From Bacteroidia bacterium (lineage in GTDB: Bacteria > Bacteroidota > Bacteroidia > Chitinophagales > JAUHXS01), in NCBI GenBank assembly GCA_030426955.1, contig JAUHXS010000006.1, forward strand, positions 124,001-188,000: DNA of 64,000 bases. The letters run 5' to 3'. Below the pieces are notes generated by a model that did not search any database, was not told where the DNA came from, and saw only the letters and a list, made by a program, of their open reading frames with translations. Below are positions 1-64,000 of the stretch, one piece after another. Within the stretch, counting starts at the first letter, position 1; each line of letters begins with the position of its first letter. The position numbers and the translations under genes are program-made.

Positions 1-576
1 CACGAGGTGCTCCAATCGCTCAACTGATAATGAAAGATGAGAACCTCTTTTATCTTGGACTAGAGCATGTATTTCGTCAATGATAATAGTTTTAGTATCA
101 CTAAGCATTCGTCGCCCACCATCACTAGTGAGTAAAAGATATAATGATTCAGGGGTAGTGACCAAAATATGTGGAGGATTCTTAACCATACTGGTTCGTG
201 TAGCGCTTGGTGTATCACCTGTACGAACCATGGCTGTGATATTGAGTTCCATCTCACCACTATCTTTGAGTGATTTATTGATACCCTTTAAAGGAATTTG
301 CAGGTTTTTCTCAATGTCATTGCTTAGTGCCTTCAATGGTGAGACATAAACTACCTGTGTTGTGCTAGGTAATTGACCATTGATCCCTTGTTTAACCAAG
401 TCGTCAATTGCTGAGAGAAAGGCAGCTAACGTTTTACCTGAGCCAGTAGGTGCAGAAATCAAAGTATGATGATCACTTTTGATGGCTTCCCAAGACTGTT
501 CTTGTACATCAGTTGGCTGATCAAAAGTATTTTGAAACCAACTGCTAACTGAGGGGTGAAAGCCAGACCAATTCAT
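1..576 (-). CDS. Lhr-like DEAD/DEAH helicase, N-terminal part (runs off window)
   Basis: An open frame starts at an ATG (complement 574-576) and continues past the left edge without a stop, giving 192 residues. It begins [13 protein letters not shown] and contains helicase motif I (APTGSGKT, about residue 39), motif Ia (VYVSPLKAL), TPESLYLLL (motif Ib) and a Walker B DEIHAL. This order, especially [15 protein letters not shown] and DEIH, is typical of the large Lhr family of superfamily 2 helicases, which unwind DNA or RNA:DNA hybrids and are linked to nucleic-acid repair. Only the first RecA-like domain is inside the window, so the length and C-terminal domains cannot be judged. It is divergent from the 647 gene, with about 70 bp between them. 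Assignment to Lhr rather than another SF2 branch is by motif recognition. Confidence 0.85.
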
Positions 577-632
577 CCTTCAATTTATTATTATTCGCTA
601 ATAATTCAAAATGAACTTCGACTAGTTTATGA

Positions 633-640
633 TATATTTG
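633..640 (+). promoter_or_regulatory. -7 promoter element (TAnnTTTG) of the PKD adhesin gene
   Basis: TATATTTG matches the Bacteroidota -7 consensus TAnnTTTG exactly. It ends six bases before the ATG at 647, so the transcript would begin at or very near that codon. I see no good -33 TTG at the usual distance. The element overlaps the in-frame ATG at 629, which favours 647 as the true start. Confidence 0.35.
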
Positions 641-646
641 TTAACG

Positions 647-3460
647 ATGAGAGCTATTTATATTTTATTGCTCATTCCAATGGTAAATTTCCTCTTTGCT
701 CAACCAGATATTGAGCTTTCCTATGAAAAACCAGTATGCATTGGCTCAGAGGTAGAGTTTGATGCCGGTGGAAGTTGTTGTGATCCGGTAGATATTTTTA
801 TCGACTATGGAGATGGAACAAAAGATACGCTCTTAGGGCAAGATCCAGATGGCTTTAATGTGTCCTATGAGTATAACATTCCCGGAACTTTCTTTTTTAA
901 ATTTAAATTAGACGATGGTGTAGATGCCGATTCTTTATTAGACACTTTTGTTGTCTATGATCGACCGGTAGTGGACTTTTTACCGAGTGAAGATACCTTA
1001 TGTTTTAGCGATAATGCACTCATTGATTTTACAAATCTAACAACTAGTATTAATACTCCTGTAACTTATCAATGGTACATGGGTAATGGAGATCAATCCA
1101 CAGAGGAGCATACTAGTTCTGTATACTCACAACCGGGGAGGTATAGAGTCTTGCTCAGAGCGTATTCAGATACAGCGTTGTGTTCATCACAAACTACAAA
1201 GGATATCTTTATTGTTGATGATACTGCTTTGGCTAATTTTGAGATACAACAAGAATGCCCTTGTAACGAGTTCAACTTTACAAATACAACTGCTGAAAAG
1301 AATGACATAGTCTCATGGCAATGGATTTTTGGAAATGACTCAGTATCTATTGCAGAGAATCCCGATAAACAAAAATACTTAGACCCAGGTCAATACTACG
1401 TTAGTCTTATTGGTACAAAAAATGATGGATGTAAACATATACGAAGAAAGCTAGTGAATGTATGTCCAGAAGAGCAAGATACCTTGCCGAATACAGCATC
1501 TAATAACCGTTGGTACTTCGGTACTCAAGCCGGGATCGATTTTAACGGAGGTGTGCCGGTAGCCTTATTAAATGCTCCCAGCACTTTTGTTAACCCTACC
1601 AATGAAGGAAGAGCAACAGTCTCTGATCACTTGACGGGTGATTTATTGTTTTGGGTAAGTGATTCTACTATCTATAATAGAGATCAACAGCCTATGCCTA
1701 ATAGTACAAATCTATTATATGGCACATCTTCATCTCAAGGCCCTTTGATTGTGCCTCATCCCGGAAATGATAATCAATACTTTGTTTTTAGGACATTTGG
1801 GTGGACTGGAGAGCTTTCTGGATTATATTTTTGCTTAGTAGATATGTCATTAGATGGAGGGAAAGGGGACATCGTAATAAAAGATTCTATGCTTATTGGT
1901 ACCGTGCCTTTCTTTCCACCATACGGTTTTGCAAGAAGTGAGCATTTAACCGGAACAGCAAAATCTCTAGGTGAATGTGGAGAAAAGATCAGTTATTGGG
2001 TGGTAACGCATTATATTGAAAATACCGTCAATATCTATAATTATTATTTGGTGGATGAGCGTGGTATTACATTAGATCATTCGCAGACAATACCCCATAT
2101 TCATGGTACTATTGGGCAAAGTGCTTTTTCACCAGATGGCACAAAGTATGCTTTGGTAAGCCTTTATCAGGGAATACAGTATAGTCGGTCGTCGGTATTT
2201 ATTTATGACTTTGATAAAGAAAATGGTCTGCTTTTGCCTAATCCTGTCATTGATTACAATGTTGGAGGCTTGTATGGTTTAGCATTTTCACCGGATAATT
2301 CTAAGTTGTATTTCACGGATAGGGTTGCTTCGATGTCAGGAACAGGGTATGCTATTAAGCAATTAGATTTAAGTGCTGATGATATTCTTGCTTCAGAACA
2401 AATTATATATACGGATGGTAAGAATCATAGATCGATGTACTTAGGACCAGATGACAAGATTTATGTGGCGCTTTTTAATCATGATTCTATTGGCGTCATC
2501 AATAACCCTAATGTTTTAGGAGTTGCCTGTAACTACGTGGAAAATGGGGTTTACTTGGGTGGAGGTGGCAGAATTTGTGGTATGGGGTTGCAAAATTTGT
2601 TGCCGAAATACTCTGAAAACAATGAGATCGATACAAGTAGTGTTGAGGCATCCTTTGTGATTGATGAAATACAATGTGATGAGGTTTTTCTTAGAAATGT
2701 ATCGGATAGCTTATTTCCACCGCAATCTGATTCTTGTGATTACCCGCATTACTATCTTTATCGTTGGAGTTTTAGTGATGGTGAGTCTGATTCTATTTTT
2801 TATTGTAATAGTGACGAGTTTTCACAGGTTATTAACCATGTTTATGATGATTCAGGCACTTATGAAGTGAGCTTAATTGTTTCTTCTAGCTTTAGTTGTG
2901 ATCAAGATACCTTTACAGAAAATATCATCATCGGTTTGTCTGATTCCTTTAACAGTGGAAAAGTAGATACGCAATTTTGTGTTGGTGAAGGTCAAGTAAA
3001 TATTGCCGCAAGAGAAGGTATTCTATATGAATGGCTGCCCATAAATGGTTTAAGCTGTGTAGATTGTCAAAGCCCGACCATACAAGTTGATTCATCCATT
3101 GTTTATGTAGCAGAAATTAGAGATGAACTTGGTTGCCAATTAACGGACTCTATCGTTGTAACGGCTTTAAATTGCGATGTATTTCTCCCTAATGCTTTTT
3201 CTCCTGATAATGATGGTATGAACGATTGGTTCGGATTATACCATGTATCAGCGGAGGTATTTGACTCCTATGAACTAAATATTTTCAATCGGCATGGCAC
3301 TCGTGTGTTTCAGTCAAATGATGTAACTCGACTTTGGGATGGGAATCACAATAAAGCACAAGAAAAATATCCTGAAGGTGTTTATACTTACTACTTAAAA
3401 TATAGCTTTGAGGAGAAGGAAATTGAAACTGTATCTGGCAACGTAACGCTGTTACGTTAA
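647..3460 (+). CDS. PKD-repeat surface protein with gliding-type (type B) T9SS C-terminal domain
   Basis: A 937-aa secreted protein; an upstream in-frame ATG at 629 would add six residues but lies inside the promoter element. The signal peptide (MRAIYILLLIPMVNFLFAQ) is followed by three PKD-like beta-sandwich domains (about 25-110, 115-190, 195-275; motifs such as YDRPVVDF, YQWYMGNGD, SWQWIFGND). A beta-propeller-like region then begins NRWYFGTQAGIDF (about 290-640), with AFSPDG and AFSPDN repeats. Another PKD domain and a Cys-rich region follow, then the CHU_C/gliding C-terminal domain (FLPNAFSPDNDGMNDWF ... TLLR). That domain is the T9SS type B sorting signal, so the protein should be exported across the outer membrane. 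Ligand unknown. It converges with rlmB: the stop codons are directly adjacent, with no intergenic base. Confidence 0.88.
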   Translation: MRAIYILLLIPMVNFLFAQPDIELSYEKPVCIGSEVEFDAGGSCCDPVDIFIDYGDGTKDTLLGQDPDGFNVSYEYNIPGTFFFKFKLDDGVDADSLLDTFVVYDRPVVDFLPSEDTLCFSDNALIDFTNLTTSINTPVTYQWYMGNGDQSTEEHTSSVYSQPGRYRVLLRAYSDTALCSSQTTKDIFIVDDTALANFEIQQECPCNEFNFTNTTAEKNDIVSWQWIFGNDSVSIAENPDKQKYLDPGQYYVSLIGTKNDGCKHIRRKLVNVCPEEQDTLPNTASNNRWYFGTQAGIDFNGGVPVALLNAPSTFVNPTNEGRATVSDHLTGDLLFWVSDSTIYNRDQQPMPNSTNLLYGTSSSQGPLIVPHPGNDNQYFVFRTFGWTGELSGLYFCLVDMSLDGGKGDIVIKDSMLIGTVPFFPPYGFARSEHLTGTAKSLGECGEKISYWVVTHYIENTVNIYNYYLVDERGITLDHSQTIPHIHGTIGQSAFSPDGTKYALVSLYQGIQYSRSSVFIYDFDKENGLLLPNPVIDYNVGGLYGLAFSPDNSKLYFTDRVASMSGTGYAIKQLDLSADDILASEQIIYTDGKNHRSMYLGPDDKIYVALFNHDSIGVINNPNVLGVACNYVENGVYLGGGGRICGMGLQNLLPKYSENNEIDTSSVEASFVIDEIQCDEVFLRNVSDSLFPPQSDSCDYPHYYLYRWSFSDGESDSIFYCNSDEFSQVINHVYDDSGTYEVSLIVSSSFSCDQDTFTENIIIGLSDSFNSGKVDTQFCVGEGQVNIAAREGILYEWLPINGLSCVDCQSPTIQVDSSIVYVAEIRDELGCQLTDSIVVTALNCDVFLPNAFSPDNDGMNDWFGLYHVSAEVFDSYELNIFNRHGTRVFQSNDVTRLWDGNHNKAQEKYPEGVYTYYLKYSFEEKEIETVSGNVTLLR

Positions 3461-4216
3461 CTAATTATTTCGCTGTTTCATGACCTCATATAAAATCATT
3501 CCCGTAGCGACTGAGACATTATAAGACAATTGTTCTCCGGGCATTGGAAGTGTCACAATATGATCTAATTTTTTCAACACCTCATCACTAATGCCTTGAT
3601 CCTCACTGCCCATTACAATGGCTGTAGGAATAGACAAATCTATGTTGGATTGACTTAAGTTTTTATTGCCTCGCAAGTCTAGACCTATTGTTTGAATACC
3701 ATTGAGTTGAAGATATTTGATGATGTCTAAAAGACTATCTGTTTTTATCACATCTATTTTGGTTAGCCCCCCGGCAGATGTTCGCATAGCCTCTCCGTTG
3801 ACTTGAGCACTTCCTTTTTGAGGTAGGATGATGGCATGAGCCTTTGCACAAGCTGCTGTTCTGGCAATGGCTCCAAAATTTCTTACGTCAGTAATGCCAT
3901 CGAGCAATAATAATAAGGGGACTTCACCCTTATCATAAATGGTTGGCAACACATCTTCAATTTGGTAATAATCAACTAACGCTGCAAAGCCAATAACACC
4001 TTGGTGATTTTTTCTAGTGATTCTGTTGAGCTTCTCAATAGGTACTTGCTGGATGAAAATATTTAAATCACCTGCTAATTGCTTTATATCGTTGAGGATA
4101 TCTCCTGTCGCACCTCTTTGCAACATGATTTTATCAAACTTTTTCTGATGCTTTAGTGCTTCAAGAATAGGTTGGCGACCGTAAATTAAATCCTCTTGTT
4201 TTTTCGTGATTTTCAT
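3461..4216 (-). CDS. rlmB: 23S rRNA (guanosine-2'-O)-methyltransferase RlmB-like, SpoU/TrmH family
   Basis: A 251-aa SPOUT enzyme. An N-terminal substrate-binding domain (YGRQPILEALK, about residues 12-80) is followed by the SpoU catalytic domain with motif 1 VRNFGAIARTA (about 110), motif 2 IVMGSEDQGIS (about 198) and motif 3 LPMPGEQLSYNVSVATGM (about 220). The family transfers methyl from SAM to a ribose 2'-OH; RlmB modifies G2251 of 23S rRNA in E. coli. The site here is inferred from overall length and the YGRQPILEAL start. Motif 3 has Tyr where Leu is usual (SYNVS instead of SLNVS). A -7-like TACTTTTG lies at complement 4239-4246. The ATG at 4216 is the only good start. Confidence 0.9.
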   Translation of the reverse strand: MKITKKQEDLIYGRQPILEALKHQKKFDKIMLQRGATGDILNDIKQLAGDLNIFIQQVPIEKLNRITRKNHQGVIGFAALVDYYQIEDVLPTIYDKGEVPLLLLLDGITDVRNFGAIARTAACAKAHAIILPQKGSAQVNGEAMRTSAGGLTKIDVIKTDSLLDIIKYLQLNGIQTIGLDLRGNKNLSQSNIDLSIPTAIVMGSEDQGISDEVLKKLDHIVTLPMPGEQLSYNVSVATGMILYEVMKQRNN

Positions 4217-4302
4217 GATACCTAAGACTATGGAAAGGCAAAAGTAACATTTTTTGAATTTTCAATCATGAGTATACTTTAGTAAGTTGACCTATAAAAG
4301 GT

Positions 4303-4310
4303 TATATTTG
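4303..4310 (+). promoter_or_regulatory. Possible -7 element (TAnnTTTG) of the TPR/PorE-like operon
   Basis: TATATTTG lies 18 bp before the TTG start at 4328. No well-spaced -33 TTG is visible, so this is a weak call from the -7 match and its position only. Confidence 0.28.
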
Positions 4311-4327
4311 TATGAAACCACATTGAA

Positions 4328-5419
4328 TTGAAGGCTAAATCCATATACATTTCATTATTAGCCATTGCTGTTTATATCGCAGAAGCAAGATCACAAGATG
4401 CTTCCATGGATACTACAAAAGCTGTAAATGACTCTTCAATCATTTTAAATGCAGTAAAGCACCAACAAGCTCAAGTTGTGTATAATAAGGGAGTAGAAAA
4501 AGTTGATCAAAAGGAGATAGACTCAGCGTTGACCTTTTTTAATGAAGCAATAACATTAGACAGTGCTTTTGCAAAACCCTACTTCAGTAGAGGTGTAATA
4601 TTTTTTGAGCAAAATAAGTTCAATGAAGCGGTTGTGAATTATACCTTATCATTAAAGTATGATCAATTTAATGCAGAGAGTTTTTTTGCTAGAGCTCGAG
4701 CCTATGAAAATATTGGGGAGGTAGATAGTGCTTTAAAAGATTACGATGCTTCTTTAAGTTATAATAACATTAATGCTAAGGCAAATTACTATAAGGGTTG
4801 CATCCTATTTCAAAAAGGTAAGTTTCAAGAAGCTTTAAAGAGTTTTGATCAGTCCATTGCACAAGCTAGAAACTTTGCCAATGCCTATAATGATCGAGGA
4901 AGTACCAAGCGGAAACTAGAAGATTACAAAGGGGCTGTTGATGATTATAAACTGGCCGTAAAATACGCACCTGATATGTATATAGCCTACAACAACATGG
5001 GTAGCGCTTACAAGCTAGATGATAAATATTCAAATGCCATTGAAGCTTATACGAAGGCAATAGAAATCAAAGCAGATTATGCATTGGCTTTTAATAACCG
5101 AGGAAGTGTAAAGCATCTACAGAAACAATATCAAGAGGCGATTAAGGATTTTTCGGAGGCGATTAGTATTAATAAAAGCTATGCATATGCTTACAATAAT
5201 CGTGGCTCTGCCTATTTCGAATTATATAAGTATGATGAAGCAGAGCAAGACTTTAATAAGGCTATTGCACTTAATTCAGCGTATGGCCATGCTTATTTAA
5301 ATCGTGGCATTTTAAGAGAAATGCAGCGTAATGACTCAGGAGCGTGTGCAGACTGGAGAAAAGCCTATGATCTGGGAGTAGAAGAGGGTGGTCGTTATAT
5401 TCAAAAGCAATGCAAATGA
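4328..5419 (+). CDS. Exported TPR-repeat protein
   Basis: A 363-aa protein with an N-terminal signal-like helix (KAKSIYISLLAIAVYIAEARS) and then about nine tandem 34-residue tetratricopeptide repeats, with the usual YN/F-N-RG-x-x-x-x-x-x-Y-A pattern (for example AYNNRGSAYFELYKYDEA). TPR solenoids bind partner proteins; no catalytic domain is visible. The start is TTG at 4328; the upstream ATG at 4312 meets a stop after four codons. The end overlaps the next gene: its TGA (5417-5419) shares bases with that gene's ATG at 5416. The pair is therefore translationally coupled, and this protein may work with the PorE-like OmpA protein at the periplasmic face. Specific role unknown. Confidence 0.8.
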   Translation: MKAKSIYISLLAIAVYIAEARSQDASMDTTKAVNDSSIILNAVKHQQAQVVYNKGVEKVDQKEIDSALTFFNEAITLDSAFAKPYFSRGVIFFEQNKFNEAVVNYTLSLKYDQFNAESFFARARAYENIGEVDSALKDYDASLSYNNINAKANYYKGCILFQKGKFQEALKSFDQSIAQARNFANAYNDRGSTKRKLEDYKGAVDDYKLAVKYAPDMYIAYNNMGSAYKLDDKYSNAIEAYTKAIEIKADYALAFNNRGSVKHLQKQYQEAIKDFSEAISINKSYAYAYNNRGSAYFELYKYDEAEQDFNKAIALNSAYGHAYLNRGILREMQRNDSGACADWRKAYDLGVEEGGRYIQKQCK

Positions 5420-7494
5420 CGATTAAGAAGTATATCATATGTCTGCTTTGCTTTGTGTTTCATTTTTCTTTTGCACAGGACAAGAATGTGGAGTTTTTAA
5501 AAGAAAACTTTCCGGATCAGAAAAAAGAATTTAAAGACGCGTTGCACAACATCGAGGATGGCGATGTGTACTTTAACAACCCAAATGCAACCAGAGGACA
5601 CTTCCTAAAAGCTTTAGAACTATACAAAAAAGCGGAGGATTTTAATGACAATAGTGCTTTGCTTAATTTGAAAATGGGGGAATGTTACCTATTTACGGTG
5701 GAAAAGCTAAATGCCATTAAGCACCTCGAAAAAGCAAAGAAATTAAATCCAGATGTTTCACCAAGAGTTTATTATTTATTGGGCATTGGATATCATTTTG
5801 AATATGACTTTGATCGTGCAATAGATTACTTTGAAGAGTACAAAAAAAGGTTGACACCGGAGGAAAGGGCAGAAAAGATCAAACGTATTCAGAAAAAAAT
5901 TCGGGAATGTGAAGTAGCAAAGGGTTTTATGGCGGAGCGTTCCAGGGCCTTTATTGATAATGTAGGTTCGGTCTTGAATTCTGAATATGCTGAACATAGC
6001 CCTATTATTTCTGCAGACCAGTCGGTTATGTTATTTACCTCAAGACGAGAAGGAGGTGTTGGAGGAGACGTGCTTTCACCAACGCAAGAGTACTTTGAAG
6101 ATGTATATATTTCCTATCGAAAAGATGGCAAATGGCAAACACCTGTAAATATGGGACGACCGATCAATGACGAAACTAATGATGCGACCATTAGCATTAC
6201 CGGAGATGGTCAACATCTGTTTGTATATAAAGAACATCATGGTGGTGGAGATATTTACGAATGTATACTAAAGGGCGACCACTGGTCAAGGCCTAAAAGG
6301 ATGCCTAAACCAATCTCTAGTGATTTTAACGAATACCATGCCAGTTACTCCAATGATATGCAGCGTATTTACTTTATTAGTGACCGAGAAGGTGGGCAAG
6401 GCGGTAGAGATATTTATATGTGTGAAAAAGATGAAAAAGGGCATTGGGGAGATGCAATTAATCTGGGACCTATTGTGAACACTGAAGAAAGTGAGGCAGG
6501 GGTTTTTATCTCACCCGATGGTAAGTATATGTATTTCAGCTCTAGAGGTCACAATACCATGGGGGGGCATGATGTGTTTCGTTCAAAACTTAACAAAGCT
6601 GGAAGACCATCACGACCAGAAAACTTAGGTTACCCTATCAATACACCTTCAGACGATGTTTATTTTGTGTTAGCAGCTGATGGTAAACATGGTTACTATG
6701 CTTCGGAAAGACTTGGTGGATTGGGGGAGAATGACATCTATTTGATTACCTTTCTCTTGACGGAGGAAAAGCCTGTTGTAATCAATACAGAAGATAATTT
6801 GTTAGCTGGACAGACAAACCCTATTCCTGATATTTACAAAGCAGATGTCGTTCAAGTGGATCATCACCTGCCAACAATTTTGAAAGGAACAATTACCGAT
6901 GCTTTGCTCAAGAAACCTATTGAGGCATCTATTGAATTAGTAAATAATACTACTGGCGAGGTAGTAGCTGTGTTTAATTCTAATAGTAGCACAGGAAAAT
7001 ATTTGGTAACAATTCCTTCTGGAGCCAATTATGGGATTGCAGTTGATGGTGGAGATGATTATCTCTTCCATTCAGAAAATTTTGATATTCCCGAAGTCAG
7101 TGATTATTTAGAGATCGAAAAAGACATAGCACTTAAGAATATAAAGCCGGGTAATAGCATTGTCTTGAAGAATGTATTCTTTGACTTTAATAAATCAACT
7201 ATCAAGCCTGAATCTGAACCGGAGTTAGGGAGATTGGTGAAATTACTTACAGATGTTCCTGAGCTGAAAATTGAAATATCAGGACACACTGATAGTAAAG
7301 GAGAAGATGCATACAATCAGAAACTTTCAGAAGCACGAGCTCAATCAGTTACTAACTATTTGGTAGAAAAAGGCATTGTTGTTGATCGCTTGACATATAA
7401 AGGTTATGGTGAAAGTCAGCCGATCGCTTCTAATGATACAGATGAAGGACGACAAGAAAACAGAAGAACGGAGTTTAAAATATTGAGCAATTAA
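5416..7494 (+). CDS. OmpA-family protein with TPR, PD40 propeller and CRD domains (PorE-like)
   Basis: A 692-aa envelope protein. The signal peptide ends FHFSFAQ without a lipobox. TPR helices follow (about 45-150), then WD40/PD40 beta-propeller blades (about 185-430: SEYAEHSPIISAD, NEYHASYSNDMQRIYFISDREGG, SEAGVFISPDGKYMYFSS), a carboxypeptidase-regulatory-like domain (about 490-560: LKGTITDALLKKPIEA), and an OmpA C-terminal peptidoglycan-binding domain (about 580-692: FFDFNKSTIKPES ... ISGHTDSKG ... NRRTEF). TPR-propeller-CRD-OmpA is the architecture described for the T9SS component PorE, but Bacteroidota carry many paralogues and this one lacks the lipoprotein Cys reported for PorE. I therefore call it PorE-like only. 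An ATG at 5410 is also possible; 5416 gives the ATGA overlap with the upstream TPR gene. Confidence 0.83.
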   Translation: MTIKKYIICLLCFVFHFSFAQDKNVEFLKENFPDQKKEFKDALHNIEDGDVYFNNPNATRGHFLKALELYKKAEDFNDNSALLNLKMGECYLFTVEKLNAIKHLEKAKKLNPDVSPRVYYLLGIGYHFEYDFDRAIDYFEEYKKRLTPEERAEKIKRIQKKIRECEVAKGFMAERSRAFIDNVGSVLNSEYAEHSPIISADQSVMLFTSRREGGVGGDVLSPTQEYFEDVYISYRKDGKWQTPVNMGRPINDETNDATISITGDGQHLFVYKEHHGGGDIYECILKGDHWSRPKRMPKPISSDFNEYHASYSNDMQRIYFISDREGGQGGRDIYMCEKDEKGHWGDAINLGPIVNTEESEAGVFISPDGKYMYFSSRGHNTMGGHDVFRSKLNKAGRPSRPENLGYPINTPSDDVYFVLAADGKHGYYASERLGGLGENDIYLITFLLTEEKPVVINTEDNLLAGQTNPIPDIYKADVVQVDHHLPTILKGTITDALLKKPIEASIELVNNTTGEVVAVFNSNSSTGKYLVTIPSGANYGIAVDGGDDYLFHSENFDIPEVSDYLEIEKDIALKNIKPGNSIVLKNVFFDFNKSTIKPESEPELGRLVKLLTDVPELKIEISGHTDSKGEDAYNQKLSEARAQSVTNYLVEKGIVVDRLTYKGYGESQPIASNDTDEGRQENRRTEFKILSN

Positions 7495-7528
7495 ATTTTT
7501 ACTTTTACAGTAATAGATAACCACCCAA

Positions 7529-8227
7529 TTGTTACCACTATTTTCTTTGATCATTATTATTTCACTATCGGCGCTTATTACCAGAGTAGCCGGTATTGCT
7601 TTGCAACATACGGGACTTTCTAAAGAGTCTGCAGGGTTTCAGGCAAGGTCCGCCTATACAGGAGTTGGTTTCACAACAACAGAGTCCGAACAAGTTATCT
7701 CGCATCCTGTCCGAAGAAAGATTATCATGACTTTGATGCTAATAGGAAACGCTGGGATTATATCTGCTGTAGCAACGTTGATGTTGACTTTTGTCGATAA
7801 GCAAGACAGTAGCTTAGAAGATCGATTAACAAGGGTTGGGATACTTTTAGGAAGTGTCCTTTTATTATGGATGATTTCTAATAGTAAGGCATTAGATCGA
7901 TGGTTGTATGACATTGTGAGCCATGCATTAAGAAAGTACACCAAACTAAACGTGAGAGATTATGCTAAGTTATTAAACTTTCATGGTGATTATGAGATAT
8001 CAGACTTAAAGGTAGATAAGGATGAGTGGTTGGCTAATAAAACTTTGAATGAGCTTAAATTAAGAGAGGAAGGTGTCAATTTGATCAGCATAACTCGAAA
8101 GGATGGAACCTATATTGGTATACCAGAAGGCACCACAATGATTCACCCTGGTGATCATCTGATACTTTATGGGAAAGAAGTTACATTGCAAAAGCTTCAT
8201 GATCGCAAAGCAAATGGAAGTCGTTGA
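7529..8227 (+). CDS. Membrane protein with C-terminal TrkA-C (RCK_C) domain
   Basis: A 232-aa protein with TTG start. There are three likely membrane helices (about 2-24, 66-90, 103-120). Between the first two lies ARSAYTGVGFTTTESEQVISHPVRR; TGVGFTTTE recalls the filter-like TTGF segment of KtrB/TrkH subunits but is too short for a full transporter. Residues about 150-225 form a TrkA-C domain (VDKDEWLANKTLNELKLREEGVNLISI ... GDHLILYG), which in potassium systems binds regulatory ligands such as cyclic di-AMP. Membrane plus TrkA-C proteins of this size are widespread and little studied. A role in monovalent-ion homeostasis is inferred. No KtrB-like gene is in the window; a KtrA-like RCK protein is at 21847. 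Confidence 0.7.
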   Translation: MLPLFSLIIIISLSALITRVAGIALQHTGLSKESAGFQARSAYTGVGFTTTESEQVISHPVRRKIIMTLMLIGNAGIISAVATLMLTFVDKQDSSLEDRLTRVGILLGSVLLLWMISNSKALDRWLYDIVSHALRKYTKLNVRDYAKLLNFHGDYEISDLKVDKDEWLANKTLNELKLREEGVNLISITRKDGTYIGIPEGTTMIHPGDHLILYGKEVTLQKLHDRKANGSR

Positions 8228-8260
8228 GTGGACTTGCCACCTTCATATAGGCAGAAACGA

Positions 8261-8279
8261 GAATTCATAAAGTAGATGT
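8261..8279 (+). repeat. 19-bp dispersed segment (copy 1), possibly an IS3-element flank
   Basis: GAATTCATAAAGTAGATGT differs by one base from 41750-41768. Here it sits 18 bp upstream of the ATG of the decayed IS3 orfA, where the leader or end of such an element would lie. Confidence 0.45.
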
Positions 8280-8296
8280 AATTAACTTTATGAACC

Positions 8297-8463
8297 ATGA
8301 TAAAAAAGAAGCGAGTTTATAGCCGAGAATTTAAGTAAAAGGCAATCGAATTAAGTGATGCAAGAAGAAAGCTCTAAAGTAGCAGAAGAAGGATGCTTGC
8401 AGATCTTTTATTAACTGGCGTAAGGAGTTTTGCAAAGTATCAAAACATAAAATAATATTAGAC
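8297..8463 (+). pseudogene. Decayed IS3-family transposase OrfA (helix-turn-helix part)
   Basis: Translation from ATG 8297 gives MIKKKRVYSREFK, then a TAA at 8336-8338, then KAIELSDARRKL and a second stop. Moving one frame restores SSKVAEE, and another shift restores SFINWRKEFCKVSKHK. Read together these match the conserved start of IS3-type OrfA proteins (KKRxYSxEFKxKAIELSxA...SKVAEELGI...IxNWRKEF), which bind the IS ends through a helix-turn-helix. One nonsense change and two frameshifts make it non-functional, and no orfB follows. The element is a scar of an old insertion. Family assignment is by motif memory; the exact IS cannot be named. Confidence 0.72.
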
Positions 8464-8535
8464 CTTATTTATCTAGTAGCATGATGACTCCAAGTAAAAT
8501 GTATCAACAAAAAATAGTAAAACCTAAAGCCTATA

Positions 8536-8579
8536 AAAACGAAACCCTCGTAAAGCTAGCTTTACGAGGGTTTCGTTTT
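8536..8579. terminator. Perfect 44-bp palindrome, bidirectional terminator
   Basis: Every base pairs about a centre between 8557 and 8558. The G+C-rich core CCCTCGTAAAGC sits inside A and T tails, so either strand ends in a U-run. It lies 40 bp past the stop of the minus-strand lipoprotein gene at 8620. Confidence 0.85.
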
Positions 8580-8619
8580 TGTAATGGTTATTTAGGACTA
8601 GTCCTAAACTAGTGGTTGA

Positions 8620-9174
8620 TTAAAGCTCTACTTCAATTTCAACATCATAATCAACTCGAACCTCTATCGTATCAGTCACAGGGCTGTTTGTCGATCCGCT
8701 TAGTGTTAATGATGCGTTAGAACCTGGGTTAACATAATCTTTCATGTTAACACTATTGTCAACAGTAAAGTTAGCCTCTGTAGATCCTGTTGGGATATTA
8801 CTTACTGATGCAATTGTAGCAGTTGGAAGACTTCCACCCTCTACGACAGCGCTTGCATCATCTATAATGTCAAAATTTGCAGTTGAAGGCGATAAAATAA
8901 CCATCTTCAATGATTTCAATTTTGCAGAAGTGATAGTGAAGCTAGAAAAACTTTGACTACTGTTAGCGCGTATCAAACTGTCAACATTATAGTTTAATGG
9001 TATATCTGCTAATGTAGTATCTCCGCTCGTTGGGTTAGGATAGATAGTAAACTCTTCTGACCTTACACCAGGGTTAAGCTTTAAATTTAAAAGCTCAGAA
9101 GCAAGATCTTTGTCGCATGATGTAAATAAAGCTCCTGCTACTAAAAAGGTAAAAATTATTTTAATGTTTCTCAT
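8620..9174 (-). CDS. Small lipoprotein of unknown function
   Basis: A 184-aa lipoprotein precursor: MRNIKIIFTFLVAGALFTSC ends in a lipobox (LFTSC) at about residue 20. The mature part is Ser/Thr/Asn-rich and beta-strand-like (TITSAKLKSLKMVI, STEANFTVDNSVNMKDYV), suggesting a single immunoglobulin-like or jelly-roll fold. No family was recognised. A longer open frame reaches 9222, but the ATG at 9174 begins exactly at the signal peptide. The gene stands alone, ends at the 44-bp palindromic terminator, and is separated from the ABC-F gene by about 350 bp. Confidence 0.72.
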   Translation of the reverse strand: MRNIKIIFTFLVAGALFTSCDKDLASELLNLKLNPGVRSEEFTIYPNPTSGDTTLADIPLNYNVDSLIRANSSQSFSSFTITSAKLKSLKMVILSPSTANFDIIDDASAVVEGGSLPTATIASVSNIPTGSTEANFTVDNSVNMKDYVNPGSNASLTLSGSTNSPVTDTIEVRVDYDVEIEVEL

Positions 9175-9526
9175 TTTAATAAGTTTGTTTTGTTTAAAAC
9201 ACGAAGATATATAAAAAAACAACTTAGCGCAAGGGGGTAGGGGCGTGATAAGAAAAAAATGTCGTATTAGGCTATTGGTTTTATTGTTATACCTAGTAAA
9301 GTAATAAAACTTGAAAGAGATAGTTTGTAAGAAAGGAAAGCAGGTAACAGCTATGAGGCAATAACAAACTTTTTTGAAACTAGAAATCAGAAGCCTGAAA
9401 ATACTGTTTCAGGCTTCGAATCTCAAGTCTCTAGTTTTTAGTTTTTACTAGCTGTCAAAATATTATTATTTTATCTTCCTGAGACCCTAAGCTTCTGGTT
9501 TTAGCTTTACCCTTCCCATTTAAAAA
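9175..9526. other. Intergenic region, one hairpin only
   Basis: About 350 bp between the lipoprotein start and the ABC-F stop. An 11-bp stem (9390-9400 with 9407-9417) is the only structure I see. It is flanked by further complementary bases (AACTAGA and TCTAGTT), which could extend it. Confidence 0.5.
9390..9417. terminator. Hairpin downstream of the ABC-F gene
   Basis: GAAGCCTGAAA pairs with TTTCAGGCTTC around a 6-base loop, about 110 bp past the ABC-F stop. There is no strong U-run on the minus strand, so its role as terminator is uncertain. Confidence 0.4.
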
Positions 9527-11194
<1,668 letters not shown>

Positions 11195-11406
11195 TCATAA
11201 ATAGAATTTTATTAAAATGTCAATAACACAAAACAAGATGAAAAATACTTAAGTGATATGCTTAGGTGTATTTACTTATTTTTTAACCATTTATAAAAAG
11301 ATTTGCTTTTTACAGAAAAAATTATTATTGCTTTTGAAACCTTTTTTTATTTGCTCGCGTAGAAGAACTCAGATCGCATTAGTTAAACAATTTAAACTTA
11401 AGCAAT

Positions 11407-12273
11407 ATGAGACAATTAAAGATCACCAAGCAGATAACGAATCGGGAAAGTATATCTCTAGAGAAATATCTATACGATATTGGGAAAATTGACTTGCTTG
11501 CGGCCGAGGAAGAAACAGAATTGGCTATAAGAATTAAAGAAGGCGATCAGATTGCCTTAGAGAAATTAGTGAAAGCTAATCTTAGGTTTGTTGTTTCTGT
11601 AGCAAAACAATATCAAAATCAAGGATTAACGTTAAGTGATCTTATTAACGAAGGTAACTTAGGACTTATAAAAGCTGCTCAACGATTTGATGAGACAAAA
11701 GGGTTCAAGTTTATCTCTTATGCTGTATGGTGGATTCGGCAGTCAATCATGCAAGGTTTAGCAGAACAAAGTAGAATGGTGAGGTTGCCACTCAACAAAA
11801 TTGGCTCAATTAACAAGATGAATAAAGTGCTCAATGAGTTACAACAAGAGTTTGAAAGAGAGCCTACAGCAGAAGAAGTGGCTAATATTATGGAGGTTTC
11901 AACTGATGAGGTAACTGGGTTGATGTCAACTAATACCAAGCACGTGTCAGTAGATGCGCCAGTAGGGGGAGATAGCGAAGATATGACACTTATGGATATC
12001 ATTGCCGATGATGAAGATGCTAGTCCAGATAAGATGTTGATGAGAGAATCGTTGAAAAAAGAGGTTAAAAATATCTTAGCCGTGTTACCAGCTAGAGATG
12101 CCAATATCTTAAACGCCTACTTTGGATTGGAAAACAATCAAGGACTTACACTTGACGAGATAGGAGAGAAGTTTGGATTAACTAGGGAGCGTGTGAGGCA
12201 AATAAAAGAACGTGCAATCAGGAGATTGAGAAGGACATCGGTTACAACAACCCTACGTACTTACCTAGGATAG
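11407..12273 (+). CDS. rpoD: Primary sigma factor RpoD/SigA, short Bacteroidota form
   Basis: A 288-aa sigma-70 protein. Region 1.2 ([15 protein letters not shown], about 17-32) is followed by region 2 ([61 protein letters not shown], about 55-115), region 3 (about 130-190) and region 4 with helix-turn-helix ([29 protein letters not shown], about 240-275). The long acidic region 1.1 of proteobacterial sigma-70 is absent, which is normal for Bacteroidota; this sigma recognises the -33/-7 promoters seen elsewhere in the window. Monocistronic. The 263 bp upstream is AT-rich with no clear -7 consensus. A weak stem-loop terminator follows. Confidence 0.95.
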
Positions 12274-12303
12274 ATTTTTTCATTGTGTGTTTAAGTTTGA
12301 AGG

Positions 12304-12332
12304 CCTTTCCTTTTCCGAGGGAAGGTTTTCTT
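12304..12332 (+). terminator. Terminator after rpoD
   Basis: CCTTTCC pairs with GGGAAGG (one G-U pair) across an 8-base loop and is followed by TTTTCTTTT. It lies 30 bp after the rpoD stop and just before the convergent gene's stop. Confidence 0.6.
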
Positions 12333-12692
12333 TTATAAGCATCCTGCCTTTCGAAAAGCTTCCATCAGACTTTTTTCCCATCCTTCACCGTGTTGCTTAT
12401 CCAAGTATTTCTTTACCACTTTATTGTATTTCTTTATTTCCTCTATATCTAATGCGTTAGCGCAACCAGGTACTCTGTAATAACGAAAGCCAAATTCTTT
12501 TTTTGTGACCTCTCTTTGGCAATACTCCTGTTCTGGATTTCCAGTAGTTTTGTATGTAAGGTAATATACCATGCCATCTTTGAGGTGTCTTTTAGCCAGC
12601 TTTGCTGTAACAGGATCACCATCTATGTGTTGAGCATTTGCAACAAAATAACTCGATAAGACTCCGAATAAAATAATTGTACTTCTTAGCAT
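12333..12692 (-). CDS. Small secreted protein of unknown function
   Basis: A 119-aa protein starting MLRSTIILFGVLSSYFVANAQ, a clear signal peptide with an ANAQ cleavage site. The mature part is charged, with four Cys (EYCQRE, PGCANA, KAGCL and none adjacent), suggesting one or two periplasmic disulfides. No family recognised. A TTG at 12710 would add six residues directly against the stop of the upstream ABC exporter gene; the ATG at 12692 fits the signal peptide better. The tiny gap and shared strand suggest co-transcription with the exporter. Function cannot be inferred. Confidence 0.65.
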   Translation of the reverse strand: MLRSTIILFGVLSSYFVANAQHIDGDPVTAKLAKRHLKDGMVYYLTYKTTGNPEQEYCQREVTKKEFGFRYYRVPGCANALDIEEIKKYNKVVKKYLDKQHGEGWEKSLMEAFRKAGCL

Positions 12693-12710
12693 GTATCTTA
12701 AATAACGCAA

Positions 12711-14462
12711 TTATATTCGAGATTGGTATGTATAAAGTTCATAATACCTGCCTTCTTTTTTGATCAATGTATCATGATTACCTTTTTCAAAAATCTTACC
12801 ATCTTCAATAACCAATATCTGGTCAGCTTGTTTGATAGTGCTTAAGCGGTGGGCAATCACAAAAGTTGTTCTGCCTTTCATTAAATGGGAGAGGCTTTCT
12901 TGAATTAGTGATTCACTTTCAGTATCTAGGTTTGAAGTAGCTTCATCTAATAGTAGTATTTTGGGATCAGCTAAAATAGCTCGGGCGATGGCTACTCTTT
13001 GCCTTTGACCACCAGATAGCTTAACCCCTCTTTCCCCGATAATACTGTCTAGGCCTTTTTCAAAACGATCTGTGAATTCATTAACATTTGCTGCTTTAAC
13101 AGCATTGAGTAATTCTTCTTCGTTGGCATTGGGTTTTGAAAAAAGTATGTTTTCCCTAATAGTACCTTCATATAAAAAGTCATCTTGCAAAACAACACCT
13201 AAGTGGGTTCTATAACTATCTAGCTTTACAGTGGATAGATCATTATCATCAATGCTTACTTTACCTGAAGTTGGTTGCAGAAAAGAGGCGGCTAATCCCG
13301 CAATAGTCGTTTTTCCTGATCCTGAACTGCCTACTAAAGCGGTAACAGTTCCTGCTGAGGCCTCAAAGCTAATATTATGAAGCACTTCATTATCTTTTTC
13401 ATAAGCGAAGGAAACGTCATTGAAAGAAACATTGCCTTTTAGTTCGCCTAGTTTTATTGTTCGTTGATCCTCTTCTCCTTCTTGAGGCGTATTTAATATT
13501 TCTTCCATCCTATCTATTCCTGCAAAGGCATCGGTGATCTGGCTACCGATATTACTCATCTGCACGATAGGAGCAACTAAAAAGCCAAGATACAAGGTAA
13601 ATGCAAAAAAGTCCCCAACAGTCATATTACCTTCCATGATATTAGAGCCACCAATCCACATGATGGAGATACTGGCAACACCTAGCAGTAATGTAGACAA
13701 GCTGGTGACTAAGCTAGTAGAAGTGAGAGACTGCTTGACATTTTCAAAAAGTTTGGTGACACCTTTGTCAAAAATAGATATTTCGACCTTTTCAGCATTA
13801 AAACCCTTGATGACTCTTATCCCGTTGAGTGATTCTGTTAACCTACCTGTAACGTCAGCATTAATTTCTCGCCTTTTCTTAAAAATAGGCCTGATGTATG
13901 CAAATGCTTTCATAGAAATAATGCCGAAAATGATCAAAGGGATAATGGCAAATGCCGTCATCGTGGCACTAATATTTATTAATAAAAATAATGCAATGAT
14001 AGAGGTTAAAACACCACCGAATAACTGAACCAGCCCGGTGCCCACTAAGTTTCTTACACCTTCTACATCAGACATGATTCTGGAGACCAAAGAACCAGAG
14101 GTATGATTGTCAAAATAGCTCACGGGAAGCTTGATAATATGCTTTTGTACTTTTACTCGAAGCAAGGAGATTAGGTGTTGTGCCTCAACACTCAGTAATT
14201 TTGTGAGAAAAAAAGAAGTAACAGACTGAATGGTGATAGCTGCTCCCACTACCAAAATAAGTAATTGGAGCTTCTCAAAGTTAGCTTTGGCAATAACATC
14301 ATCTATTAGCACTTTACTTGACCCAGGTAAGACTAAACCTGATAATCTATTGATAATTATGAAAATGAGTCCTAATAAGAGTAGCTTTCTTCGTGGCCAA
14401 ATGATGTACTTAAACGCATATTTCGCTGTTGAGAATTTTACTTTTTGCTTTGACTTGCTCAT
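12711..14462 (-). CDS. ABC exporter, fused membrane and ATPase domains (MsbA-like)
   Basis: A 583-aa half-transporter. Six membrane helices occupy about residues 20-310 (ABC transporter type 1 fold), followed by an ATPase domain: Walker A LVGSSGSGKTT (about 380), Q-loop VVLQDD, signature LSGGQRQRVAIARA (about 487), Walker B ILLLDEATSNLD and H-loop VIAHRLSTI. All catalytic residues are present, so it should homodimerise and export a substrate through the inner membrane. Length and sequence resemble MsbA-type lipid flippases and multidrug exporters; the substrate cannot be chosen from sequence alone. The small secreted protein gene follows directly. It is divergent from typA. Confidence 0.9.
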   Translation of the reverse strand: MSKSKQKVKFSTAKYAFKYIIWPRRKLLLLGLIFIIINRLSGLVLPGSSKVLIDDVIAKANFEKLQLLILVVGAAITIQSVTSFFLTKLLSVEAQHLISLLRVKVQKHIIKLPVSYFDNHTSGSLVSRIMSDVEGVRNLVGTGLVQLFGGVLTSIIALFLLINISATMTAFAIIPLIIFGIISMKAFAYIRPIFKKRREINADVTGRLTESLNGIRVIKGFNAEKVEISIFDKGVTKLFENVKQSLTSTSLVTSLSTLLLGVASISIMWIGGSNIMEGNMTVGDFFAFTLYLGFLVAPIVQMSNIGSQITDAFAGIDRMEEILNTPQEGEEDQRTIKLGELKGNVSFNDVSFAYEKDNEVLHNISFEASAGTVTALVGSSGSGKTTIAGLAASFLQPTSGKVSIDDNDLSTVKLDSYRTHLGVVLQDDFLYEGTIRENILFSKPNANEEELLNAVKAANVNEFTDRFEKGLDSIIGERGVKLSGGQRQRVAIARAILADPKILLLDEATSNLDTESESLIQESLSHLMKGRTTFVIAHRLSTIKQADQILVIEDGKIFEKGNHDTLIKKEGRYYELYTYQSRI

Positions 14463-14573
14463 AATTTATGAGGAAAACAATTAGATCAGATTCAAAGTTC
14501 ATAAAATGTCTGTTATCTCAAAACTTTTAATGCTATTATGAGTTTAAATCTGCAATTGTAAACTAAATAATCA

Positions 14574-14581
14574 TACCTTTG
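14574..14581 (+). promoter_or_regulatory. -7 element (TAnnTTTG) of typA
   Basis: TACCTTTG lies 20 bp before the typA ATG. A TTG at 14556-14558 is only 15 bp upstream, shorter than the usual 19-20, so the -33 assignment is open. Confidence 0.42.
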
Positions 14582-14601
14582 CGACTTAAATAAAAGAGGC
14601 A

Positions 14602-16398
14602 ATGCAGGAACTTAGAAACATAGCTATTATAGCGCACGTAGATCATGGCAAAACAACACTAGTAGATAAAATGCTACTTGCCGGAAAATTGTTTAAAGAT
14701 CATGAGAAGCCAGGTGAGTTAATCATGGATAGCAACGATCTGGAAAGAGAAAGGGGGATTACCATTTTGTCTAAGAATGTTTCTGTTCAATATAAAGATA
14801 TCAAAATAAACATATTGGATACTCCCGGCCACAGTGATTTTGGAGGGGAGGTAGAAAGAGTGTTAAATATGGCTGATGGAGTCTTGTTGCTTGTAGATGC
14901 CTTTGAAGGTCCGATGCCTCAGACTAGATTTGTATTGCAAAAAGCAATTCAACTAGGGCTAAAACCTATTGTCGTGGTTAATAAAGTAGATAAGGAGAAT
15001 TGTACACCAGATGAAGCTTACGAGGCTGTTTTTGATTTAATGTTTCAACTGGATGCAACAGAAGAGCAACTTGACTTTCCGGTAATCTATGGCTCTGCAA
15101 AAAACGGTTGGATGAGTACAGACTGGAAACAACCAACAGAAAATATTATTCCACTATTGGATTGTATTATTGAAAATATTCCTGCACCTCAAGTAAACGA
15201 AGGAACGCCGCAAATGCTTATTACTTCTTTGGATTATTCTTCATTTATCGGTCGAATTGCGATTGGTAGGGTGCATAGAGGAACCTTGAAATCTGGACAG
15301 CAAATTTCGTTAGTTAAGAGGGATGGTTCAGTTATCAAAAGTAGAATCAAAGAATTGTATGTATTTGAAGGATTTGAAAAAGTAAAGGCAGAAGAAGTCT
15401 CATCAGGTGAAATTTGCGCTGTTGTAGGTATTGATGGCTTCGAGATTGGTGAAACTATCGCTGATTTAGAAAGCCCTGAGGCGTTACCGACTATCGCGAT
15501 CGATGAACCTACAATGAGCATGTTGTTTACTATCAATGACTCTCCGTTTTTTGGTAAAGAAGGTAAATTTGTTACCTCTAGACATCTTAAAGAGCGTTTA
15601 GATAAAGAGTTAGAGAAAAACCTAGCACTCAGAGTTGAGGCTACAGGTTCTGCGGATAGCTTTAATGTTTTTGGTAGAGGCATACTACACCTTGCTGTAT
15701 TAGTAGAAACCATGAGAAGGGAAGGATATGAGGTGCAGATTGGTCAACCACAAGTGATTATTAAAGAAGTTGATGGCGTAAAATGTGAACCGGTAGAAGA
15801 GTTGACAATAGATATTCCAGAGGCGACTTCAGGGAAAGCGATTGAGATGGCTACACAAAGAAAGGGCGAAATGCAAAGTATGGAGCCTAAAGGAGATCGG
15901 GTAGTACTATCTTTTATGATTCCATCAAGAGGAATTATTGGTCTGCGAAATATGTTGTTAACCGCTTCAGCAGGAGAAGCCATTATGTCACATCGCTTTG
16001 TTGAATTCCAACCACTAAAAGGTGATATCCCACAAAGACAAAATGGCTCGTTAATATCTATGGAGCAAGGTAAAGCTATACCTTTTAGTATTAATAATTT
16101 ACAAGATCGTGGTAAGTTCTTTATTGAGCCCAACGTGGATATTTATGAAGGTCAAGTAATAGGAGAGAACAATCGTCCGGGAGACTTGGTGGTAAATATT
16201 ACCAAAACTAAAAAACTAACGAATATGCGTTCTTCGGGAGCGGATGATAAAATGCGTATTGCACCACCCGTAAAGTTTTCACTAGAGGAAGCCTTAGAAT
16301 ATATTCAAGGGGACGAATATGTTGAGGTAACGCCTGATTCGATGCGCTTAAGGAAGATATATCTTAAGGAGCATGAGCGGAAGAGGAGTAAAAATTAG
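14602..16398 (+). CDS. typA: Translational GTPase TypA/BipA
   Basis: A 598-aa ribosome-associated GTPase. G1 is AHVDHGKTT (about 11-19), G2 RERGITI, G3 DTPGH and G4 NKVDK. These are followed by EF-Tu-like domain 2 (about 205-290), two EF-G-like domains (about 300-480), and the TypA-specific C-terminal domain ([21 protein letters not shown], about 535-598). Length agrees with the family. TypA binds the 70S ribosome near the A site and supports growth under stress and at low temperature. Starts at ATG 14602, behind the TACCTTTG element. The nearby ABC exporter is divergently transcribed. Confidence 0.95.
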
Positions 16399-16818
16399 AT
16401 TATTGGGGAAATAAACTTTTGCGTTGATAAGAAGGTATAAAGTAGAGGAAAGAATTCTCCAATACTCCTCAAATATTAACAATGCTACTCCTACATAAAT
16501 TTACACAGTTTTTAGGATGGTGTCTTTAAAAATTGCTTGCTAACATTATCGATGTCGCTAATAGATGACTGCATTGAAATTCCTCAATATAGTACAAAAC
16601 ACTCTTTTAATGTGCCAGTAAGCCTAGGAATTGTATTGTGGGAGTTTTTAAGAAAAGAAAAGCTTTGACTTTTATTTTTTTAGAGGATAAATATTTTTTT
16701 TTCAAGTTATTATTACTGAAATTGTTTATTACGAATGATAATTAACGTAAGGTTTTATCTTTTTTTATCAACTACTAATCATTATATTAATGCTATCCTT
16801 AAAACACACTAAATTTAA
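16399..16818. other. Intergenic region with a SpoU methyltransferase remnant
   Basis: About 420 bp with no intact gene. The only recognisable content is the 39-codon fragment at 16552-16668. The AT-rich last 150 bp should hold the promoter of the following large gene, but no clear consensus was found. Confidence 0.5.
16552..16668 (+). pseudogene. C-terminal remnant of a SpoU/TrmH-family RNA methyltransferase
   Basis: A 39-codon frame reads DDCIEIPQYSTKHSFNVPVS then LGIVLWEFLRK and a stop. This is the characteristic end of SpoU methyltransferases: motif 3, normally IPQxGTxxSLNVSVAxGI, which forms part of the SAM-binding knot. The family is at least 150 residues long, so motifs 1 and 2 are missing. 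An in-frame TAG occurs about 15 codons upstream of the ATG. The fragment is a leftover of a deleted gene rather than a working enzyme. It differs from the intact rlmB at 3461, so it is not a recent copy of that gene. Confidence 0.62.
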
Positions 16819-19800
16819 TTGCTTTTGAGTCTTTTTAGAAGATATTTTATAGTTTGCCTTGTATTGCTTTTGATAAACCAATATCGCCTAATGGGACAAG
16901 ATGTTGTGCCAACCAAAGGGAGAGAGTTTTGGTTAGGGTTTATGAGTAATCATACTGGTGCAGAAAGTTTATCTGTTTTTATTGCTTCTGATGTCAACAC
17001 TACAGGCACCGTTTCAGTACCTCAGGGAACATTAAATATTAACTTTACCGTTACGGCTAATACCACAACTGAAGTTAATATACCTTTAACACTTGAGCAC
17101 ACGGCTTCAGAAGTTATTGAAGGCAAGGGTATCTTGATTCAGACGGAAGATACTGTGAGTGTTTTTTCTATCAATTTTCAGGACTTTACTGCAGATGGAG
17201 CCAAAATTTTGCCTATACAATCAATAGGAAATGATTATATGATTGCCACATATACGGATCTCTTTAGTAGTGAATTCCTAATCGTTGCAACAGAAGATAA
17301 TACTGAGATTATCATTGAGCCTACAGCTCATACCGAACTAGGCGTGCTACAAAAAGGAGTAGCAGATACCATTACTTTGATGCGCGGAGAGTCTTACCAG
17401 GTGCGGTCGCAAAATGGTGGAGAAGACCTTACTGGTACGACAATTAAGTCTACAGAGGAAAGTGGTTCCTGCAGAAATTTTGCTGTGTTTTCGGGAACTC
17501 AATGCACCAATGTGCCTGAAGGGTGTACCGCATGCGACCATATGTTTGATCAGAATTATCCAGTACACACCTGGGGTAGACGATATAATGTTGTCCCTTT
17601 CTTTAATACCACTTCTTATACATACAGGGTACTTGCGAAAGAAGATAATACCATTTTCACTGTTAATGGTGGAACTCCCATTAATCTTAATGCTGGTCAG
17701 TATTTTGAATCAAACCTTGAATTTGAGCCATTATGTATTGTAGGACTTAAGGAGATTGCAGTTGTTCAGTATATGCAGGGTATTTCCTGCAGTGGAAATG
17801 GGGATCCTGCAATGTTGATATTAAATGCAGAAGACCAAAAAATAGATCAAATCACATTTAGTACCGTTCAATCTACTGTAATTACCAATCACAATTTAAA
17901 CATAATCGTTTCTACAAACGATACAGGAACAATACTATTGGATGGAAATTCAATTTCAGGAAACTCTTTTACTGTTTTTCCTAATTGTTCAGATCAAGCC
18001 TACGCGCAACTTACAATAAGTTCAGGTAGTCATACATTAAGTTCTTTGAATGGCCTTATCGCTTATTCTTATGGGACTGGCTCCGCTGAAAGCTATGCTT
18101 ATTCTGTAGGCTCTTTCGATCCTGAAAGCTTTCTTAATGTAGACACCATTTTCTGCACAGTCGATACAATAGAGTTAATAAATCCACTTGTTTTGAATAA
18201 TGTTTTTTGGACTAAAAAGTCTGCTCCTAATGACACTATTGGTTTTGGAGATACTTTAAAGGTAGTTCCAGATACAATAGAGACTTATATCTTAAGTGGG
18301 CTTAATAATATTTCTGGATGTTTAGAACAGTATAAATTTTTAGTAGATTTTCCAGACACACATCAAGTTGCTTTGTTTAGCAATGTCGATTCCGTTTGCA
18401 CTTTTCAGGAAATACAATTGTTAGCATCAGTAACACCTTCATCATCACTATATAGCTATGAATGGACTCCTAAAGATGATTTAAATAATGGCTTTGTTGC
18501 TGACCCTATTGCAAGGCCATCTCAAAGTACTTGGTTTTTTTGTACGGTTGAGTCTCCAACTGGCTGCTTAAGTGTTACGGACAGTATATTGATTACAACC
18601 ACAGGTAATAGTAACATCAATAATTTTAATATTGAAGCAGATCCGACAATTGTATGCTTCGGAGATAGCATTAATATCACCCCGATTATAGCCACGGCTT
18701 TTTTGCAAGACAAATTTAATGATAGTATTAATACCGTCTTGTGGGATAGTATTATAGGGGGAGATACAAGTTCTTTGTGTGGAAGTATATCTGGAAGAGC
18801 ATTGTTGTTTTATGACTCAACACAGCGTTATGCGATGACAAGAGACCTAAACTTATTACAGGGAGGGATTATCGACTTTGGGCTAAGAATAGCAGATGGT
18901 AGCATGGGATGTGATGACAATGAGTTTGGTGATGACGTGGTTTTAGAATACTCTATAAATAGTGGAGGAGATTGGAACACGATCAATATATACTATGAAT
19001 CTTTCTACCCAACTTTCTCAATGCATACGGTAATGATCCCTCCTGGCGCAGCTACAGCATCTACAAGGTTTAGGTGGAGGCAAGTGAATAATTCTGGTTT
19101 GGGTACAGATCATTGGGCAATAGATAATGTAAAAATTAATGTTAATAGAAACGATCAATTAGGTTTTAGCTGGAGTCCCAATGTATATATTACAGATACG
19201 ACTCAGGCTAGTGTTAAAATTTTTCCTATCCCTGGTCAGTATACTTATCAGTTGCATCTTTATGACTCCCTGTCATTATGTGAGTATAACGATAGCGTTG
19301 ATGTGTTTGTGGCAGACTCATTTTCATTTACTTTATCTGGGGACACATCGGTTTGTGAAGTGTTAACTGAACATATGCTTTCAGCTCAAGCGACTATACC
19401 AGGTATCAATTACGTTTGGACTCCTCAGGTGGGATTGAGTTGTTATGATTGCGATGTTCCAACCGTTCAGCAATTTGGCACTCAAAGCTATGTAGTTGTA
19501 GCCTCATCAGGCGAGGGGTGTGCAAAACAAGATACGATATCTATTGAGTTAAGGGGAAGTGGTAGGGTGGCTATCAGTCCACAAGAAATAGAGCTGTGTT
19601 TGGGTGATTCTATTGAATTGGTCGCTGGATACTACGAATGTGGAATCACACCAGACAGTTGTGAAGGAGGAACAGTTGATACGGCTACCTTGCCTATTTT
19701 TATTCCTTTTATCGGTGATGGCAGCAGTGGTAATAGTGAAATGACTATTTTTTCTGGTAGTGAGCTCAGTGCGAAAAGGCAGTTTGTGTACTCAGTTGGG

Positions 19801-21840
19801 GAGTTGAATTTGCTTGCTGAGGGTATGACTATTCTAGATGGCTTAGGGTTTGATTTGACTGATGTAGATGGAGGAAGTGACACTTTTCAGAACTTTACCG
19901 TCAAAGTAGGATGTAGCGACTTTTCTTCATTGAGTAACGAATTTATTCAAGGGTTAAGTACCGTTTGCTTACCAAGAGATTTCATAGTAAGTAATGGTTA
20001 TAACAGTATCGAGCTGGATTCTCATTATGTATGGGATGGGCTATCTTCTTTGATCGTTGAGATATGTTATAAAAAGATCGACACTACAAGTAACGCCACT
20101 ATGAATTTTGGAGGTAGTTTTTTTACCTTCAATACATCTTTATACATAGTAGGTGAAGATGTTTGTGATTCAACTAAGGGTACTCCTAATAATAGACGCC
20201 CATTAGTTGATCTTTTATTTTGCAGAGCGCCCGTCATTAACAATAGTCCTTACTTATCATACCAGTGGACTCCCGATACATTAGTTGCCCCTGACGATAG
20301 CAGTATTGCAACTGCTTCTTATAACGGTATAGACAGCATCTTTTACCTATTTATAACAGATACAATCTTAGATTGTACATATTCAGATAGTGTAGCTATA
20401 GTTGAGAAAACGAGTGACTATGCTCCTGATGTGCCACAAGATACTGGATTATGTATAGGTAGCTTGATATCTCTAAGTGCAGGAAATGTAGATAGTGTTT
20501 TATGGGTGTATAATAATATGGGAGATACAGCCTATCTCAATCCGCTTATATTAACAATAGATACTTCATTAACCTTTGAGGTATTTACCATTGATACCGT
20601 TTGCAGATCTAGAGATACCTTTGGTTTAAGTATTACAGCTCTCATTAATCCAACAGTTGCCATAGCTGGAGATTCAGTGGGTTGTGCCAATGAACAACTT
20701 TTTGTTTTTACAGATTCGACTAGTAGTACGATCTCATGGGCTCCTATAATCTACTTTAGTGATCCTGATTCTTTTGAAACAAACTTGACTCTAGATAGCA
20801 CAAGATGGATATCGGCTTTAGTTACAGATACCAATAATTGTATGGCAATAGACTCACAGTTTGTGATTATAAAACAACGACCCATAACGAATATGCCATT
20901 TGATACTGTTGTTTGTTACCAAGATTCTATATTGTTTTTTGCGGCTGGTGCAGATAGTATCATATGGACTCCTCAAAGTATTTCTACTGGAGAAGATAGT
21001 TTTTATGTTACAGTGGATTCATCATACATGGTTGAGCTTATATTGTTGGATACAATATGCGGTAATGACACCTTTGAGACAAACATAACTAGCATTCCTT
21101 ATCCCGTTATTGAATTAGGGCAAGATACCCTAATATGTATTGGAGATATCATATCACTTGATCTAATGTTAGAAAGCCATACTATAAGATGGGAGCCAGC
21201 TGCACTTTTTTCCAGTCCGAATATATCGATGACAGATTTTATTACTGATACAGATACTCAAATTACGGTTTATGTAGAGGATAGCTTTGGTTGCGTATCA
21301 ATAGATTCTCTTAACATAAATGTTGAATCATTACCTATTGTAGGTTTAATGGATACTGTAATTATACCTTTGGGGCAGTCTTATATGATTAAAGGAGCCT
21401 CAGGGGGAAATCGCTATATTTGGCAACCCGAAAAATACCTGAATTGTAATGATTGTCAAGAACCAGTTTCGAGTGCTGTAGAAGAGATATTATATGAGTT
21501 GATTATTTCAGACTCAAACGAGGTTTGTATTGTAACGGACTCAATTTTGATAATTCCGTTACCAATTACTCTAGATATCCCCTCTGTCTTTACTCCAAAT
21601 GGGGATGGGTTAAATGATGCTTTTGGTCCAATATCTTTCGGAATAGAGAAGCTTGATTTGTTTGAAGTTAGAGATAGATGGGGTAAAAAGTTATTTGAGA
21701 CTAATCAAATAGGAAAGTGGTGGGATGGAACATTTAAAGGTATAGAGCAAGAGATTGGTAGCTACCGATATAGTGTGAAAGCGATTCAGATAGATGGTGT
21801 GGTTATTGAACGATCTGGTACCTTTGAACTAGTTCGTTAG
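16819..21840 (+). CDS. Giant surface protein: IgGFc-binding-like N-terminus, type B T9SS C-terminus
   Basis: A 1673-aa secreted protein with TTG start (a second TTG lies two codons on). A signal segment (RRYFIVCLVLLLINQYRLMG) precedes an IgGFc-binding-like domain (about 35-440: GREFWLGFMSN, EDNTEIIIEPT, CTNVPEGCTACD, GRRYNVVPFF, AVVQYMQG). Multiple PKD/Ig-like modules follow, marked by YEWTP, FSWSP, YVWTP and YQWTP, plus a jelly-roll-like insert (about 630-775). The end is a CHU_C/gliding domain (IPSVFTPNGDGLNDAFG ... TFELVR), the T9SS type B signal. IgGFc-like domains in bacteria are of unknown ligand; an adhesive role is inferred from architecture. Asp/Ser/Thr-rich throughout. It converges on the ktrA gene with a 6-bp gap. 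Confidence 0.86.
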   Translation: MLLSLFRRYFIVCLVLLLINQYRLMGQDVVPTKGREFWLGFMSNHTGAESLSVFIASDVNTTGTVSVPQGTLNINFTVTANTTTEVNIPLTLEHTASEVIEGKGILIQTEDTVSVFSINFQDFTADGAKILPIQSIGNDYMIATYTDLFSSEFLIVATEDNTEIIIEPTAHTELGVLQKGVADTITLMRGESYQVRSQNGGEDLTGTTIKSTEESGSCRNFAVFSGTQCTNVPEGCTACDHMFDQNYPVHTWGRRYNVVPFFNTTSYTYRVLAKEDNTIFTVNGGTPINLNAGQYFESNLEFEPLCIVGLKEIAVVQYMQGISCSGNGDPAMLILNAEDQKIDQITFSTVQSTVITNHNLNIIVSTNDTGTILLDGNSISGNSFTVFPNCSDQAYAQLTISSGSHTLSSLNGLIAYSYGTGSAESYAYSVGSFDPESFLNVDTIFCTVDTIELINPLVLNNVFWTKKSAPNDTIGFGDTLKVVPDTIETYILSGLNNISGCLEQYKFLVDFPDTHQVALFSNVDSVCTFQEIQLLASVTPSSSLYSYEWTPKDDLNNGFVADPIARPSQSTWFFCTVESPTGCLSVTDSILITTTGNSNINNFNIEADPTIVCFGDSINITPIIATAFLQDKFNDSINTVLWDSIIGGDTSSLCGSISGRALLFYDSTQRYAMTRDLNLLQGGIIDFGLRIADGSMGCDDNEFGDDVVLEYSINSGGDWNTINIYYESFYPTFSMHTVMIPPGAATASTRFRWRQVNNSGLGTDHWAIDNVKINVNRNDQLGFSWSPNVYITDTTQASVKIFPIPGQYTYQLHLYDSLSLCEYNDSVDVFVADSFSFTLSGDTSVCEVLTEHMLSAQATIPGINYVWTPQVGLSCYDCDVPTVQQFGTQSYVVVASSGEGCAKQDTISIELRGSGRVAISPQEIELCLGDSIELVAGYYECGITPDSCEGGTVDTATLPIFIPFIGDGSSGNSEMTIFSGSELSAKRQFVYSVGELNLLAEGMTILDGLGFDLTDVDGGSDTFQNFTVKVGCSDFSSLSNEFIQGLSTVCLPRDFIVSNGYNSIELDSHYVWDGLSSLIVEICYKKIDTTSNATMNFGGSFFTFNTSLYIVGEDVCDSTKGTPNNRRPLVDLLFCRAPVINNSPYLSYQWTPDTLVAPDDSSIATASYNGIDSIFYLFITDTILDCTYSDSVAIVEKTSDYAPDVPQDTGLCIGSLISLSAGNVDSVLWVYNNMGDTAYLNPLILTIDTSLTFEVFTIDTVCRSRDTFGLSITALINPTVAIAGDSVGCANEQLFVFTDSTSSTISWAPIIYFSDPDSFETNLTLDSTRWISALVTDTNNCMAIDSQFVIIKQRPITNMPFDTVVCYQDSILFFAAGADSIIWTPQSISTGEDSFYVTVDSSYMVELILLDTICGNDTFETNITSIPYPVIELGQDTLICIGDIISLDLMLESHTIRWEPAALFSSPNISMTDFITDTDTQITVYVEDSFGCVSIDSLNINVESLPIVGLMDTVIIPLGQSYMIKGASGGNRYIWQPEKYLNCNDCQEPVSSAVEEILYELIISDSNEVCIVTDSILIIPLPITLDIPSVFTPNGDGLNDAFGPISFGIEKLDLFEVRDRWGKKLFETNQIGKWWDGTFKGIEQEIGSYRYSVKAIQIDGVVIERSGTFELVR

Positions 21841-21846
21841 TTAGAC

Positions 21847-22530
21847 TTACTGATTTACCTCAATAAATCGTTTGATATCTTTTTGCTTTCCCATTACGAC
21901 CATTGTGTCGTGCTCTAATATTTCAGTTTCAGGTCCAGGAACACCAATAGTATGCATCTCTTTCGTATTGTCATCCACAATAGTTGCCCGCATGATAGTA
22001 ATTAGGTTTAGATTGTATCTTTTCCTAATGTCTATATCTGCTAGCGTTCTACCTTTGATTTGATTAGGAGTATTGACCTCTACTATTTCATAATCATCTG
22101 GAAGTTGTAAAAAAGTTAAAATTCCAGGGTTTAGCATCCGTTCTGCAACAGTAATGCCGACCTCTACTTCTGGAGAGATGACTTCTTTAATACCCATCTT
22201 TTCCATGATCAACTTCTGAGTATTAGTCATGGCACGTGTGATAATTCTCTTTATACCTAGTTCTTGAAGTTGAACCGTGCAAAGTACAGAACTCTCAAAA
22301 TCTCGACCTATTGCTACGACTGCAGTATCCACTTCCTGTATGTTCTGAGCTCTCAGGTTTTTGATATCGGTTGCATCCATTGCAATACTGTGTGCTACAT
22401 CTTCATGGATATCTTGTACCTTATCTGGATCGGTATCGATTGCAATTACTTCTGCTCCCTTCTGAGCCAATGTAAGTGCTACAGATGTTCCAAATCTACC
22501 TAATCCAATAACTGCAAATCTACTGGCCAT
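21847..22530 (-). CDS. KtrA/TrkA-like RCK potassium-regulatory protein
   Basis: A 227-aa cytoplasmic protein. RCK_N (1-125) has the Rossmann motif GLGRFGTS and the acidic end of strand 2 (IAIDTDPDKV), which in this family bind NAD(H)/ATP. RCK_C covers about 140-225 (GRTLADIDIRKRYNLNLITI ... EHDTMVVMGK). Such rings gate a KtrB or TrkH ion channel in the inner membrane. No channel subunit is next to it; the only other RCK_C protein here is at 7529. Its ATG overlaps the end of the choice-of-anchor B gene by 11 bp, so it is the last gene of the guaA operon. Confidence 0.87.
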   Translation of the reverse strand: MASRFAVIGLGRFGTSVALTLAQKGAEVIAIDTDPDKVQDIHEDVAHSIAMDATDIKNLRAQNIQEVDTAVVAIGRDFESSVLCTVQLQELGIKRIITRAMTNTQKLIMEKMGIKEVISPEVEVGITVAERMLNPGILTFLQLPDDYEIVEVNTPNQIKGRTLADIDIRKRYNLNLITIMRATIVDDNTKEMHTIGVPGPETEILEHDTMVVMGKQKDIKRFIEVNQ

Positions 22531-23875
22531 TTATTTTTATGAATTTTGAAGTTATAAATGTATTACTGAATACTAAAGTAGCAAAATAAACACCACTGTT
22601 GTAATTTGTACCTGATATTTTAAAGCTTCCCTGAGGTTCGTTTATTTTATTGCTAGTCATCAATTTCCCTGAAACATTGTAGATCGATATATTTCCACCT
22701 TCACCAAACTGATCTTTAGGAATATTGTACGATAATTTTGAATTATCAAAGGTGAGGCTAGGAGAGAGGACTGCAATGATGGAATCGTTGATGGATTGCT
22801 CATTTTTAATCGTGAAAACATACAATCCTTCCTCTCTATCTGAGGCAATAATATTCCCAGAAGGAAGGTATGGGTATACACCCCAACATCCTTGAAACCC
22901 ATCACCTGAAGGAAATTGAGGCGATGTGTCGTGAAAGCCAATCTGTTTAAGACTTTTGGGATCGCTCGCATCTATAACAATAAGACCATCTTTGTAGTAA
23001 GATATGTACAAATATTTACCCTTGACAAAGACATTGTGAGGTATTACGTCAAATCCAGGAGAAGATTGATATCTATCTAGCTCATTTATATCAGAAAGAT
23101 CAGATACGTCATATGCTGTTACGTATGCTCCTGGTCTTTCATCCGTAGTATAAAGTACTTTCCCATTATCAGAAAGCCAGCAATTATGAGTAAATCGATT
23201 GGGTGTCTCTTGTATGCTCAAAATACTTGGGTTAAGCTTGTTAGACACATCAACCACCGCAAATTGTCCTGCGTTGATTTCTGATGTCCACATGGTATCT
23301 CCTCTAACAAAACCATCATGAATATATTCTGTTGAGTAACTGCCTGCATATTCAGGTGCTTTCGGATCATTATTAAGATCTAGGATGATAGCTCCTCCAT
23401 TAAATAAGTTGCTCCCAAACAAATATGCAAAGCCATTTTCATCAATAAATATATTATGAGCACGACGGTATTCAAAAGTATCTATTTGGGTAATAGTGAG
23501 GGTATCTATGCTATTAGGAAGATTGTTTAAGTCGATAATCAAAAGTCCAAACCCTGAAGTGTCAGGAGTGTAGTCATGGGTTATATAAGCATGATGATTA
23601 AATGTTTTGATGTCTCTCCAAACGCTAAAAACACCTTCTATAAAGAATAGTTCTTCCGTATTGTTAGGATCGGTTACATCTACAATGGTTGTTCCATTTT
23701 CTAAGCCCATAATGGCATACTCCCTACTATTTTCATCTGTGTAGCCCCAGATATCATTAGCTTTTGATTCATAGCTGTGCTTTGCTTTAAATTCTAAGAG
23801 GTTTTGTGCATGAGATGGAGTAAAGAAGGCATTAGTAACAAGAGAAAGAAATAAGTACGTTAGGTAATGATGCAT
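22520..23875 (-). CDS. Choice-of-anchor B (LVIVD-repeat) secreted protein with type A T9SS signal
   Basis: A 451-aa protein with signal peptide (MHHYLTYLFLSLVTNAFFTPSHAQ). A beta-propeller of LVIVD-like repeats (about 30-370: DIWGYTDENSREYAIMGLENGTTIVDVTDP, HNIFIDENGFAYLFG, HNVFVKGKYLYISYY, PSGNIIASDREEGLYVF) matches the choice-of-anchor B family. The last 75 residues (ISIYNVSGKLM ... SGVYFATLVFS ... SKFIKING) form a T9SS type A sorting domain. The protein should therefore reach the surface or medium. Substrate unknown. It is 7 bp downstream of the lipoprotein gene at 23883 and overlaps the following ktrA-like gene by 11 bp, so the operon joins unrelated functions. Confidence 0.86.
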   Translation of the reverse strand: MHHYLTYLFLSLVTNAFFTPSHAQNLLEFKAKHSYESKANDIWGYTDENSREYAIMGLENGTTIVDVTDPNNTEELFFIEGVFSVWRDIKTFNHHAYITHDYTPDTSGFGLLIIDLNNLPNSIDTLTITQIDTFEYRRAHNIFIDENGFAYLFGSNLFNGGAIILDLNNDPKAPEYAGSYSTEYIHDGFVRGDTMWTSEINAGQFAVVDVSNKLNPSILSIQETPNRFTHNCWLSDNGKVLYTTDERPGAYVTAYDVSDLSDINELDRYQSSPGFDVIPHNVFVKGKYLYISYYKDGLIVIDASDPKSLKQIGFHDTSPQFPSGDGFQGCWGVYPYLPSGNIIASDREEGLYVFTIKNEQSINDSIIAVLSPSLTFDNSKLSYNIPKDQFGEGGNISIYNVSGKLMTSNKINEPQGSFKISGTNYNSGVYFATLVFSNTFITSKFIKINGQ

Positions 23876-23882
23876 ATTGATT

Positions 23883-25259
23883 TTACTTCTTGACTTCTAC
23901 TTTATGCCAGCTGTAGTCCTTAAATCGAAGTATATGTACAAATTTGTTTTCCAAATGATTGATGTACGGCTGTATATTTAACGAATCATTATCTGTTTTC
24001 GTATTTGCTTCTATGCTTGGTTCAATGATATAATTTGTATGAAAGGCTGGTTCTTCGACTTTATCTAAATGTTCGCTGAAGTTTAGGCCATAATTATATA
24101 ACGCTTTTCCAAAATATAAAAAGACATCAAATCCTATGTAGTTGAAATTTGTTGGTAGTTGGTAGTATTTGTCTTCAAAAGGTTTAACAAACTGATTGTG
24201 TGTTTCTTTATCAACCCAATAAGAGCTAGTAATATGTAAGTTGTTTTCTTGCATTTGATCCGCTCTAAGCGAGTTAAACCTGCTCCAGGTTGGCATTCCT
24301 AAAGTAATTATCTCAAAGTCGCCATGTGTATTCAATTTGCTAACTTGATTTAGAATGTGGTTAGCGAAGGGTTCACTAAATGAAGGGATGATTAATAAGT
24401 TGCGTTTTGTTTCATCAAATGCATCATTTAGCTTAGACGTGTCTAATAAACTTTTACTATCAGCTATAAATTCATGAACTAAAGAATCTTCTACTGCTTT
24501 TGCTCTTATACTATCTTCGCTTAAAAATTGATAAAACGCTTCAACAAAAGCATGCTCCTTATAATTGTCTTGATAACATATTATATAGTTTTTTCTATAA
24601 AAGTTTTTATCCATAAAGTCAAACATGGCTTGTTGATGTCCTTTTGATGTAGCATTTGCCATAATATAATATGGATTTTCTAAAGTGATATTTGTGGAAG
24701 ATGATAGAGGAGAGACCATCGGAATCGAATCTTTCTTAGCGTAGGCAGCAACTTTTCTTAAAGGTTCATTATATACAGGACCTATGATTAAATCAGAATC
24801 TTTGAATTTAGGTTCTTCTAATATAGCATTAGTTGCCTTTACACTTTTTTTTGTGTCATAAATGTTTATGATCAACTTGGCTCCAAGTTTTTTCAAAGAA
24901 TCTATTGCCATATCAATGCCTTGATAGAGCTCCATAGCAATTTTTGAACCAGGGTATATATAGTTTGGGTTGTCTAATAATCTTAATGAGTCGTGGTTTA
25001 GCGAATCTAGAAAGAAAGGCAATAAAACTGCAATCCTATAGGTGTCCTGTTTGGATAATGTCAACGAAACCGTGTCAATAGATTGTGAGTTTTGAACAGA
25101 AGAGGAATCTTGCGTGCTAGCAGCTTCCTTTGCTGACTTGGCATTACTTTCTTGAGTCTTGCGCGTTGTAGAACAGGCAGCTAATATAAAGATGGTAATG
25201 AATAAAAATATAAATTTATTCCCACTCAATTGTTGCTGGAGGTTTTGAGCTAATGTCAT
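23883..25259 (-). CDS. Lipoprotein with periplasmic-binding (type 1) fold
   Basis: A 458-aa lipoprotein precursor. A hydrophobic segment ends in the lipobox ILAAC (about residue 30), followed by a Ser/Lys/Gln-rich linker and a type 1 periplasmic-binding domain (about 75-440: [75 protein letters not shown]). Such domains bind amino acids or small peptides; no ABC permease is nearby, and related Bacteroidota proteins sit next to guaA without one. The ATG at 25259 overlaps the guaA end by 44 bp; an internal TTG 30 bp later would reduce this to 14 bp. Ligand unknown. Confidence 0.75.
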
Positions 25260-26757
25260 ATACAACTCTATTGATTCCTTTTACGTTATTGATGATTTCA
25301 TTTGAAACCTCTGCTAGAAACTCATAAGGAAGGTGGCACCAATCTGCCGTCATTCCATCTAATGACGTTACAGCCCTCAGACTAACGACATTTTCGTAAG
25401 TTCTTTCATCTCCCATTACGCCGACTGACTGCACTGGTAATAGCATTGTTCCTGCTTGCCATACCTCATCATAAAGGTTGTGTTCTCTTAAGCCATTGAT
25501 GAATATAGCATCTGCTTCTTGCAAAATCTTGACTTTTTCTCGTGTGATATCGCTTAATATTCTTATGGCAAGTCCAGGTCCTGGGAATGGATGTCTAGAT
25601 AAAATGTTAATAGGCAATTCTAGTTCTTTGCCTACTTTACGCACTTCATCTTTAAATAGGAATCTTAATGGTTCAACTATTTTTAAGTTCATCTGTTCCG
25701 GGAGTCCACCCACATTGTGGTGCGATTTTATCGTCACAGATGGCCCATGAACAGAAACAGACTCTATAACATCCGGGTAGATTGTGCCTTGAGCCAACCA
25801 TTTAACATCTTTTATTTTATGTGCCTCTTCGTCAAAAACATCTATAAAAGTATTGCCAATGATTTTTCGCTTTGTTTCTGGGTCACTAACGTCCTCTAAC
25901 TTATTGAGAAAAGCATCTTGCGCATTAACACCAATTACATTTAAGCCCAGATCTTTGTAGGTTTCTAATACATCTTCAAATTCATTCTTTCTTAGAAGCC
26001 CGTTATCTATAAAAATGCAATATAAGTTTGACCCAATAGCTTTATGCAATAATAAAGCTGCCACACTAGAATCTACACCACCAGACAACCCTAAGACAAC
26101 TTTATCGTTGTCCAGTTGATCTTTTAAACCATTGACAGTATCCTCAACAAAAGAAGCGGGTGTCCAGTCTTGTTTGCATTTGCAAATGTCTACCGCGAAG
26201 TTTTTTAGTAGTTCTTTACCCTGTGTTGTATGTGTTACTTCAGGATGAAACTGCAAACCATAAATTGGAAACTGATATTCACCATTGCTATTTTTAAAGC
26301 CTGCAACAGGAATGGACTTTGTGGAGCAAGTTACTTCAAATCCATCTGGAACATCTTGGATGGTATCTGCATGAGACATCCATACTTGGCTATCTGCAGT
26401 AATACCATTGAATAAAGCATCGTTTGTAGGAACCGTTGCCAGCTTTGCTCTGCCATATTCTCTTTTTGCTGAACGTTCTACCTTGCCGCCCAAGTGTTTC
26501 GCTAAGTATTGCGAACCGTAGCAGACACCAAGAATAGGTCTTTTGTTTAAAATCTGGTCAAGGTCTATATTTAGTGCATTAGGATCTTCTACGGAAAAAG
26601 GACTACCTGATAGAATGATCCCTTTAATGCCTTCATCTAGCTTCGGAATCTTGTTGAATGGAACAATCTCACTATATATATTCAATTCACGTATTCTTCT
26701 TGCTATTAGCTGAGTAAACTGTGATCCGAAATCTAGTATGAGTATTCTCTCTTGCAT
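25216..26757 (-). CDS. guaA: GMP synthase (glutamine-hydrolysing)
   Basis: A 513-aa enzyme that converts XMP to GMP using glutamine and ATP. The glutamine amidotransferase domain (about 1-190) has the nucleophile loop GVCYGSQ and catalytic FHPEV. The ATP pyrophosphatase domain has the P-loop LSGGVDSS (about 220). The C-terminal dimerisation domain ends [10 protein letters not shown], the standard GuaA terminus. The loop Ser in GVCYGSQ replaces the more common Met/Gln. The start at 26757 ([13 protein letters not shown]) is set by the strong promoter just upstream. A longer in-frame start at 26793 is a TTG that coincides with the -33 element. First gene of a four-gene operon. Confidence 0.96.
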
Positions 26758-26763
26758 ATTATA

Positions 26764-26793
26764 CAAAGATAGAGTTAAACCCTGATTATGCAA
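26764..26793 (-). promoter_or_regulatory. guaA promoter, TTG-N19-TATCTTTG
   Basis: On the minus strand a -33 TTG (26793-26791) is followed by 19 bp and a perfect -7 TAnnTTTG (26771-26764). The ATG at 26757 starts only six bases after the -7 element, so the mRNA is probably leaderless or nearly so. Confidence 0.65.
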
Positions 26794-26852
26794 TAGAAGT
26801 CAAAAATAATATGGTACTAAACTATGCAGGTCGGCCTTGTCTTAAAAACAAA

Positions 26853-26884
26853 AAAGGCTTTGCAATAATCTGCAAAGCCTTTTC
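26853..26884 (-). terminator. Terminator after the YceI gene
   Basis: A 13-bp perfect stem (AAAAGGCTTTGCA with its complement, 6-base loop) is followed on the minus strand by TTTTTTGTTTTT-like bases. It lies 20 bp past the yceI stop. Confidence 0.85.
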
Positions 26885-26903
26885 GATATAAGTTTTGTCG
26901 TGT

Positions 26904-27566
26904 TTACATTGCTTCCATTGCAGGAGCAAGTTCAATATTTAGAACAATATCATTAGATAAAACCATTTCTTTCATAGGATGAGAGAAAGAAACATCATAT
27001 TGGGTTCTATCAAAAGTAAGTGTACCCATTACTTTCATGTCAGCGCCTGCTCCAGTCATAGAAATTCCTTCAACAGTTTCCTCGTTACTGATTCCTCTGA
27101 TGGTTAAAGTTCCCATTGCTTTGTTGCCTTCAACTTTATTGATTTTAAAAGAAGCAGTCGGGTTATTCTCTACTGCAAAAAAGTCATCAGATGAGAGGTG
27201 CCCAACAAGTTTTTCAGGAGTCTTCCCATCTTCTGGCATATAATTCTCGTCTGTTGGAGTAATCGTAGACATATCAACTGTAAATTCGCCTCCAACGATA
27301 TTATTACCTTCCATCATTATTTTGCCAGCACTAAAGTTGAGCGTTCCTTCATGAGAGTACATTTTTACCATTTCTCCTTTCCACATGACTTTGCTTTTTT
27401 CTAAGTCAATATTAACGGTCATTTCATTAGATGCCGTTTCTTCTGTAGTAGCAGATTTTTCCATTTTATTACTGCTTTCCTCTGTTTGAGTATTGTTTCC
27501 TGAGTCGCAAGCTGTGAAATAAAGTGCTGAAGCAGCAGCGATGGTATATAAACTGATTTTTTTCAT
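26904..27566 (-). CDS. YceI-family lipoprotein
   Basis: A 220-aa precursor with lipobox YFTAC (about residue 20), a Glu/Thr/Asn-rich linker (25-48) and a YceI lipocalin-like domain (about 50-218: KSKVMWKGEMVKMYSHEGTLNF, GGEFTVDMSTITPTD, LSSDDFFAVENNPTASFKI, GTLTFDRTQYDVSF). YceI domains bind polyisoprenoid-type lipids such as ubiquinone-8 precursors in solved structures. Here it should be anchored in the envelope facing the periplasm. The gene is monocistronic with its own terminator. ATG at 27566 is the only reasonable start. Confidence 0.9.
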   Translation of the reverse strand: MKKISLYTIAAASALYFTACDSGNNTQTEESSNKMEKSATTEETASNEMTVNIDLEKSKVMWKGEMVKMYSHEGTLNFSAGKIMMEGNNIVGGEFTVDMSTITPTDENYMPEDGKTPEKLVGHLSSDDFFAVENNPTASFKINKVEGNKAMGTLTIRGISNEETVEGISMTGAGADMKVMGTLTFDRTQYDVSFSHPMKEMVLSNDIVLNIELAPAMEAM

Positions 27567-27619
27567 TGGTTTAAGTTATTTAAAATTAAGATTTATCATA
27601 TAAATGTAACTAACACATT

Positions 27620-27979
27620 TTATCTAGACAAAGTTTCCTTTAACTTTTGAATTGTTGATTTTTCACTTCCAATAAATATTTGGTCATTTATAATTATTAC
27701 AGGACGTTTTAGAAAAGTGTATTCTTGTAAAATAAGCTTTTTATAATCTTGCTCAGCAAGCAATTTCTCTTTTAGTCCCATAGACTTATACTTCATGGCT
27801 CTTCTGCTAAATAAAGACTCAAAGCTACCGGATCGTGCTTTCATTTCTTCAAGCTGCTCATTAGTAATAGCTTCGTTCTTGATGTCTTGCATTACAAAAG
27901 ATGCATGATTGATATTTAGCTCTTTGATGATTCTTGTACATGTACTACAAGACGATAGATAGTAGATTTTCCTTTGCAT
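27620..27979 (-). CDS. ArsC/Spx-family thioredoxin-fold protein
   Basis: A 119-aa protein of the ArsC-like family: MQRKIYYLSSCSTCTRIIKEL places a CSTC motif at residues 11-14, and FLKRPVIII (about 90) supplies the conserved Arg-Pro of the fold. Family members are arsenate reductases, Spx regulators or YffB-type proteins. A CxxC motif with no arsenic genes nearby makes arsenate reduction unproven. The start codon overlaps the stop of the upstream barrel-protein gene (TAATG at 27977-27981), so the two are translationally coupled. Confidence 0.82.
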   Translation of the reverse strand: MQRKIYYLSSCSTCTRIIKELNINHASFVMQDIKNEAITNEQLEEMKARSGSFESLFSRRAMKYKSMGLKEKLLAEQDYKKLILQEYTFLKRPVIIINDQIFIGSEKSTIQKLKETLSR

Positions 27980-29055
27980 TAAAAACTAGTTTTAAAACCC
28001 ATATAAATATTGTACCAGTTGTTTTGTTCTCGCAATTGACCATGAGGATTCATGCCATAGTAATAGCCGATAAATATAGACAATGGTTGCAGGTTGGGCT
28101 TTCCTTCGGGATTGTATTTGTAGCCAAACATTATATTTAAGTTCCATGCTCTTTGTTCAAGTTCATTTATGAATTGCTTGTCATAGTTATAAACTATTCT
28201 GTTGCTCAGCTCAAGAGACAGAAAGTTCATCCAGCCAAACTTAGTTTTGAGCTTTTTATTATGCCTAATAAAGTTTGATAAAAGAAAATTATCATAAGAT
28301 AAATTCAAGTAATATTCCATATACCTCTTAGAGGCGTGAACTATTTGTCCGTTAGTTTCTGTAGTATCTGTTGTGTAAAATCCCCTATCTCTGTGATGTA
28401 GTCCCCAAAGACCTAGCCTTAGCATTAAATTGTTTTTCTCAACTCGCTTGTCTAAATCATTAAATGACAAGCCCAACTCCCAATATTCATAGGAAACATT
28501 GATCCTTTTGAAATCTGGGAAATGCATATTGGCGTAGATGGTTAGTTCATCACCTAGGTGAGTGCTTTCATGGCCATAAGGCGTAAACTTAAGTGCAATA
28601 TTTCTAATAGCATGATCATGACCTCTAAACCTATAAATGGCTTTAAGTGTACCATAGGTAAAACGATAATCGTTGTTGACAATAGGTGCCGTTGTAGAGT
28701 CAAATGCATCCCATAAAACGTGTATGCTAATGGGAATCCAAAGGCCAATAGAGAAAGAGGCACGATCAGACTCGAAGTCATCTCCCCTGTAGAAGTCATA
28801 TCCTATGATTGGTAGTTCCTTGCCAAAGTTTAGTTCTATTACAGCTCTGTAGCCGTCTGCATCGTTGGGTCTGGAGTAAGCGTAGTCTTTTATGATACAT
28901 AGTGGTTTGATTTGAAATTCCGTAGGATGAGCTTCTACGGAGAGTGGCCTGTAATAGCTTTTTTGTGTAAGGCCCCACCAATCGTGCAGTGTTTGGGCAT
29001 ATATAGATGAACAAAACACCGTTAATACTAATACAAGTAAACCATAAACCCTCAT
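27979..29055 (-). CDS. Outer-membrane protein, DUF1207-like
   Basis: A 358-aa protein with signal peptide (MRVYGLLVLVLTVFCSSIYAQ). It has many alternating aromatic beta-strands and a C-terminal Phe (YMGFKTSF), features of an outer-membrane barrel. The segment YGHESTHLGDEL with a following RINVSYEYWELGL resembles the conserved HxSSHLGDE motif of DUF1207 proteins; this match is from memory and moderate. Function unknown. It is translationally coupled to the ArsC-like gene. An 80-bp palindromic repeat lies 22 bp upstream of its start. Confidence 0.65.
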   Translation of the reverse strand: MRVYGLLVLVLTVFCSSIYAQTLHDWWGLTQKSYYRPLSVEAHPTEFQIKPLCIIKDYAYSRPNDADGYRAVIELNFGKELPIIGYDFYRGDDFESDRASFSIGLWIPISIHVLWDAFDSTTAPIVNNDYRFTYGTLKAIYRFRGHDHAIRNIALKFTPYGHESTHLGDELTIYANMHFPDFKRINVSYEYWELGLSFNDLDKRVEKNNLMLRLGLWGLHHRDRGFYTTDTTETNGQIVHASKRYMEYYLNLSYDNFLLSNFIRHNKKLKTKFGWMNFLSLELSNRIVYNYDKQFINELEQRAWNLNIMFGYKYNPEGKPNLQPLSIFIGYYYGMNPHGQLREQNNWYNIYMGFKTSF

Positions 29056-29076
29056 ACGCCAAATTTACATATTTTA

Positions 29077-29156
29077 CGTGAGTTCGATTTATGAAACACT
29101 CGTCATGCCAGAAAAATAAGTTATAACTTAAAAGATAACTTATTTTATCAGGCATC
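29077..29156. repeat. 80-bp palindromic dispersed repeat, copy A
   Basis: Nearly identical to 42236-42316. The inner 29105-29155 folds into a long stem: ATGCC and GGCAT close the ends, AAAATAAGTTAT pairs with ATAACTTATTTT, and there are two mismatches near the base. The ends GTCATGCC/GGCATC are also shared with the elements at 31586 and 31811. Confidence 0.8.
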
Positions 29157-29269
29157 TGAATTTCAAGAGCTAAAACCCTTTAAAATTGTTGCCGTCACCG
29201 TAGGGCGTTAACACTTTGTCATAGTTGAGTGAATTTCTGTAAGAAATTTGTGTCGAAATGGACAATAAA

Positions 29270-29302
29270 AACTTTAAACTTGTTAATTGTAACTTTAAAC
29301 TT
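29270..29302. repeat. Paired 12-bp direct repeats, 21-bp period
   Basis: AACTTTAAACTT occurs at 29270-29281 and 29291-29302, two helical turns apart and about 200 bp upstream of the promoter of the 29557 gene. This could be a protein-binding array; no regulator is known. Confidence 0.4.
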
Positions 29303-29481
29303 ATTACGTGTGTTTAGAAAAGTAAACAGTTTTTATTATATGGTGGCATAGAGGTGGATTGTTGTTGCGGAAGCAATTGATGTGTTTATTGAAAGCCTTG
29401 TCGGCATTGAACTCTGATTAAAGTGGGCATAAAATATTGATTATTACTTATTAACTTTCTTGAAGTATTTGCTATATAGGC

Positions 29482-29512
29482 TTGCATTGTTATTTAAATT
29501 AATATAACTTTG
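29482..29512 (+). promoter_or_regulatory. Promoter TTG-N20-TAACTTTG for the lipoprotein/barrel pair
   Basis: A -33 TTG (29482-29484), 20-bp spacer and perfect -7 TAACTTTG (29505-29512) lie about 45 bp before the ATG at 29557. Confidence 0.6.
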
Positions 29513-29556
29513 CGGCAATTATTTAAACCTATATTGTTAAACTAAACAACTATAAA

Positions 29557-30519
29557 ATGAAAAAACTATTTATTGTAGCACTAGCTACTGCTTCTTTAGG
29601 CTATATTGGCTGTAAGAAAAAAACAAATGAACCAGCAGCATTAGGCACTGCAACAGTTAAAGGGCGTCTTGTTGCTGATATTGATCAAACAAACGATACT
29701 TCAGCAAGTGGCGTTTTTTCTGCAAACTCTGTATCAGAAGGGGCTGAAGGTGTTAGGGTTTATGCGACTATAAATTATTATTACTTGCAAGCTACTCAAT
29801 CAGGAGGAACTGGTCAATATGCGGAGAAAACTGTTGAGACAACAACAGATGCAAATGGTAATTTTACATTAGAAGTTCCTGTAGGTGCAAGATCTTATTC
29901 CCTAAGAGTGAATTATGATGACTTTAATGCTACAAAAACTTTTACAGATGCCCAAGGAAATGACTTAGGAACTGCTGAATACAGATATGAATTTCCAGGC
30001 AATAACTATACAGATGTAGTTGTTTCACAAGGTGCAATGGTTACTATCGAGACTAGAGACGCAGGTACTGGTTTTTCTGTAGACAATTCTAATGTTCCTA
30101 CTACAACTGGATCTGGAACTTTTGAATCTATCGTATATATCAATGACCTAATTGTACTTCCTGGAGATACAAACCAAATGGGTAATGATTCAGTTGTATA
30201 TGAATTTGCTCCTGAAGGAACTGTTGTGACCATCGGAATCGACTATGATAACAATAGCGGAATGGGGGTTTATGATGCTTGGATGACTGCTACAATAGGT
30301 GCCAATGGTGTATTAAATCTTCAGATTCCTACCAGTTCAGGTCCTACTGGAAATTCAGAATTTGAAATCTTCTTCCCAGATTTATTACTAGAGTATAGCA
30401 ATACTAGAGATATGCCTAATGTGATAGAGAATCAGGTGTTTGAAGCAAGTTATAGTACTACGATTAATAATGGCGGCTTTGTCCTTGAACAAGAAATTTT
30501 TTATACTGAGCAACCATAA
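29557..30519 (+). CDS. Lipoprotein with carboxypeptidase-regulatory-like repeat
   Basis: A 320-aa lipoprotein precursor (MKKLFIVALATASLGYIGC, lipobox YIGC). Residues about 30-165 form an Ig-like carboxypeptidase-regulatory domain (ATVKGRLVADIDQT, TTDANGNFTLEVPVG, SYSLRVNYDDF), followed by a second beta-rich domain (about 185-310: FESIVYINDLIVLPGDTN, GMGVYDAWMTATI). Acidic, with Asp/Asn-rich turns. No enzyme motif. It precedes an outer-membrane barrel gene by 35 bp in an apparent two-gene operon from a strong promoter, so it may be a surface or periplasmic partner of the barrel. Function unknown. Confidence 0.75.
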   Translation: MKKLFIVALATASLGYIGCKKKTNEPAALGTATVKGRLVADIDQTNDTSASGVFSANSVSEGAEGVRVYATINYYYLQATQSGGTGQYAEKTVETTTDANGNFTLEVPVGARSYSLRVNYDDFNATKTFTDAQGNDLGTAEYRYEFPGNNYTDVVVSQGAMVTIETRDAGTGFSVDNSNVPTTTGSGTFESIVYINDLIVLPGDTNQMGNDSVVYEFAPEGTVVTIGIDYDNNSGMGVYDAWMTATIGANGVLNLQIPTSSGPTGNSEFEIFFPDLLLEYSNTRDMPNVIENQVFEASYSTTINNGGFVLEQEIFYTEQP

Positions 30520-30554
30520 AAAGGAATTAATTAATAATAGAATAAATTAATATC

Positions 30555-31436
30555 ATGAAGAATATAATAGGAATATTCCTTTTTACCTTGCTAATCACTT
30601 TTTCTTTCGCGCAAGAAATGGAAGAAGTGACAAGTAATAGTTCTGAGGAGAAAAATCCTCAGGTCTTGGGTAAGAAAGGACAGGATATAATGCCTATTGC
30701 TGGCGAATGGGGTATTGGAATCAATGCCTCTAGTCTAATCAACAACGTTCTTGGAACGTTTGGAGATGGACCCAACGCAACAGGTAGTAGTTATTTTGTT
30801 AACGGAGGTGTATATGGTAAATATTTTTTAACTAACTCTTCAGCTATCAGAGCTGGATTTAACCTTTTTGCTCAAAACGATGCAGACAGGGTTACTGTTA
30901 GTAATGATAATGCTACTTTAACACATCCTGACTCAGTAGTTTTTGATATAAGCCATTTCTACCAAAACGACTATAACTTTACAGTTGGGTATGAAATGAG
31001 ACAAGGTAAAAGCCGCTTTAGAGCAGTATATGGTGGTAATATGAACTTTGGCTTATCTTATCAAAGAAATGTCTATGAGTATGCAAATGAGATGGGAGAA
31101 GCTAATACCAGACCTAGCATTAATGTTGGGGCGTACCGAAACAACAATGAGAGAATCATTAATGACCAAAGTACTGGCAACATTACTTTAGGTGTTAGAG
31201 GTTTTCTTGGAGTGGAGTACTTCTTTGCTCCTAAAGTTTGTGTAGGAACAGAGTTTGGGTTATTAGCTTCTAAGACTTGGTCTAGAGACATTGTTGAGAC
31301 ATTAGAGTATTGGGATGTTACCGACAATGAGTTGAAGACTAAGGAAGATAGAAGAAGCATAAATGCTGGTAGAAGAGACTTTACGCTTTCTACTGATAAC
31401 TTTAACAATTCACTATACTTAATGATTTTCTTTTAA
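30555..31436 (+). CDS. Outer-membrane beta-barrel protein
   Basis: A 293-aa protein with signal peptide (MKNIIGIFLFTLLITFSFAQ), a short acidic linker, and alternating beta-strands from about residue 50 (GEWGIGINASSLINNVLG, GGVYGKYFLTNSSAIRAGFNLFAQ, NYNFTVGYEMRQGKSRFRAVYGGNMNFGLSYQ, GVRGFLGVEYFFAPKVCVGTEFGLLAS). It ends with an aromatic strand (SLYLMIFF), the usual barrel signature. It looks like an 8-strand OmpA/OmpW-like barrel without a peptidoglycan domain. Second gene after the 29557 lipoprotein; a strong terminator follows. Confidence 0.8.
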   Translation: MKNIIGIFLFTLLITFSFAQEMEEVTSNSSEEKNPQVLGKKGQDIMPIAGEWGIGINASSLINNVLGTFGDGPNATGSSYFVNGGVYGKYFLTNSSAIRAGFNLFAQNDADRVTVSNDNATLTHPDSVVFDISHFYQNDYNFTVGYEMRQGKSRFRAVYGGNMNFGLSYQRNVYEYANEMGEANTRPSINVGAYRNNNERIINDQSTGNITLGVRGFLGVEYFFAPKVCVGTEFGLLASKTWSRDIVETLEYWDVTDNELKTKEDRRSINAGRRDFTLSTDNFNNSLYLMIFF

Positions 31437-31459
31437 TCAGTAAGTATAAACTTTATAGA

Positions 31460-31495
31460 AAGGGTTGCTGATGATTCAGCAACCCTTTTTTATTT
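31460..31495 (+). terminator. Terminator after the barrel gene
   Basis: A 12-bp perfect stem (AAGGGTTGCTGA, loop TGAT) is followed by TTTTTTATTTTT, 23 bp past the stop codon. Confidence 0.9.
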
Positions 31496-31585
31496 TTGTA
31501 TGATTCCCCCTCCTCCTGATAGCCATCAGATGGCAGGCATCTCACTTTGTTTTTCAGAGATGTTGAACTTTATATTTAACTTGAA

Positions 31586-31614
31586 AGATAGATACCTCGT
31601 TCCTCGGCATGACA
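31586..31614. repeat. 29-bp REP-like element, copy 1
   Basis: Differs by one base from 31811-31839. On the minus strand it begins TGTCATGCCGAGGAACGAGG and ends ATCTATCT; inner bases form a short hairpin. This layout resembles the REP-type repeats common in Bacteroidota intergenic DNA. Confidence 0.7.
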
Positions 31615-31810
31615 AAATTCAATTATTTCCCCTCCTTTCAGGAGGCCTGCCTGCCGGCAAGGGGTTAGGTCCAAAGGACTCTCCATAGGAATTCTTTGAG
31701 CCTTTGGAGGGTGGTGGTTTGTTTGAATCGATTTGATGCAATCCTTTATACCTTATTAGACTTGCTTAACTATAAGATAACAGGCCTCTCATTTTTAATA
31801 TGTGATGGGA

Positions 31811-31839
31811 AGATAGATGCCTCGTTCCTCGGCATGACA
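31811..31839. repeat. 29-bp REP-like element, copy 2
   Basis: Same sequence as 31586-31614 except for G in place of A at the ninth base, which restores the GGCAT/ATGCC pairing of the stem. Same orientation, 225 bp apart. Confidence 0.7.
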
Positions 31840-31895
31840 TTGTTCTTATTTGGGTATCTATTACAGTGAAAAATTTCCGATGGGATTAAAAAAAG

Positions 31896-32366
31896 TTATC
31901 CCCTTTGATTTTGTTCTATTTGTAAAGCCAAAACAGTCAATACAATAATAATAGGAGATTCTATTACCCAAATAAGTTTCCTGACTATTAAGTAAAAAGT
32001 TTGGGTGTTTTCAGTAACAGATCCTAAAAACATTAAACTACAGGACAAGGCGATTACCAATAGCTCTACTTTCCATAAGAGGGACAATGTTTTCGTATTG
32101 CCAAATAATATGCTGCCAATGAGCATTGCTAGTAAAAAGAAAATGAGGATAAAACCTCCAGTCATTACCCATTTGCTCAGATAGAGTACCTTACTGTCTA
32201 TTGTAAATATAAAAGAAGTACTACTAGGCAATGTTGCTGAAAGGTATACGGTATTATCTAGTCGCTCGTTTAGGTGCTCTGCCAAATTCTCTCTTAAAAA
32301 GCTCACATAAAGCGATAAGATGAAAATAGCAATAGCTAAAGCTTTTTTAGTTTTATTGTGAGTCAT
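31896..32366 (-). CDS. Four-helix membrane protein of the exosortase cassette
   Basis: A 156-aa protein with about four membrane helices (about 8-24, 65-90, 97-115, 125-147). A periplasmic loop after helix 1 carries REN and NERLDNTVYL. No family is certain. It lies 3 bp downstream of the exosortase stop, so it is co-transcribed and probably works with it. Exosortase-associated membrane proteins of this size are annotated in other Bacteroidota exosortase loci, and this is my best guess. It is the last gene of the three-gene operon; the repeat island follows. Confidence 0.62.
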   Translation of the reverse strand: MTHNKTKKALAIAIFILSLYVSFLRENLAEHLNERLDNTVYLSATLPSSTSFIFTIDSKVLYLSKWVMTGGFILIFFLLAMLIGSILFGNTKTLSLLWKVELLVIALSCSLMFLGSVTENTQTFYLIVRKLIWVIESPIIIVLTVLALQIEQNQRG

Positions 32367-32369
32367 TTA

Positions 32370-32870
32370 TCATCGTGTTTTCATCCTTTTGATGACAAGT
32401 ATCCACAGCAAGAAAATAAAGCTGTACACTAGTAGCGTGAATGTATATTTATGATTAAAGTCTAAATAACTAGGGTAGAAGCGTTGTATTAAAATAAGTA
32501 CTGATATTCTTAACGTATTTACTAGGTGGATTAATATAATGCCTATGATGGCATAAATTGATTTGTACTTCCAATTGCCAAAAGGATAGGCTATAATGAA
32601 AATAGCGAATAAAATAAATAAATCTAGTCCGTTGCAAGGATCACCAATCCAAACCCCGCCAACACCATCAACTATTAGAGATCTTCCATCCACTAATACA
32701 TTAAAGCCTAAGCCACTTAAGAGGGCTTTAGTAAGGGTTATAGAATTATCTATTACAAATGCATCTAGTTTACCCCATGGATTAATAAGAAAAGTGTATA
32801 GTAGGTACCAAGCTAAGTAAAGCAACACAAAAGAAACAGCAAATTTGGTTACCGTCTTAGGTAAGTCCAT
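32370..32870 (-). CDS. Exosortase/archaeosortase-family membrane peptidase
   Basis: A 166-aa integral membrane protein with about five helices. The exosortase active-site set is present: Cys79 in GDPCNGLDLF, Arg121 in NTLRIS and His140 in DFNHKYTF, each at the membrane edge as in the family. These enzymes cut C-terminal sorting tails of exported proteins and are thought to transfer the protein to another molecule. It is shorter than proteobacterial exosortases, which fits Bacteroidota types (XrtF/XrtX-like; subtype not decided). The gene directly upstream encodes a protein with a matching PID-type tail, supporting an enzyme-substrate pair. Confidence 0.82.
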   Translation of the reverse strand: MDLPKTVTKFAVSFVLLYLAWYLLYTFLINPWGKLDAFVIDNSITLTKALLSGLGFNVLVDGRSLIVDGVGGVWIGDPCNGLDLFILFAIFIIAYPFGNWKYKSIYAIIGIILIHLVNTLRISVLILIQRFYPSYLDFNHKYTFTLLVYSFIFLLWILVIKRMKTR

Positions 32871-32886
32871 TTTAGTAAGGTAAAGA

Positions 32887-33204
32887 TTATTTTACCTTCT
32901 TGTTATGGTCGTATATTTTTTTTGCACCATACCCAACACCTGCCGCAATAAGCAAGCTGATTCCGCCATCTATAGGTAAAGCGGTATTTGGAGGAGGAGG
33001 TGGAGGTGGTGGTGGACCTTGTGCGAATATTTCCTCAGAAATAAATAGACCTAAGCTGATTAGGACTATTGTAAATGTTATTTTAGTGATATATTTCACT
33101 TGTTTTAGTTTGTTTTTATAAAAATACCAAATACCTATTGAAAAGCAAAAAAATACAATGAACTTGTCTAAAGTTAAAATCTTCTGAGGTGTTAGACGAT
33201 TCAT
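32887..33204 (-). CDS. Short proline-rich PID-CTERM protein, likely exosortase substrate
   Basis: Open from ATG 33204 for 105 aa. A GTG at 33099 would give 70 aa and begins VKYITKITFTIVLISLG ... EEIFAQ, a proper signal peptide, so the shorter form is plausible. After AQ come Gly, nine Pro in a row and NTAL, then the tail PIDGGISLLIAAGVGYGAKK and a charged end. PID, a hydrophobic helix and a basic end form the sorting-signal layout described for exosortase targets (PID-CTERM). If cut at the signal peptide and near PID, only about 13-18 residues would remain. It is 16 bp upstream of the exosortase gene. The long form adds another hydrophobic segment (about 15-29). Confidence 0.75.
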   Translation of the reverse strand: MNRLTPQKILTLDKFIVFFCFSIGIWYFYKNKLKQVKYITKITFTIVLISLGLFISEEIFAQGPPPPPPPPPNTALPIDGGISLLIAAGVGYGAKKIYDHNKKVK

Positions 33205-33366
33205 ACATCATACATCGGATTAAATTAACTTAATAATACTGACTTGCAAAGTTTTAATAGATTCAGTATTGCTAATACTGAATTTGGGTTAAATTAGTTA
33301 TATGATTATTAATATGGTCAGCGTTCAAAATAGTACTTGTAAAAAAAATATTGTGTGATATAGATT

Positions 33367-35325
33367 ATGCGTAAAGGTTATTGGATAGCAACTTTTGTTT
33401 TTTTTATTCTAACAACCTTAGGTGCTTTTTATCATGAGTTGTGGGCAGATGAAATTATACCATGGCAAATAGCAAAAAGTAGTTCTAGTCTGTGGAATTT
33501 GTATGAACATTATCAATATGAAGGACATACTTTTATATGGTATGCTATGGTATGGGGGGTGCATCATACAGTAGGATCACTTATTTATATGCAACTTACT
33601 CATATCCTGCTTGCATCATCAGCCATTATCATATTTTTGAAGTATGTTCCATTTTCCACAACAGAAAAACTACTATATATTTTTGGCTATTTTATGTTTT
33701 ATGAATATGCTGTTATAAGCAGACCGTATATTCTTGGTGTATTGAGCGTTTTTGCCATTAGCGTTTTTCTTCAAAAATCTAACGCCTCAATTAAATACTT
33801 ATACTATGCTTCTATCTCCATATTTGCGTTAGCTAATACGAGTTTGTATGGTATCGTTTTGTCATTTGCTTATGTTCCTGTAATCTGTATACGTATTTGG
33901 AAAAATATGGGTATAAAGGAAGGCATCTTGTTGCCGTTTGTTATGTTTTTAGGGATTACTTTAGCATTTTACCAAGTGCTTCCACCAGCTGATGGAGGAT
34001 TTGTGAATTCAGAATGGCGGTTTTACTTTGATGGCAACCTTTTTGTCGATGTTGCTGATCAAATATTTACTGCATATATTCCTATACCAGATTTTACCGA
34101 GCTTTCATCGTGGAACTCAAATTTCTTTATTACTTGTTTTCATAATGACTATTATAAATACTCCGTTGCAATCTTTTCCATTTTTATGGTACTTGCTGTG
34201 GGGTATTACCTTAAACCAAATAAAGAAGCATTATTTATATACCTGGTAGCTACTTTGGGGATCTTAAGTTTTGCATATTTAAAATATAAAGGTACACTAA
34301 GGCATCATGGGTATTTATATATAATATTAGTTGCCTGTATTTGGCAGTATAAAAGCAGCAGTGCTTTTCCCAAAGCACCGAAGACAATAAAAGATAAATT
34401 GTTAAAGGCTTCTTTTTCTATTGTTCTATTATGCCATTTTTTAGCAGGAGCCTATAGTTATATAAAGGATTTGCTATTGCCGTTTGACTTAACAGAATCA
34501 ATGGTTGCATATATTAATAAGGAAAGCCTTGATAGTATGCCTATGATTACGGATAATGTCAGTTACGCTGGCTTTTTAGACAAGCCAGTCTATTTTGCAG
34601 AGAAAATGGAATTTGCAAATCATTATACGTTAAATAATAAGAGGGCAGATGTCAATAATAATGAGCATCTCTTTTTATCGCTAATAAACGAGGTGGTGCA
34701 GCAAAGTGACTCCAATGTTTTGTTAGCTTGGAGTAGACGATTGTCATTTGCTGATGTTTCAATGGGAATTAAAGAATTAGCTTTTAAAAAAGGCTGTATT
34801 AGGACACCCATTCCATTTGTACTATATGAAGTTGATCGTGATAAGTTTCTTGCAAACCACAATGAAAATAAAAATAGAGCTAGAGCATATTTGAGTTCAG
34901 CAAAAAAATACAGCAAAAAAGGAGAAACAGACAAAGCGATTAGTATGCTAGAAAAAGCAATAAGTTTAGATCATGAGATAGACAGTATTAATTATGAAAT
35001 TGGAACATACTATCTTAATAAGAGTCAAATAGATAAAGCCGTATTCTTTCTGAAACAAGAATTGCTCAACAATGGTACTCATGAAGATGCGCATTTTAAC
35101 TTAGCAATAGCGTATTTACAAAGTGGGCAATATGTATTTGCCGTGAATGAGCTAAAAGAATTAGTCATATTAAATGGTGCTCATGAAGATGCGCATAATC
35201 TGTTAGCCATCATTTATGCAAAGACAAACTCTACTATTCAATATAATGAGCAGTTGGAAACTATTGATTCCTTAAAGTTGACGATCTCTAATGAGTTGAG
35301 AAATATTATCAACGCAACTCAATAA
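33367..35325 (+). CDS. GT-C-like polytopic membrane protein with C-terminal TPRs
   Basis: A 652-aa protein. About ten membrane helices occupy residues 8-375. The first outer loop carries HELWADEIIPWQIA; an acidic motif in this position is typical of GT-C glycosyltransferases that use lipid-linked sugars. A periplasmic region follows (about 380-500). The end holds three to four TPR units (about 510-640: ARAYLSSAKKYSKKGETDKAISMLEKAISLD, HEDAHFNLAIAYLQSGQY). Two TPR units share a 24-bp DNA stretch. No exact family recognised. It is divergent from the exosortase operon; exosortase loci are often tied to envelope polysaccharide genes, so a link is possible but unproven. Confidence 0.65.
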   Translation: MRKGYWIATFVFFILTTLGAFYHELWADEIIPWQIAKSSSSLWNLYEHYQYEGHTFIWYAMVWGVHHTVGSLIYMQLTHILLASSAIIIFLKYVPFSTTEKLLYIFGYFMFYEYAVISRPYILGVLSVFAISVFLQKSNASIKYLYYASISIFALANTSLYGIVLSFAYVPVICIRIWKNMGIKEGILLPFVMFLGITLAFYQVLPPADGGFVNSEWRFYFDGNLFVDVADQIFTAYIPIPDFTELSSWNSNFFITCFHNDYYKYSVAIFSIFMVLAVGYYLKPNKEALFIYLVATLGILSFAYLKYKGTLRHHGYLYIILVACIWQYKSSSAFPKAPKTIKDKLLKASFSIVLLCHFLAGAYSYIKDLLLPFDLTESMVAYINKESLDSMPMITDNVSYAGFLDKPVYFAEKMEFANHYTLNNKRADVNNNEHLFLSLINEVVQQSDSNVLLAWSRRLSFADVSMGIKELAFKKGCIRTPIPFVLYEVDRDKFLANHNENKNRARAYLSSAKKYSKKGETDKAISMLEKAISLDHEIDSINYEIGTYYLNKSQIDKAVFFLKQELLNNGTHEDAHFNLAIAYLQSGQYVFAVNELKELVILNGAHEDAHNLLAIIYAKTNSTIQYNEQLETIDSLKLTISNELRNIINATQ

Positions 35326-35403
35326 TAAAAAAGATGACAACAAATATTTTGAGTCATCAACTTTAAAACCCTTTATGTCAAAATTTTTATATTTATTTTG
35401 ATT

Positions 35404-36954
35404 ATGAGTAAGTTTCAGACACTATATGAGCTTATACATTCCCTTACCTTGGCTGAAAAGAAATTTCACAGAGCAATTAGCCATGTCGTAAATAGAAAAA
35501 ATAAGAGTTACGATATTTTATTTGAAATCATCGTTGCGCAGAAAAAGCTAGACGAAAAGCACGCTAAACAGCTTTATATTCAAAAGAAGGCTACGGCACA
35601 ATTTCCTTTTGCGATGAGTTATCTGTATAGTAGTATCCTGAAAAGTCTTCAGTGCTATGAGGTGCAAAAGGGATCGTTTATAGAGCACTTTGAGGAAGTT
35701 TATCCTGTGTCGAAAATATTAAGACAAAAAAACTTACAACGACATCTCATAAAGATTTTAGATAAAGCGATTGTACAATTTGTTGAAAAGCAAGAGTGGT
35801 TGTCAGCAATGCAGCTATTCCCAGAGTATTACGAGGCTGCTGTAAGAACTGGTATTCAAAACATACCGTCTTCTGAAATTAGGAGCTTGCTAAAGTTAGA
35901 AGCAGGTGCATATGATGCATATCAACTAATTTATAAGACGAAGCAGCTAGATACAGAAACGGCTGCAGCTTGGGACAATTATGCTTTTATCGAAGAAAAG
36001 CAGAAGCTGTATTTCAATAAACGTATAAAGGAGATAGAATTATCTATTAAGCCTGATCTTGCATTGTCTGCACAACTCTACTTTAAAGAATTTTGTGTAA
36101 AATATTACATTTTCACTCACCAGCACGAAAAGGCATATAGCATAGTTCCCGAACTAACACAATACTATAGTAGAAACAAGAAAAATGCTGATACAGTTAT
36201 ATTGCCAAGGTATTTGCGTGTTCTTAATCTTCATTTGACAGTATGTATGGAAACTTTTCGCTTAGAAGAGTTTTATAAAGTATTTGAACTATTTGAGGCA
36301 ATACCTCATCAAGATAAAACGATACAAAACATTTGGTTACATCATCGAGTCAAGATTATAAAAGCAAAGATATGTGAAGGTAGGTTTGAAGAGGCATTGA
36401 CAGAGTGGAATTACATAGAAGCATATAGGGAGGAGAAAAAGATTGTATTTGCTCCCATCTTTCTTAACTCGTTCAGATATTATTTAGCAATGTTACACTT
36501 TGGGCGTAAGGAGTATAAATTGGTCTTAGATACACTTTATGACGTTTTAAGAGTGAAAAAAACAGCATATAGAGAAGATGTGTATCAAGCGGCGAGATTG
36601 TTAGAGATAATGACCTATTTCGAACTAGCGTATTTTGAGTTGTTGGAGGGTAATATGCAGGCTGCAATGAAGTATTACAGCAAAAATGGACAATATAAAT
36701 TCTATAATATTGCACTTAAGATGGTTAAGCTGTTGATTCAGCCTCCTGTATCTTCTTTGAAAACACATAATAGATTTCTTGTTTTATATAAAAGTTTGGA
36801 GGAATTGTTTCTGAATAGTGATAGAGAGCGTTCTGCTCAAAACTATCTTAATATCATGGCTTGGATGATGAGTAAGAGAGATAATATTACTTTTACTGAG
36901 GCCTTACTCATTACTGCAAAGCACTGGAGAGGGTTGGAGGAGAACAGCGTATAG
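35404..36954 (+). CDS. Cytoplasmic helical-repeat protein of unknown function
   Basis: A 516-aa, all-helical protein with no signal peptide or membrane helix. It opens with a motif (SKFQTLYELIHSLTLAEKKFHRAI) like that of a Bacteroidota family whose members start with SLTxxEKRxFK. Repeating Leu/Tyr/Ala-rich helix pairs (FRLEEFYKVFELFEAI, GRFEEALTEWNYIEAY, LHFGRKEYKLVLDTLYDVL) suggest a TPR-like solenoid. Start ATG 35404; a TTG two codons earlier is less likely. Its stop is directly adjacent to the stop of the convergent cargo gene. Function unknown. Confidence 0.7.
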   Translation: MSKFQTLYELIHSLTLAEKKFHRAISHVVNRKNKSYDILFEIIVAQKKLDEKHAKQLYIQKKATAQFPFAMSYLYSSILKSLQCYEVQKGSFIEHFEEVYPVSKILRQKNLQRHLIKILDKAIVQFVEKQEWLSAMQLFPEYYEAAVRTGIQNIPSSEIRSLLKLEAGAYDAYQLIYKTKQLDTETAAAWDNYAFIEEKQKLYFNKRIKEIELSIKPDLALSAQLYFKEFCVKYYIFTHQHEKAYSIVPELTQYYSRNKKNADTVILPRYLRVLNLHLTVCMETFRLEEFYKVFELFEAIPHQDKTIQNIWLHHRVKIIKAKICEGRFEEALTEWNYIEAYREEKKIVFAPIFLNSFRYYLAMLHFGRKEYKLVLDTLYDVLRVKKTAYREDVYQAARLLEIMTYFELAYFELLEGNMQAAMKYYSKNGQYKFYNIALKMVKLLIQPPVSSLKTHNRFLVLYKSLEELFLNSDRERSAQNYLNIMAWMMSKRDNITFTEALLITAKHWRGLEENSV

Positions 36955-39324
36955 TTATAATACAGTAATAGTTCCAGCAAGGTAATGCTCATCAACTCTT
37001 AAAGTATAATTAAATACCCCTTGGTAAGTATAGCCATTGCTTTTTGCATTCCATGTATTGGATATAGAATTAGATGAGAATACCAAATTGCCTAATCTAT
37101 CATAAACTTTTAGATCATATACGGCAGGGGTTAGTCCATATCGTACTGTTAATTCATTATTTATTCCATCACCGTTTGGGGTAAACACATTGGGGATAAA
37201 AGGGATGCTTGAGCATTCGGGTGCGAGAAAAACATTTATGGTATCACTAGCTTGGCAACCTGTTCCTTCTGATATGGATAAAATATATTCACCGATATCA
37301 TCAATTGTGATAATGCTGGAATGCTCTCCCGTATTCCAAATATAGTTAAATCCAGTTTGTGATTCTATGCCAATAGATAATGGCTCATCAAAGCATACCA
37401 ACGTATCTTGAGGTAGTTCAAATTGGGGAGTTTCAGACATTTCTATTGTGATGCTATCGAAGTTATCTTCTAGATAGCATTCTATTTCTTGAATATCTGG
37501 TTTGTAAACGGAGTTAGAACCGACATCATTCACATATATGTATATAGGTTGTTCTGTTATTAAAACCTTTGTATTAATAGCAAAACAATTATCCGATATT
37601 AATGTTTGTGGGAGTTGCCCTTGCTCAAGTGTCAGCAGTGTATCGTTGCTTAGTGCATAGATTGTATAAGGAAGTCCTGCTTGAATCGGTATTATTCCTT
37701 CATTGCAAACTGTGAACAAGATGGCAGCACTATCACATTGGTTATCATAGGCAAAAGTATCAATTGTTATGCTAGCATCAATTATAGTAGGGCTGGCTGA
37801 ATTACGTTTACAAGCCTGTCCACTTGAATCATAGATAGCGGATTGTCTAAAAAAAGCATTAAACTCGTCGGGAAGCTGGTTGTTGGCATGGTTTGGCATT
37901 TCGCATGGCACTGTTAAGTCATCATTGATATTCACTGTATGATAGGCGAACTGATTCCATATATTTCTTGCTGGAGCCCAAGAATCATTTGTTAGAACCT
38001 TAAGGCCGTCAAAGCAGCCACAAATAATGTCTGCATGATTATCCCCATTTACATCTGCAATAATTGGAGTTTCTCTCCCCGTTGGAGTAGCGCAGCTAAA
38101 ACTACTCACAATTTCTCCTGTTAGACCTTTTACAATATTGATAGCAGAACCATTACTAGTAGCACTATTATTATATGTTACAATTTCGTCGATGCCATCA
38201 CAATTAAAATCAAAAGCTGAAGCTCCCATTCCCAGGCTAAATGTAAGATCACCTAGGTCTTTCTTATCCCAGCTTTTTTTAAAAGTATGATCAACCACAA
38301 AAGCAGAAAAAGTATCATTCCTTATGAATACTTCTGGGAAAGGATCTAAGTCAAAATTACCAACTAATGGCCAATCTACTCGACCTATTGGCGAAGAAGT
38401 ATAATCTAGATGTCCTATCTCTGATCCAGATACCCCATCATATACATACAAGACATCTTCGGCATTCACTATTACATCTAATTGATCATCCAAGTTCATG
38501 TCCGCAACAGCAAATGTTCCTTTAGGATATTCTATAGGACCGTTTACTTCGATAGCAAAATTACCAGTAGTGATGTCTACAGATATTATTTGATTGCTGT
38601 TAACCAATTCTAGTCCTTCACATTGTGGACAGAAGTTAGATGGTAAAATATCTACTGCTATGGTAGCGTTTTGGTCATTAGATGTCAAACCTTTGACAAT
38701 TATACTGCTCGCATCTAATAGTACATCACCATTTATTGCATTTAGTATCATGCCGTCGAAATATAACTCAGGTAAGCCATCGCCATTAAAGTCTGCAATG
38801 CTTGAAGCAGTGGCAGTTATTCCTGATTTTGACCATATCGGAGTAGGATTGCCATATTCCATCCTGCTTAGCCCCCCCGCAGAACTATTATTTATGAAGT
38901 TATCTCCCAAGCCATCATTGTCAACGTCTGCAATTGAAGAATAAGCTAGAGCACTGCCAGGCAATGTGCTGATCATGTTGCCGTTATTTCCATTATAGTA
39001 GCTATTATCAACATATACTTCAGTAATCCCATCGTTATCCATATCAGCAGCTAGGATAGTTAATGTTGAAGCATTTATGGAAGGGTCTGACCAAGCCAAA
39101 TTCATCTCCCATTCTAGCGTACATGGTACAGGAGTATCTAGGCTTGAGCGAGCAATAAAAAACTCTTTACATCCAAGTGCATTTCTACAGTCTGCATCAT
39201 AACAGTCTGCTAGACCATCTCCATCGTTGTCTATGCAGTCGTTGCATATTTCTTGTCCGTATAATATACTAGAGATAGAAAGCAAACAAAAGAGAGTAAA
39301 TATTTGATGTGGCTTATTTGACAA
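36955..39324 (-). CDS. FG-GAP/VCBS-repeat surface protein with type B T9SS signal
   Basis: A 789-aa secreted protein with TTG start and signal peptide (HQIFTLFCLLSISSILYG). A Cys/Asp-rich segment (CNDCIDNDGDGLADCYDADCRNALGC) is followed by FG-GAP beta-propeller repeats with Asp-rich calcium loops (about 80-460: AADMDNDGITEVY, ADVDNDGLGDNF, ADFNGDGLPELY, ADVNGDNHADIICG). Two Ig-like regions come next, and the CHU_C/gliding domain (IPNVFTPNGDGINNELTVRYG ... GTITVL) closes it. Integrin-alpha-like propellers often bind cell-surface or matrix ligands. It overlaps the upstream type A cargo gene by 11 bp, implying co-transcription and coupled translation. Confidence 0.86.
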   Translation of the reverse strand: MSNKPHQIFTLFCLLSISSILYGQEICNDCIDNDGDGLADCYDADCRNALGCKEFFIARSSLDTPVPCTLEWEMNLAWSDPSINASTLTILAADMDNDGITEVYVDNSYYNGNNGNMISTLPGSALAYSSIADVDNDGLGDNFINNSSAGGLSRMEYGNPTPIWSKSGITATASSIADFNGDGLPELYFDGMILNAINGDVLLDASSIIVKGLTSNDQNATIAVDILPSNFCPQCEGLELVNSNQIISVDITTGNFAIEVNGPIEYPKGTFAVADMNLDDQLDVIVNAEDVLYVYDGVSGSEIGHLDYTSSPIGRVDWPLVGNFDLDPFPEVFIRNDTFSAFVVDHTFKKSWDKKDLGDLTFSLGMGASAFDFNCDGIDEIVTYNNSATSNGSAINIVKGLTGEIVSSFSCATPTGRETPIIADVNGDNHADIICGCFDGLKVLTNDSWAPARNIWNQFAYHTVNINDDLTVPCEMPNHANNQLPDEFNAFFRQSAIYDSSGQACKRNSASPTIIDASITIDTFAYDNQCDSAAILFTVCNEGIIPIQAGLPYTIYALSNDTLLTLEQGQLPQTLISDNCFAINTKVLITEQPIYIYVNDVGSNSVYKPDIQEIECYLEDNFDSITIEMSETPQFELPQDTLVCFDEPLSIGIESQTGFNYIWNTGEHSSIITIDDIGEYILSISEGTGCQASDTINVFLAPECSSIPFIPNVFTPNGDGINNELTVRYGLTPAVYDLKVYDRLGNLVFSSNSISNTWNAKSNGYTYQGVFNYTLRVDEHYLAGTITVL

Positions 39325-40399
39325 AATTAAACTTATTAGTAATTGACTTATCGTATTGCCTTACATTTAATATGTAAATACCATTTGTAGGGATGTGGTT
39401 ATTTAAGTTAATTCTACTTTTTTTATTAGAATTAAGTTGAGCAATCATTTGTCCATTCATGTTGTATATGGTCAAGACGGCATCCTTATCGTTTATTAGG
39501 TTTAAGAATAGGATGTTGTCTGATATTACAATTTTAGACTCATCTAGTTGTGAATATGTATTGGTGGTACATTCTTTAGTTTTTAAGTTTATTGTATCTA
39601 TATTTTCACATACTACGTCAGCGTTTTTACGAGAATAAACTACATATGATATGTCGCTTGTAGGACAAGCCTCTACATTTAAGCTAGTATCATTGTTTAA
39701 AAATGTATTAGGTGTCCACCTATAGTATGTTCCATCTGGTGGCCCGCTTAAGCTTAAACAAGCTCCTTCACATACCGTGCTATCTGTTATTGGTAATGTT
39801 GTTAGTAGCTTTGTTGTCGTTTTGATGTTATAATCAAAAGTGTATACGCATGTGTTTTCTAATGTAACAGTAGCAGTATAATTATTGTTGGTGAAGTTGA
39901 CACATATTTGAGGAGCAGAAATAGCAGTATCGCTCACGCCAATTGAAGGTTCCCAGGAAAAGCTTGCGCTTCCGCTAAGGTTAAAGCCTTGCATATTGAT
40001 GCAGTCTCCTGTACAGGCAGATAAATTGGCAGTATCTAGCCTTTCGGGGGCAGTGCTTGATACCCTTGAAATAGATATAGTGTCAAATTTAGTATATTTA
40101 AACCCTCCCATGCCACCGCCACCGCAGTCATTGGGACCAGTTCCGTATGCTACAAATATTATTGTGTCGCTTTCTCCAGAACAATACTCAATTGTCGGCA
40201 AGGTGTCTCCAGTAGACCACAATATATAAGGAGGGGAAACCCCAATAGATAGTGTGATGCATTGCCCTACGCATAAGGACGTATCATTTCCTAAAACATC
40301 AGAGGCGCAAGATTGAGCATTAGCTTTTGGTATTGATATAAATGATAATATAATAACAGATAAATAGCCACTTAATATTCGTAAATATATCTTTTTCAT
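39314..40399 (-). CDS. Secreted PKD-like protein with type A T9SS signal
   Basis: A 361-aa protein with signal peptide (YLSVIILSFISIPKANAQ). Ig/PKD-like modules follow, rich in Cys pairs (DTSLCVGQCITLSI, LSACTGDCINMQG, STVCEGACLSLSG), each motif near a strand-starting Trp (ILWSTGDT, SFSWEPSIG, YYRWTPNT). The last 75 residues (LFLNLINDKDAVLTIYNMNGQMIAQL ... TNGIYILNVRQYDKSITNKFNFVK) are a T9SS type A sorting domain. It is upstream of, and overlaps by 11 bp, the FG-GAP type B cargo gene. Likely surface adhesin; ligand unknown. Confidence 0.8.
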   Translation of the reverse strand: MKKIYLRILSGYLSVIILSFISIPKANAQSCASDVLGNDTSLCVGQCITLSIGVSPPYILWSTGDTLPTIEYCSGESDTIIFVAYGTGPNDCGGGGMGGFKYTKFDTISISRVSSTAPERLDTANLSACTGDCINMQGFNLSGSASFSWEPSIGVSDTAISAPQICVNFTNNNYTATVTLENTCVYTFDYNIKTTTKLLTTLPITDSTVCEGACLSLSGPPDGTYYRWTPNTFLNNDTSLNVEACPTSDISYVVYSRKNADVVCENIDTINLKTKECTTNTYSQLDESKIVISDNILFLNLINDKDAVLTIYNMNGQMIAQLNSNKKSRINLNNHIPTNGIYILNVRQYDKSITNKFNFVK

Positions 40400-41051
40400 A
40401 TTGTTGAGTTTATTATTTAGGTGCAGGGGGCATAGTTTTATGAATGATATAGTAATTTATGTACACAAAAGTATATAACTATCAATATAGTAATAGTGAA
40501 TGATATGTGAAAGTATTTTTTTGTGATTTAATTTAATATTTTAATGATTAAATGTTTGTTAATTATTTGAATTTTAGTCATTTATTTTGATTTTGTTTTA
40601 AAATAATGCTAGGATGTATAAAATGAGGTGCTTGCCTTGTTTAAGTCCTCTTCGGCTGGTCGAAGCGTCGCAGAATCGAACCTATTTGTTATATATAAGA
40701 TCGTGGTTAATGATATTTCGAGGTTTAAACGCTTTGTATCCTGACGTTTAGTCATGAATAATAAGATTGACAAGGACTAGAAGTGAATAAATTAAACGTT
40801 TTACTTCTGAGGATATAAAACGCCATTTAAAAGTACATTCAAGCACTAAGACGTTATTTAAAATAATTAGTAGATACAGGATATATCAAAATAGCTGCAG
40901 ATACTAAATAATATTATCCCTAGAAAGCCAAAAAAGTAAGGAGCGGCTTAGTTGCTTACCAGTTGCCCAAAAAGAAAATAAGCAACAAAATCAAAAGACT
41001 ATCAATAAATTAGTGAGGGTTGATTAGTTGTTTGAGAGAAAAGGTAAGAGC
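40400..41051. other. Gene-free, AT-rich region
   Basis: About 650 bp. No open frame with recognisable content on either strand. A short hairpin-prone segment at about 40648-40667 (CTTCGGCTGGTCGAAG) and a tRNA T-loop-like string (complement of about 40670-40680) are the only features, neither convincing. The stretch may be decayed mobile DNA next to the toxin-antitoxin scar. Confidence 0.5.
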
Positions 41052-41383
41052 CTATATTAAGCCAACACTTTCTAAGATAATATTTAGTTCTTTATCAGTA
41101 ATATCTTCCTTTTTTGACTTGTCATAAAGAGAAAGTAGAAACACAGTTTTATTAACTATTTTGACGCAGGTAATAATCCTGGCACCACCAGATTTGCCTT
41201 TGCCTTTGGATTTGATGGCAATCTGACCTTATAACAGTCTCTTCCTATGGCAGTACCTTCAAAGGGGTCTTTTTCTAACTGTTCGATAAATTGAGCTAGC
41301 ACATCTTTTAAAGAAGAATACTTCTTGATAAGCTTCTTGGAATCCTTTTTAAAAGGTAAAGTGATAACAACCTTAAAGTTCAT
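41052..41383 (-). pseudogene. RelE/ParE-type toxin, broken by a one-base frameshift
   Basis: The first frame reads MNFKVVITLPFKKDSKKLIKKY ... CYKVRL and then leaves the family pattern, ending at 41156. Adding one base near 41217-41221 (TTGCC for TTGGCC) continues AIKSKGKGKSGGARIITC ... VFLLSLYDKSKKEDIT ... ESVGLI to a TAG at 41052-41054. That gives 110 residues, the normal toxin length, with the Lys/Arg-rich core and the SLYDKSKKE end of this RelE-like group. Such toxins are mRNA nucleases or gyrase poisons. The break removes the C-terminal half, so the toxin should be inactive. The antitoxin gene is intact upstream and overlaps by 11 bp. Confidence 0.8.
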
Positions 41384-41600
41384 TCAAGAACTCTTTAGCC
41401 GATTGTAATTTGATCTTCCCTTGTTGATGTAGTTCAACTTCGTTTAAAGCATCAACAATACCATTGGCTATTTTTTGTTGGCTGGCTGTAAGTTTAGGCT
41501 TTCTAGTCGAAGTATTTAGCTTGACATAAGGGATGCTCTTGATAAACCTAATGAAGGTTTCAAACTTATTATCAGGAATATGTAGAGTTACTTCTTTCAT
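41373..41600 (-). CDS. Antitoxin partner of the RelE-type toxin
   Basis: A 75-aa protein starting MKEVTLHIPDNKFETFIRFIKSIPYVKL and ending SAKEFLNEL. This is the layout of the small antitoxins found directly upstream of RelE toxins in Bacteroidota: a beta-strand/helix N-terminus for DNA binding and a C-terminal helix that caps the toxin. An upstream in-frame start at 41642 is possible, but the ATG at 41600 fits the family. The ATG of the toxin lies within the last codons (ATGAACTTTAA), giving translational coupling. A -7-like TACTTTTG is at complement 41629-41636. The antitoxin frame is intact although its toxin is broken. Confidence 0.75.
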   Translation of the reverse strand: MKEVTLHIPDNKFETFIRFIKSIPYVKLNTSTRKPKLTASQQKIANGIVDALNEVELHQQGKIKLQSAKEFLNEL

Positions 41601-41749
41601 AGCAATAACCTTGTAGTACTTATAACGCCAAAAGTACCCCAAAAGTTACAAATAACATTAAAATAATTAAACCAAAGACAAAACAATTATGAAGCAATTA
41701 TCTATAAAATCACAAGGTGGAATTATTACATTTATATGGACAGTTAGAA

Positions 41750-41768
41750 GAATCCATAAAGTAGATGT
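41750..41768 (+). repeat. 19-bp dispersed segment (copy 2)
   Basis: GAATCCATAAAGTAGATGT differs by one base from 8261-8279, which flanks the decayed IS3 orfA. No transposase remains here. Confidence 0.45.
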
Positions 41769-41932
41769 GTTCAACTCCAATGATTATTAAAGAAGAAAAA
41801 TCGCATTTATTCTTGAACGAGTTAAGCCCAGGAATGAAATTCTATGGTGAGGGAAATCAGAGAATGCCGACTATATAAAAATGTACTTAGGATATTAAAA
41901 GTGTTCGTGTAATATGCCCGCCTTAAATTAGA

Positions 41933-41965
41933 AAGCCCTTGTAAAGTTTAGAATTACAAGGGCTT
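41933..41965 (-). terminator. Terminator after tRNA-Gln
   Basis: A 12-bp perfect stem (AAGCCCTTGTAA with its complement, 9-base loop) lies 11 bp past the 3' end of tRNA-Gln in its direction of transcription. Confidence 0.75.
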
Positions 41966-41976
41966 ATCTGTTCTTT

Positions 41977-42052
41977 TGGCTGGCCGACCAGGGCTCGAAC
42001 CTGGACTCTTCTGGACCAAAACCAGACGTGTTGCCAGTTACACCATCAGCCA
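41977..42052 (-). tRNA. tRNA-Gln (anticodon TTG)
   Basis: A 76-nt cloverleaf including encoded CCA. The acceptor stem TGGCTGA pairs with TCGGCCA (one G-T pair). The anticodon stem TCTGG/CCAGA encloses the loop TTTTGGT with anticodon TTG, which reads CAA. The T arm contains GGTTCGAGC. The discriminator base is G. A terminator follows at 41933-41965. The 5' end is repeated about 120 bp upstream (42156-42172). Confidence 0.95.
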
Positions 42053-42104
42053 ATAATTATTAAAATAAAGTAATAAGTACTTTATTTTGTGCCTCTTTAA
42101 GTTT

Positions 42105-42172
42105 TATGTGGCAACACAGTTGCCAGCTTGTCTTGCCGAAGTGTAACAAGGCAGATTACACCATCAGCCAAA
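42105..42172 (-). pseudogene. Partial second copy of tRNA-Gln (5' end)
   Basis: On the minus strand it starts TTGGCTGATGGTGTAA, identical to the 5' end of the tRNA-Gln gene (42038-42053). It then diverges into TCTGCCTTG and two small hairpins, and ends near TGTTGCCA. The T arm and anticodon of tRNA-Gln are not recognisable, so it is a decayed copy, a scar of recombination, or part of the tRNA leader. Confidence 0.5.
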
Positions 42173-42235
42173 ATTTAGAGATGGCAAATTTAGTAAATGA
42201 TATTAACTTTTCAATGAAAAATAACTTAATTATAC

Positions 42236-42316
42236 CGTGAGTTCGGTTTAAGAAAGTACTCGTCATGCCAGAAAAATAAGTTATAACTTAAAAAATAACT
42301 TATTTTATCAGGCATC
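42236..42316. repeat. 81-bp palindromic dispersed repeat, copy B
   Basis: Matches copy A (29077-29156) almost perfectly from the CGTGAGTTCG start to GGCATC; the main differences lie in the first 30 bases. The same long stem forms. It lies between the methyltransferase stop and the tRNA region. Confidence 0.8.
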
Positions 42317-42353
42317 CTTTCATGTAAAGGATATTGAAATTCCAGCTATTCCG

Positions 42354-43244
42354 TTAATCAAGTTGAGCAATGTAAATAATACTGCTACAAGATTGTCTAT
42401 TAGATAAGGCTCTAATGTAAGACTTTAAACCGTTCATAAAAGCAGGTATATATCTAGTTTTTCCAGTCTTATATTTTTCACTTAGCATCGATACATAAAA
42501 CGAGTCGAAAGGCATTAGCTTTGTATTTGCTAAATGAAGCCCATGGGTTTCCAATAGTAGTTTCATGCTTTTATGGCTAAAGTGAGACAGGTGTCTTGGG
42601 ACATCGTAGCCAGCCCAATATTCTTGATAGTGTTTCCCATCAAATGATTGGTAATTTGGAACAGCAATAATAATCTTTCCATTGGGTTTTATTAATTCTT
42701 TTATTGTTTTGATATACAAATTGACATCATGAACATGCTCTAATACATGCCACATTGTAATCGCATCAAAGCTATGCTTCTCTAGATTATATAAGGCTTC
42801 TATATCTTTTAACTCAATATCAAAATCTTGCTTTGCAACAGCTCTTGCCTTTTCACTGGGCTCTAAACCCATGACGTTCCAGTTGAGCATTTGCATCGTA
42901 TTTAAAAAATAGCCAGTTCCAGCTCCTATATCCAAAATACTTCCGTTCTTTACTTTGGTTGTATTTCTGATGAGGTTCGCTTTTTGCTTTAAGGTGATTT
43001 TTCGGATAAAATGATACAGCTTATCGACAATACTTTTAGAAGAGTCGGAGTGAGATATATACTCCTCTGACTCATAATACTTCCCAATAGCTTGCTCCTC
43101 TGGAAAAGGATTGGTTATTCTTAGCTGGCAGGAGGGGCACTCTGAAATCTCAAAAGATTCACTAGAAACAGTATAATCTTTTACCTGAAGACTTGATGTT
43201 TCTAACTTAGATTTACAAATTGGGCAACTCTGAACAAGCTTCAT
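42354..43244 (-). CDS. SAM-dependent methyltransferase with N-terminal Zn-ribbon
   Basis: A 296-aa protein. The N-terminal CPICKSK (about 7-10) and CPSCQLR (about 36-39) form a CxxC...CxxC zinc ribbon. A class I methyltransferase follows (about 90-215): motif I ILDIGAGTGYFL, the acidic end of strand 2 (GLEPSEKA), motif IV-like ITMWHVLEHV and post-motif PNGKIIIAVPN. The HVLEHV and WAGYDVPRHLSHF segments are typical of methyltransferases acting on lipid or sugar intermediates in envelope pathways. Substrate unknown. No close operon partner; the DUF2723 gene is divergent. Confidence 0.85.
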   Translation of the reverse strand: MKLVQSCPICKSKLETSSLQVKDYTVSSESFEISECPSCQLRITNPFPEEQAIGKYYESEEYISHSDSSKSIVDKLYHFIRKITLKQKANLIRNTTKVKNGSILDIGAGTGYFLNTMQMLNWNVMGLEPSEKARAVAKQDFDIELKDIEALYNLEKHSFDAITMWHVLEHVHDVNLYIKTIKELIKPNGKIIIAVPNYQSFDGKHYQEYWAGYDVPRHLSHFSHKSMKLLLETHGLHLANTKLMPFDSFYVSMLSEKYKTGKTRYIPAFMNGLKSYIRALSNRQSCSSIIYIAQLD

Positions 43245-43420
43245 TTAACTTTATTTAACAATTTAAACATACTAAATTATATATAATCGTGTTAACATAT
43301 ATAGATATTGGTAAGTATATTTCTTCGAAAGTTTTGCTATTTTCGTGTTGCCCAAATGATAGACTTCTTAAGTTTTAAGGGCTTGAAATAAGTTAGATTA
43401 AAAAAATACAATAGAACGTA

Positions 43421-46400
43421 ATGATCAACCTGAAAAAGCTTAGCACATTAGTAGGATGGGGCGTATTTATCTTCTCAAGCATTGTTTATTTATTGACAAT
43501 GGAAGATAATGTGAGTTTCTGGGATTGTGGAGAGTTTATATCTGGATCGTATAAGCTGCAAATTGTTCACCCGCCAGGTGCGCCTGCTTTTTTGATGATC
43601 GGAAGAATATTCACTTTATTTGCAGGAAGTAACTTAGAACTTGTTCCTGTAACGATAAATGCTTTATCTGCACTTTCTAGTGCCTTAACGATTGCTTTTT
43701 TGTTTTGGTCTGTTGTGATGATAGCCAAAAAATTTGTTGTAAAAAATGGAGAAGAACCATCAATGGCTGACACCATTGTAATAATCGGTTCGGCATTAGT
43801 TGCTGCCGTATCTGCTACCTTTGCCGACTCTTTTTGGTTTTCCGCGGTTGAGGGTGAAGTTTATGCGTTATCTTTTTGCTTTAGTTTTATGGTGTTTTGG
43901 GCAATTCTTAAATGGGAAACCATTTCCGACGAGCCATATGCCGATCGTTGGCTTATTTTAATAGCCTTTATTATTGGCTTCTCAAGTGGTGTACACTTGT
44001 TGAGTTTACTAGCCTTGCCTGCTATTACTTTTGTTTACTATTTCAAAAAGTATGAAGTAACAAAAATCGGTATAATTAAGGCTTTTGCAATTATGGCAGG
44101 AATTCTTTTTACCATACTCAATATTATCATTATGGGAATGCCAGGTGTAATGGCTGGAATGGATAAAATTTTTGTCAATAGCTTTGGTTTGCCATTTAAT
44201 TCAGGAATGTATTTTACAATACTGGCTATGGTTGGAGCGATTATTTATGGAATATATTATGCGATAAAGAAGAATAATGAAGTGCTATATAAAGGTCTGA
44301 TTGCATTTTCTATGGTTTTGGTTGGTTATTCCTCTTACGTTATGGTGCCGATCAGAGCTAATGCAGAGCCTGCAATAAATATGAGTAAACCTGCAGACCC
44401 ATATTCACTATCATCATACCTAAGAAGGGAGCAGTATGGAGATAGACCGTTGTTATATGGCCCTATTTATACAGCACAAAGGACTGGAATTAAGGATGAT
44501 GGATATAAATATTATAAAGGTGAGGAAAAATATGAAATTGCAGGAAAGAAAAGAGTACCAGAATACAGCGATAAAGATAAAATGTTTTTTCCTAGGATAT
44601 ACTCTCAGCAAGATAAACATATAAAAGCTTACAGAAGCTGGCTTGATCTGAAAGAAACAGATAAACCCACTTTTGCAGATAATATGAGATTTTTCTTTAA
44701 ATATCAAGTAGGGTATATGTATGTGCGTTACTTTATGTGGAATTTTGTAGGAAGGCAAAATGATCGTCAAGGCTTGATGGGAAGTCTGAAGGATGGGAAT
44801 TGGATATCTGGAATATCTTTCATTGATAATATTAGACTGCCATCTCAAGACAATCTTCCAAGTAGTATTAAAGATGACAAATCTCGGAATACATTCTTTT
44901 TTCTGCCCTTGATATTAGGTCTAATTGGGCTAGTATATATGTATCAAAAGAATAAAAAAGTATTCTCAGTAGTTACTTTGCTATTCCTATTTACAGGAAT
45001 ATTAATACTAGTTGTTGAGTCTAATGAACCGCCAATTGAGCCTAGAGAGAGAGATTATGCAGTTGCTGGATCATTTATTGCTTTTGCAATATGGATTGGG
45101 TTTTCAGTCTTAGCTATTTATGAATGGTTAAAAACGAAGAAGCTCTCAGGTATGGTTAGTGCGTCAACAGCGATTGCAATTTGTTTCATTGCTGCACCAG
45201 TACTAATGGGATTTCAAGGGTGGGATGACCATGATCGATCTATCAGAAAAGTAGCAAGGGATTTTGCTGTAAACTATTTGGAGTCTTGTGCTCCCAATGC
45301 GATACTCTTTACACAAGGAGATAACGATACTTATCCTCTGTGGTATGCGCAAGAGGTAGAGGGCATAAGGACAGATGTGCGCATTATAAATACCAGTTTG
45401 CTAGCGGTAGACTGGTATATTGATAAGTTGAAATTAAAGATGAATGATGCCGATGCTGTGCCGATGACTTTGACTAAGGATAAATATCTGGGCAGTAGAA
45501 GGGAGTACGTATTGTATTATGATAATAAAAAAGTTCCGCAAAACAGATATTATGATCTAAGTGAAATCATGAAATTTGTATCAAGTGATAAAAAACAAAC
45601 CAAAGTGCAAGTTTCAGGAGGAGAGTTTATGGATTATTTTCCTACGAAGATGTTAAGCCTTCCAGTAGATAAGCAAAAAGTAGTTGATAATGGTACGGTT
45701 CCTAAAGACTTAGCGGATAAAATTGTTCCTGAAATCAATTGGAAAATAAATAAAGGAGGGTTATTAAGAAACGATTTGGTGCTTTTGGATATTCTGGCAG
45801 CTAATAACTGGGAACGTCCTATTCATTTTGCCATATCTGTGAGTCCCTCTGTGTATTTGGGGCTGCAAGATTACTTCCAATTATACGGTCTTACTTATCG
45901 TTTAGTGCCTGTAAAAAGTAATGTTGACAAAAGGCAACCAGGGCTGATATATACTCCAACCATGTATGATAACCTAATGAATAAATTTAGATTTGGAGAA
46001 ATGGACAAAGATGGTGTGTTTCTTGATGAAGGTATATTAAGGATGACATACAATCTTAGAAATAACTATGCAAGGCTGGCTGGTGAATTACTAGCTGAAG
46101 GGGAAAAGCAAAAGGCGATTTCCGTTCTTGATAAATGTATGAATGCTATGCCGAAGAAAAATGTGCCATATAATGTATACGTTACTACTTTTCCAAGGCT
46201 TTATTATCAGGCAGATGCTCCTGAAAAAGGTAAGCCTGTTCTGGAGGATTTAGTTGCTGTTGCAGAAGATGATTTGAATTATTATATGAATTTACCAACT
46301 GATGATATTGAAACGTATCAAAGAGAGATTCAAGAGTCTATGGCTATTTTACAAGAGATGTTGAGAATAGCACAACAATATCAAGAGACAGAACTTGCAA

Positions 46401-46453
46401 CCGAAATCAGTAGTAAGTTTGAAGCGTTTAAAGCTAAGGCAGAGCAATTTTAA
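43421..46453 (+). CDS. DUF2723 family GT-C membrane protein (TMEM260-like)
   Basis: A 1010-aa protein with 11-12 membrane helices over about 10-570 and a large soluble C-terminal part. The N-terminal block VYLLTMEDNVSFWDCGEFI ... LQIVHPPGAPAFL is the hallmark of DUF2723: the acidic DCGE is the likely catalytic site. The family is related to eukaryotic TMEM260, a protein O-mannosyltransferase. Large Bacteroidota members probably move sugar from a polyprenyl carrier onto exported proteins or glycans; the exact acceptor is inferred, not shown. Residues about 860-1010 are helical and repeat-like. It converges on the PAT-like acetyltransferase. Confidence 0.9.
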   Translation: MINLKKLSTLVGWGVFIFSSIVYLLTMEDNVSFWDCGEFISGSYKLQIVHPPGAPAFLMIGRIFTLFAGSNLELVPVTINALSALSSALTIAFLFWSVVMIAKKFVVKNGEEPSMADTIVIIGSALVAAVSATFADSFWFSAVEGEVYALSFCFSFMVFWAILKWETISDEPYADRWLILIAFIIGFSSGVHLLSLLALPAITFVYYFKKYEVTKIGIIKAFAIMAGILFTILNIIIMGMPGVMAGMDKIFVNSFGLPFNSGMYFTILAMVGAIIYGIYYAIKKNNEVLYKGLIAFSMVLVGYSSYVMVPIRANAEPAINMSKPADPYSLSSYLRREQYGDRPLLYGPIYTAQRTGIKDDGYKYYKGEEKYEIAGKKRVPEYSDKDKMFFPRIYSQQDKHIKAYRSWLDLKETDKPTFADNMRFFFKYQVGYMYVRYFMWNFVGRQNDRQGLMGSLKDGNWISGISFIDNIRLPSQDNLPSSIKDDKSRNTFFFLPLILGLIGLVYMYQKNKKVFSVVTLLFLFTGILILVVESNEPPIEPRERDYAVAGSFIAFAIWIGFSVLAIYEWLKTKKLSGMVSASTAIAICFIAAPVLMGFQGWDDHDRSIRKVARDFAVNYLESCAPNAILFTQGDNDTYPLWYAQEVEGIRTDVRIINTSLLAVDWYIDKLKLKMNDADAVPMTLTKDKYLGSRREYVLYYDNKKVPQNRYYDLSEIMKFVSSDKKQTKVQVSGGEFMDYFPTKMLSLPVDKQKVVDNGTVPKDLADKIVPEINWKINKGGLLRNDLVLLDILAANNWERPIHFAISVSPSVYLGLQDYFQLYGLTYRLVPVKSNVDKRQPGLIYTPTMYDNLMNKFRFGEMDKDGVFLDEGILRMTYNLRNNYARLAGELLAEGEKQKAISVLDKCMNAMPKKNVPYNVYVTTFPRLYYQADAPEKGKPVLEDLVAVAEDDLNYYMNLPTDDIETYQREIQESMAILQEMLRIAQQYQETELATEISSKFEAFKAKAEQF

Positions 46454-46480
46454 ATCAAAGAGGCTTTTTGAAGGGGACTT

Positions 46481-47038
46481 CTAAGTTGCTATGTTATCTA
46501 TCGCAAGGTTTACAGATATTGGCTCTTTTGGAGTTTTGTTGGAGTGTTTATCTTGAATGTGTAACTCCCACCAACCAACATCATGCCACTTATTATGCTT
46601 AAAGCCTATGGCTTGGTACATGGCTATTTGTTTGAATCCGAAGCTTTCGTGAAACGCAACACTTGGATCATTGGGTATGGTGATGCCCGCCAATAAACTA
46701 TTAAAACCTTGTGCTTTTAGAGTTTTAAATAACCTTTCATAGAGGTTCCTGGCAATACCTTTCCTATGGTGTTCTTGAGCTATATAAATGGATACTTCCT
46801 TGGTCCATCTGTAGGAAGACTTTTCTCTATGATCAGAAGCATAAGCGTAACCGACTATAATATCTTGTTCTTCACAAACCAACAAAGGAAGTGCGCTTTG
46901 AATCGCACTTAATCGTTGACTAAATTTTTCAATACTAGGAACTTCTTCTTCGAATGTAAAAGCTGTCTCTAGTATATATGGGGTATAAATATTAAGGATC
47001 GCTTGATAGTCTTTTTTATCTGCGATCCTAATATTCAT
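46481..47038 (-). CDS. GNAT acetyltransferase, phosphinothricin/methionine-sulfoximine type
   Basis: A 185-aa GNAT enzyme. The pattern YTPYILETAFTFEEEVP ... YAYASDHREKSSYRWTKEVSIYIAQEHHRKGIARNLYERL ... NDPSVAFHESFGF ... FKHNKWHDVGWWEL follows the PAT/YncA (MddA) subgroup closely. HRKGIARN is the acetyl-CoA loop and WHDVGWW the subgroup signature. These enzymes N-acetylate phosphinothricin, methionine sulfoximine or methionine sulfone, all glutamine synthetase inhibitors. The gene is 14 bp downstream of glutamine synthetase III and very likely co-transcribed. The last 20 residues are an extra polar tail. Confidence 0.86.
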   Translation of the reverse strand: MNIRIADKKDYQAILNIYTPYILETAFTFEEEVPSIEKFSQRLSAIQSALPLLVCEEQDIIVGYAYASDHREKSSYRWTKEVSIYIAQEHHRKGIARNLYERLFKTLKAQGFNSLLAGITIPNDPSVAFHESFGFKQIAMYQAIGFKHNKWHDVGWWELHIQDKHSNKTPKEPISVNLAIDNIAT

Positions 47039-47052
47039 TGCTTGATTTGCTG

Positions 47053-49251
47053 TTATCTTAAGAATAACATTTCCCTATACTTAGGAAGTGGCCATTCTTG
47101 ATTATCAACGAAAAATTCGAGTTTCTCTACAGAGTACCTAATAGTGTCAAAAAGTGGCTTTACTTTATCGCAATAAGCTGCGGCTTTTTGCCGCTCATTA
47201 TCAAGTTTATTAGCCTTTTTGCGCTCTTCGATCATTTCATCTACACCTTTTTTGGCTTTATTGATGTGCTCAGATATTTTGTTTAACAAATCTTGCTGAG
47301 CTTTTAGACCTTCACCTTTAATCCCTGCTGACTGAAGACCTGTTATGTTTTCAATTAATGTATTTTGATACTTTATGGCAGTTGGTAAAACATAGTTGTA
47401 AACCAATTCACCAAGCACTCTAGATTCTATTTGAACTTCTTTGGAATATTGCTCTAACAAGATTTCATGCCTAGCTTCAATTTCAACTTCGGTAAAGATA
47501 TTGTTGTCTTTGAATAGTTTTAACGATTTTTCCGAAACGTATGCATCTAGTGCTTTAGGAGTTGTTTTGTTATTAGATAAGCCTCGTTTTTTAGCTTCTT
47601 TTTCCCATTCTATACTATAGCCATCTTTTTCAAAGATGATTCTTTTAGAATCTATGATATACTCCCTGATGACTCTTAAAATGGCGGCATCTTTTTTCTC
47701 TCCTTCTTTCCTGATAATAGCATCAACCTCTTTTTTGAATTGTTTTAATTGATTAGCTACGATTGTATTTAGTACGGTCATTGGCTGAGCACAGTTAGCA
47801 CTTGAGCCGACAGCCCTTACTTCGAACTTGTTGCCAGTAAAAGCAAATGGAGAAGTTCTATTTCTATCGGTATTGTCTAGTAAGAGGTCCGGAATACCAT
47901 TGTGTATCTCCATTTTAAGGTCGAGCTTGTCTTGTTCGCTAAAATTCTTATCTGATACTTTTTGCTCAATAGCGTCCAGTACTTTGGATAAATGGGATCC
48001 AATGAAAATAGAAATAATAGCTGGAGGTGCCTCATTTGCACCTAATCTGTGATCATTGCCAGCAGAGGCAATACTTGCTCTTAAAAGTTCTTCATTATCG
48101 TTGACTGCTTTTATCGTATTAACAAAGAAGGCTAAGAACTGTAAGTTGGTCTTAGGTGTTTTCCCTGGAGACAGTAAATTTTTACCAGTATCGGTTCCCA
48201 TCGACCAGTTATTGTGCTTTCCAGAGCCATTAACACTTGCGTAAGGTTTTTCATGGAGTAGTACTCTTAGATTATGTCTTCTGGCGACTCTATCCATTAA
48301 ATCCATTAATAGTTGATTGTGGTCTACTGCTAGATTCATATCTTCAAAAATAGGAGCACACTCATATTGGCTAGGTGCGACTTCATTATGTCTTGTGCTA
48401 ACGGGAATGCCTAGTTTGTGGCACTCTGTTTCAAGATCTAGCATGTAGGCATATGCTCTCTCTGGGATTGAGCCAAAGTAGTGGTCTTCTAACTGTTGAC
48501 CTTTTGCCCCAATTTGGCCAAAAACGGTTCTGCCTGATAACGCTAAATCTGGTCTGGCATCGTATAATGCAGCGTCAACCAAGAAGTATTCTTGTTCCCA
48601 TCCAAGTGTAGGGGTAACCTTTTTAACGTTTTTATCAAAATAGTGGCATACATCAAGTGCTGCCTTTTCAAGGGTGTGTAATGATTTTAGCAAAGGTGCT
48701 TTGTAGTCTAGTGCCTCTCCTGTGTAGGAAACGAATATTGTTGGAATGCATAGGGTTTTTCCAGAGCCAATTTCCATGACAAAAGCAGGAGAAGATGGAT
48801 CCCAAGCAGTATATCCTCTTGCCTCAAATGTGTTTCTGATTCCACCATTGGGAAAACTTGATGCATCTGGTTCTTGTTGTACGAGTTTGTCTCCATTAAA
48901 ATTTTCTATTCCTGCTCCGCCTTTGGTTGGTGTAAAGAAAGAGTCGTGTTTCTCTGCTGTTGACCCAGTTAATGGCTGAAACCAATGCGTAAAATGGGTT
49001 GCCCCTTTGTTCATGGCCCATGCTTTCATCGAGGCTGCAACTTGATCTGCCACTTCTCTGTCGATTTTTCTTCCAGATTCAATAGCGCTCATAACACTTA
49101 GGTAGGCCTCTTCTGAAAGGTATTCGCGCATAGAGACATCATTGAATACATGAGAGCCAAAGTATTCTGATATTTTTTCATTTGGACGCTTGATAGGGGT
49201 TGCCTGTCTTTTGGATACCAAATCGAGAGAGTTGAATCTGACGTTTATCAT
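47053..49251 (-). CDS. glnN: Glutamine synthetase type III
   Basis: A 732-aa enzyme of the GSIII class, longer than GSI (about 470 aa) and present in Bacteroidota and cyanobacteria. N-terminal GSIII domain (about 1-180: EYFGSHVFNDVSMREYLS; THFTHWFQPLTGSTAEKHDSF). Catalytic motifs are present: GWEQEYFLVD, RHNEVAPSQYECAPIFED, GSGKHNNWSMG, NDHRLGANEAPPAI and NRTSPFAFTGNKFEVRAVGSS. It forms glutamine from glutamate, ammonia and ATP in the cytoplasm. Start ATG 49251. A PAT-like acetyltransferase gene follows closely. The 274 bp upstream is very AT-rich with no clear promoter consensus. Confidence 0.95.
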   Translation of the reverse strand: MINVRFNSLDLVSKRQATPIKRPNEKISEYFGSHVFNDVSMREYLSEEAYLSVMSAIESGRKIDREVADQVAASMKAWAMNKGATHFTHWFQPLTGSTAEKHDSFFTPTKGGAGIENFNGDKLVQQEPDASSFPNGGIRNTFEARGYTAWDPSSPAFVMEIGSGKTLCIPTIFVSYTGEALDYKAPLLKSLHTLEKAALDVCHYFDKNVKKVTPTLGWEQEYFLVDAALYDARPDLALSGRTVFGQIGAKGQQLEDHYFGSIPERAYAYMLDLETECHKLGIPVSTRHNEVAPSQYECAPIFEDMNLAVDHNQLLMDLMDRVARRHNLRVLLHEKPYASVNGSGKHNNWSMGTDTGKNLLSPGKTPKTNLQFLAFFVNTIKAVNDNEELLRASIASAGNDHRLGANEAPPAIISIFIGSHLSKVLDAIEQKVSDKNFSEQDKLDLKMEIHNGIPDLLLDNTDRNRTSPFAFTGNKFEVRAVGSSANCAQPMTVLNTIVANQLKQFKKEVDAIIRKEGEKKDAAILRVIREYIIDSKRIIFEKDGYSIEWEKEAKKRGLSNNKTTPKALDAYVSEKSLKLFKDNNIFTEVEIEARHEILLEQYSKEVQIESRVLGELVYNYVLPTAIKYQNTLIENITGLQSAGIKGEGLKAQQDLLNKISEHINKAKKGVDEMIEERKKANKLDNERQKAAAYCDKVKPLFDTIRYSVEKLEFFVDNQEWPLPKYREMLFLR

Positions 49252-49525
49252 TGCTTTTTTATTTGCATTTTATAATATGATACAAAACTAATGTTAATAT
49301 TAATGCAAGTCAAATTTTTTATTTATTTCTAGTATAAATGTGAAAATTTGGTAATTTTTTGTGGAAAAAGTTAAAAATATTTTATTAGTATCCATTTTTT
49401 AACAAAAAGTCGATATTAAAATAATATATTATTTATTTTAATATGTTTTGACTTGTTTGAAAGTTGGGATTGTTTTCTTGAAATACAGTGTTAATTTGCT
49501 TTTTTAGCTTGCTGCTAATAGAAAA

Positions 49526-50290
49526 CTAGCGCTTGTTTAGTTGTTGCATTGCAATGGTTGCAGCAATGACGCTATATGATGGGGCAATAAGCTGACCTAT
49601 TATAGGAACAAGGGATAGTCCTATAAACCCTGATCCGTTTATGATACTTAGCCACTTGTTTTGATAAATAAACTGCTTACTCTCCTTTACCGAGACTTGA
49701 TGTCGTTCTTGATAATAATCTAGCATAGAAAAACCTGTAAAATAGGCTTGAACGATGAATATAATAACGGGACTAGCTAACCCTATGATAGGTAGAAAAG
49801 ATAGAAAGAAAAGTATAGCTAGTAATAATAGCTCTTTAACTCCATTTTTTGTGGCTAAAACCAATCCTCTTATAATGTCTTTTATAAATTGCTTTGTATT
49901 AAATGGGAAGTCAGAACCGGTAAGATTGGCCTCCGCTTTCTCTGAAATAATAGGTAGTATAGGTGTCATTAAAATTAATACGATGTATTTATATGTATAT
50001 AAGTAGGCTAGTAAAAACAAAATTCGTATTACAATTAAAATAATTATCTGGATAGTTGTCTTAATCCAGTTGGCATTAGCATTCAATTCATTAATCCATG
50101 GGACATAATTTATAATTATTGATGTGAATTCCGTAGAGTACTGCCAGGCTAAAATGCCAGATATGATGAATAGTGCTAGATTAATGATACCGGGAAGTAA
50201 AACATAGCCCCACATTTTATGCTTGACAATGAGCTGGTGGGCTTTTTCATAGCTTTGAATTCCTAGCTTTACTTGTTGGGCAACATTCAT
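49526..50290 (-). CDS. EI24/CysZ-like membrane protein
   Basis: A 254-aa protein with about six hydrophobic segments. The pattern GIQSYEKAHQLIVKHKMWGYVLLPGIINLALF at the start and ISEKAEANLTG ... VLATKNGVKELLLL ... LPIIGLASPVIIFIVQAYFTGFSMLDYYQER fits the EI24 family, whose bacterial member CysZ imports sulfate. Sulfate transport here is not supported by any cysteine genes nearby. Start ATG 50290. The downstream (left) neighbour is glnN; upstream lies a small lipoprotein on the same strand, 42 bp away, so a loose operon is possible. Confidence 0.8.
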   Translation of the reverse strand: MNVAQQVKLGIQSYEKAHQLIVKHKMWGYVLLPGIINLALFIISGILAWQYSTEFTSIIINYVPWINELNANANWIKTTIQIIILIVIRILFLLAYLYTYKYIVLILMTPILPIISEKAEANLTGSDFPFNTKQFIKDIIRGLVLATKNGVKELLLLAILFFLSFLPIIGLASPVIIFIVQAYFTGFSMLDYYQERHQVSVKESKQFIYQNKWLSIINGSGFIGLSLVPIIGQLIAPSYSVIAATIAMQQLNKR

Positions 50291-50332
50291 GCTAAATTGA
50301 AGAGGGTGAGTGATTTCATTAATATGAGTTGC

Positions 50333-50812
50333 CTATTGATTTCTTGTGAAATAATGTGTGCCAAATAATTCTTCATCATAGCTTGTTCCTGGAAAGTTGT
50401 CGACCGTTAGTGTGTCATTGGTAATAGTAAAGTCGACATCATCGTTTAGGTCTAAGTTTTTTGAATTTTCTTTAATAGGGTCAACCTTAATCCATATTGT
50501 TTTGCCATTATTGCTAGTCTCTTGATTTTCTATTGAGTAACCAGTTTTATGTATTTCCTGCCCATTGATATAAAATATGATCCTCCCTTCATTGTTGAAT
50601 TCAATTTCTGCAGTATAGTTAGAGTTTGAAGCAGGTCTTGTCAGGGTAGTTGTACTCCACCAATGTTCTCTATACATGGTATATTGCCAAGTGTACTTCC
50701 CCTTAAATACTTCTAGCTCATTAAGAAGTTTGTCTTTCTTGCAGGATGTGATCAGGAATAGATCTAAGATAGCTAATAGAAATAAACTTAGCCTTTGATT
50801 TAATATCTTCAT
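50333..50812 (-). CDS. Small lipoprotein, lipocalin-like
   Basis: A 159-aa lipoprotein precursor (MKILNQRLSLFLLAILDLFLITSC, lipobox LITSC). The mature part has repeated beta-strands with aromatic residues (FKGKYTWQYTMYREHWW, YTAEIEFNNEGRIIFYINGQEI, DVDFTITNDTLTVDNFPG). This is the strand-turn pattern of small Bacteroidota lipocalin-like lipoproteins, but no specific family is certain. It precedes the EI24-like gene on the same strand. Function unknown. Confidence 0.65.
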   Translation of the reverse strand: MKILNQRLSLFLLAILDLFLITSCKKDKLLNELEVFKGKYTWQYTMYREHWWSTTTLTRPASNSNYTAEIEFNNEGRIIFYINGQEIHKTGYSIENQETSNNGKTIWIKVDPIKENSKNLDLNDDVDFTITNDTLTVDNFPGTSYDEELFGTHYFTRNQ

Positions 50813-50853
50813 TTTATTGATTCTAGTATTTACTACAAATTTACACTATTCGA

Positions 50854-52194
50854 TCAATAGTTAATATTTGTAGTTTCTTTAGCATTAGTCTGTGCTTTCC
50901 AAAGGATAAGCAATATCGGAAACAATAGTGGCAGAACAACCGATTTATACCTAGCTATAGCTCCTAGGTTTGGGACTACTATTCCAATTACTATGATTAA
51001 ACTAAATGAAAAAAATAAGATAAAGTAGGATATGTTTTGGAAAGAAATAGCCTCTTTTTTGAATTGAAAAGCTGACTTGCTTGCCAATATGAATAGCAAT
51101 ATTAAAATATAGTTTTCAATACTGTATAATAGTTGATAAAAAGAATTTGTTCTCCACGGAAGAGGTTTGAGCATTGTGTTTATCAGTGTATGTGGAATTG
51201 TCTTTATTAGTTCTATTGTATTATTGTCAATGCTATTTAATTCTACATTGGAATTACCGTCTAATGCAAAGAATTGAGTCTGCTTAATGGATAGTACTTT
51301 AATGGGTGAGTAGGCAGGGTATAGGTGGTGGACAAACAGTATTAAACTTGCGACTATTGCATATGCTTTTAAGTACTGCCACAAAACATTTGACTTGTTG
51401 TTGATGGATGTCAGGAAAGCAACTGTGGGAGGAAGCAGAATCAATAAAACATAAAACCTTGCTAGTGTTAGAATTAGAAAGCATAAGGCAATTTGTGCAA
51501 TGTTTTTTAGATTTAATTTTATCTGACTTAGCTTTGAAAGCTTGAATAAAAGGCATCCAAGTGCAAAAACGATAATGCTTTCCTTGTGTAAGCCTGAGCT
51601 CCAAAAAACAGTAGATGGTAATAGGAATATGGAAAAGACAATAGGCATATTCTTTGGAGATTTGATATGGGGAGTAAGTGTCTTATAGATGAAAGTCAAT
51701 CCTATAAATGATAAAAAAGCCATAAATACACTATGTACGTAATAATGTCCAAAAGAAAGTAAATAAATGATCGTATTGAGTCGAATAACGGTATAAGCTG
51801 CCGTATCATGCCAATATCCCATTTGTTGTACATAAGGTTGTATGAATTCTGGTTTGAATACATTGTTAGGACCTAGTAATAGGTAAAAGTAATGTAGTGG
51901 ATTGTTTGATAAGGCGCTATGGATGATCTTGCAATCTTGAAAATACATCCAACTATCACCACCGCCATATCGAGTACTGTGTATGTAGGCATAGGCGATT
52001 CCACCAAGCACTTTTATGATGAAAAAAAAGGAGAGTAGGTTTGGAGAAAGCCCTTTCAGTTGAAAGAACTTTGTAGTATGAATTAAATAGACAAAGCAAG
52101 CGGAATAGAGTAATATTAAGGCTGTGGCGATCAATTTGAATCGATTAGCATCATTTTGTTGATAAACCGTGTATATGTTGCGTTTGTGCGACAA
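50854..52194 (-). CDS. Polytopic membrane protein of unknown function
   Basis: A 446-aa protein with about ten membrane helices. A large outer loop after helix 2 carries RYGGGDSWMYFQDCK. The GDSWMY acidic-aromatic motif and the polytopic layout resemble Wzy-like polymerases or GT-C enzymes, but I cannot assign a family. A second loop (about 290-345) is polar and Asn-rich. It is divergent from purL with 46 bp between the start codons. Role in envelope glycan assembly is only a guess. Confidence 0.6.
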   Translation of the reverse strand: MSHKRNIYTVYQQNDANRFKLIATALILLYSACFVYLIHTTKFFQLKGLSPNLLSFFFIIKVLGGIAYAYIHSTRYGGGDSWMYFQDCKIIHSALSNNPLHYFYLLLGPNNVFKPEFIQPYVQQMGYWHDTAAYTVIRLNTIIYLLSFGHYYVHSVFMAFLSFIGLTFIYKTLTPHIKSPKNMPIVFSIFLLPSTVFWSSGLHKESIIVFALGCLLFKLSKLSQIKLNLKNIAQIALCFLILTLARFYVLLILLPPTVAFLTSINNKSNVLWQYLKAYAIVASLILFVHHLYPAYSPIKVLSIKQTQFFALDGNSNVELNSIDNNTIELIKTIPHTLINTMLKPLPWRTNSFYQLLYSIENYILILLFILASKSAFQFKKEAISFQNISYFILFFSFSLIIVIGIVVPNLGAIARYKSVVLPLLFPILLILWKAQTNAKETTNINY

Positions 52195-52214
52195 AGATAA
52201 TGATAATTAATCCT

Positions 52215-52222
52215 TATTTTTG
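52215..52222 (+). promoter_or_regulatory. -7 element (TAnnTTTG) of purL
   Basis: TATTTTTG lies 18 bp before the ATG at 52241. A longer in-frame TTG start at 52220 falls inside this element, which supports 52241 as the start. No clear -33 TTG at 19-20 bp. Confidence 0.45.
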
Positions 52223-52240
52223 ATAAAACAAATTATCGCA

Positions 52241-54469
52241 ATGGAGGCAGCAATCAAAGAACCTGAAGTAAACGTTGAATTAGCTGGGCAACTAGGCATT
52301 TTGCCAGAAGAGTTTGATAGGATATCCGAGCTTTTAGGGCGTACGCCAAACTACACAGAGTTAAGTATGTTTTCCGTGATGTGGTCGGAGCACTGTTCTT
52401 ATAAAAACTCCATTAACCTTCTCAAGACTTTGCCGAAGGACGGACCTCATATCTTGGCAAAAGCTGGTGAAGAAAACGCAGGACTAGTGGATATTGGTGA
52501 TGGACTAGCTTGTGCTTTTAAAATAGAATCACACAATCACCCTTCGGCGATTGAGCCTTATCAAGGAGCAGCCACTGGGGTTGGGGGAATTCATAGAGAT
52601 ATTTTTACCATGGGGGCCAGACCTATTGCGGCGTTAAATTCTTTAAGATTTGGCAATATCAGTCATGAAAAAACAAAATGGCTCGTAAGAGGTGTTGTAA
52701 AAGGAATTGGTGATTATGGCAATTCATTTGGTATTCCTACTGTAGGCGGTGAAGTTTATTTTGATGAGTCTTATCATGTTAATCCTTTAGTTAATGCCAT
52801 GTCAGTAGGAATTGTAAAAGATGGCAAGACCATATCCGCTACAGCACATGGAGTAGGTAATCCTGTTTATATTGTAGGCTCCGCAACAGGTAAAGATGGT
52901 ATTCATGGAGCTACGTTTGCATCAGGTGATATTACGGAAGACTCAGCAGAAGATTTACCTGCAGTGCAAGTAGGAGATCCTTTTCAAGAAAAGTTATTGT
53001 TGGAAGCAACCTTGGAAGCTATTGATGCGGGTGTGGTAGTCGGTATGCAGGATATGGGTGCTGCTGGGATTACTTGTTCTACCTCAGAAATGTGTGAAAA
53101 AGGAGAGCATGGCATGAAGATATATTTAGATAAAGTCCCTACAAGGCAGAAGAATATGAAGCCTTTTGAAATTCTTTTGTCCGAATCTCAAGAGCGTATG
53201 TTAGTAGTCGTTGAGAAGGGTAAGGAATCCGAGATTGAGCGCATCTTTGACAAATGGGATTTGAATTGTGCTATTATAGGTGAAGTTGTTGAAGAAGAAG
53301 TGTTGGAATATTACATGCATGGCGAGTTGGTTGCACGGATAGCGCCTAAAAATCTTGCATTAGGTGGAGATACTCCAGCCTATACCCGTGAAACTAAGGA
53401 GCCAGAGTACGTTAAAAAAATTGAGCAATATAGTATTCATAATATAACAGAGCCTCAAGACCTAAAATCCGTTGCAGAGTTTTTGGCAAAGCACCCCAAT
53501 ATCGCTTCAAAACAATGGATTTATAACCAATACGATTCTATGGTACAAATCAACAATACCTCTACAAACCAGCCTGCTGATGCAGCAACAGTAAGAGTGC
53601 TGAATACCAATAAAGCATTAGCGGTAACCGTAGATTGTAACCCTTATTTTGTTTATGCTAATCCAGTGCAAGGAACAGCTATTGCAGTTTCAGAGGCGGC
53701 TAGAAATATTGTCTGTAGTGGCGGAGAGCCGTCAGCCATCACCAATTGCTTGAACTTTGGTAATCCGTATAATCCAGAAGTATACTGGCAGTTTGATGGA
53801 GCGATTAAAGGAATGAAAATGGCTTGTGAAAAGCTTAATACACCTGTAACAGGAGGAAATGTTAGTTTTTACAATCAATCTAGCGATGAAGGTCCAGTAA
53901 TGCCAAATCCTGCTATAGGTATGGTAGGCGTTTTAGATGATATAGCCAATAAAATGACACTGGATTTTAAAAGCGAAGGGGATGAGATCTTTTTGATTGG
54001 TCAAAATAGAAATGATATATCATCATCTCAATACTTGATCCATTATCAAAAGGAAAGGTATTCCCCAACACCTTATTTTGATATGGAAGAAGAGTATGCT
54101 GTTCAAAGAGCTGTGGCGGATTTGATAAAAGAACGTTTGGTTGAATCTGCCCATGATGTTTCTGAGGGAGGATTGTTCATAACGTTGCTAGAGTCTGCAA
54201 TGGCAAGTAATTTGGGGTTTTCTCTTGACGCTGAATTAGATATTAGGAAAGATGCTTTTTTGTTTGGGGAGTCACAAAGTAGAGTGGTGGTATCTATTGC
54301 CAAAGACAAAGCTACTCAGTTTAAGTTAAAGCTTGAAAATGTAGGAGTCAATTTTAAGAAAATTGGTAGTGTAAGTTCTGATATCAATGTTTGGGGTGAA
54401 AATTGGGGGAATGTGACTGATTGGAGTAAAAACTATGATGCATCAATTGCTGATCATATGAGTAAGTAA
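52241..54469 (+). CDS. purL: Phosphoribosylformylglycinamidine synthase subunit PurL
   Basis: A 742-aa enzyme of purine synthesis that converts FGAR to FGAM using ATP and ammonia delivered by PurQ. It is the small PurL type (about 740 aa), so separate PurS and PurQ are expected elsewhere; neither is in the window. Motifs: [89 protein letters not shown] and [10 protein letters not shown], in the correct order across two AIRS-like halves. Start ATG 52241 as explained by the promoter. Monocistronic. Confidence 0.96.
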
Positions 54470-54590
54470 TATTGACTAGTTTACTAGATGCTTTTTTGCA
54501 GAAGTGCATAACTAAGATTGGTTGAAAACAGATAAAAGCTACAACTAATAATATTAAAAGCTTATTTTTGAGAAGTAACTTCTACTTTGA

Positions 54591-56882
54591 ATGATACGTA
54601 AGCTATTTCCCATTTTTCTGTTTATTACAATTTGCATTCAAACATCAGCCCAAGAATTTTTAGGGTCAACCGTTAGTAATTATGCAGGTGTTATGGCATT
54701 GCATCATCAACCTGCGGCAATTGTAGATAGTAGAATTGCTTTTGACCTTAATTTGATAGGAGTTAATGTTGGGTTTGGAAATAATTATGTTGGTTTTGAT
54801 ACAAGAGAGTTAAGGCGGAATACTCAGTTTAGAGGAGGCATTGAATTTCTAGATACTTCAGGCAGTTTCTTAGATAAATATGTGACACAGTTGAAAAATG
54901 AGAGAACAAAAACGTTCTTTTTTAATACAACTATCTATGGACCCTCATTTATGGTAAGTCTGAAAAACAAACATTCTTTTGCTGTAACAACTACCTTAAG
55001 GAACTATTTTAATATCAATGATTTTTCAGCACCTTTTGCAGATCAAATATGGGAAGCTTCAATCGATGGCTCAAAGGCATTGAATGATGTAGTACTAGAA
55101 GGTGATGGATTTAACCTTCAAATGGCCAGTTGGTCTGAAATAGGCTTGACTTATGGTACTGTGCTCTGGGGAGAAAAAGAACATGAACTTAAAGGAGCAG
55201 TTAGGGTAAAGCGAGTTCAAGGATTAGGTGCTATGTACTTTTATGCCGATGATTTAAACTTTAGTATTCCTAATGATTCTACAGTAAACTTTGATAATGC
55301 TACATTTAGCTATGGACATTCAGCCAATCTTGATCGAGCAATTAATGGCGAAGGGTATAGTTCATTTGGTGATTTTTTAGAAGGCTCTATTCCAACATTT
55401 GGTTTTGATATCGGTTTTGAATATGAGTATCGTCCGAAATATAAAGACTATTACTACTTCATGAATAATGACTCTAATAATATCAGGCATGACCTTAACA
55501 AGTATAAATATAAGTTGGGTATATCCTTGACTGATGTTGGTAAAATTAAGTTTGATAAAGGAGTTTTATCTCATAATTTCTCAGTCAGTTCACAAGAGTT
55601 TGAACTTGGCGTTTTTAGTGGTGTTTCGAATGTGGAAGAATATGACTCTGTTATTACAAGTGAATTACAAAGAACATCTCCTCCTGATATTTTAGAATAT
55701 TCTCTGCCTACTGAGTTGAGTTTGCAGTTTGATTATAATATTAAAAACAATTTTTATGTAAATATATCGGCAGGCTATGCTTTTAAGCCTAAACGACTTG
55801 GTGCCAGGGAGCTTAGTCGATTAGCAGTTGTTCCTAGATATGAACAACATAATTTTGAAGCTGCAGTACCCATTTCTTATGATGGAAATGGGCGTTTTAA
55901 TCTTGGAGCACATTTAAAACTTTGGTTTTTAACAGTTGGTAGTAATAATATCCTAGGGGCTTGGTTCTTAAGGGGTTATCAAACGGGGTTTAATGTATAT
56001 GCTGGAGTAAAGTTATCACTGCACAAAAATATGTTGAAGGATAAGGATAATGATTTTGTCTCAAATAAGTTTGATGATTGTAAACGTGAGCCAGGTACTT
56101 GGGAAAGGCAGGGATGTCCTGAACCCGTTGAAGAGGAACCTGCTGACAGAGATGGAGACTCAGTGATTGATGATGAAGATTTATGTCCTGACGATTCTGG
56201 CATGGTAGTGTTTAACGGATGTCCTGATACGGATGGTGATAGCATTCCAGATATTAGAGACAGTTGCGCTCAGGAATTTGGCTTGTTGATATTCAATGGA
56301 TGTCCTGATACCGACATGGATAGTGTTCCTGATGTAAATGATTCTTGTCCAGATATTCCTGGGTTGATTGAGTTGAAAGGTTGCCCTGAGACTGAAGATA
56401 CGTCATCCTCAAACGATACGGATTCATCCAATAATACTTCAAATGTTAGTGAGCAAGATAGTGGTGCTTCTGCAGAGAAGGAAGTGGACAATACAGCTAA
56501 TGAAAAAGTAGTTGCTGATACGAAGCAACCTGAAAAAGATTGCTTTGAAGAGATGAGTGATGAAGAGGCTTATGCAGCTGCGGTAAGCGAATATGGGGAT
56601 AAAAATGTTGAAGGGTTATCATTTAAAGTTCAAATTGGTGCATTTGGTAGTCCACCTCCAAAAAGCTATTTCAATTTCTTGGAGGGAGTTGGGGCAGTTG
56701 AAAAGCTCAATGAAAACGGACTGACTAAATTTAGGGTAGGAGATTATGGTACTATTGCTAAAGCCGAGAAATTAAGAAGGTCTGTTAAAGATCAGGGAAT
56801 ACGAGATGCATTTGTGACGCCTCTCTTTAATGGAAAGAAAATATCTCTACGAGATGCTATAAAGAAAATGTGTAATGATTAA
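54591..56882 (+). CDS. DUF5723-type barrel protein with TSP3 repeats and C-terminal SPOR domain
   Basis: A 763-aa envelope protein. Signal peptide (IFLFITICIQTSAQ) and a large beta-barrel-like region (about 22-480: GSTVSNYAGVMALHHQPAAIVDSRIAFDLNLIG is typical of DUF5723). Calcium-type thrombospondin-3 repeats follow (about 485-600: DKDNDFVSNKFDDC, DRDGDSVIDDEDLCPDD, DTDGDSIPDIRDSC, DTDMDSVPDVNDSCPD). A Ser/Asn/Glu-rich linker precedes a SPOR-like domain (about 675-755: FKVQIGAFG ... KFRVGDYGTIAKAEKLRRSV), which normally binds peptidoglycan. A SPOR module takes the place of the OmpA domain usual after TSP3 repeats. A -7 element (TATTTTTG, 54563-54570) precedes it. The end overlaps the next gene by 8 bp. 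Confidence 0.8.
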   Translation: MIRKLFPIFLFITICIQTSAQEFLGSTVSNYAGVMALHHQPAAIVDSRIAFDLNLIGVNVGFGNNYVGFDTRELRRNTQFRGGIEFLDTSGSFLDKYVTQLKNERTKTFFFNTTIYGPSFMVSLKNKHSFAVTTTLRNYFNINDFSAPFADQIWEASIDGSKALNDVVLEGDGFNLQMASWSEIGLTYGTVLWGEKEHELKGAVRVKRVQGLGAMYFYADDLNFSIPNDSTVNFDNATFSYGHSANLDRAINGEGYSSFGDFLEGSIPTFGFDIGFEYEYRPKYKDYYYFMNNDSNNIRHDLNKYKYKLGISLTDVGKIKFDKGVLSHNFSVSSQEFELGVFSGVSNVEEYDSVITSELQRTSPPDILEYSLPTELSLQFDYNIKNNFYVNISAGYAFKPKRLGARELSRLAVVPRYEQHNFEAAVPISYDGNGRFNLGAHLKLWFLTVGSNNILGAWFLRGYQTGFNVYAGVKLSLHKNMLKDKDNDFVSNKFDDCKREPGTWERQGCPEPVEEEPADRDGDSVIDDEDLCPDDSGMVVFNGCPDTDGDSIPDIRDSCAQEFGLLIFNGCPDTDMDSVPDVNDSCPDIPGLIELKGCPETEDTSSSNDTDSSNNTSNVSEQDSGASAEKEVDNTANEKVVADTKQPEKDCFEEMSDEEAYAAAVSEYGDKNVEGLSFKVQIGAFGSPPPKSYFNFLEGVGAVEKLNENGLTKFRVGDYGTIAKAEKLRRSVKDQGIRDAFVTPLFNGKKISLRDAIKKMCND

Positions 56883-57654
56883 GCGCAGCTATTTCTTTTA
56901 CATTGGCAAGTTTTTAATTGCTCTATTGATTTTAGCTGTGGCGTCCTGTAAAAAAGACTCCGATAATTCGAATAAAGATGGTGGTCTTAATAAAAAGTCT
57001 ACAGGATCAACTGCCAACGATTTGCTTTCTGAAGATAAATACAAAAGCCTTGTAGTTGAGTTGCAATATGTATCGGGCTTTGAGCCAACAGAAACTGCAA
57101 AAGATAATCTGAAAACATTTTTGCAGACCTATTTAAATAAACCTGACGGTATTACTTTTAAAGAGTCTAATATTACTTCGCCTAGTAATAATAAATACTC
57201 AGTAGACGATATCATTGCTATAGAAGATGCTAATAGAAATGAATATACAGCAGATGAAAAAATGGCAGCGTATTTCTTATTTCTTGATGGGGAATATAGC
57301 GAAAATAGTGGATCGGGAAAGGTTTTAGGGATTGCTTATCGAAATACCTCCATGGTTATTTTTGAGAAGACAATAAGAGATTTTTCAGGAGGGCTAGGTC
57401 AGCCGAGTACTAGCTTAGTGGAATCTACAGTGCTAAACCATGAATTTGGACACATTTTAGGTCTAGTCAATGTTGGTACGGAAATGCAAACGGATCATCA
57501 AGATGAGGCACATGGTAAGCATTGTGATGTGGATGACTGCTTAATGTATTATGCAACAGAAACCAGTGATTTTTTTGGTAATTTAATTGGTGGAAGTGTG
57601 CCAGAGCTAGATAGCCTGTGTCAAGCAGATTTAAAAGCAAATGGAGGAAAATGA
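56875..57654 (+). CDS. Lipoprotein metallopeptidase (HExxH)
   Basis: A 259-aa lipoprotein precursor with lipobox VASC (about residue 26), a Ser/Asn/Lys-rich linker and a single catalytic region: NHEFGHILGLVN supplies the HExxH zinc motif with the extra G and polar residue of the metzincin pattern (about 195-206). TDHQDEAHGKHC and CLMYY (Met-turn-like) follow. It should cleave proteins or peptides in the envelope or at the surface. Substrate unknown. The ATG overlaps the end of the DUF5723-SPOR gene (ATGATTAA), so translation is coupled and the two may act together. Confidence 0.82.
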   Translation: MIKRSYFFYIGKFLIALLILAVASCKKDSDNSNKDGGLNKKSTGSTANDLLSEDKYKSLVVELQYVSGFEPTETAKDNLKTFLQTYLNKPDGITFKESNITSPSNNKYSVDDIIAIEDANRNEYTADEKMAAYFLFLDGEYSENSGSGKVLGIAYRNTSMVIFEKTIRDFSGGLGQPSTSLVESTVLNHEFGHILGLVNVGTEMQTDHQDEAHGKHCDVDDCLMYYATETSDFFGNLIGGSVPELDSLCQADLKANGGK

Positions 57655-57752
57655 TGCCAATGTGATTTTTATATCTTAAGAACCTTACAGTGGCACATAT
57701 TGTTTCATAATCATTTTAAGTTTTAATATTATAATATTCAACACGGTATAAT

Positions 57753-58745
57753 ATGGAATATAAACGATTAGGAAAATCAGGATTACAAGTAAGTAGATTG
57801 TCATTGGGATCTTGGTTGACATTTGGTAAGCAAATAAAAAATAATATTGCTGAAGATTTGATGACCTTAGCTTATGAGAAGGGCGTGAATTTCTTCGATA
57901 ATGCAGAGGCTTATGCTGGTGGTGGCTCAGAGGAAATCATGGGAGATATCCTTAAGAAGAAGGGATGGTCAAGAGATTCGTATATCGTCTCAAGTAAGAC
58001 CTTTTGGGGGCTTAAGGGGTTGCAAGATTCTCTTCCTACCCAAAAAGGATTGCATCGAAAGCATTTAGTAGAAGCATGTCATGGTGCTTTAAAAAGGTTT
58101 AAACTAGATTATTTAGATCTTTTTTACTGTCATAGAGCAGATAAAAACGTGCCTATTGAAGAAGTTGTATGGACAATGCATAATTTAGTGCAACAAGGTA
58201 AGGTCCTGTATTGGGGGACTTCCGAGTGGAGCGCACAAGAGATTATGGAAGCGCATATGGTGGCAAAGCAATATAACTTAATTGGTCCTATTGTAGAACA
58301 ACCTCAATACAATATGTTTCATAGAGATAAGGTAGAGGTAGAGTTTGCACAAATATATAAGACGGTTGGATTGGGTACTACCATATGGTCTCCTTTGGCT
58401 TCAGGTTTATTAACTGGAAAGTATAATGATGGATTTCCTGAAGGGACTAGGTTAGGTATTAATGGTTTGGAGTGGCTGAAGGATCAGGCTTTGGCAGAAG
58501 AAAAAATAAATAAGGTAAAGCAATTAACAAAGCTTGCCAGTGAATTGGGAACTTCAATGCCATTATTAGCCTTAGCATGGTGCTTGAAAAATGAAAATGT
58601 GAGTACTGTTATTCTTGGTGCTTCTAAATTAAACCAGTTAGAGGAAAACTTTAAAAGTTTAGAAGTCAAAGAGAGTTTAACAAAAGAAATAATGGAGCAA
58701 ATAGAATCTATTTTGGATAATAAACCTATTGCCCCACCATTTTAA
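57753..58745 (+). CDS. Aldo/keto reductase, potassium-channel beta-subunit type
   Basis: A 330-aa TIM-barrel oxidoreductase. The N-terminal YKRLGKSGLQVSRLSLGSW is followed by the catalytic tetrad region: Asp in FFDNAEAY with Tyr four residues later, Lys in VSSKTF and His in YCHRAD. NADPH-binding segments WSPLASGLLTGKY and STVILGASKLNQLEENF complete it. The WSPLASGLLTGKYNDGFPEGTR block is typical of Kv-beta/YghZ-like reductases. Reduces aldehydes or ketones such as methylglyoxal; the substrate is not determined. Monocistronic, converging on the peroxiredoxin gene with an 8-bp gap. Confidence 0.92.
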   Translation: MEYKRLGKSGLQVSRLSLGSWLTFGKQIKNNIAEDLMTLAYEKGVNFFDNAEAYAGGGSEEIMGDILKKKGWSRDSYIVSSKTFWGLKGLQDSLPTQKGLHRKHLVEACHGALKRFKLDYLDLFYCHRADKNVPIEEVVWTMHNLVQQGKVLYWGTSEWSAQEIMEAHMVAKQYNLIGPIVEQPQYNMFHRDKVEVEFAQIYKTVGLGTTIWSPLASGLLTGKYNDGFPEGTRLGINGLEWLKDQALAEEKINKVKQLTKLASELGTSMPLLALAWCLKNENVSTVILGASKLNQLEENFKSLEVKESLTKEIMEQIESILDNKPIAPPF

Positions 58746-58753
58746 AGTTGTTT

Positions 58754-59386
58754 TTAGTGAGCCGCTAAATATTCAGCAGTTCCTGCATGAGATGCTTTCA
58801 TTGCCTCTTTTCCTTTACTCCAGTTTGCTGGGCAAACTTCACCGTTTTCTTCAAAGAATTGCAAGGCATCTACCATTCTTAAAGCTTCATCTACGTTTCT
58901 TCCTAGAGGCAGGTCGTTAACTACCTGATGACGAACAATACCTTCCTTGTCAATCAAAAATAACCCTCTGTAAGCAATCAGTTCTCCTTCTACGATTAAC
59001 TCACCATCTTCGTTATAATCATAATCGCCAACTAATACATCATAGTCTGTAGAGATTGTTTTATTCGTATCTGCAACAATAGGATAGGTAACACCGCCGA
59101 TACCTCCTTTTTCTTTAGATACTTGTAGCCATCCCCAGTGAGACATTTCTGTATCCGTTGAGCATGCCACGACTTGAGTATCTCTACTTTCAAACTCAGC
59201 TAACTTTTCTTGAAATGCATGAAGCTCTGTAGGGCATACAAAAGTGAAATCTTTTGGGTAAAAGAAAAACAGAACATATTTTTTTCCAACGAACTGTTCA
59301 AGAGAAAAATCTGGTACAAATTCTCCGCCATTTACAACTGCTTGAGCTTTAAATAAAGGAGCTTTTCTTCCTACTAATACTGACAT
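58754..59386 (-). CDS. Typical 2-Cys peroxiredoxin (AhpC/Prx1 type)
   Basis: A 210-aa thiol peroxidase. The peroxidatic Cys is Cys51 in FTFVCPTEL and the resolving Cys is Cys185 in GEVCPANW, as in Prx1/AhpC decamers. The loop KGGIGGVTYP matches the GGLG motif and the C-terminal AEYLAAH resembles the YF motif; together these mark peroxiredoxins sensitive to overoxidation. It reduces H2O2 and peroxynitrite using a thiol reductant, usually AhpF or thioredoxin, neither of which is in the window. Monocistronic. No clear TAnnTTTG upstream. Confidence 0.94.
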   Translation of the reverse strand: MSVLVGRKAPLFKAQAVVNGGEFVPDFSLEQFVGKKYVLFFFYPKDFTFVCPTELHAFQEKLAEFESRDTQVVACSTDTEMSHWGWLQVSKEKGGIGGVTYPIVADTNKTISTDYDVLVGDYDYNEDGELIVEGELIAYRGLFLIDKEGIVRHQVVNDLPLGRNVDEALRMVDALQFFEENGEVCPANWSKGKEAMKASHAGTAEYLAAH

Positions 59387-59485
59387 TTTTTGCGTTTTAT
59401 GTTATTTAAATAATCTATAGTAATGCTAACGTAATGTTACCATATTTAGTTTCTGAAAAACCGATTAATACAAAGCTATGAAATA

Positions 59486-59890
59486 TTATTTTGACTTCTC
59501 AATAATAATGTCAAAGTGTTCTTTGCTGACTGGCTGAACAGATAGCCTAGAATGTGTAACTAGCATCATTTTAACTAGACGGTTATCGTCTTTTACATCT
59601 GCAAGGGAAACTGGGTTGTCTAATTTCCTTTCAGGAACAAAATCGACGACAACCCATCTATCATCATCTGTTGTTGGATCGGGGTAATGTTCTTTGGCTA
59701 CTTTTGCAATTCCTACAACAGATGGGTTGTGTACGCTATGGTAGAATAGAGCTAAATCACCGACTTTCATCTCTTTCATATTATTTCTTGCTGCATAGTT
59801 TCGGACACCATCCCAATGGTCTCTTCCAAGTTTGATGAAATCATCCCATGAGTAAGTGTTGGGCTCTGATTTGATTAGCCAATAATTCAT
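59486..59890 (-). CDS. EVE-domain protein
   Basis: A 134-aa protein made of one EVE domain: NYWLIKSEPNTYSWDDF at the start, WDGVRNYAARNNMKEMKVGDLALFYHS and PSVVGIAKVAKEHYPDPT in the middle, and SVQPVSKEHFDII at the end. EVE belongs to the PUA superfamily; related human THYN1 and YTH domains bind modified bases such as methylated or glucosylated nucleotides. Roles in bacteria include restriction when fused to nucleases; here the domain is alone. The gene is isolated between peroxiredoxin and rpsA on the same strand. Confidence 0.92.
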   Translation of the reverse strand: MNYWLIKSEPNTYSWDDFIKLGRDHWDGVRNYAARNNMKEMKVGDLALFYHSVHNPSVVGIAKVAKEHYPDPTTDDDRWVVVDFVPERKLDNPVSLADVKDDNRLVKMMLVTHSRLSVQPVSKEHFDIIIEKSK

Positions 59891-59912
59891 TGTTCAGTTT
59901 TTAGTTAAAAAA

Positions 59913-59942
59913 ATAGCCAATCAACGATTGTTGATTGGCTAT
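59913..59942 (-). terminator. Terminator after rpsA
   Basis: A 13-bp perfect stem (ATAGCCAATCAAC, loop of 4) is followed on the minus strand by TTTTTT, 21 bp beyond the rpsA stop. Confidence 0.9.
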
Positions 59943-59962
59943 CATAAACTCAAGTTTAAAGA

Positions 59963-61897
59963 CTATTTGTCTTCTTTCTTTTTAGTCGTTTTCTTCTTTG
60001 GTGCTGCTTCTTCTTGCTCCAACTTTTCTTTTAAGTCAGACAAAGCTTCAATATCACCTAAAGTTGACTTCTCAATATTTCTATTTAAGTTTTTAACAGC
60101 TCGCTTCGTTTGTTTGGAATGAGCTCGCTTAGCTGACCTTTCCGCATTTTTCTCATCTCTTTCTTCATCTTCATGAATTCTTGCATGAGAAACAATAACC
60201 TTTCTGTCTGCCTTGTTAAACTCGATGATTTTAAACTCAATAGTCTCTTCTATTTCAAACTCAGTAGAGCCATCTTTCTTCTTCAAGTGTTTAATAGGAG
60301 CAAAGCCTTCTAAGCCGTAAGGTAATAATACCACGGCTCCTTTGTTATCTTTGGATAAGATCGTGCCTTGATGGACAGACCCTTCTGTGAAGATCGTTTC
60401 GAAAGTGTCCCATGGATCATCCTCCACTTGCTTATGCCCTAAGGCTAGCTTTCTATTCTCATCATCAATTTCAAGAACAACTACTTCCATATCATCACCC
60501 ACTTTTGCTAATTCGCTAGGATGTTTTACCCTTCTTGTCCAAGAAAGATCAGAAACGTGAACCATGCCACCAATCTCGTCTTCAAGGTCAACAAACACAC
60601 CGTAAGGTGTTATGTTGCTTACTTTTCCAGTAAACTTATTCCCAACAGGGTAGTTGTCTTTGATCTTCGTCCAAGGATCTTCAGTCATGTTTTTAAGACT
60701 TAAAGACATTTTTCTTTCGTCTCTATCTATTGTTACAACTTGTGCTTCATGCTCGTCTCCAAGTTTGAAGTAGTCTTTTGTGTTAACATTTTGGTTTGTC
60801 CATGAAATCTCCGATACGTGGATTAACCCTTCTACTCCAGGAGTGATTTCTAAGAATGCACCATAATCCTCAATGTTTACAATTTTACCTTTAACAGTAG
60901 AGCCTTCTTTAATGTCTTTTCCTAAAACTTCCCATGGGTGAGGAGTCAATTGTTTTAAGCCAAGAGAGATTCTCTTCTTGTTGTCATCATAGTCTAATAC
61001 TACAACATTTAGCTTTTGATTAAGCTCTAATACCTCGTTTGGATGGTTGATTCTTCCCCATGAAATATCAGTAATGTATAATAGACCATCTAAGCCACCA
61101 AGATCGATGAAAGCCCCGAAATCCGTGATGTTCTTGATTGTTCCTTCAAGAACTTGTCCTTTCTCAAGCTTAGAAATGATTTCTTTACGTTGTACTTCAA
61201 GATCGCTTTCGATAAGCGCCTTGTGAGATACAACGGCATTTTTGATTGTTTCGTTGATCTTAACAACTTTGAATTCCATTGTTTTGCCTACAAACTGATC
61301 ATAGTCAGTAATAGGTTTGACGTCAATTTGTGATCCTGGTAAGAATGTCTCTAGTCCAAATACATCTGCTATAAGACCTCCTTTAGTTTTGCTGATCACT
61401 TTTCCTTTTACAACTTCTCCGTCCTCATGGGCTTTTACGATATTGTCCCATGCCTTCATCATTCTTGCTATCTTTCTAGATAATACAAGCTGTCCTTTTT
61501 TATTTTCTTTTTCAAGAACGTATACTTCAACTTCGTCACCAGCTTTAAGATCTTCTATGTCTCTGAACTCAGATAGGGATACTAGTCCGTCAGATTTAAA
61601 ACCTATGTTTAAAACAACATCGCTATTGGTAACTGTTACAACTTTTCCGTTGATGATTTCACTTTCTTCAACTGTGTTGAAGGTGCCATCATATTCTTTT
61701 TCGTAATCCTTGATCTCCTTATCGCTGTAAGGTAGGTTGAATTTGTTTCCTACTTCCCAATCAAAATCGTCATGAGATGATTTTGTAGAGCCGTTTTTTT
61801 CGGCTTTTGTCGTAGTAGTTTTTTTCGTAGCTTTTTCCTTGCTTTCTTCAGCAGGCATTGCTTTCACTTCAGTTTCTTCAGCTTTAGTCTTAGGCAA
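59963..61897 (-). CDS. rpsA: Ribosomal protein S1
   Basis: A 644-aa protein with six S1 (OB-fold) domains between about 65 and 600; examples are GTIKNITDFGAFIDLGGLDGLLYITDISW and GKVSNITPYGVFVDLEDEIGGMVHVSDLSW. Both ends are strongly Lys/Glu/Ala-rich low-complexity tails. S1 brings mRNA to the 30S subunit; this matters in Bacteroidota, where Shine-Dalgarno sequences are mostly absent. The frame starts at TTG 61897; the ATG at 61858 is also possible. Strong promoter and terminator, monocistronic. Confidence 0.95.
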   Translation of the reverse strand: MPKTKAEETEVKAMPAEESKEKATKKTTTTKAEKNGSTKSSHDDFDWEVGNKFNLPYSDKEIKDYEKEYDGTFNTVEESEIINGKVVTVTNSDVVLNIGFKSDGLVSLSEFRDIEDLKAGDEVEVYVLEKENKKGQLVLSRKIARMMKAWDNIVKAHEDGEVVKGKVISKTKGGLIADVFGLETFLPGSQIDVKPITDYDQFVGKTMEFKVVKINETIKNAVVSHKALIESDLEVQRKEIISKLEKGQVLEGTIKNITDFGAFIDLGGLDGLLYITDISWGRINHPNEVLELNQKLNVVVLDYDDNKKRISLGLKQLTPHPWEVLGKDIKEGSTVKGKIVNIEDYGAFLEITPGVEGLIHVSEISWTNQNVNTKDYFKLGDEHEAQVVTIDRDERKMSLSLKNMTEDPWTKIKDNYPVGNKFTGKVSNITPYGVFVDLEDEIGGMVHVSDLSWTRRVKHPSELAKVGDDMEVVVLEIDDENRKLALGHKQVEDDPWDTFETIFTEGSVHQGTILSKDNKGAVVLLPYGLEGFAPIKHLKKKDGSTEFEIEETIEFKIIEFNKADRKVIVSHARIHEDEERDEKNAERSAKRAHSKQTKRAVKNLNRNIEKSTLGDIEALSDLKEKLEQEEAAPKKKTTKKKEDK

Positions 61898-61929
61898 TGT
61901 TTTGGTTTTAATGGTTAAAAAATGGGCGA

Positions 61930-61960
61930 CAAAGGTACAATATTTCTAGGTAGTAATCAA
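61930..61960 (-). promoter_or_regulatory. rpsA promoter, TTG-N20-TACCTTTG
   Basis: On the minus strand a -33 TTG (61960-61958) is followed by 20 bp and a perfect -7 TACCTTTG (61937-61930), about 32 bp before the TTG start codon of rpsA. Confidence 0.65.
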
Positions 61961-61994
61961 AATAATACCCAAAAAAATACTGATATGCAGAAGT

Positions 61995-63032
61995 TTAGAA
62001 AAATTCATTCAGGTTTGAAGAGATGCTCAAGTGGTTAAAGCCTCTTGCAAAGTGATAACTGGCACTACCGTATTCAATTCTGATTTTCTTGATTTTCATC
62101 CCAAAACCCCAAGAAAATCCAGTTAACGCATTTCTACTTTCTATAGTCATCTCTCTTCTCTTTAGATGATTGTATCCTATTCTTATGCTTAGATTTTGAC
62201 CTAATAATAATTCTCCTCCAAAAATAAAATGTCTCAATATTTTATCTCCGATATATTTTTTTTCCTTTGCAGACTGTGAAGTATCGGATAAAAATAACGA
62301 GGATTGTTGAACTATATTGGGATCATCATATCTGATATTAAATATATGCATATTATGTGCTACAATGCTAAATCGGAAGGGCAGGTGTTCCAGCTTTTTG
62401 GAGACCCCCATTTGTATCTCAAAAGGTAATTCTTCTTTGTTCTCAGGGGTATAAGCCTTGATTTGTGTTCCGATATTTTTGATAATTCCAGTTACTACTA
62501 GGTCACTTTCCTTATTATGGTAAGTACCTGCAATATCAATAGCAGCTCCTAGAGAGAAGTAGCTTTCTAGGAAGGATGTTATGAGCTTGGCGTTGATTCC
62601 ATAAGATAAGTATTCATTATAGTTTTGGCCCCATCCAGCATTTAATGCATATTCACTTGCCTGAAAAACGCTTCCTGTTTTTGTTCCGTCAGGGTTGGTT
62701 TGTTGAAATGCTCCATAGCTAATAAATTGAATGCCATAATTTAAAGTGCCTATGTTTTTATGTGTTTTGGCAAGTCCTGCATACCCAGCTGTGAGCCCTG
62801 AAAAGTGAATAGCCGTATTGAAAGAAACATCTTTATCTAGCTTGCTGTTGATACTAGCTGGGTTTCGATATGCTAGATTGATATCATTATCCATAATGGT
62901 GATCAGGTTGCTACCCATGGCAGTCTCTCTTGCGGATACAGGGAGATTTAGGAACTCATAAGTATTGTCTCCGCCAATCTGGGCGATAGCGTTAGTCGAT
63001 AGTAAAAGAAATACTTTGAAAAAAAATTTCAT
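61995..63032 (-). CDS. porQ: Type IX secretion system protein PorQ
   Basis: A 345-aa outer-membrane beta-barrel protein. Signal peptide (MKFFFKVFLLLSTNAIAQ) and then IGGDNTYEFLNLPVSARETAMGSN, the hallmark start of PorQ. FadL/PorV-like strands follow (GYAGLAKTHKNIGTLNYGIQFISYGAFQQTNPDG). PorQ and PorZ form part of the attachment complex that works with the PorU sortase and PorV shuttle to anchor T9SS cargo to A-LPS or release it. An open frame extends to 63125, but the ATG at 63032 starts the signal peptide. It follows a T9SS cargo gene on the same strand, about 110 bp downstream. The other attachment-complex genes are not in the window. Confidence 0.88.
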   Translation of the reverse strand: MKFFFKVFLLLSTNAIAQIGGDNTYEFLNLPVSARETAMGSNLITIMDNDINLAYRNPASINSKLDKDVSFNTAIHFSGLTAGYAGLAKTHKNIGTLNYGIQFISYGAFQQTNPDGTKTGSVFQASEYALNAGWGQNYNEYLSYGINAKLITSFLESYFSLGAAIDIAGTYHNKESDLVVTGIIKNIGTQIKAYTPENKEELPFEIQMGVSKKLEHLPFRFSIVAHNMHIFNIRYDDPNIVQQSSLFLSDTSQSAKEKKYIGDKILRHFIFGGELLLGQNLSIRIGYNHLKRREMTIESRNALTGFSWGFGMKIKKIRIEYGSASYHFARGFNHLSISSNLNEFF

Positions 63033-63140
63033 TTGATAATCAAAAAACGTTGATTGCGAGCATATATTGTATATGTGGAGCAATATTGGGTTATCTCCAT
63101 TTCGATATACTTTGCCATGAGGCAAAGTAAGGGTTGTCCG

Positions 63141-64000
63141 TTAGAAACTAGAAATTTTAAGCAGTTGATGGCTGTCTCCAACTTGTAATTTTAGTAAATA
63201 TAGCCCTTTGGAATCCAGTATATCAGACTGAATAAAATAATGGTGAGTGCCTTCATTTTGTCTATTACTATAAAGTACATTTATTTCTTCTCCCAAAAGA
63301 TTTAGAATAGAAAGTTTTACGTCATTTGATTCCTTCAGTTGGTATACTATCTTAGTGAACTCCCTGAATGGGTTAGGTGCCGCTTTTAGCAAGAAGTTAT
63401 CTGCTTGAGGGTTATAAAAGCCTGTCGTATCGTTATTATCTGTATTTGTTGTATCAAAGGATATTTGATTAGAGTCTACAATGACAACAACATAAACGCT
63501 GGTATTACTTGGGCTGATATCAATTGAAAATCCAGCATCTGTCGATACGCCAGCTAAGTCTAAATAAATAGAATAACTATTGTTAGGTATGTTAGTGAAC
63601 TCAAATCCTCCTTGATCGTCTTGAGAACCAGACTCCTGATGTGCGATAGGCTCAGTAGTTGATTTATCAATTAACGATACATCAAGACCATTTAATGGGT
63701 CTCCAGGGCCTTGTATCTTTCCTGTTACAGGTTTCTGAATAACTTTGCCCTCAACTACACCAGGATGATTTCCTGATGACCCATTGAGTTTTTTTACAAT
63801 AATGTCTGCTGTCTCAATAGTGTCAATTATTTGGAATAATTGGGCATTGAACCACTGAGTGGCATTAGGGTAATAGGTAGGCAAGTTGTTAGGGTATTGC
63901 GAAAGATTAGGTTTGGCTAGTATATAAAAGAGCCCTTTTGTTGCGTTGTTTATAGTATAGCTGCCATCTGAGTTAATGTTCGTAGATGCAATGGAGTCTA
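63141..64000 (-). CDS. Secreted protein with type A T9SS signal (N-terminus beyond window)
   Basis: The frame is open to the right edge, so at least 286 residues of the C-terminal part are present. Carboxypeptidase-regulatory-like beta domains carry GSYTINNATKGLFYILAKP and GKIQGPGDPLNGLDVSLIDK ... GGFEFTNIPNNSYSIYLDLAG. The last 80 residues (NFLLKAAPNPFREFTKIVYQL ... VKLSILNLLGEEINVLY ... KGLYLLKLQVGDSHQLLKISSF) are a clear T9SS type A sorting domain (PNPF motif). Probable surface protein of unknown function. It lies directly upstream of porQ. Confidence 0.83.
   Translation of the reverse strand, partial: DSIASTNINSDGSYTINNATKGLFYILAKPNLSQYPNNLPTYYPNATQWFNAQLFQIIDTIETADIIVKKLNGSSGNHPGVVEGKVIQKPVTGKIQGPGDPLNGLDVSLIDKSTTEPIAHQESGSQDDQGGFEFTNIPNNSYSIYLDLAGVSTDAGFSIDISPSNTSVYVVVIVDSNQISFDTTNTDNNDTTGFYNPQADNFLLKAAPNPFREFTKIVYQLKESNDVKLSILNLLGEEINVLYSNRQNEGTHHYFIQSDILDSKGLYLLKLQVGDSHQLLKISSF

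Follow-up and report, generated by a model that had tools for sequence, protein, structure and literature searches.

What would an exosortase do with a substrate of which only about 18 residues are predicted to remain after processing? The question is raised by the window analysed here, a stretch of 64,000 nucleotides of Bacteroidia DNA, in which three ORFs lie side by side on the minus strand with intergenic gaps of 16 and 3 bp, a layout that had been described in an earlier note on this DNA and is borne out by the ORF positions. The gene for the putative substrate lies upstream of the exosortase gene, 16 bp from it, and the features of the cassette are as follows:

32887..33204, minus strand: PID-CTERM micro-protein gene, ORF with an ATG at 33204, 105 aa, matching NF046080
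33022..33099, minus strand: signal peptide VKYITKITFTIVLISLGLFISEEIFA read from a GTG start, with a predicted cut site; its position agrees with the signal peptides of relatives
32968..33021, minus strand: predicted mature segment QGPPPPPPPPPNTALPID, 18 residues, given putative cuts after Ala and after PID
32890..32967, minus strand: remaining sorting tail with GG, hydrophobic helix and basic end, GGISLLIAAGVGYGAKKIYDHNKKVK; NF046080 match, residues 76-99 of the 105-aa frame
32370..32870, minus strand: XrtX-type exosortase, 166 aa, with Cys79, Arg121 and His140; PF09721, NF046081
31896..32366, minus strand: XrtX-associated membrane protein, 156 aa, with four long helices plus short ones; NF046082 and synteny

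The exosortase and its membrane partner

The window cassette is a member of an already catalogued kind. NCBIfam models, overlooked in the earlier note, cover the entire trio (NF046081 for XrtX, NF046080 for PID-CTERM and NF046082 for the XrtX-associated protein), and all 3 window genes match them in the expected order, although the window XrtX falls 3 bits under its cut-off, the partner scores 36 against 75 bits, and the substrate carries Pro9 and lacks the CWPPPC common in relatives. We found no published account of XrtX or PID-CTERM in the open-access literature, most subscription journals being outside the scope of the search.

The enzyme belongs to the exosortase family, with scores of 37.3 bits for PF09721 (cut-off 25.7) and 48.6 bits for TIGR04178 (cut-off 23). 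It scores 167.1 bits against the subfamily model NF046081, with a cut-off of 170, a score that is likewise not reached in several relatives where a PID gene lies alongside; the next subfamily, XrtF, scores 59.8 bits. Cys79, Arg121 and His140, the residues singled out in the earlier note, are at the positions given there and are invariant (64/64 aligned sequences). The AlphaFold2 model of XrtX has a mean pLDDT of 94.8, and that of the partner (mean pLDDT 89) agrees with the earlier description of a helical membrane protein. The partner matches NF046082 with 36.3 bits (E 4e-9, curated cut-off 75), and we class it as XrtX-associated-like from synteny and a common invariant Pro138: a homologue comes after XrtX in 53 of 57 loci. 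For neither XrtX nor the partner did sequence or fold searches return a credible relative of solved structure; a rhodopsin match to the partner (E 5e-4), unsupported by the fold search, was set aside as weak helical-membrane similarity. In the Rufibacter loci L032 and L033, a gene of about 273 aa sits between the PID gene and XrtX.

A short Pro/Gly-rich segment ahead of a conserved tail

The small protein has the PID-CTERM organization, namely, a C-terminal PID motif, a hydrophobic helix and a basic end, and its tail scores well over the curated cut-off in the profile search (NF046080, 46 bits against 26, E 3e-12), confirming that Gly-Pro9 is joined here to a genuine PID-CTERM tail. Its true start is probably the GTG at 33099 (70 aa, with a 26-residue signal peptide) rather than the ATG at 33204 (105 aa), because in relatives the start lies 20-30 residues ahead of the signal cleavage site; hydropathy agrees, with the ATG start adding an extra hydrophobic stretch ahead of the signal peptide. 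The Bacteroidota promoter TAnnTTTG was looked for before the GTG and the ATG, and none was found. Read from the GTG, the protein likely consists of VKYITKITFTIVLISLGLFISEEIFA, then QGPPPPPPPPPNTALPID, then a tail opening with GG, which would yield a mature piece of 18 residues if, following general rules, signal peptidase cuts after Ala and XrtX after PID.

Among 60 relatives, the segment from the signal cleavage site, estimated crudely and with a bias toward short, to the end of PID has a median length of ~20 residues and contains 33% Pro and 22% Gly. These segments, of similar length, are of Gly/Pro, Arg/Asn/Ser, Glu-rich or CWPPPC types. A Cys pair is present in 32 of the 60 relatives, typically as CWPPPC right before PID, and this element possibly forms a disulphide loop. 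CWPPPC, CFPPPC or CIPPPC recurs directly before PIDGG in many of the loci L006-L103 and is absent from the window protein. The features kept among relatives are the signal peptide, a short Pro/Gly-rich segment and the PID tail. Poly-proline, which the earlier note had placed at the centre of its reading, was rejected as the key feature: Pro9 is local and relatives' segments vary in sequence. Because Pro9 is not conserved, it represents one of the forms taken by a short, flexible segment rich in Pro and Gly.

One substrate per genome is the rule

Genome-wide profile search identified a single PID-CTERM protein in the window genome. The possibility of many PID substrates, set beforehand as the outcome that would speak against a dedicated enzyme, was rejected, the next match reaching 16 bits, below the cut-off; the claim of a dedicated exosortase with one tiny substrate is thus supported. 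Conservation of the small gene next to or together with the exosortase, likewise at stake, is seen across Bacteroidia. Of 296 Bacteroidia genomes, 134 encode PID-CTERM proteins, with open frames mostly of 50-150 aa, and about 104 of the 134 have exactly one. XrtX was detected at E <= 1e-15 in 170 of the 296 genomes, including 130/134 PID-positive versus 40/162 PID-negative ones (overlap counts made by eye from 2 tables), which leaves 4 PID-positive genomes with no XrtX detected; PID is present, again counted by eye, in 72 of the 79 genomes whose XrtX exceeds the cut-off. Among 13 genomes with no PID gene near XrtX, 9 have one elsewhere.

The view of the earlier note that a one-substrate exosortase is unusual is not supported: it is the rule for the PID/XrtX family, and the window genome itself holds a second example, since its only other exosortase, XrtN (312.8 bits, cut-off 200), lies beside a VIT-domain substrate (566.8 bits, cut-off 250; G000:C12:44225-44860, locus L001).

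PID genes often adjoin RemA/RemZ-type T9SS cargos in relatives

In relatives, the same-strand gene directly upstream of PID encodes a T9SS cargo in 50 of 82 cases, compared to 7 of 219 other nearby genes. In the first set of loci, a T9SS type A tail was present in 29/43 upstream genes versus 3/110 controls, and in a second set, fetched later and comprising mostly one genome per genus, in 21/39 versus 4/109; since the controls were drawn from within these loci, some of which are related to one another, the Fisher values overstate independence. The complete order T9SS cargo, PID, XrtX, partner is represented by loci of Pontibacter or Rufibacter type (L027, L032, L033 and L038). The cargo-PID pair is often kept where XrtX lies elsewhere in the genome. 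About 40% of the same-strand neighbours and all divergent neighbours of PID genes are not T9SS cargos, and several of these are Wzc-type exopolysaccharide kinases. A second recurring neighbourhood, around XrtX, includes a Wzc-type tyrosine autokinase, a WcaJ-type sugar transferase, a sugar aminotransferase and a nucleotide-sugar dehydrogenase. Tyr-Gly repeats form the C-terminal end of the divergent PID neighbour in L019, L128, L153 and L157; the scanned representative of the cluster to which this neighbour belongs (L011) is a Wzc-type tyrosine autokinase.

The PID-adjacent cargos have in common a domain of ~460 aa that adjoins the secretion tail, its median distance to the C-terminus being 113 residues. 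No model in Pfam or NCBIfam covers this domain, which by sequence matches the solved RemA (E 8e-23) and RemZ (E 3e-22) of Flavobacterium johnsoniae, described respectively as a gliding adhesin and its homologue (PMC10994853). It is encoded in the gene directly upstream at 55 of 109 PID loci and at 41 of the 95 outside the model-building set; the model was built from 12 PID-adjacent cargos, which favours copies near PID genes. Full copies number one to nine per genome, against 51 to at least 150 T9SS cargos in the 4 genomes counted, and in 3 genomes (L022, L038 and L039) the sole copy is the PID-adjacent one.

The window genome also encodes 3 large RemA/RemZ-type T9SS cargos (L159, L160 and L161) but, unlike in relatives, these do not adjoin the cassette: they are located on other contigs, and none of the 3 copies lies beside a PID gene. 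The upstream neighbour of the cassette is a divergent membrane protein rather than a T9SS cargo; the product of this gene (33367-35325, plus strand) is of the multi-pass type and has a TPR region at its C-terminal end. Thus, the link between the PID gene and a RemA/RemZ-type T9SS cargo is strong in relatives and absent at the window locus. We found no report of this pairing in the open-access literature; the new elements here are the pairing with RemA/RemZ-type T9SS cargos and the finding that a single tiny substrate is the pattern across the family. The adjacency of cargo and PID genes may reflect co-regulation alone.

Proposed mechanism and alternatives

We favour, with a probability of roughly 60%, a model in which XrtX and the PID-CTERM protein form a sorting unit that links a short peptide to a lipid or glycan and serves the T9SS surface-adhesion layer. 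The micro-protein would be exported via its signal peptide and held in the inner membrane by the PID tail. XrtX, using Cys79, Arg121 and His140, would then cut at or just after PID to form a thioester and, by transpeptidation, transfer the short Pro/Gly-rich peptide to an acceptor in the inner membrane, either a lipid or a glycan carrying an amine, possibly with the assistance of the four-helix partner. The transfer is proposed by analogy with ArtA, for which resolution of a cysteine thioester by a lipid amine has been modelled (PMC7157517). Precedent for C-terminal conjugation in this phylum is provided by the sugar-linked T9SS anchors of the Wbp/Vim pathway, and such sugars have been speculated to be linked to exosortase systems (PMC7468200). 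The resulting peptide would be roughly 15-30 residues long and modified at its C-terminus, and at the cell surface it could serve a layer of RemA/RemZ-type T9SS adhesin and exopolysaccharide as linker, anchor or assembly factor. With about 18 residues in its one mature substrate, such a system offers the simplest opportunity to determine a C-terminal modification by mass spectrometry.

If functional, the pairing of PID with RemA/RemZ-type cargos would connect exosortases to gliding and adhesion. A further conjecture, which we consider to have the odds against it, is that RemA/RemZ-type T9SS adhesins are anchored or assembled on the cell surface by the C-terminally modified Pro/Gly-rich micro-peptide itself, which would couple an inner-membrane sortase to type IX secretion; if true, this would be a novel mode of surface attachment for Bacteroidota.

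The shortness and the Pro/Gly/Cys-rich make-up of the product, along with the CWPPPC of many relatives that could close a disulphide loop, would also suit a peptide that is released and secreted (a signal, surfactant-like or RiPP-like), with XrtX acting as a plain protease and the T9SS neighbour being merely co-regulated. We consider this unlikely, given that PID is found in close to half of the genomes sampled from the class, a breadth that most signals or natural products do not have, that the maturation or export genes typical of RiPPs do not recur beside the PID gene, and that in the sortase-like precedents an acceptor receives the substrate (PMC7157517). Less probable still is that the micro-protein controls XrtX through its tail, as a regulator or decoy, the real substrates being other proteins and the mature peptide carrying little weight. 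Conservation of the tail sequence, but not of the mature part, could be read in this way; nevertheless, the window genome contains no other PID-tail protein at a meaningful score, one per genome is the rule, and the length, Pro/Gly make-up and CWPPPC of the mature part are retained in many lineages.

The recurrence of genes for Wzc-type kinase, WcaJ-type transferase and sugar enzymes around XrtX raises the alternative that the unit serves exopolysaccharide export, in the manner of PEP-CTERM/EpsH, and that the T9SS link is secondary. However, among the genes directly next to PID on the same strand, T9SS cargos far outnumber any other kind, even where XrtX is not nearby, and at the window locus neither exopolysaccharide nor T9SS cargo genes are adjacent. 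We judge this alternative to be about as doubtful as peptide release and retain a sorting unit serving the T9SS surface-adhesion layer as the preferred model.

Comparison with known sorting systems

With its one PID substrate and no exopolysaccharide genes adjoining it, the window cassette falls outside the PEP-CTERM/EpsH (XrtA) type, in which the exosortase has many PEP-CTERM substrates and lies within an exopolysaccharide locus. The ArtA/PGF-CTERM system of Haloferax volcanii resembles it in having a tripartite C-terminal signal, a Cys nucleophile and a sortase-like catalytic set, and C-terminal lipid attachment has been modelled for that system (PMC7157517, PMC11980579). However, substrates of ArtA are large, the S-layer glycoprotein being one example, and the membrane and lipids differ. 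The domain next to the secretion tail of F. johnsoniae RemA and RemZ is the one common to the PID-adjacent cargos of relatives.

The XrtF system of F. johnsoniae (Fjoh_1448/1449; TIGR04128) likewise combines a small exosortase with a membrane partner, although the XrtF model scores the window enzyme far lower, at 60 bits against a cut-off of 90. Biofilm and zorbs are lost when either XrtF or its membrane partner is deleted, and the substrates of this exosortase are still to be found (PMC10936215). Because loss of either protein gives the same biofilm defect, the XrtF case supports, by analogy, a reading in which XrtX and its partner would act in one pathway with a role at the surface. A parallel to the one-substrate arrangement is provided by the XrtN of the same genome with its VIT-domain substrate (TIGR04476, TIGR04477), which is also a single dedicated neighbour; that substrate, in contrast to the micro-protein, is large (a 462-residue partial frame, matched by an 822-position model) and carries a different tail.
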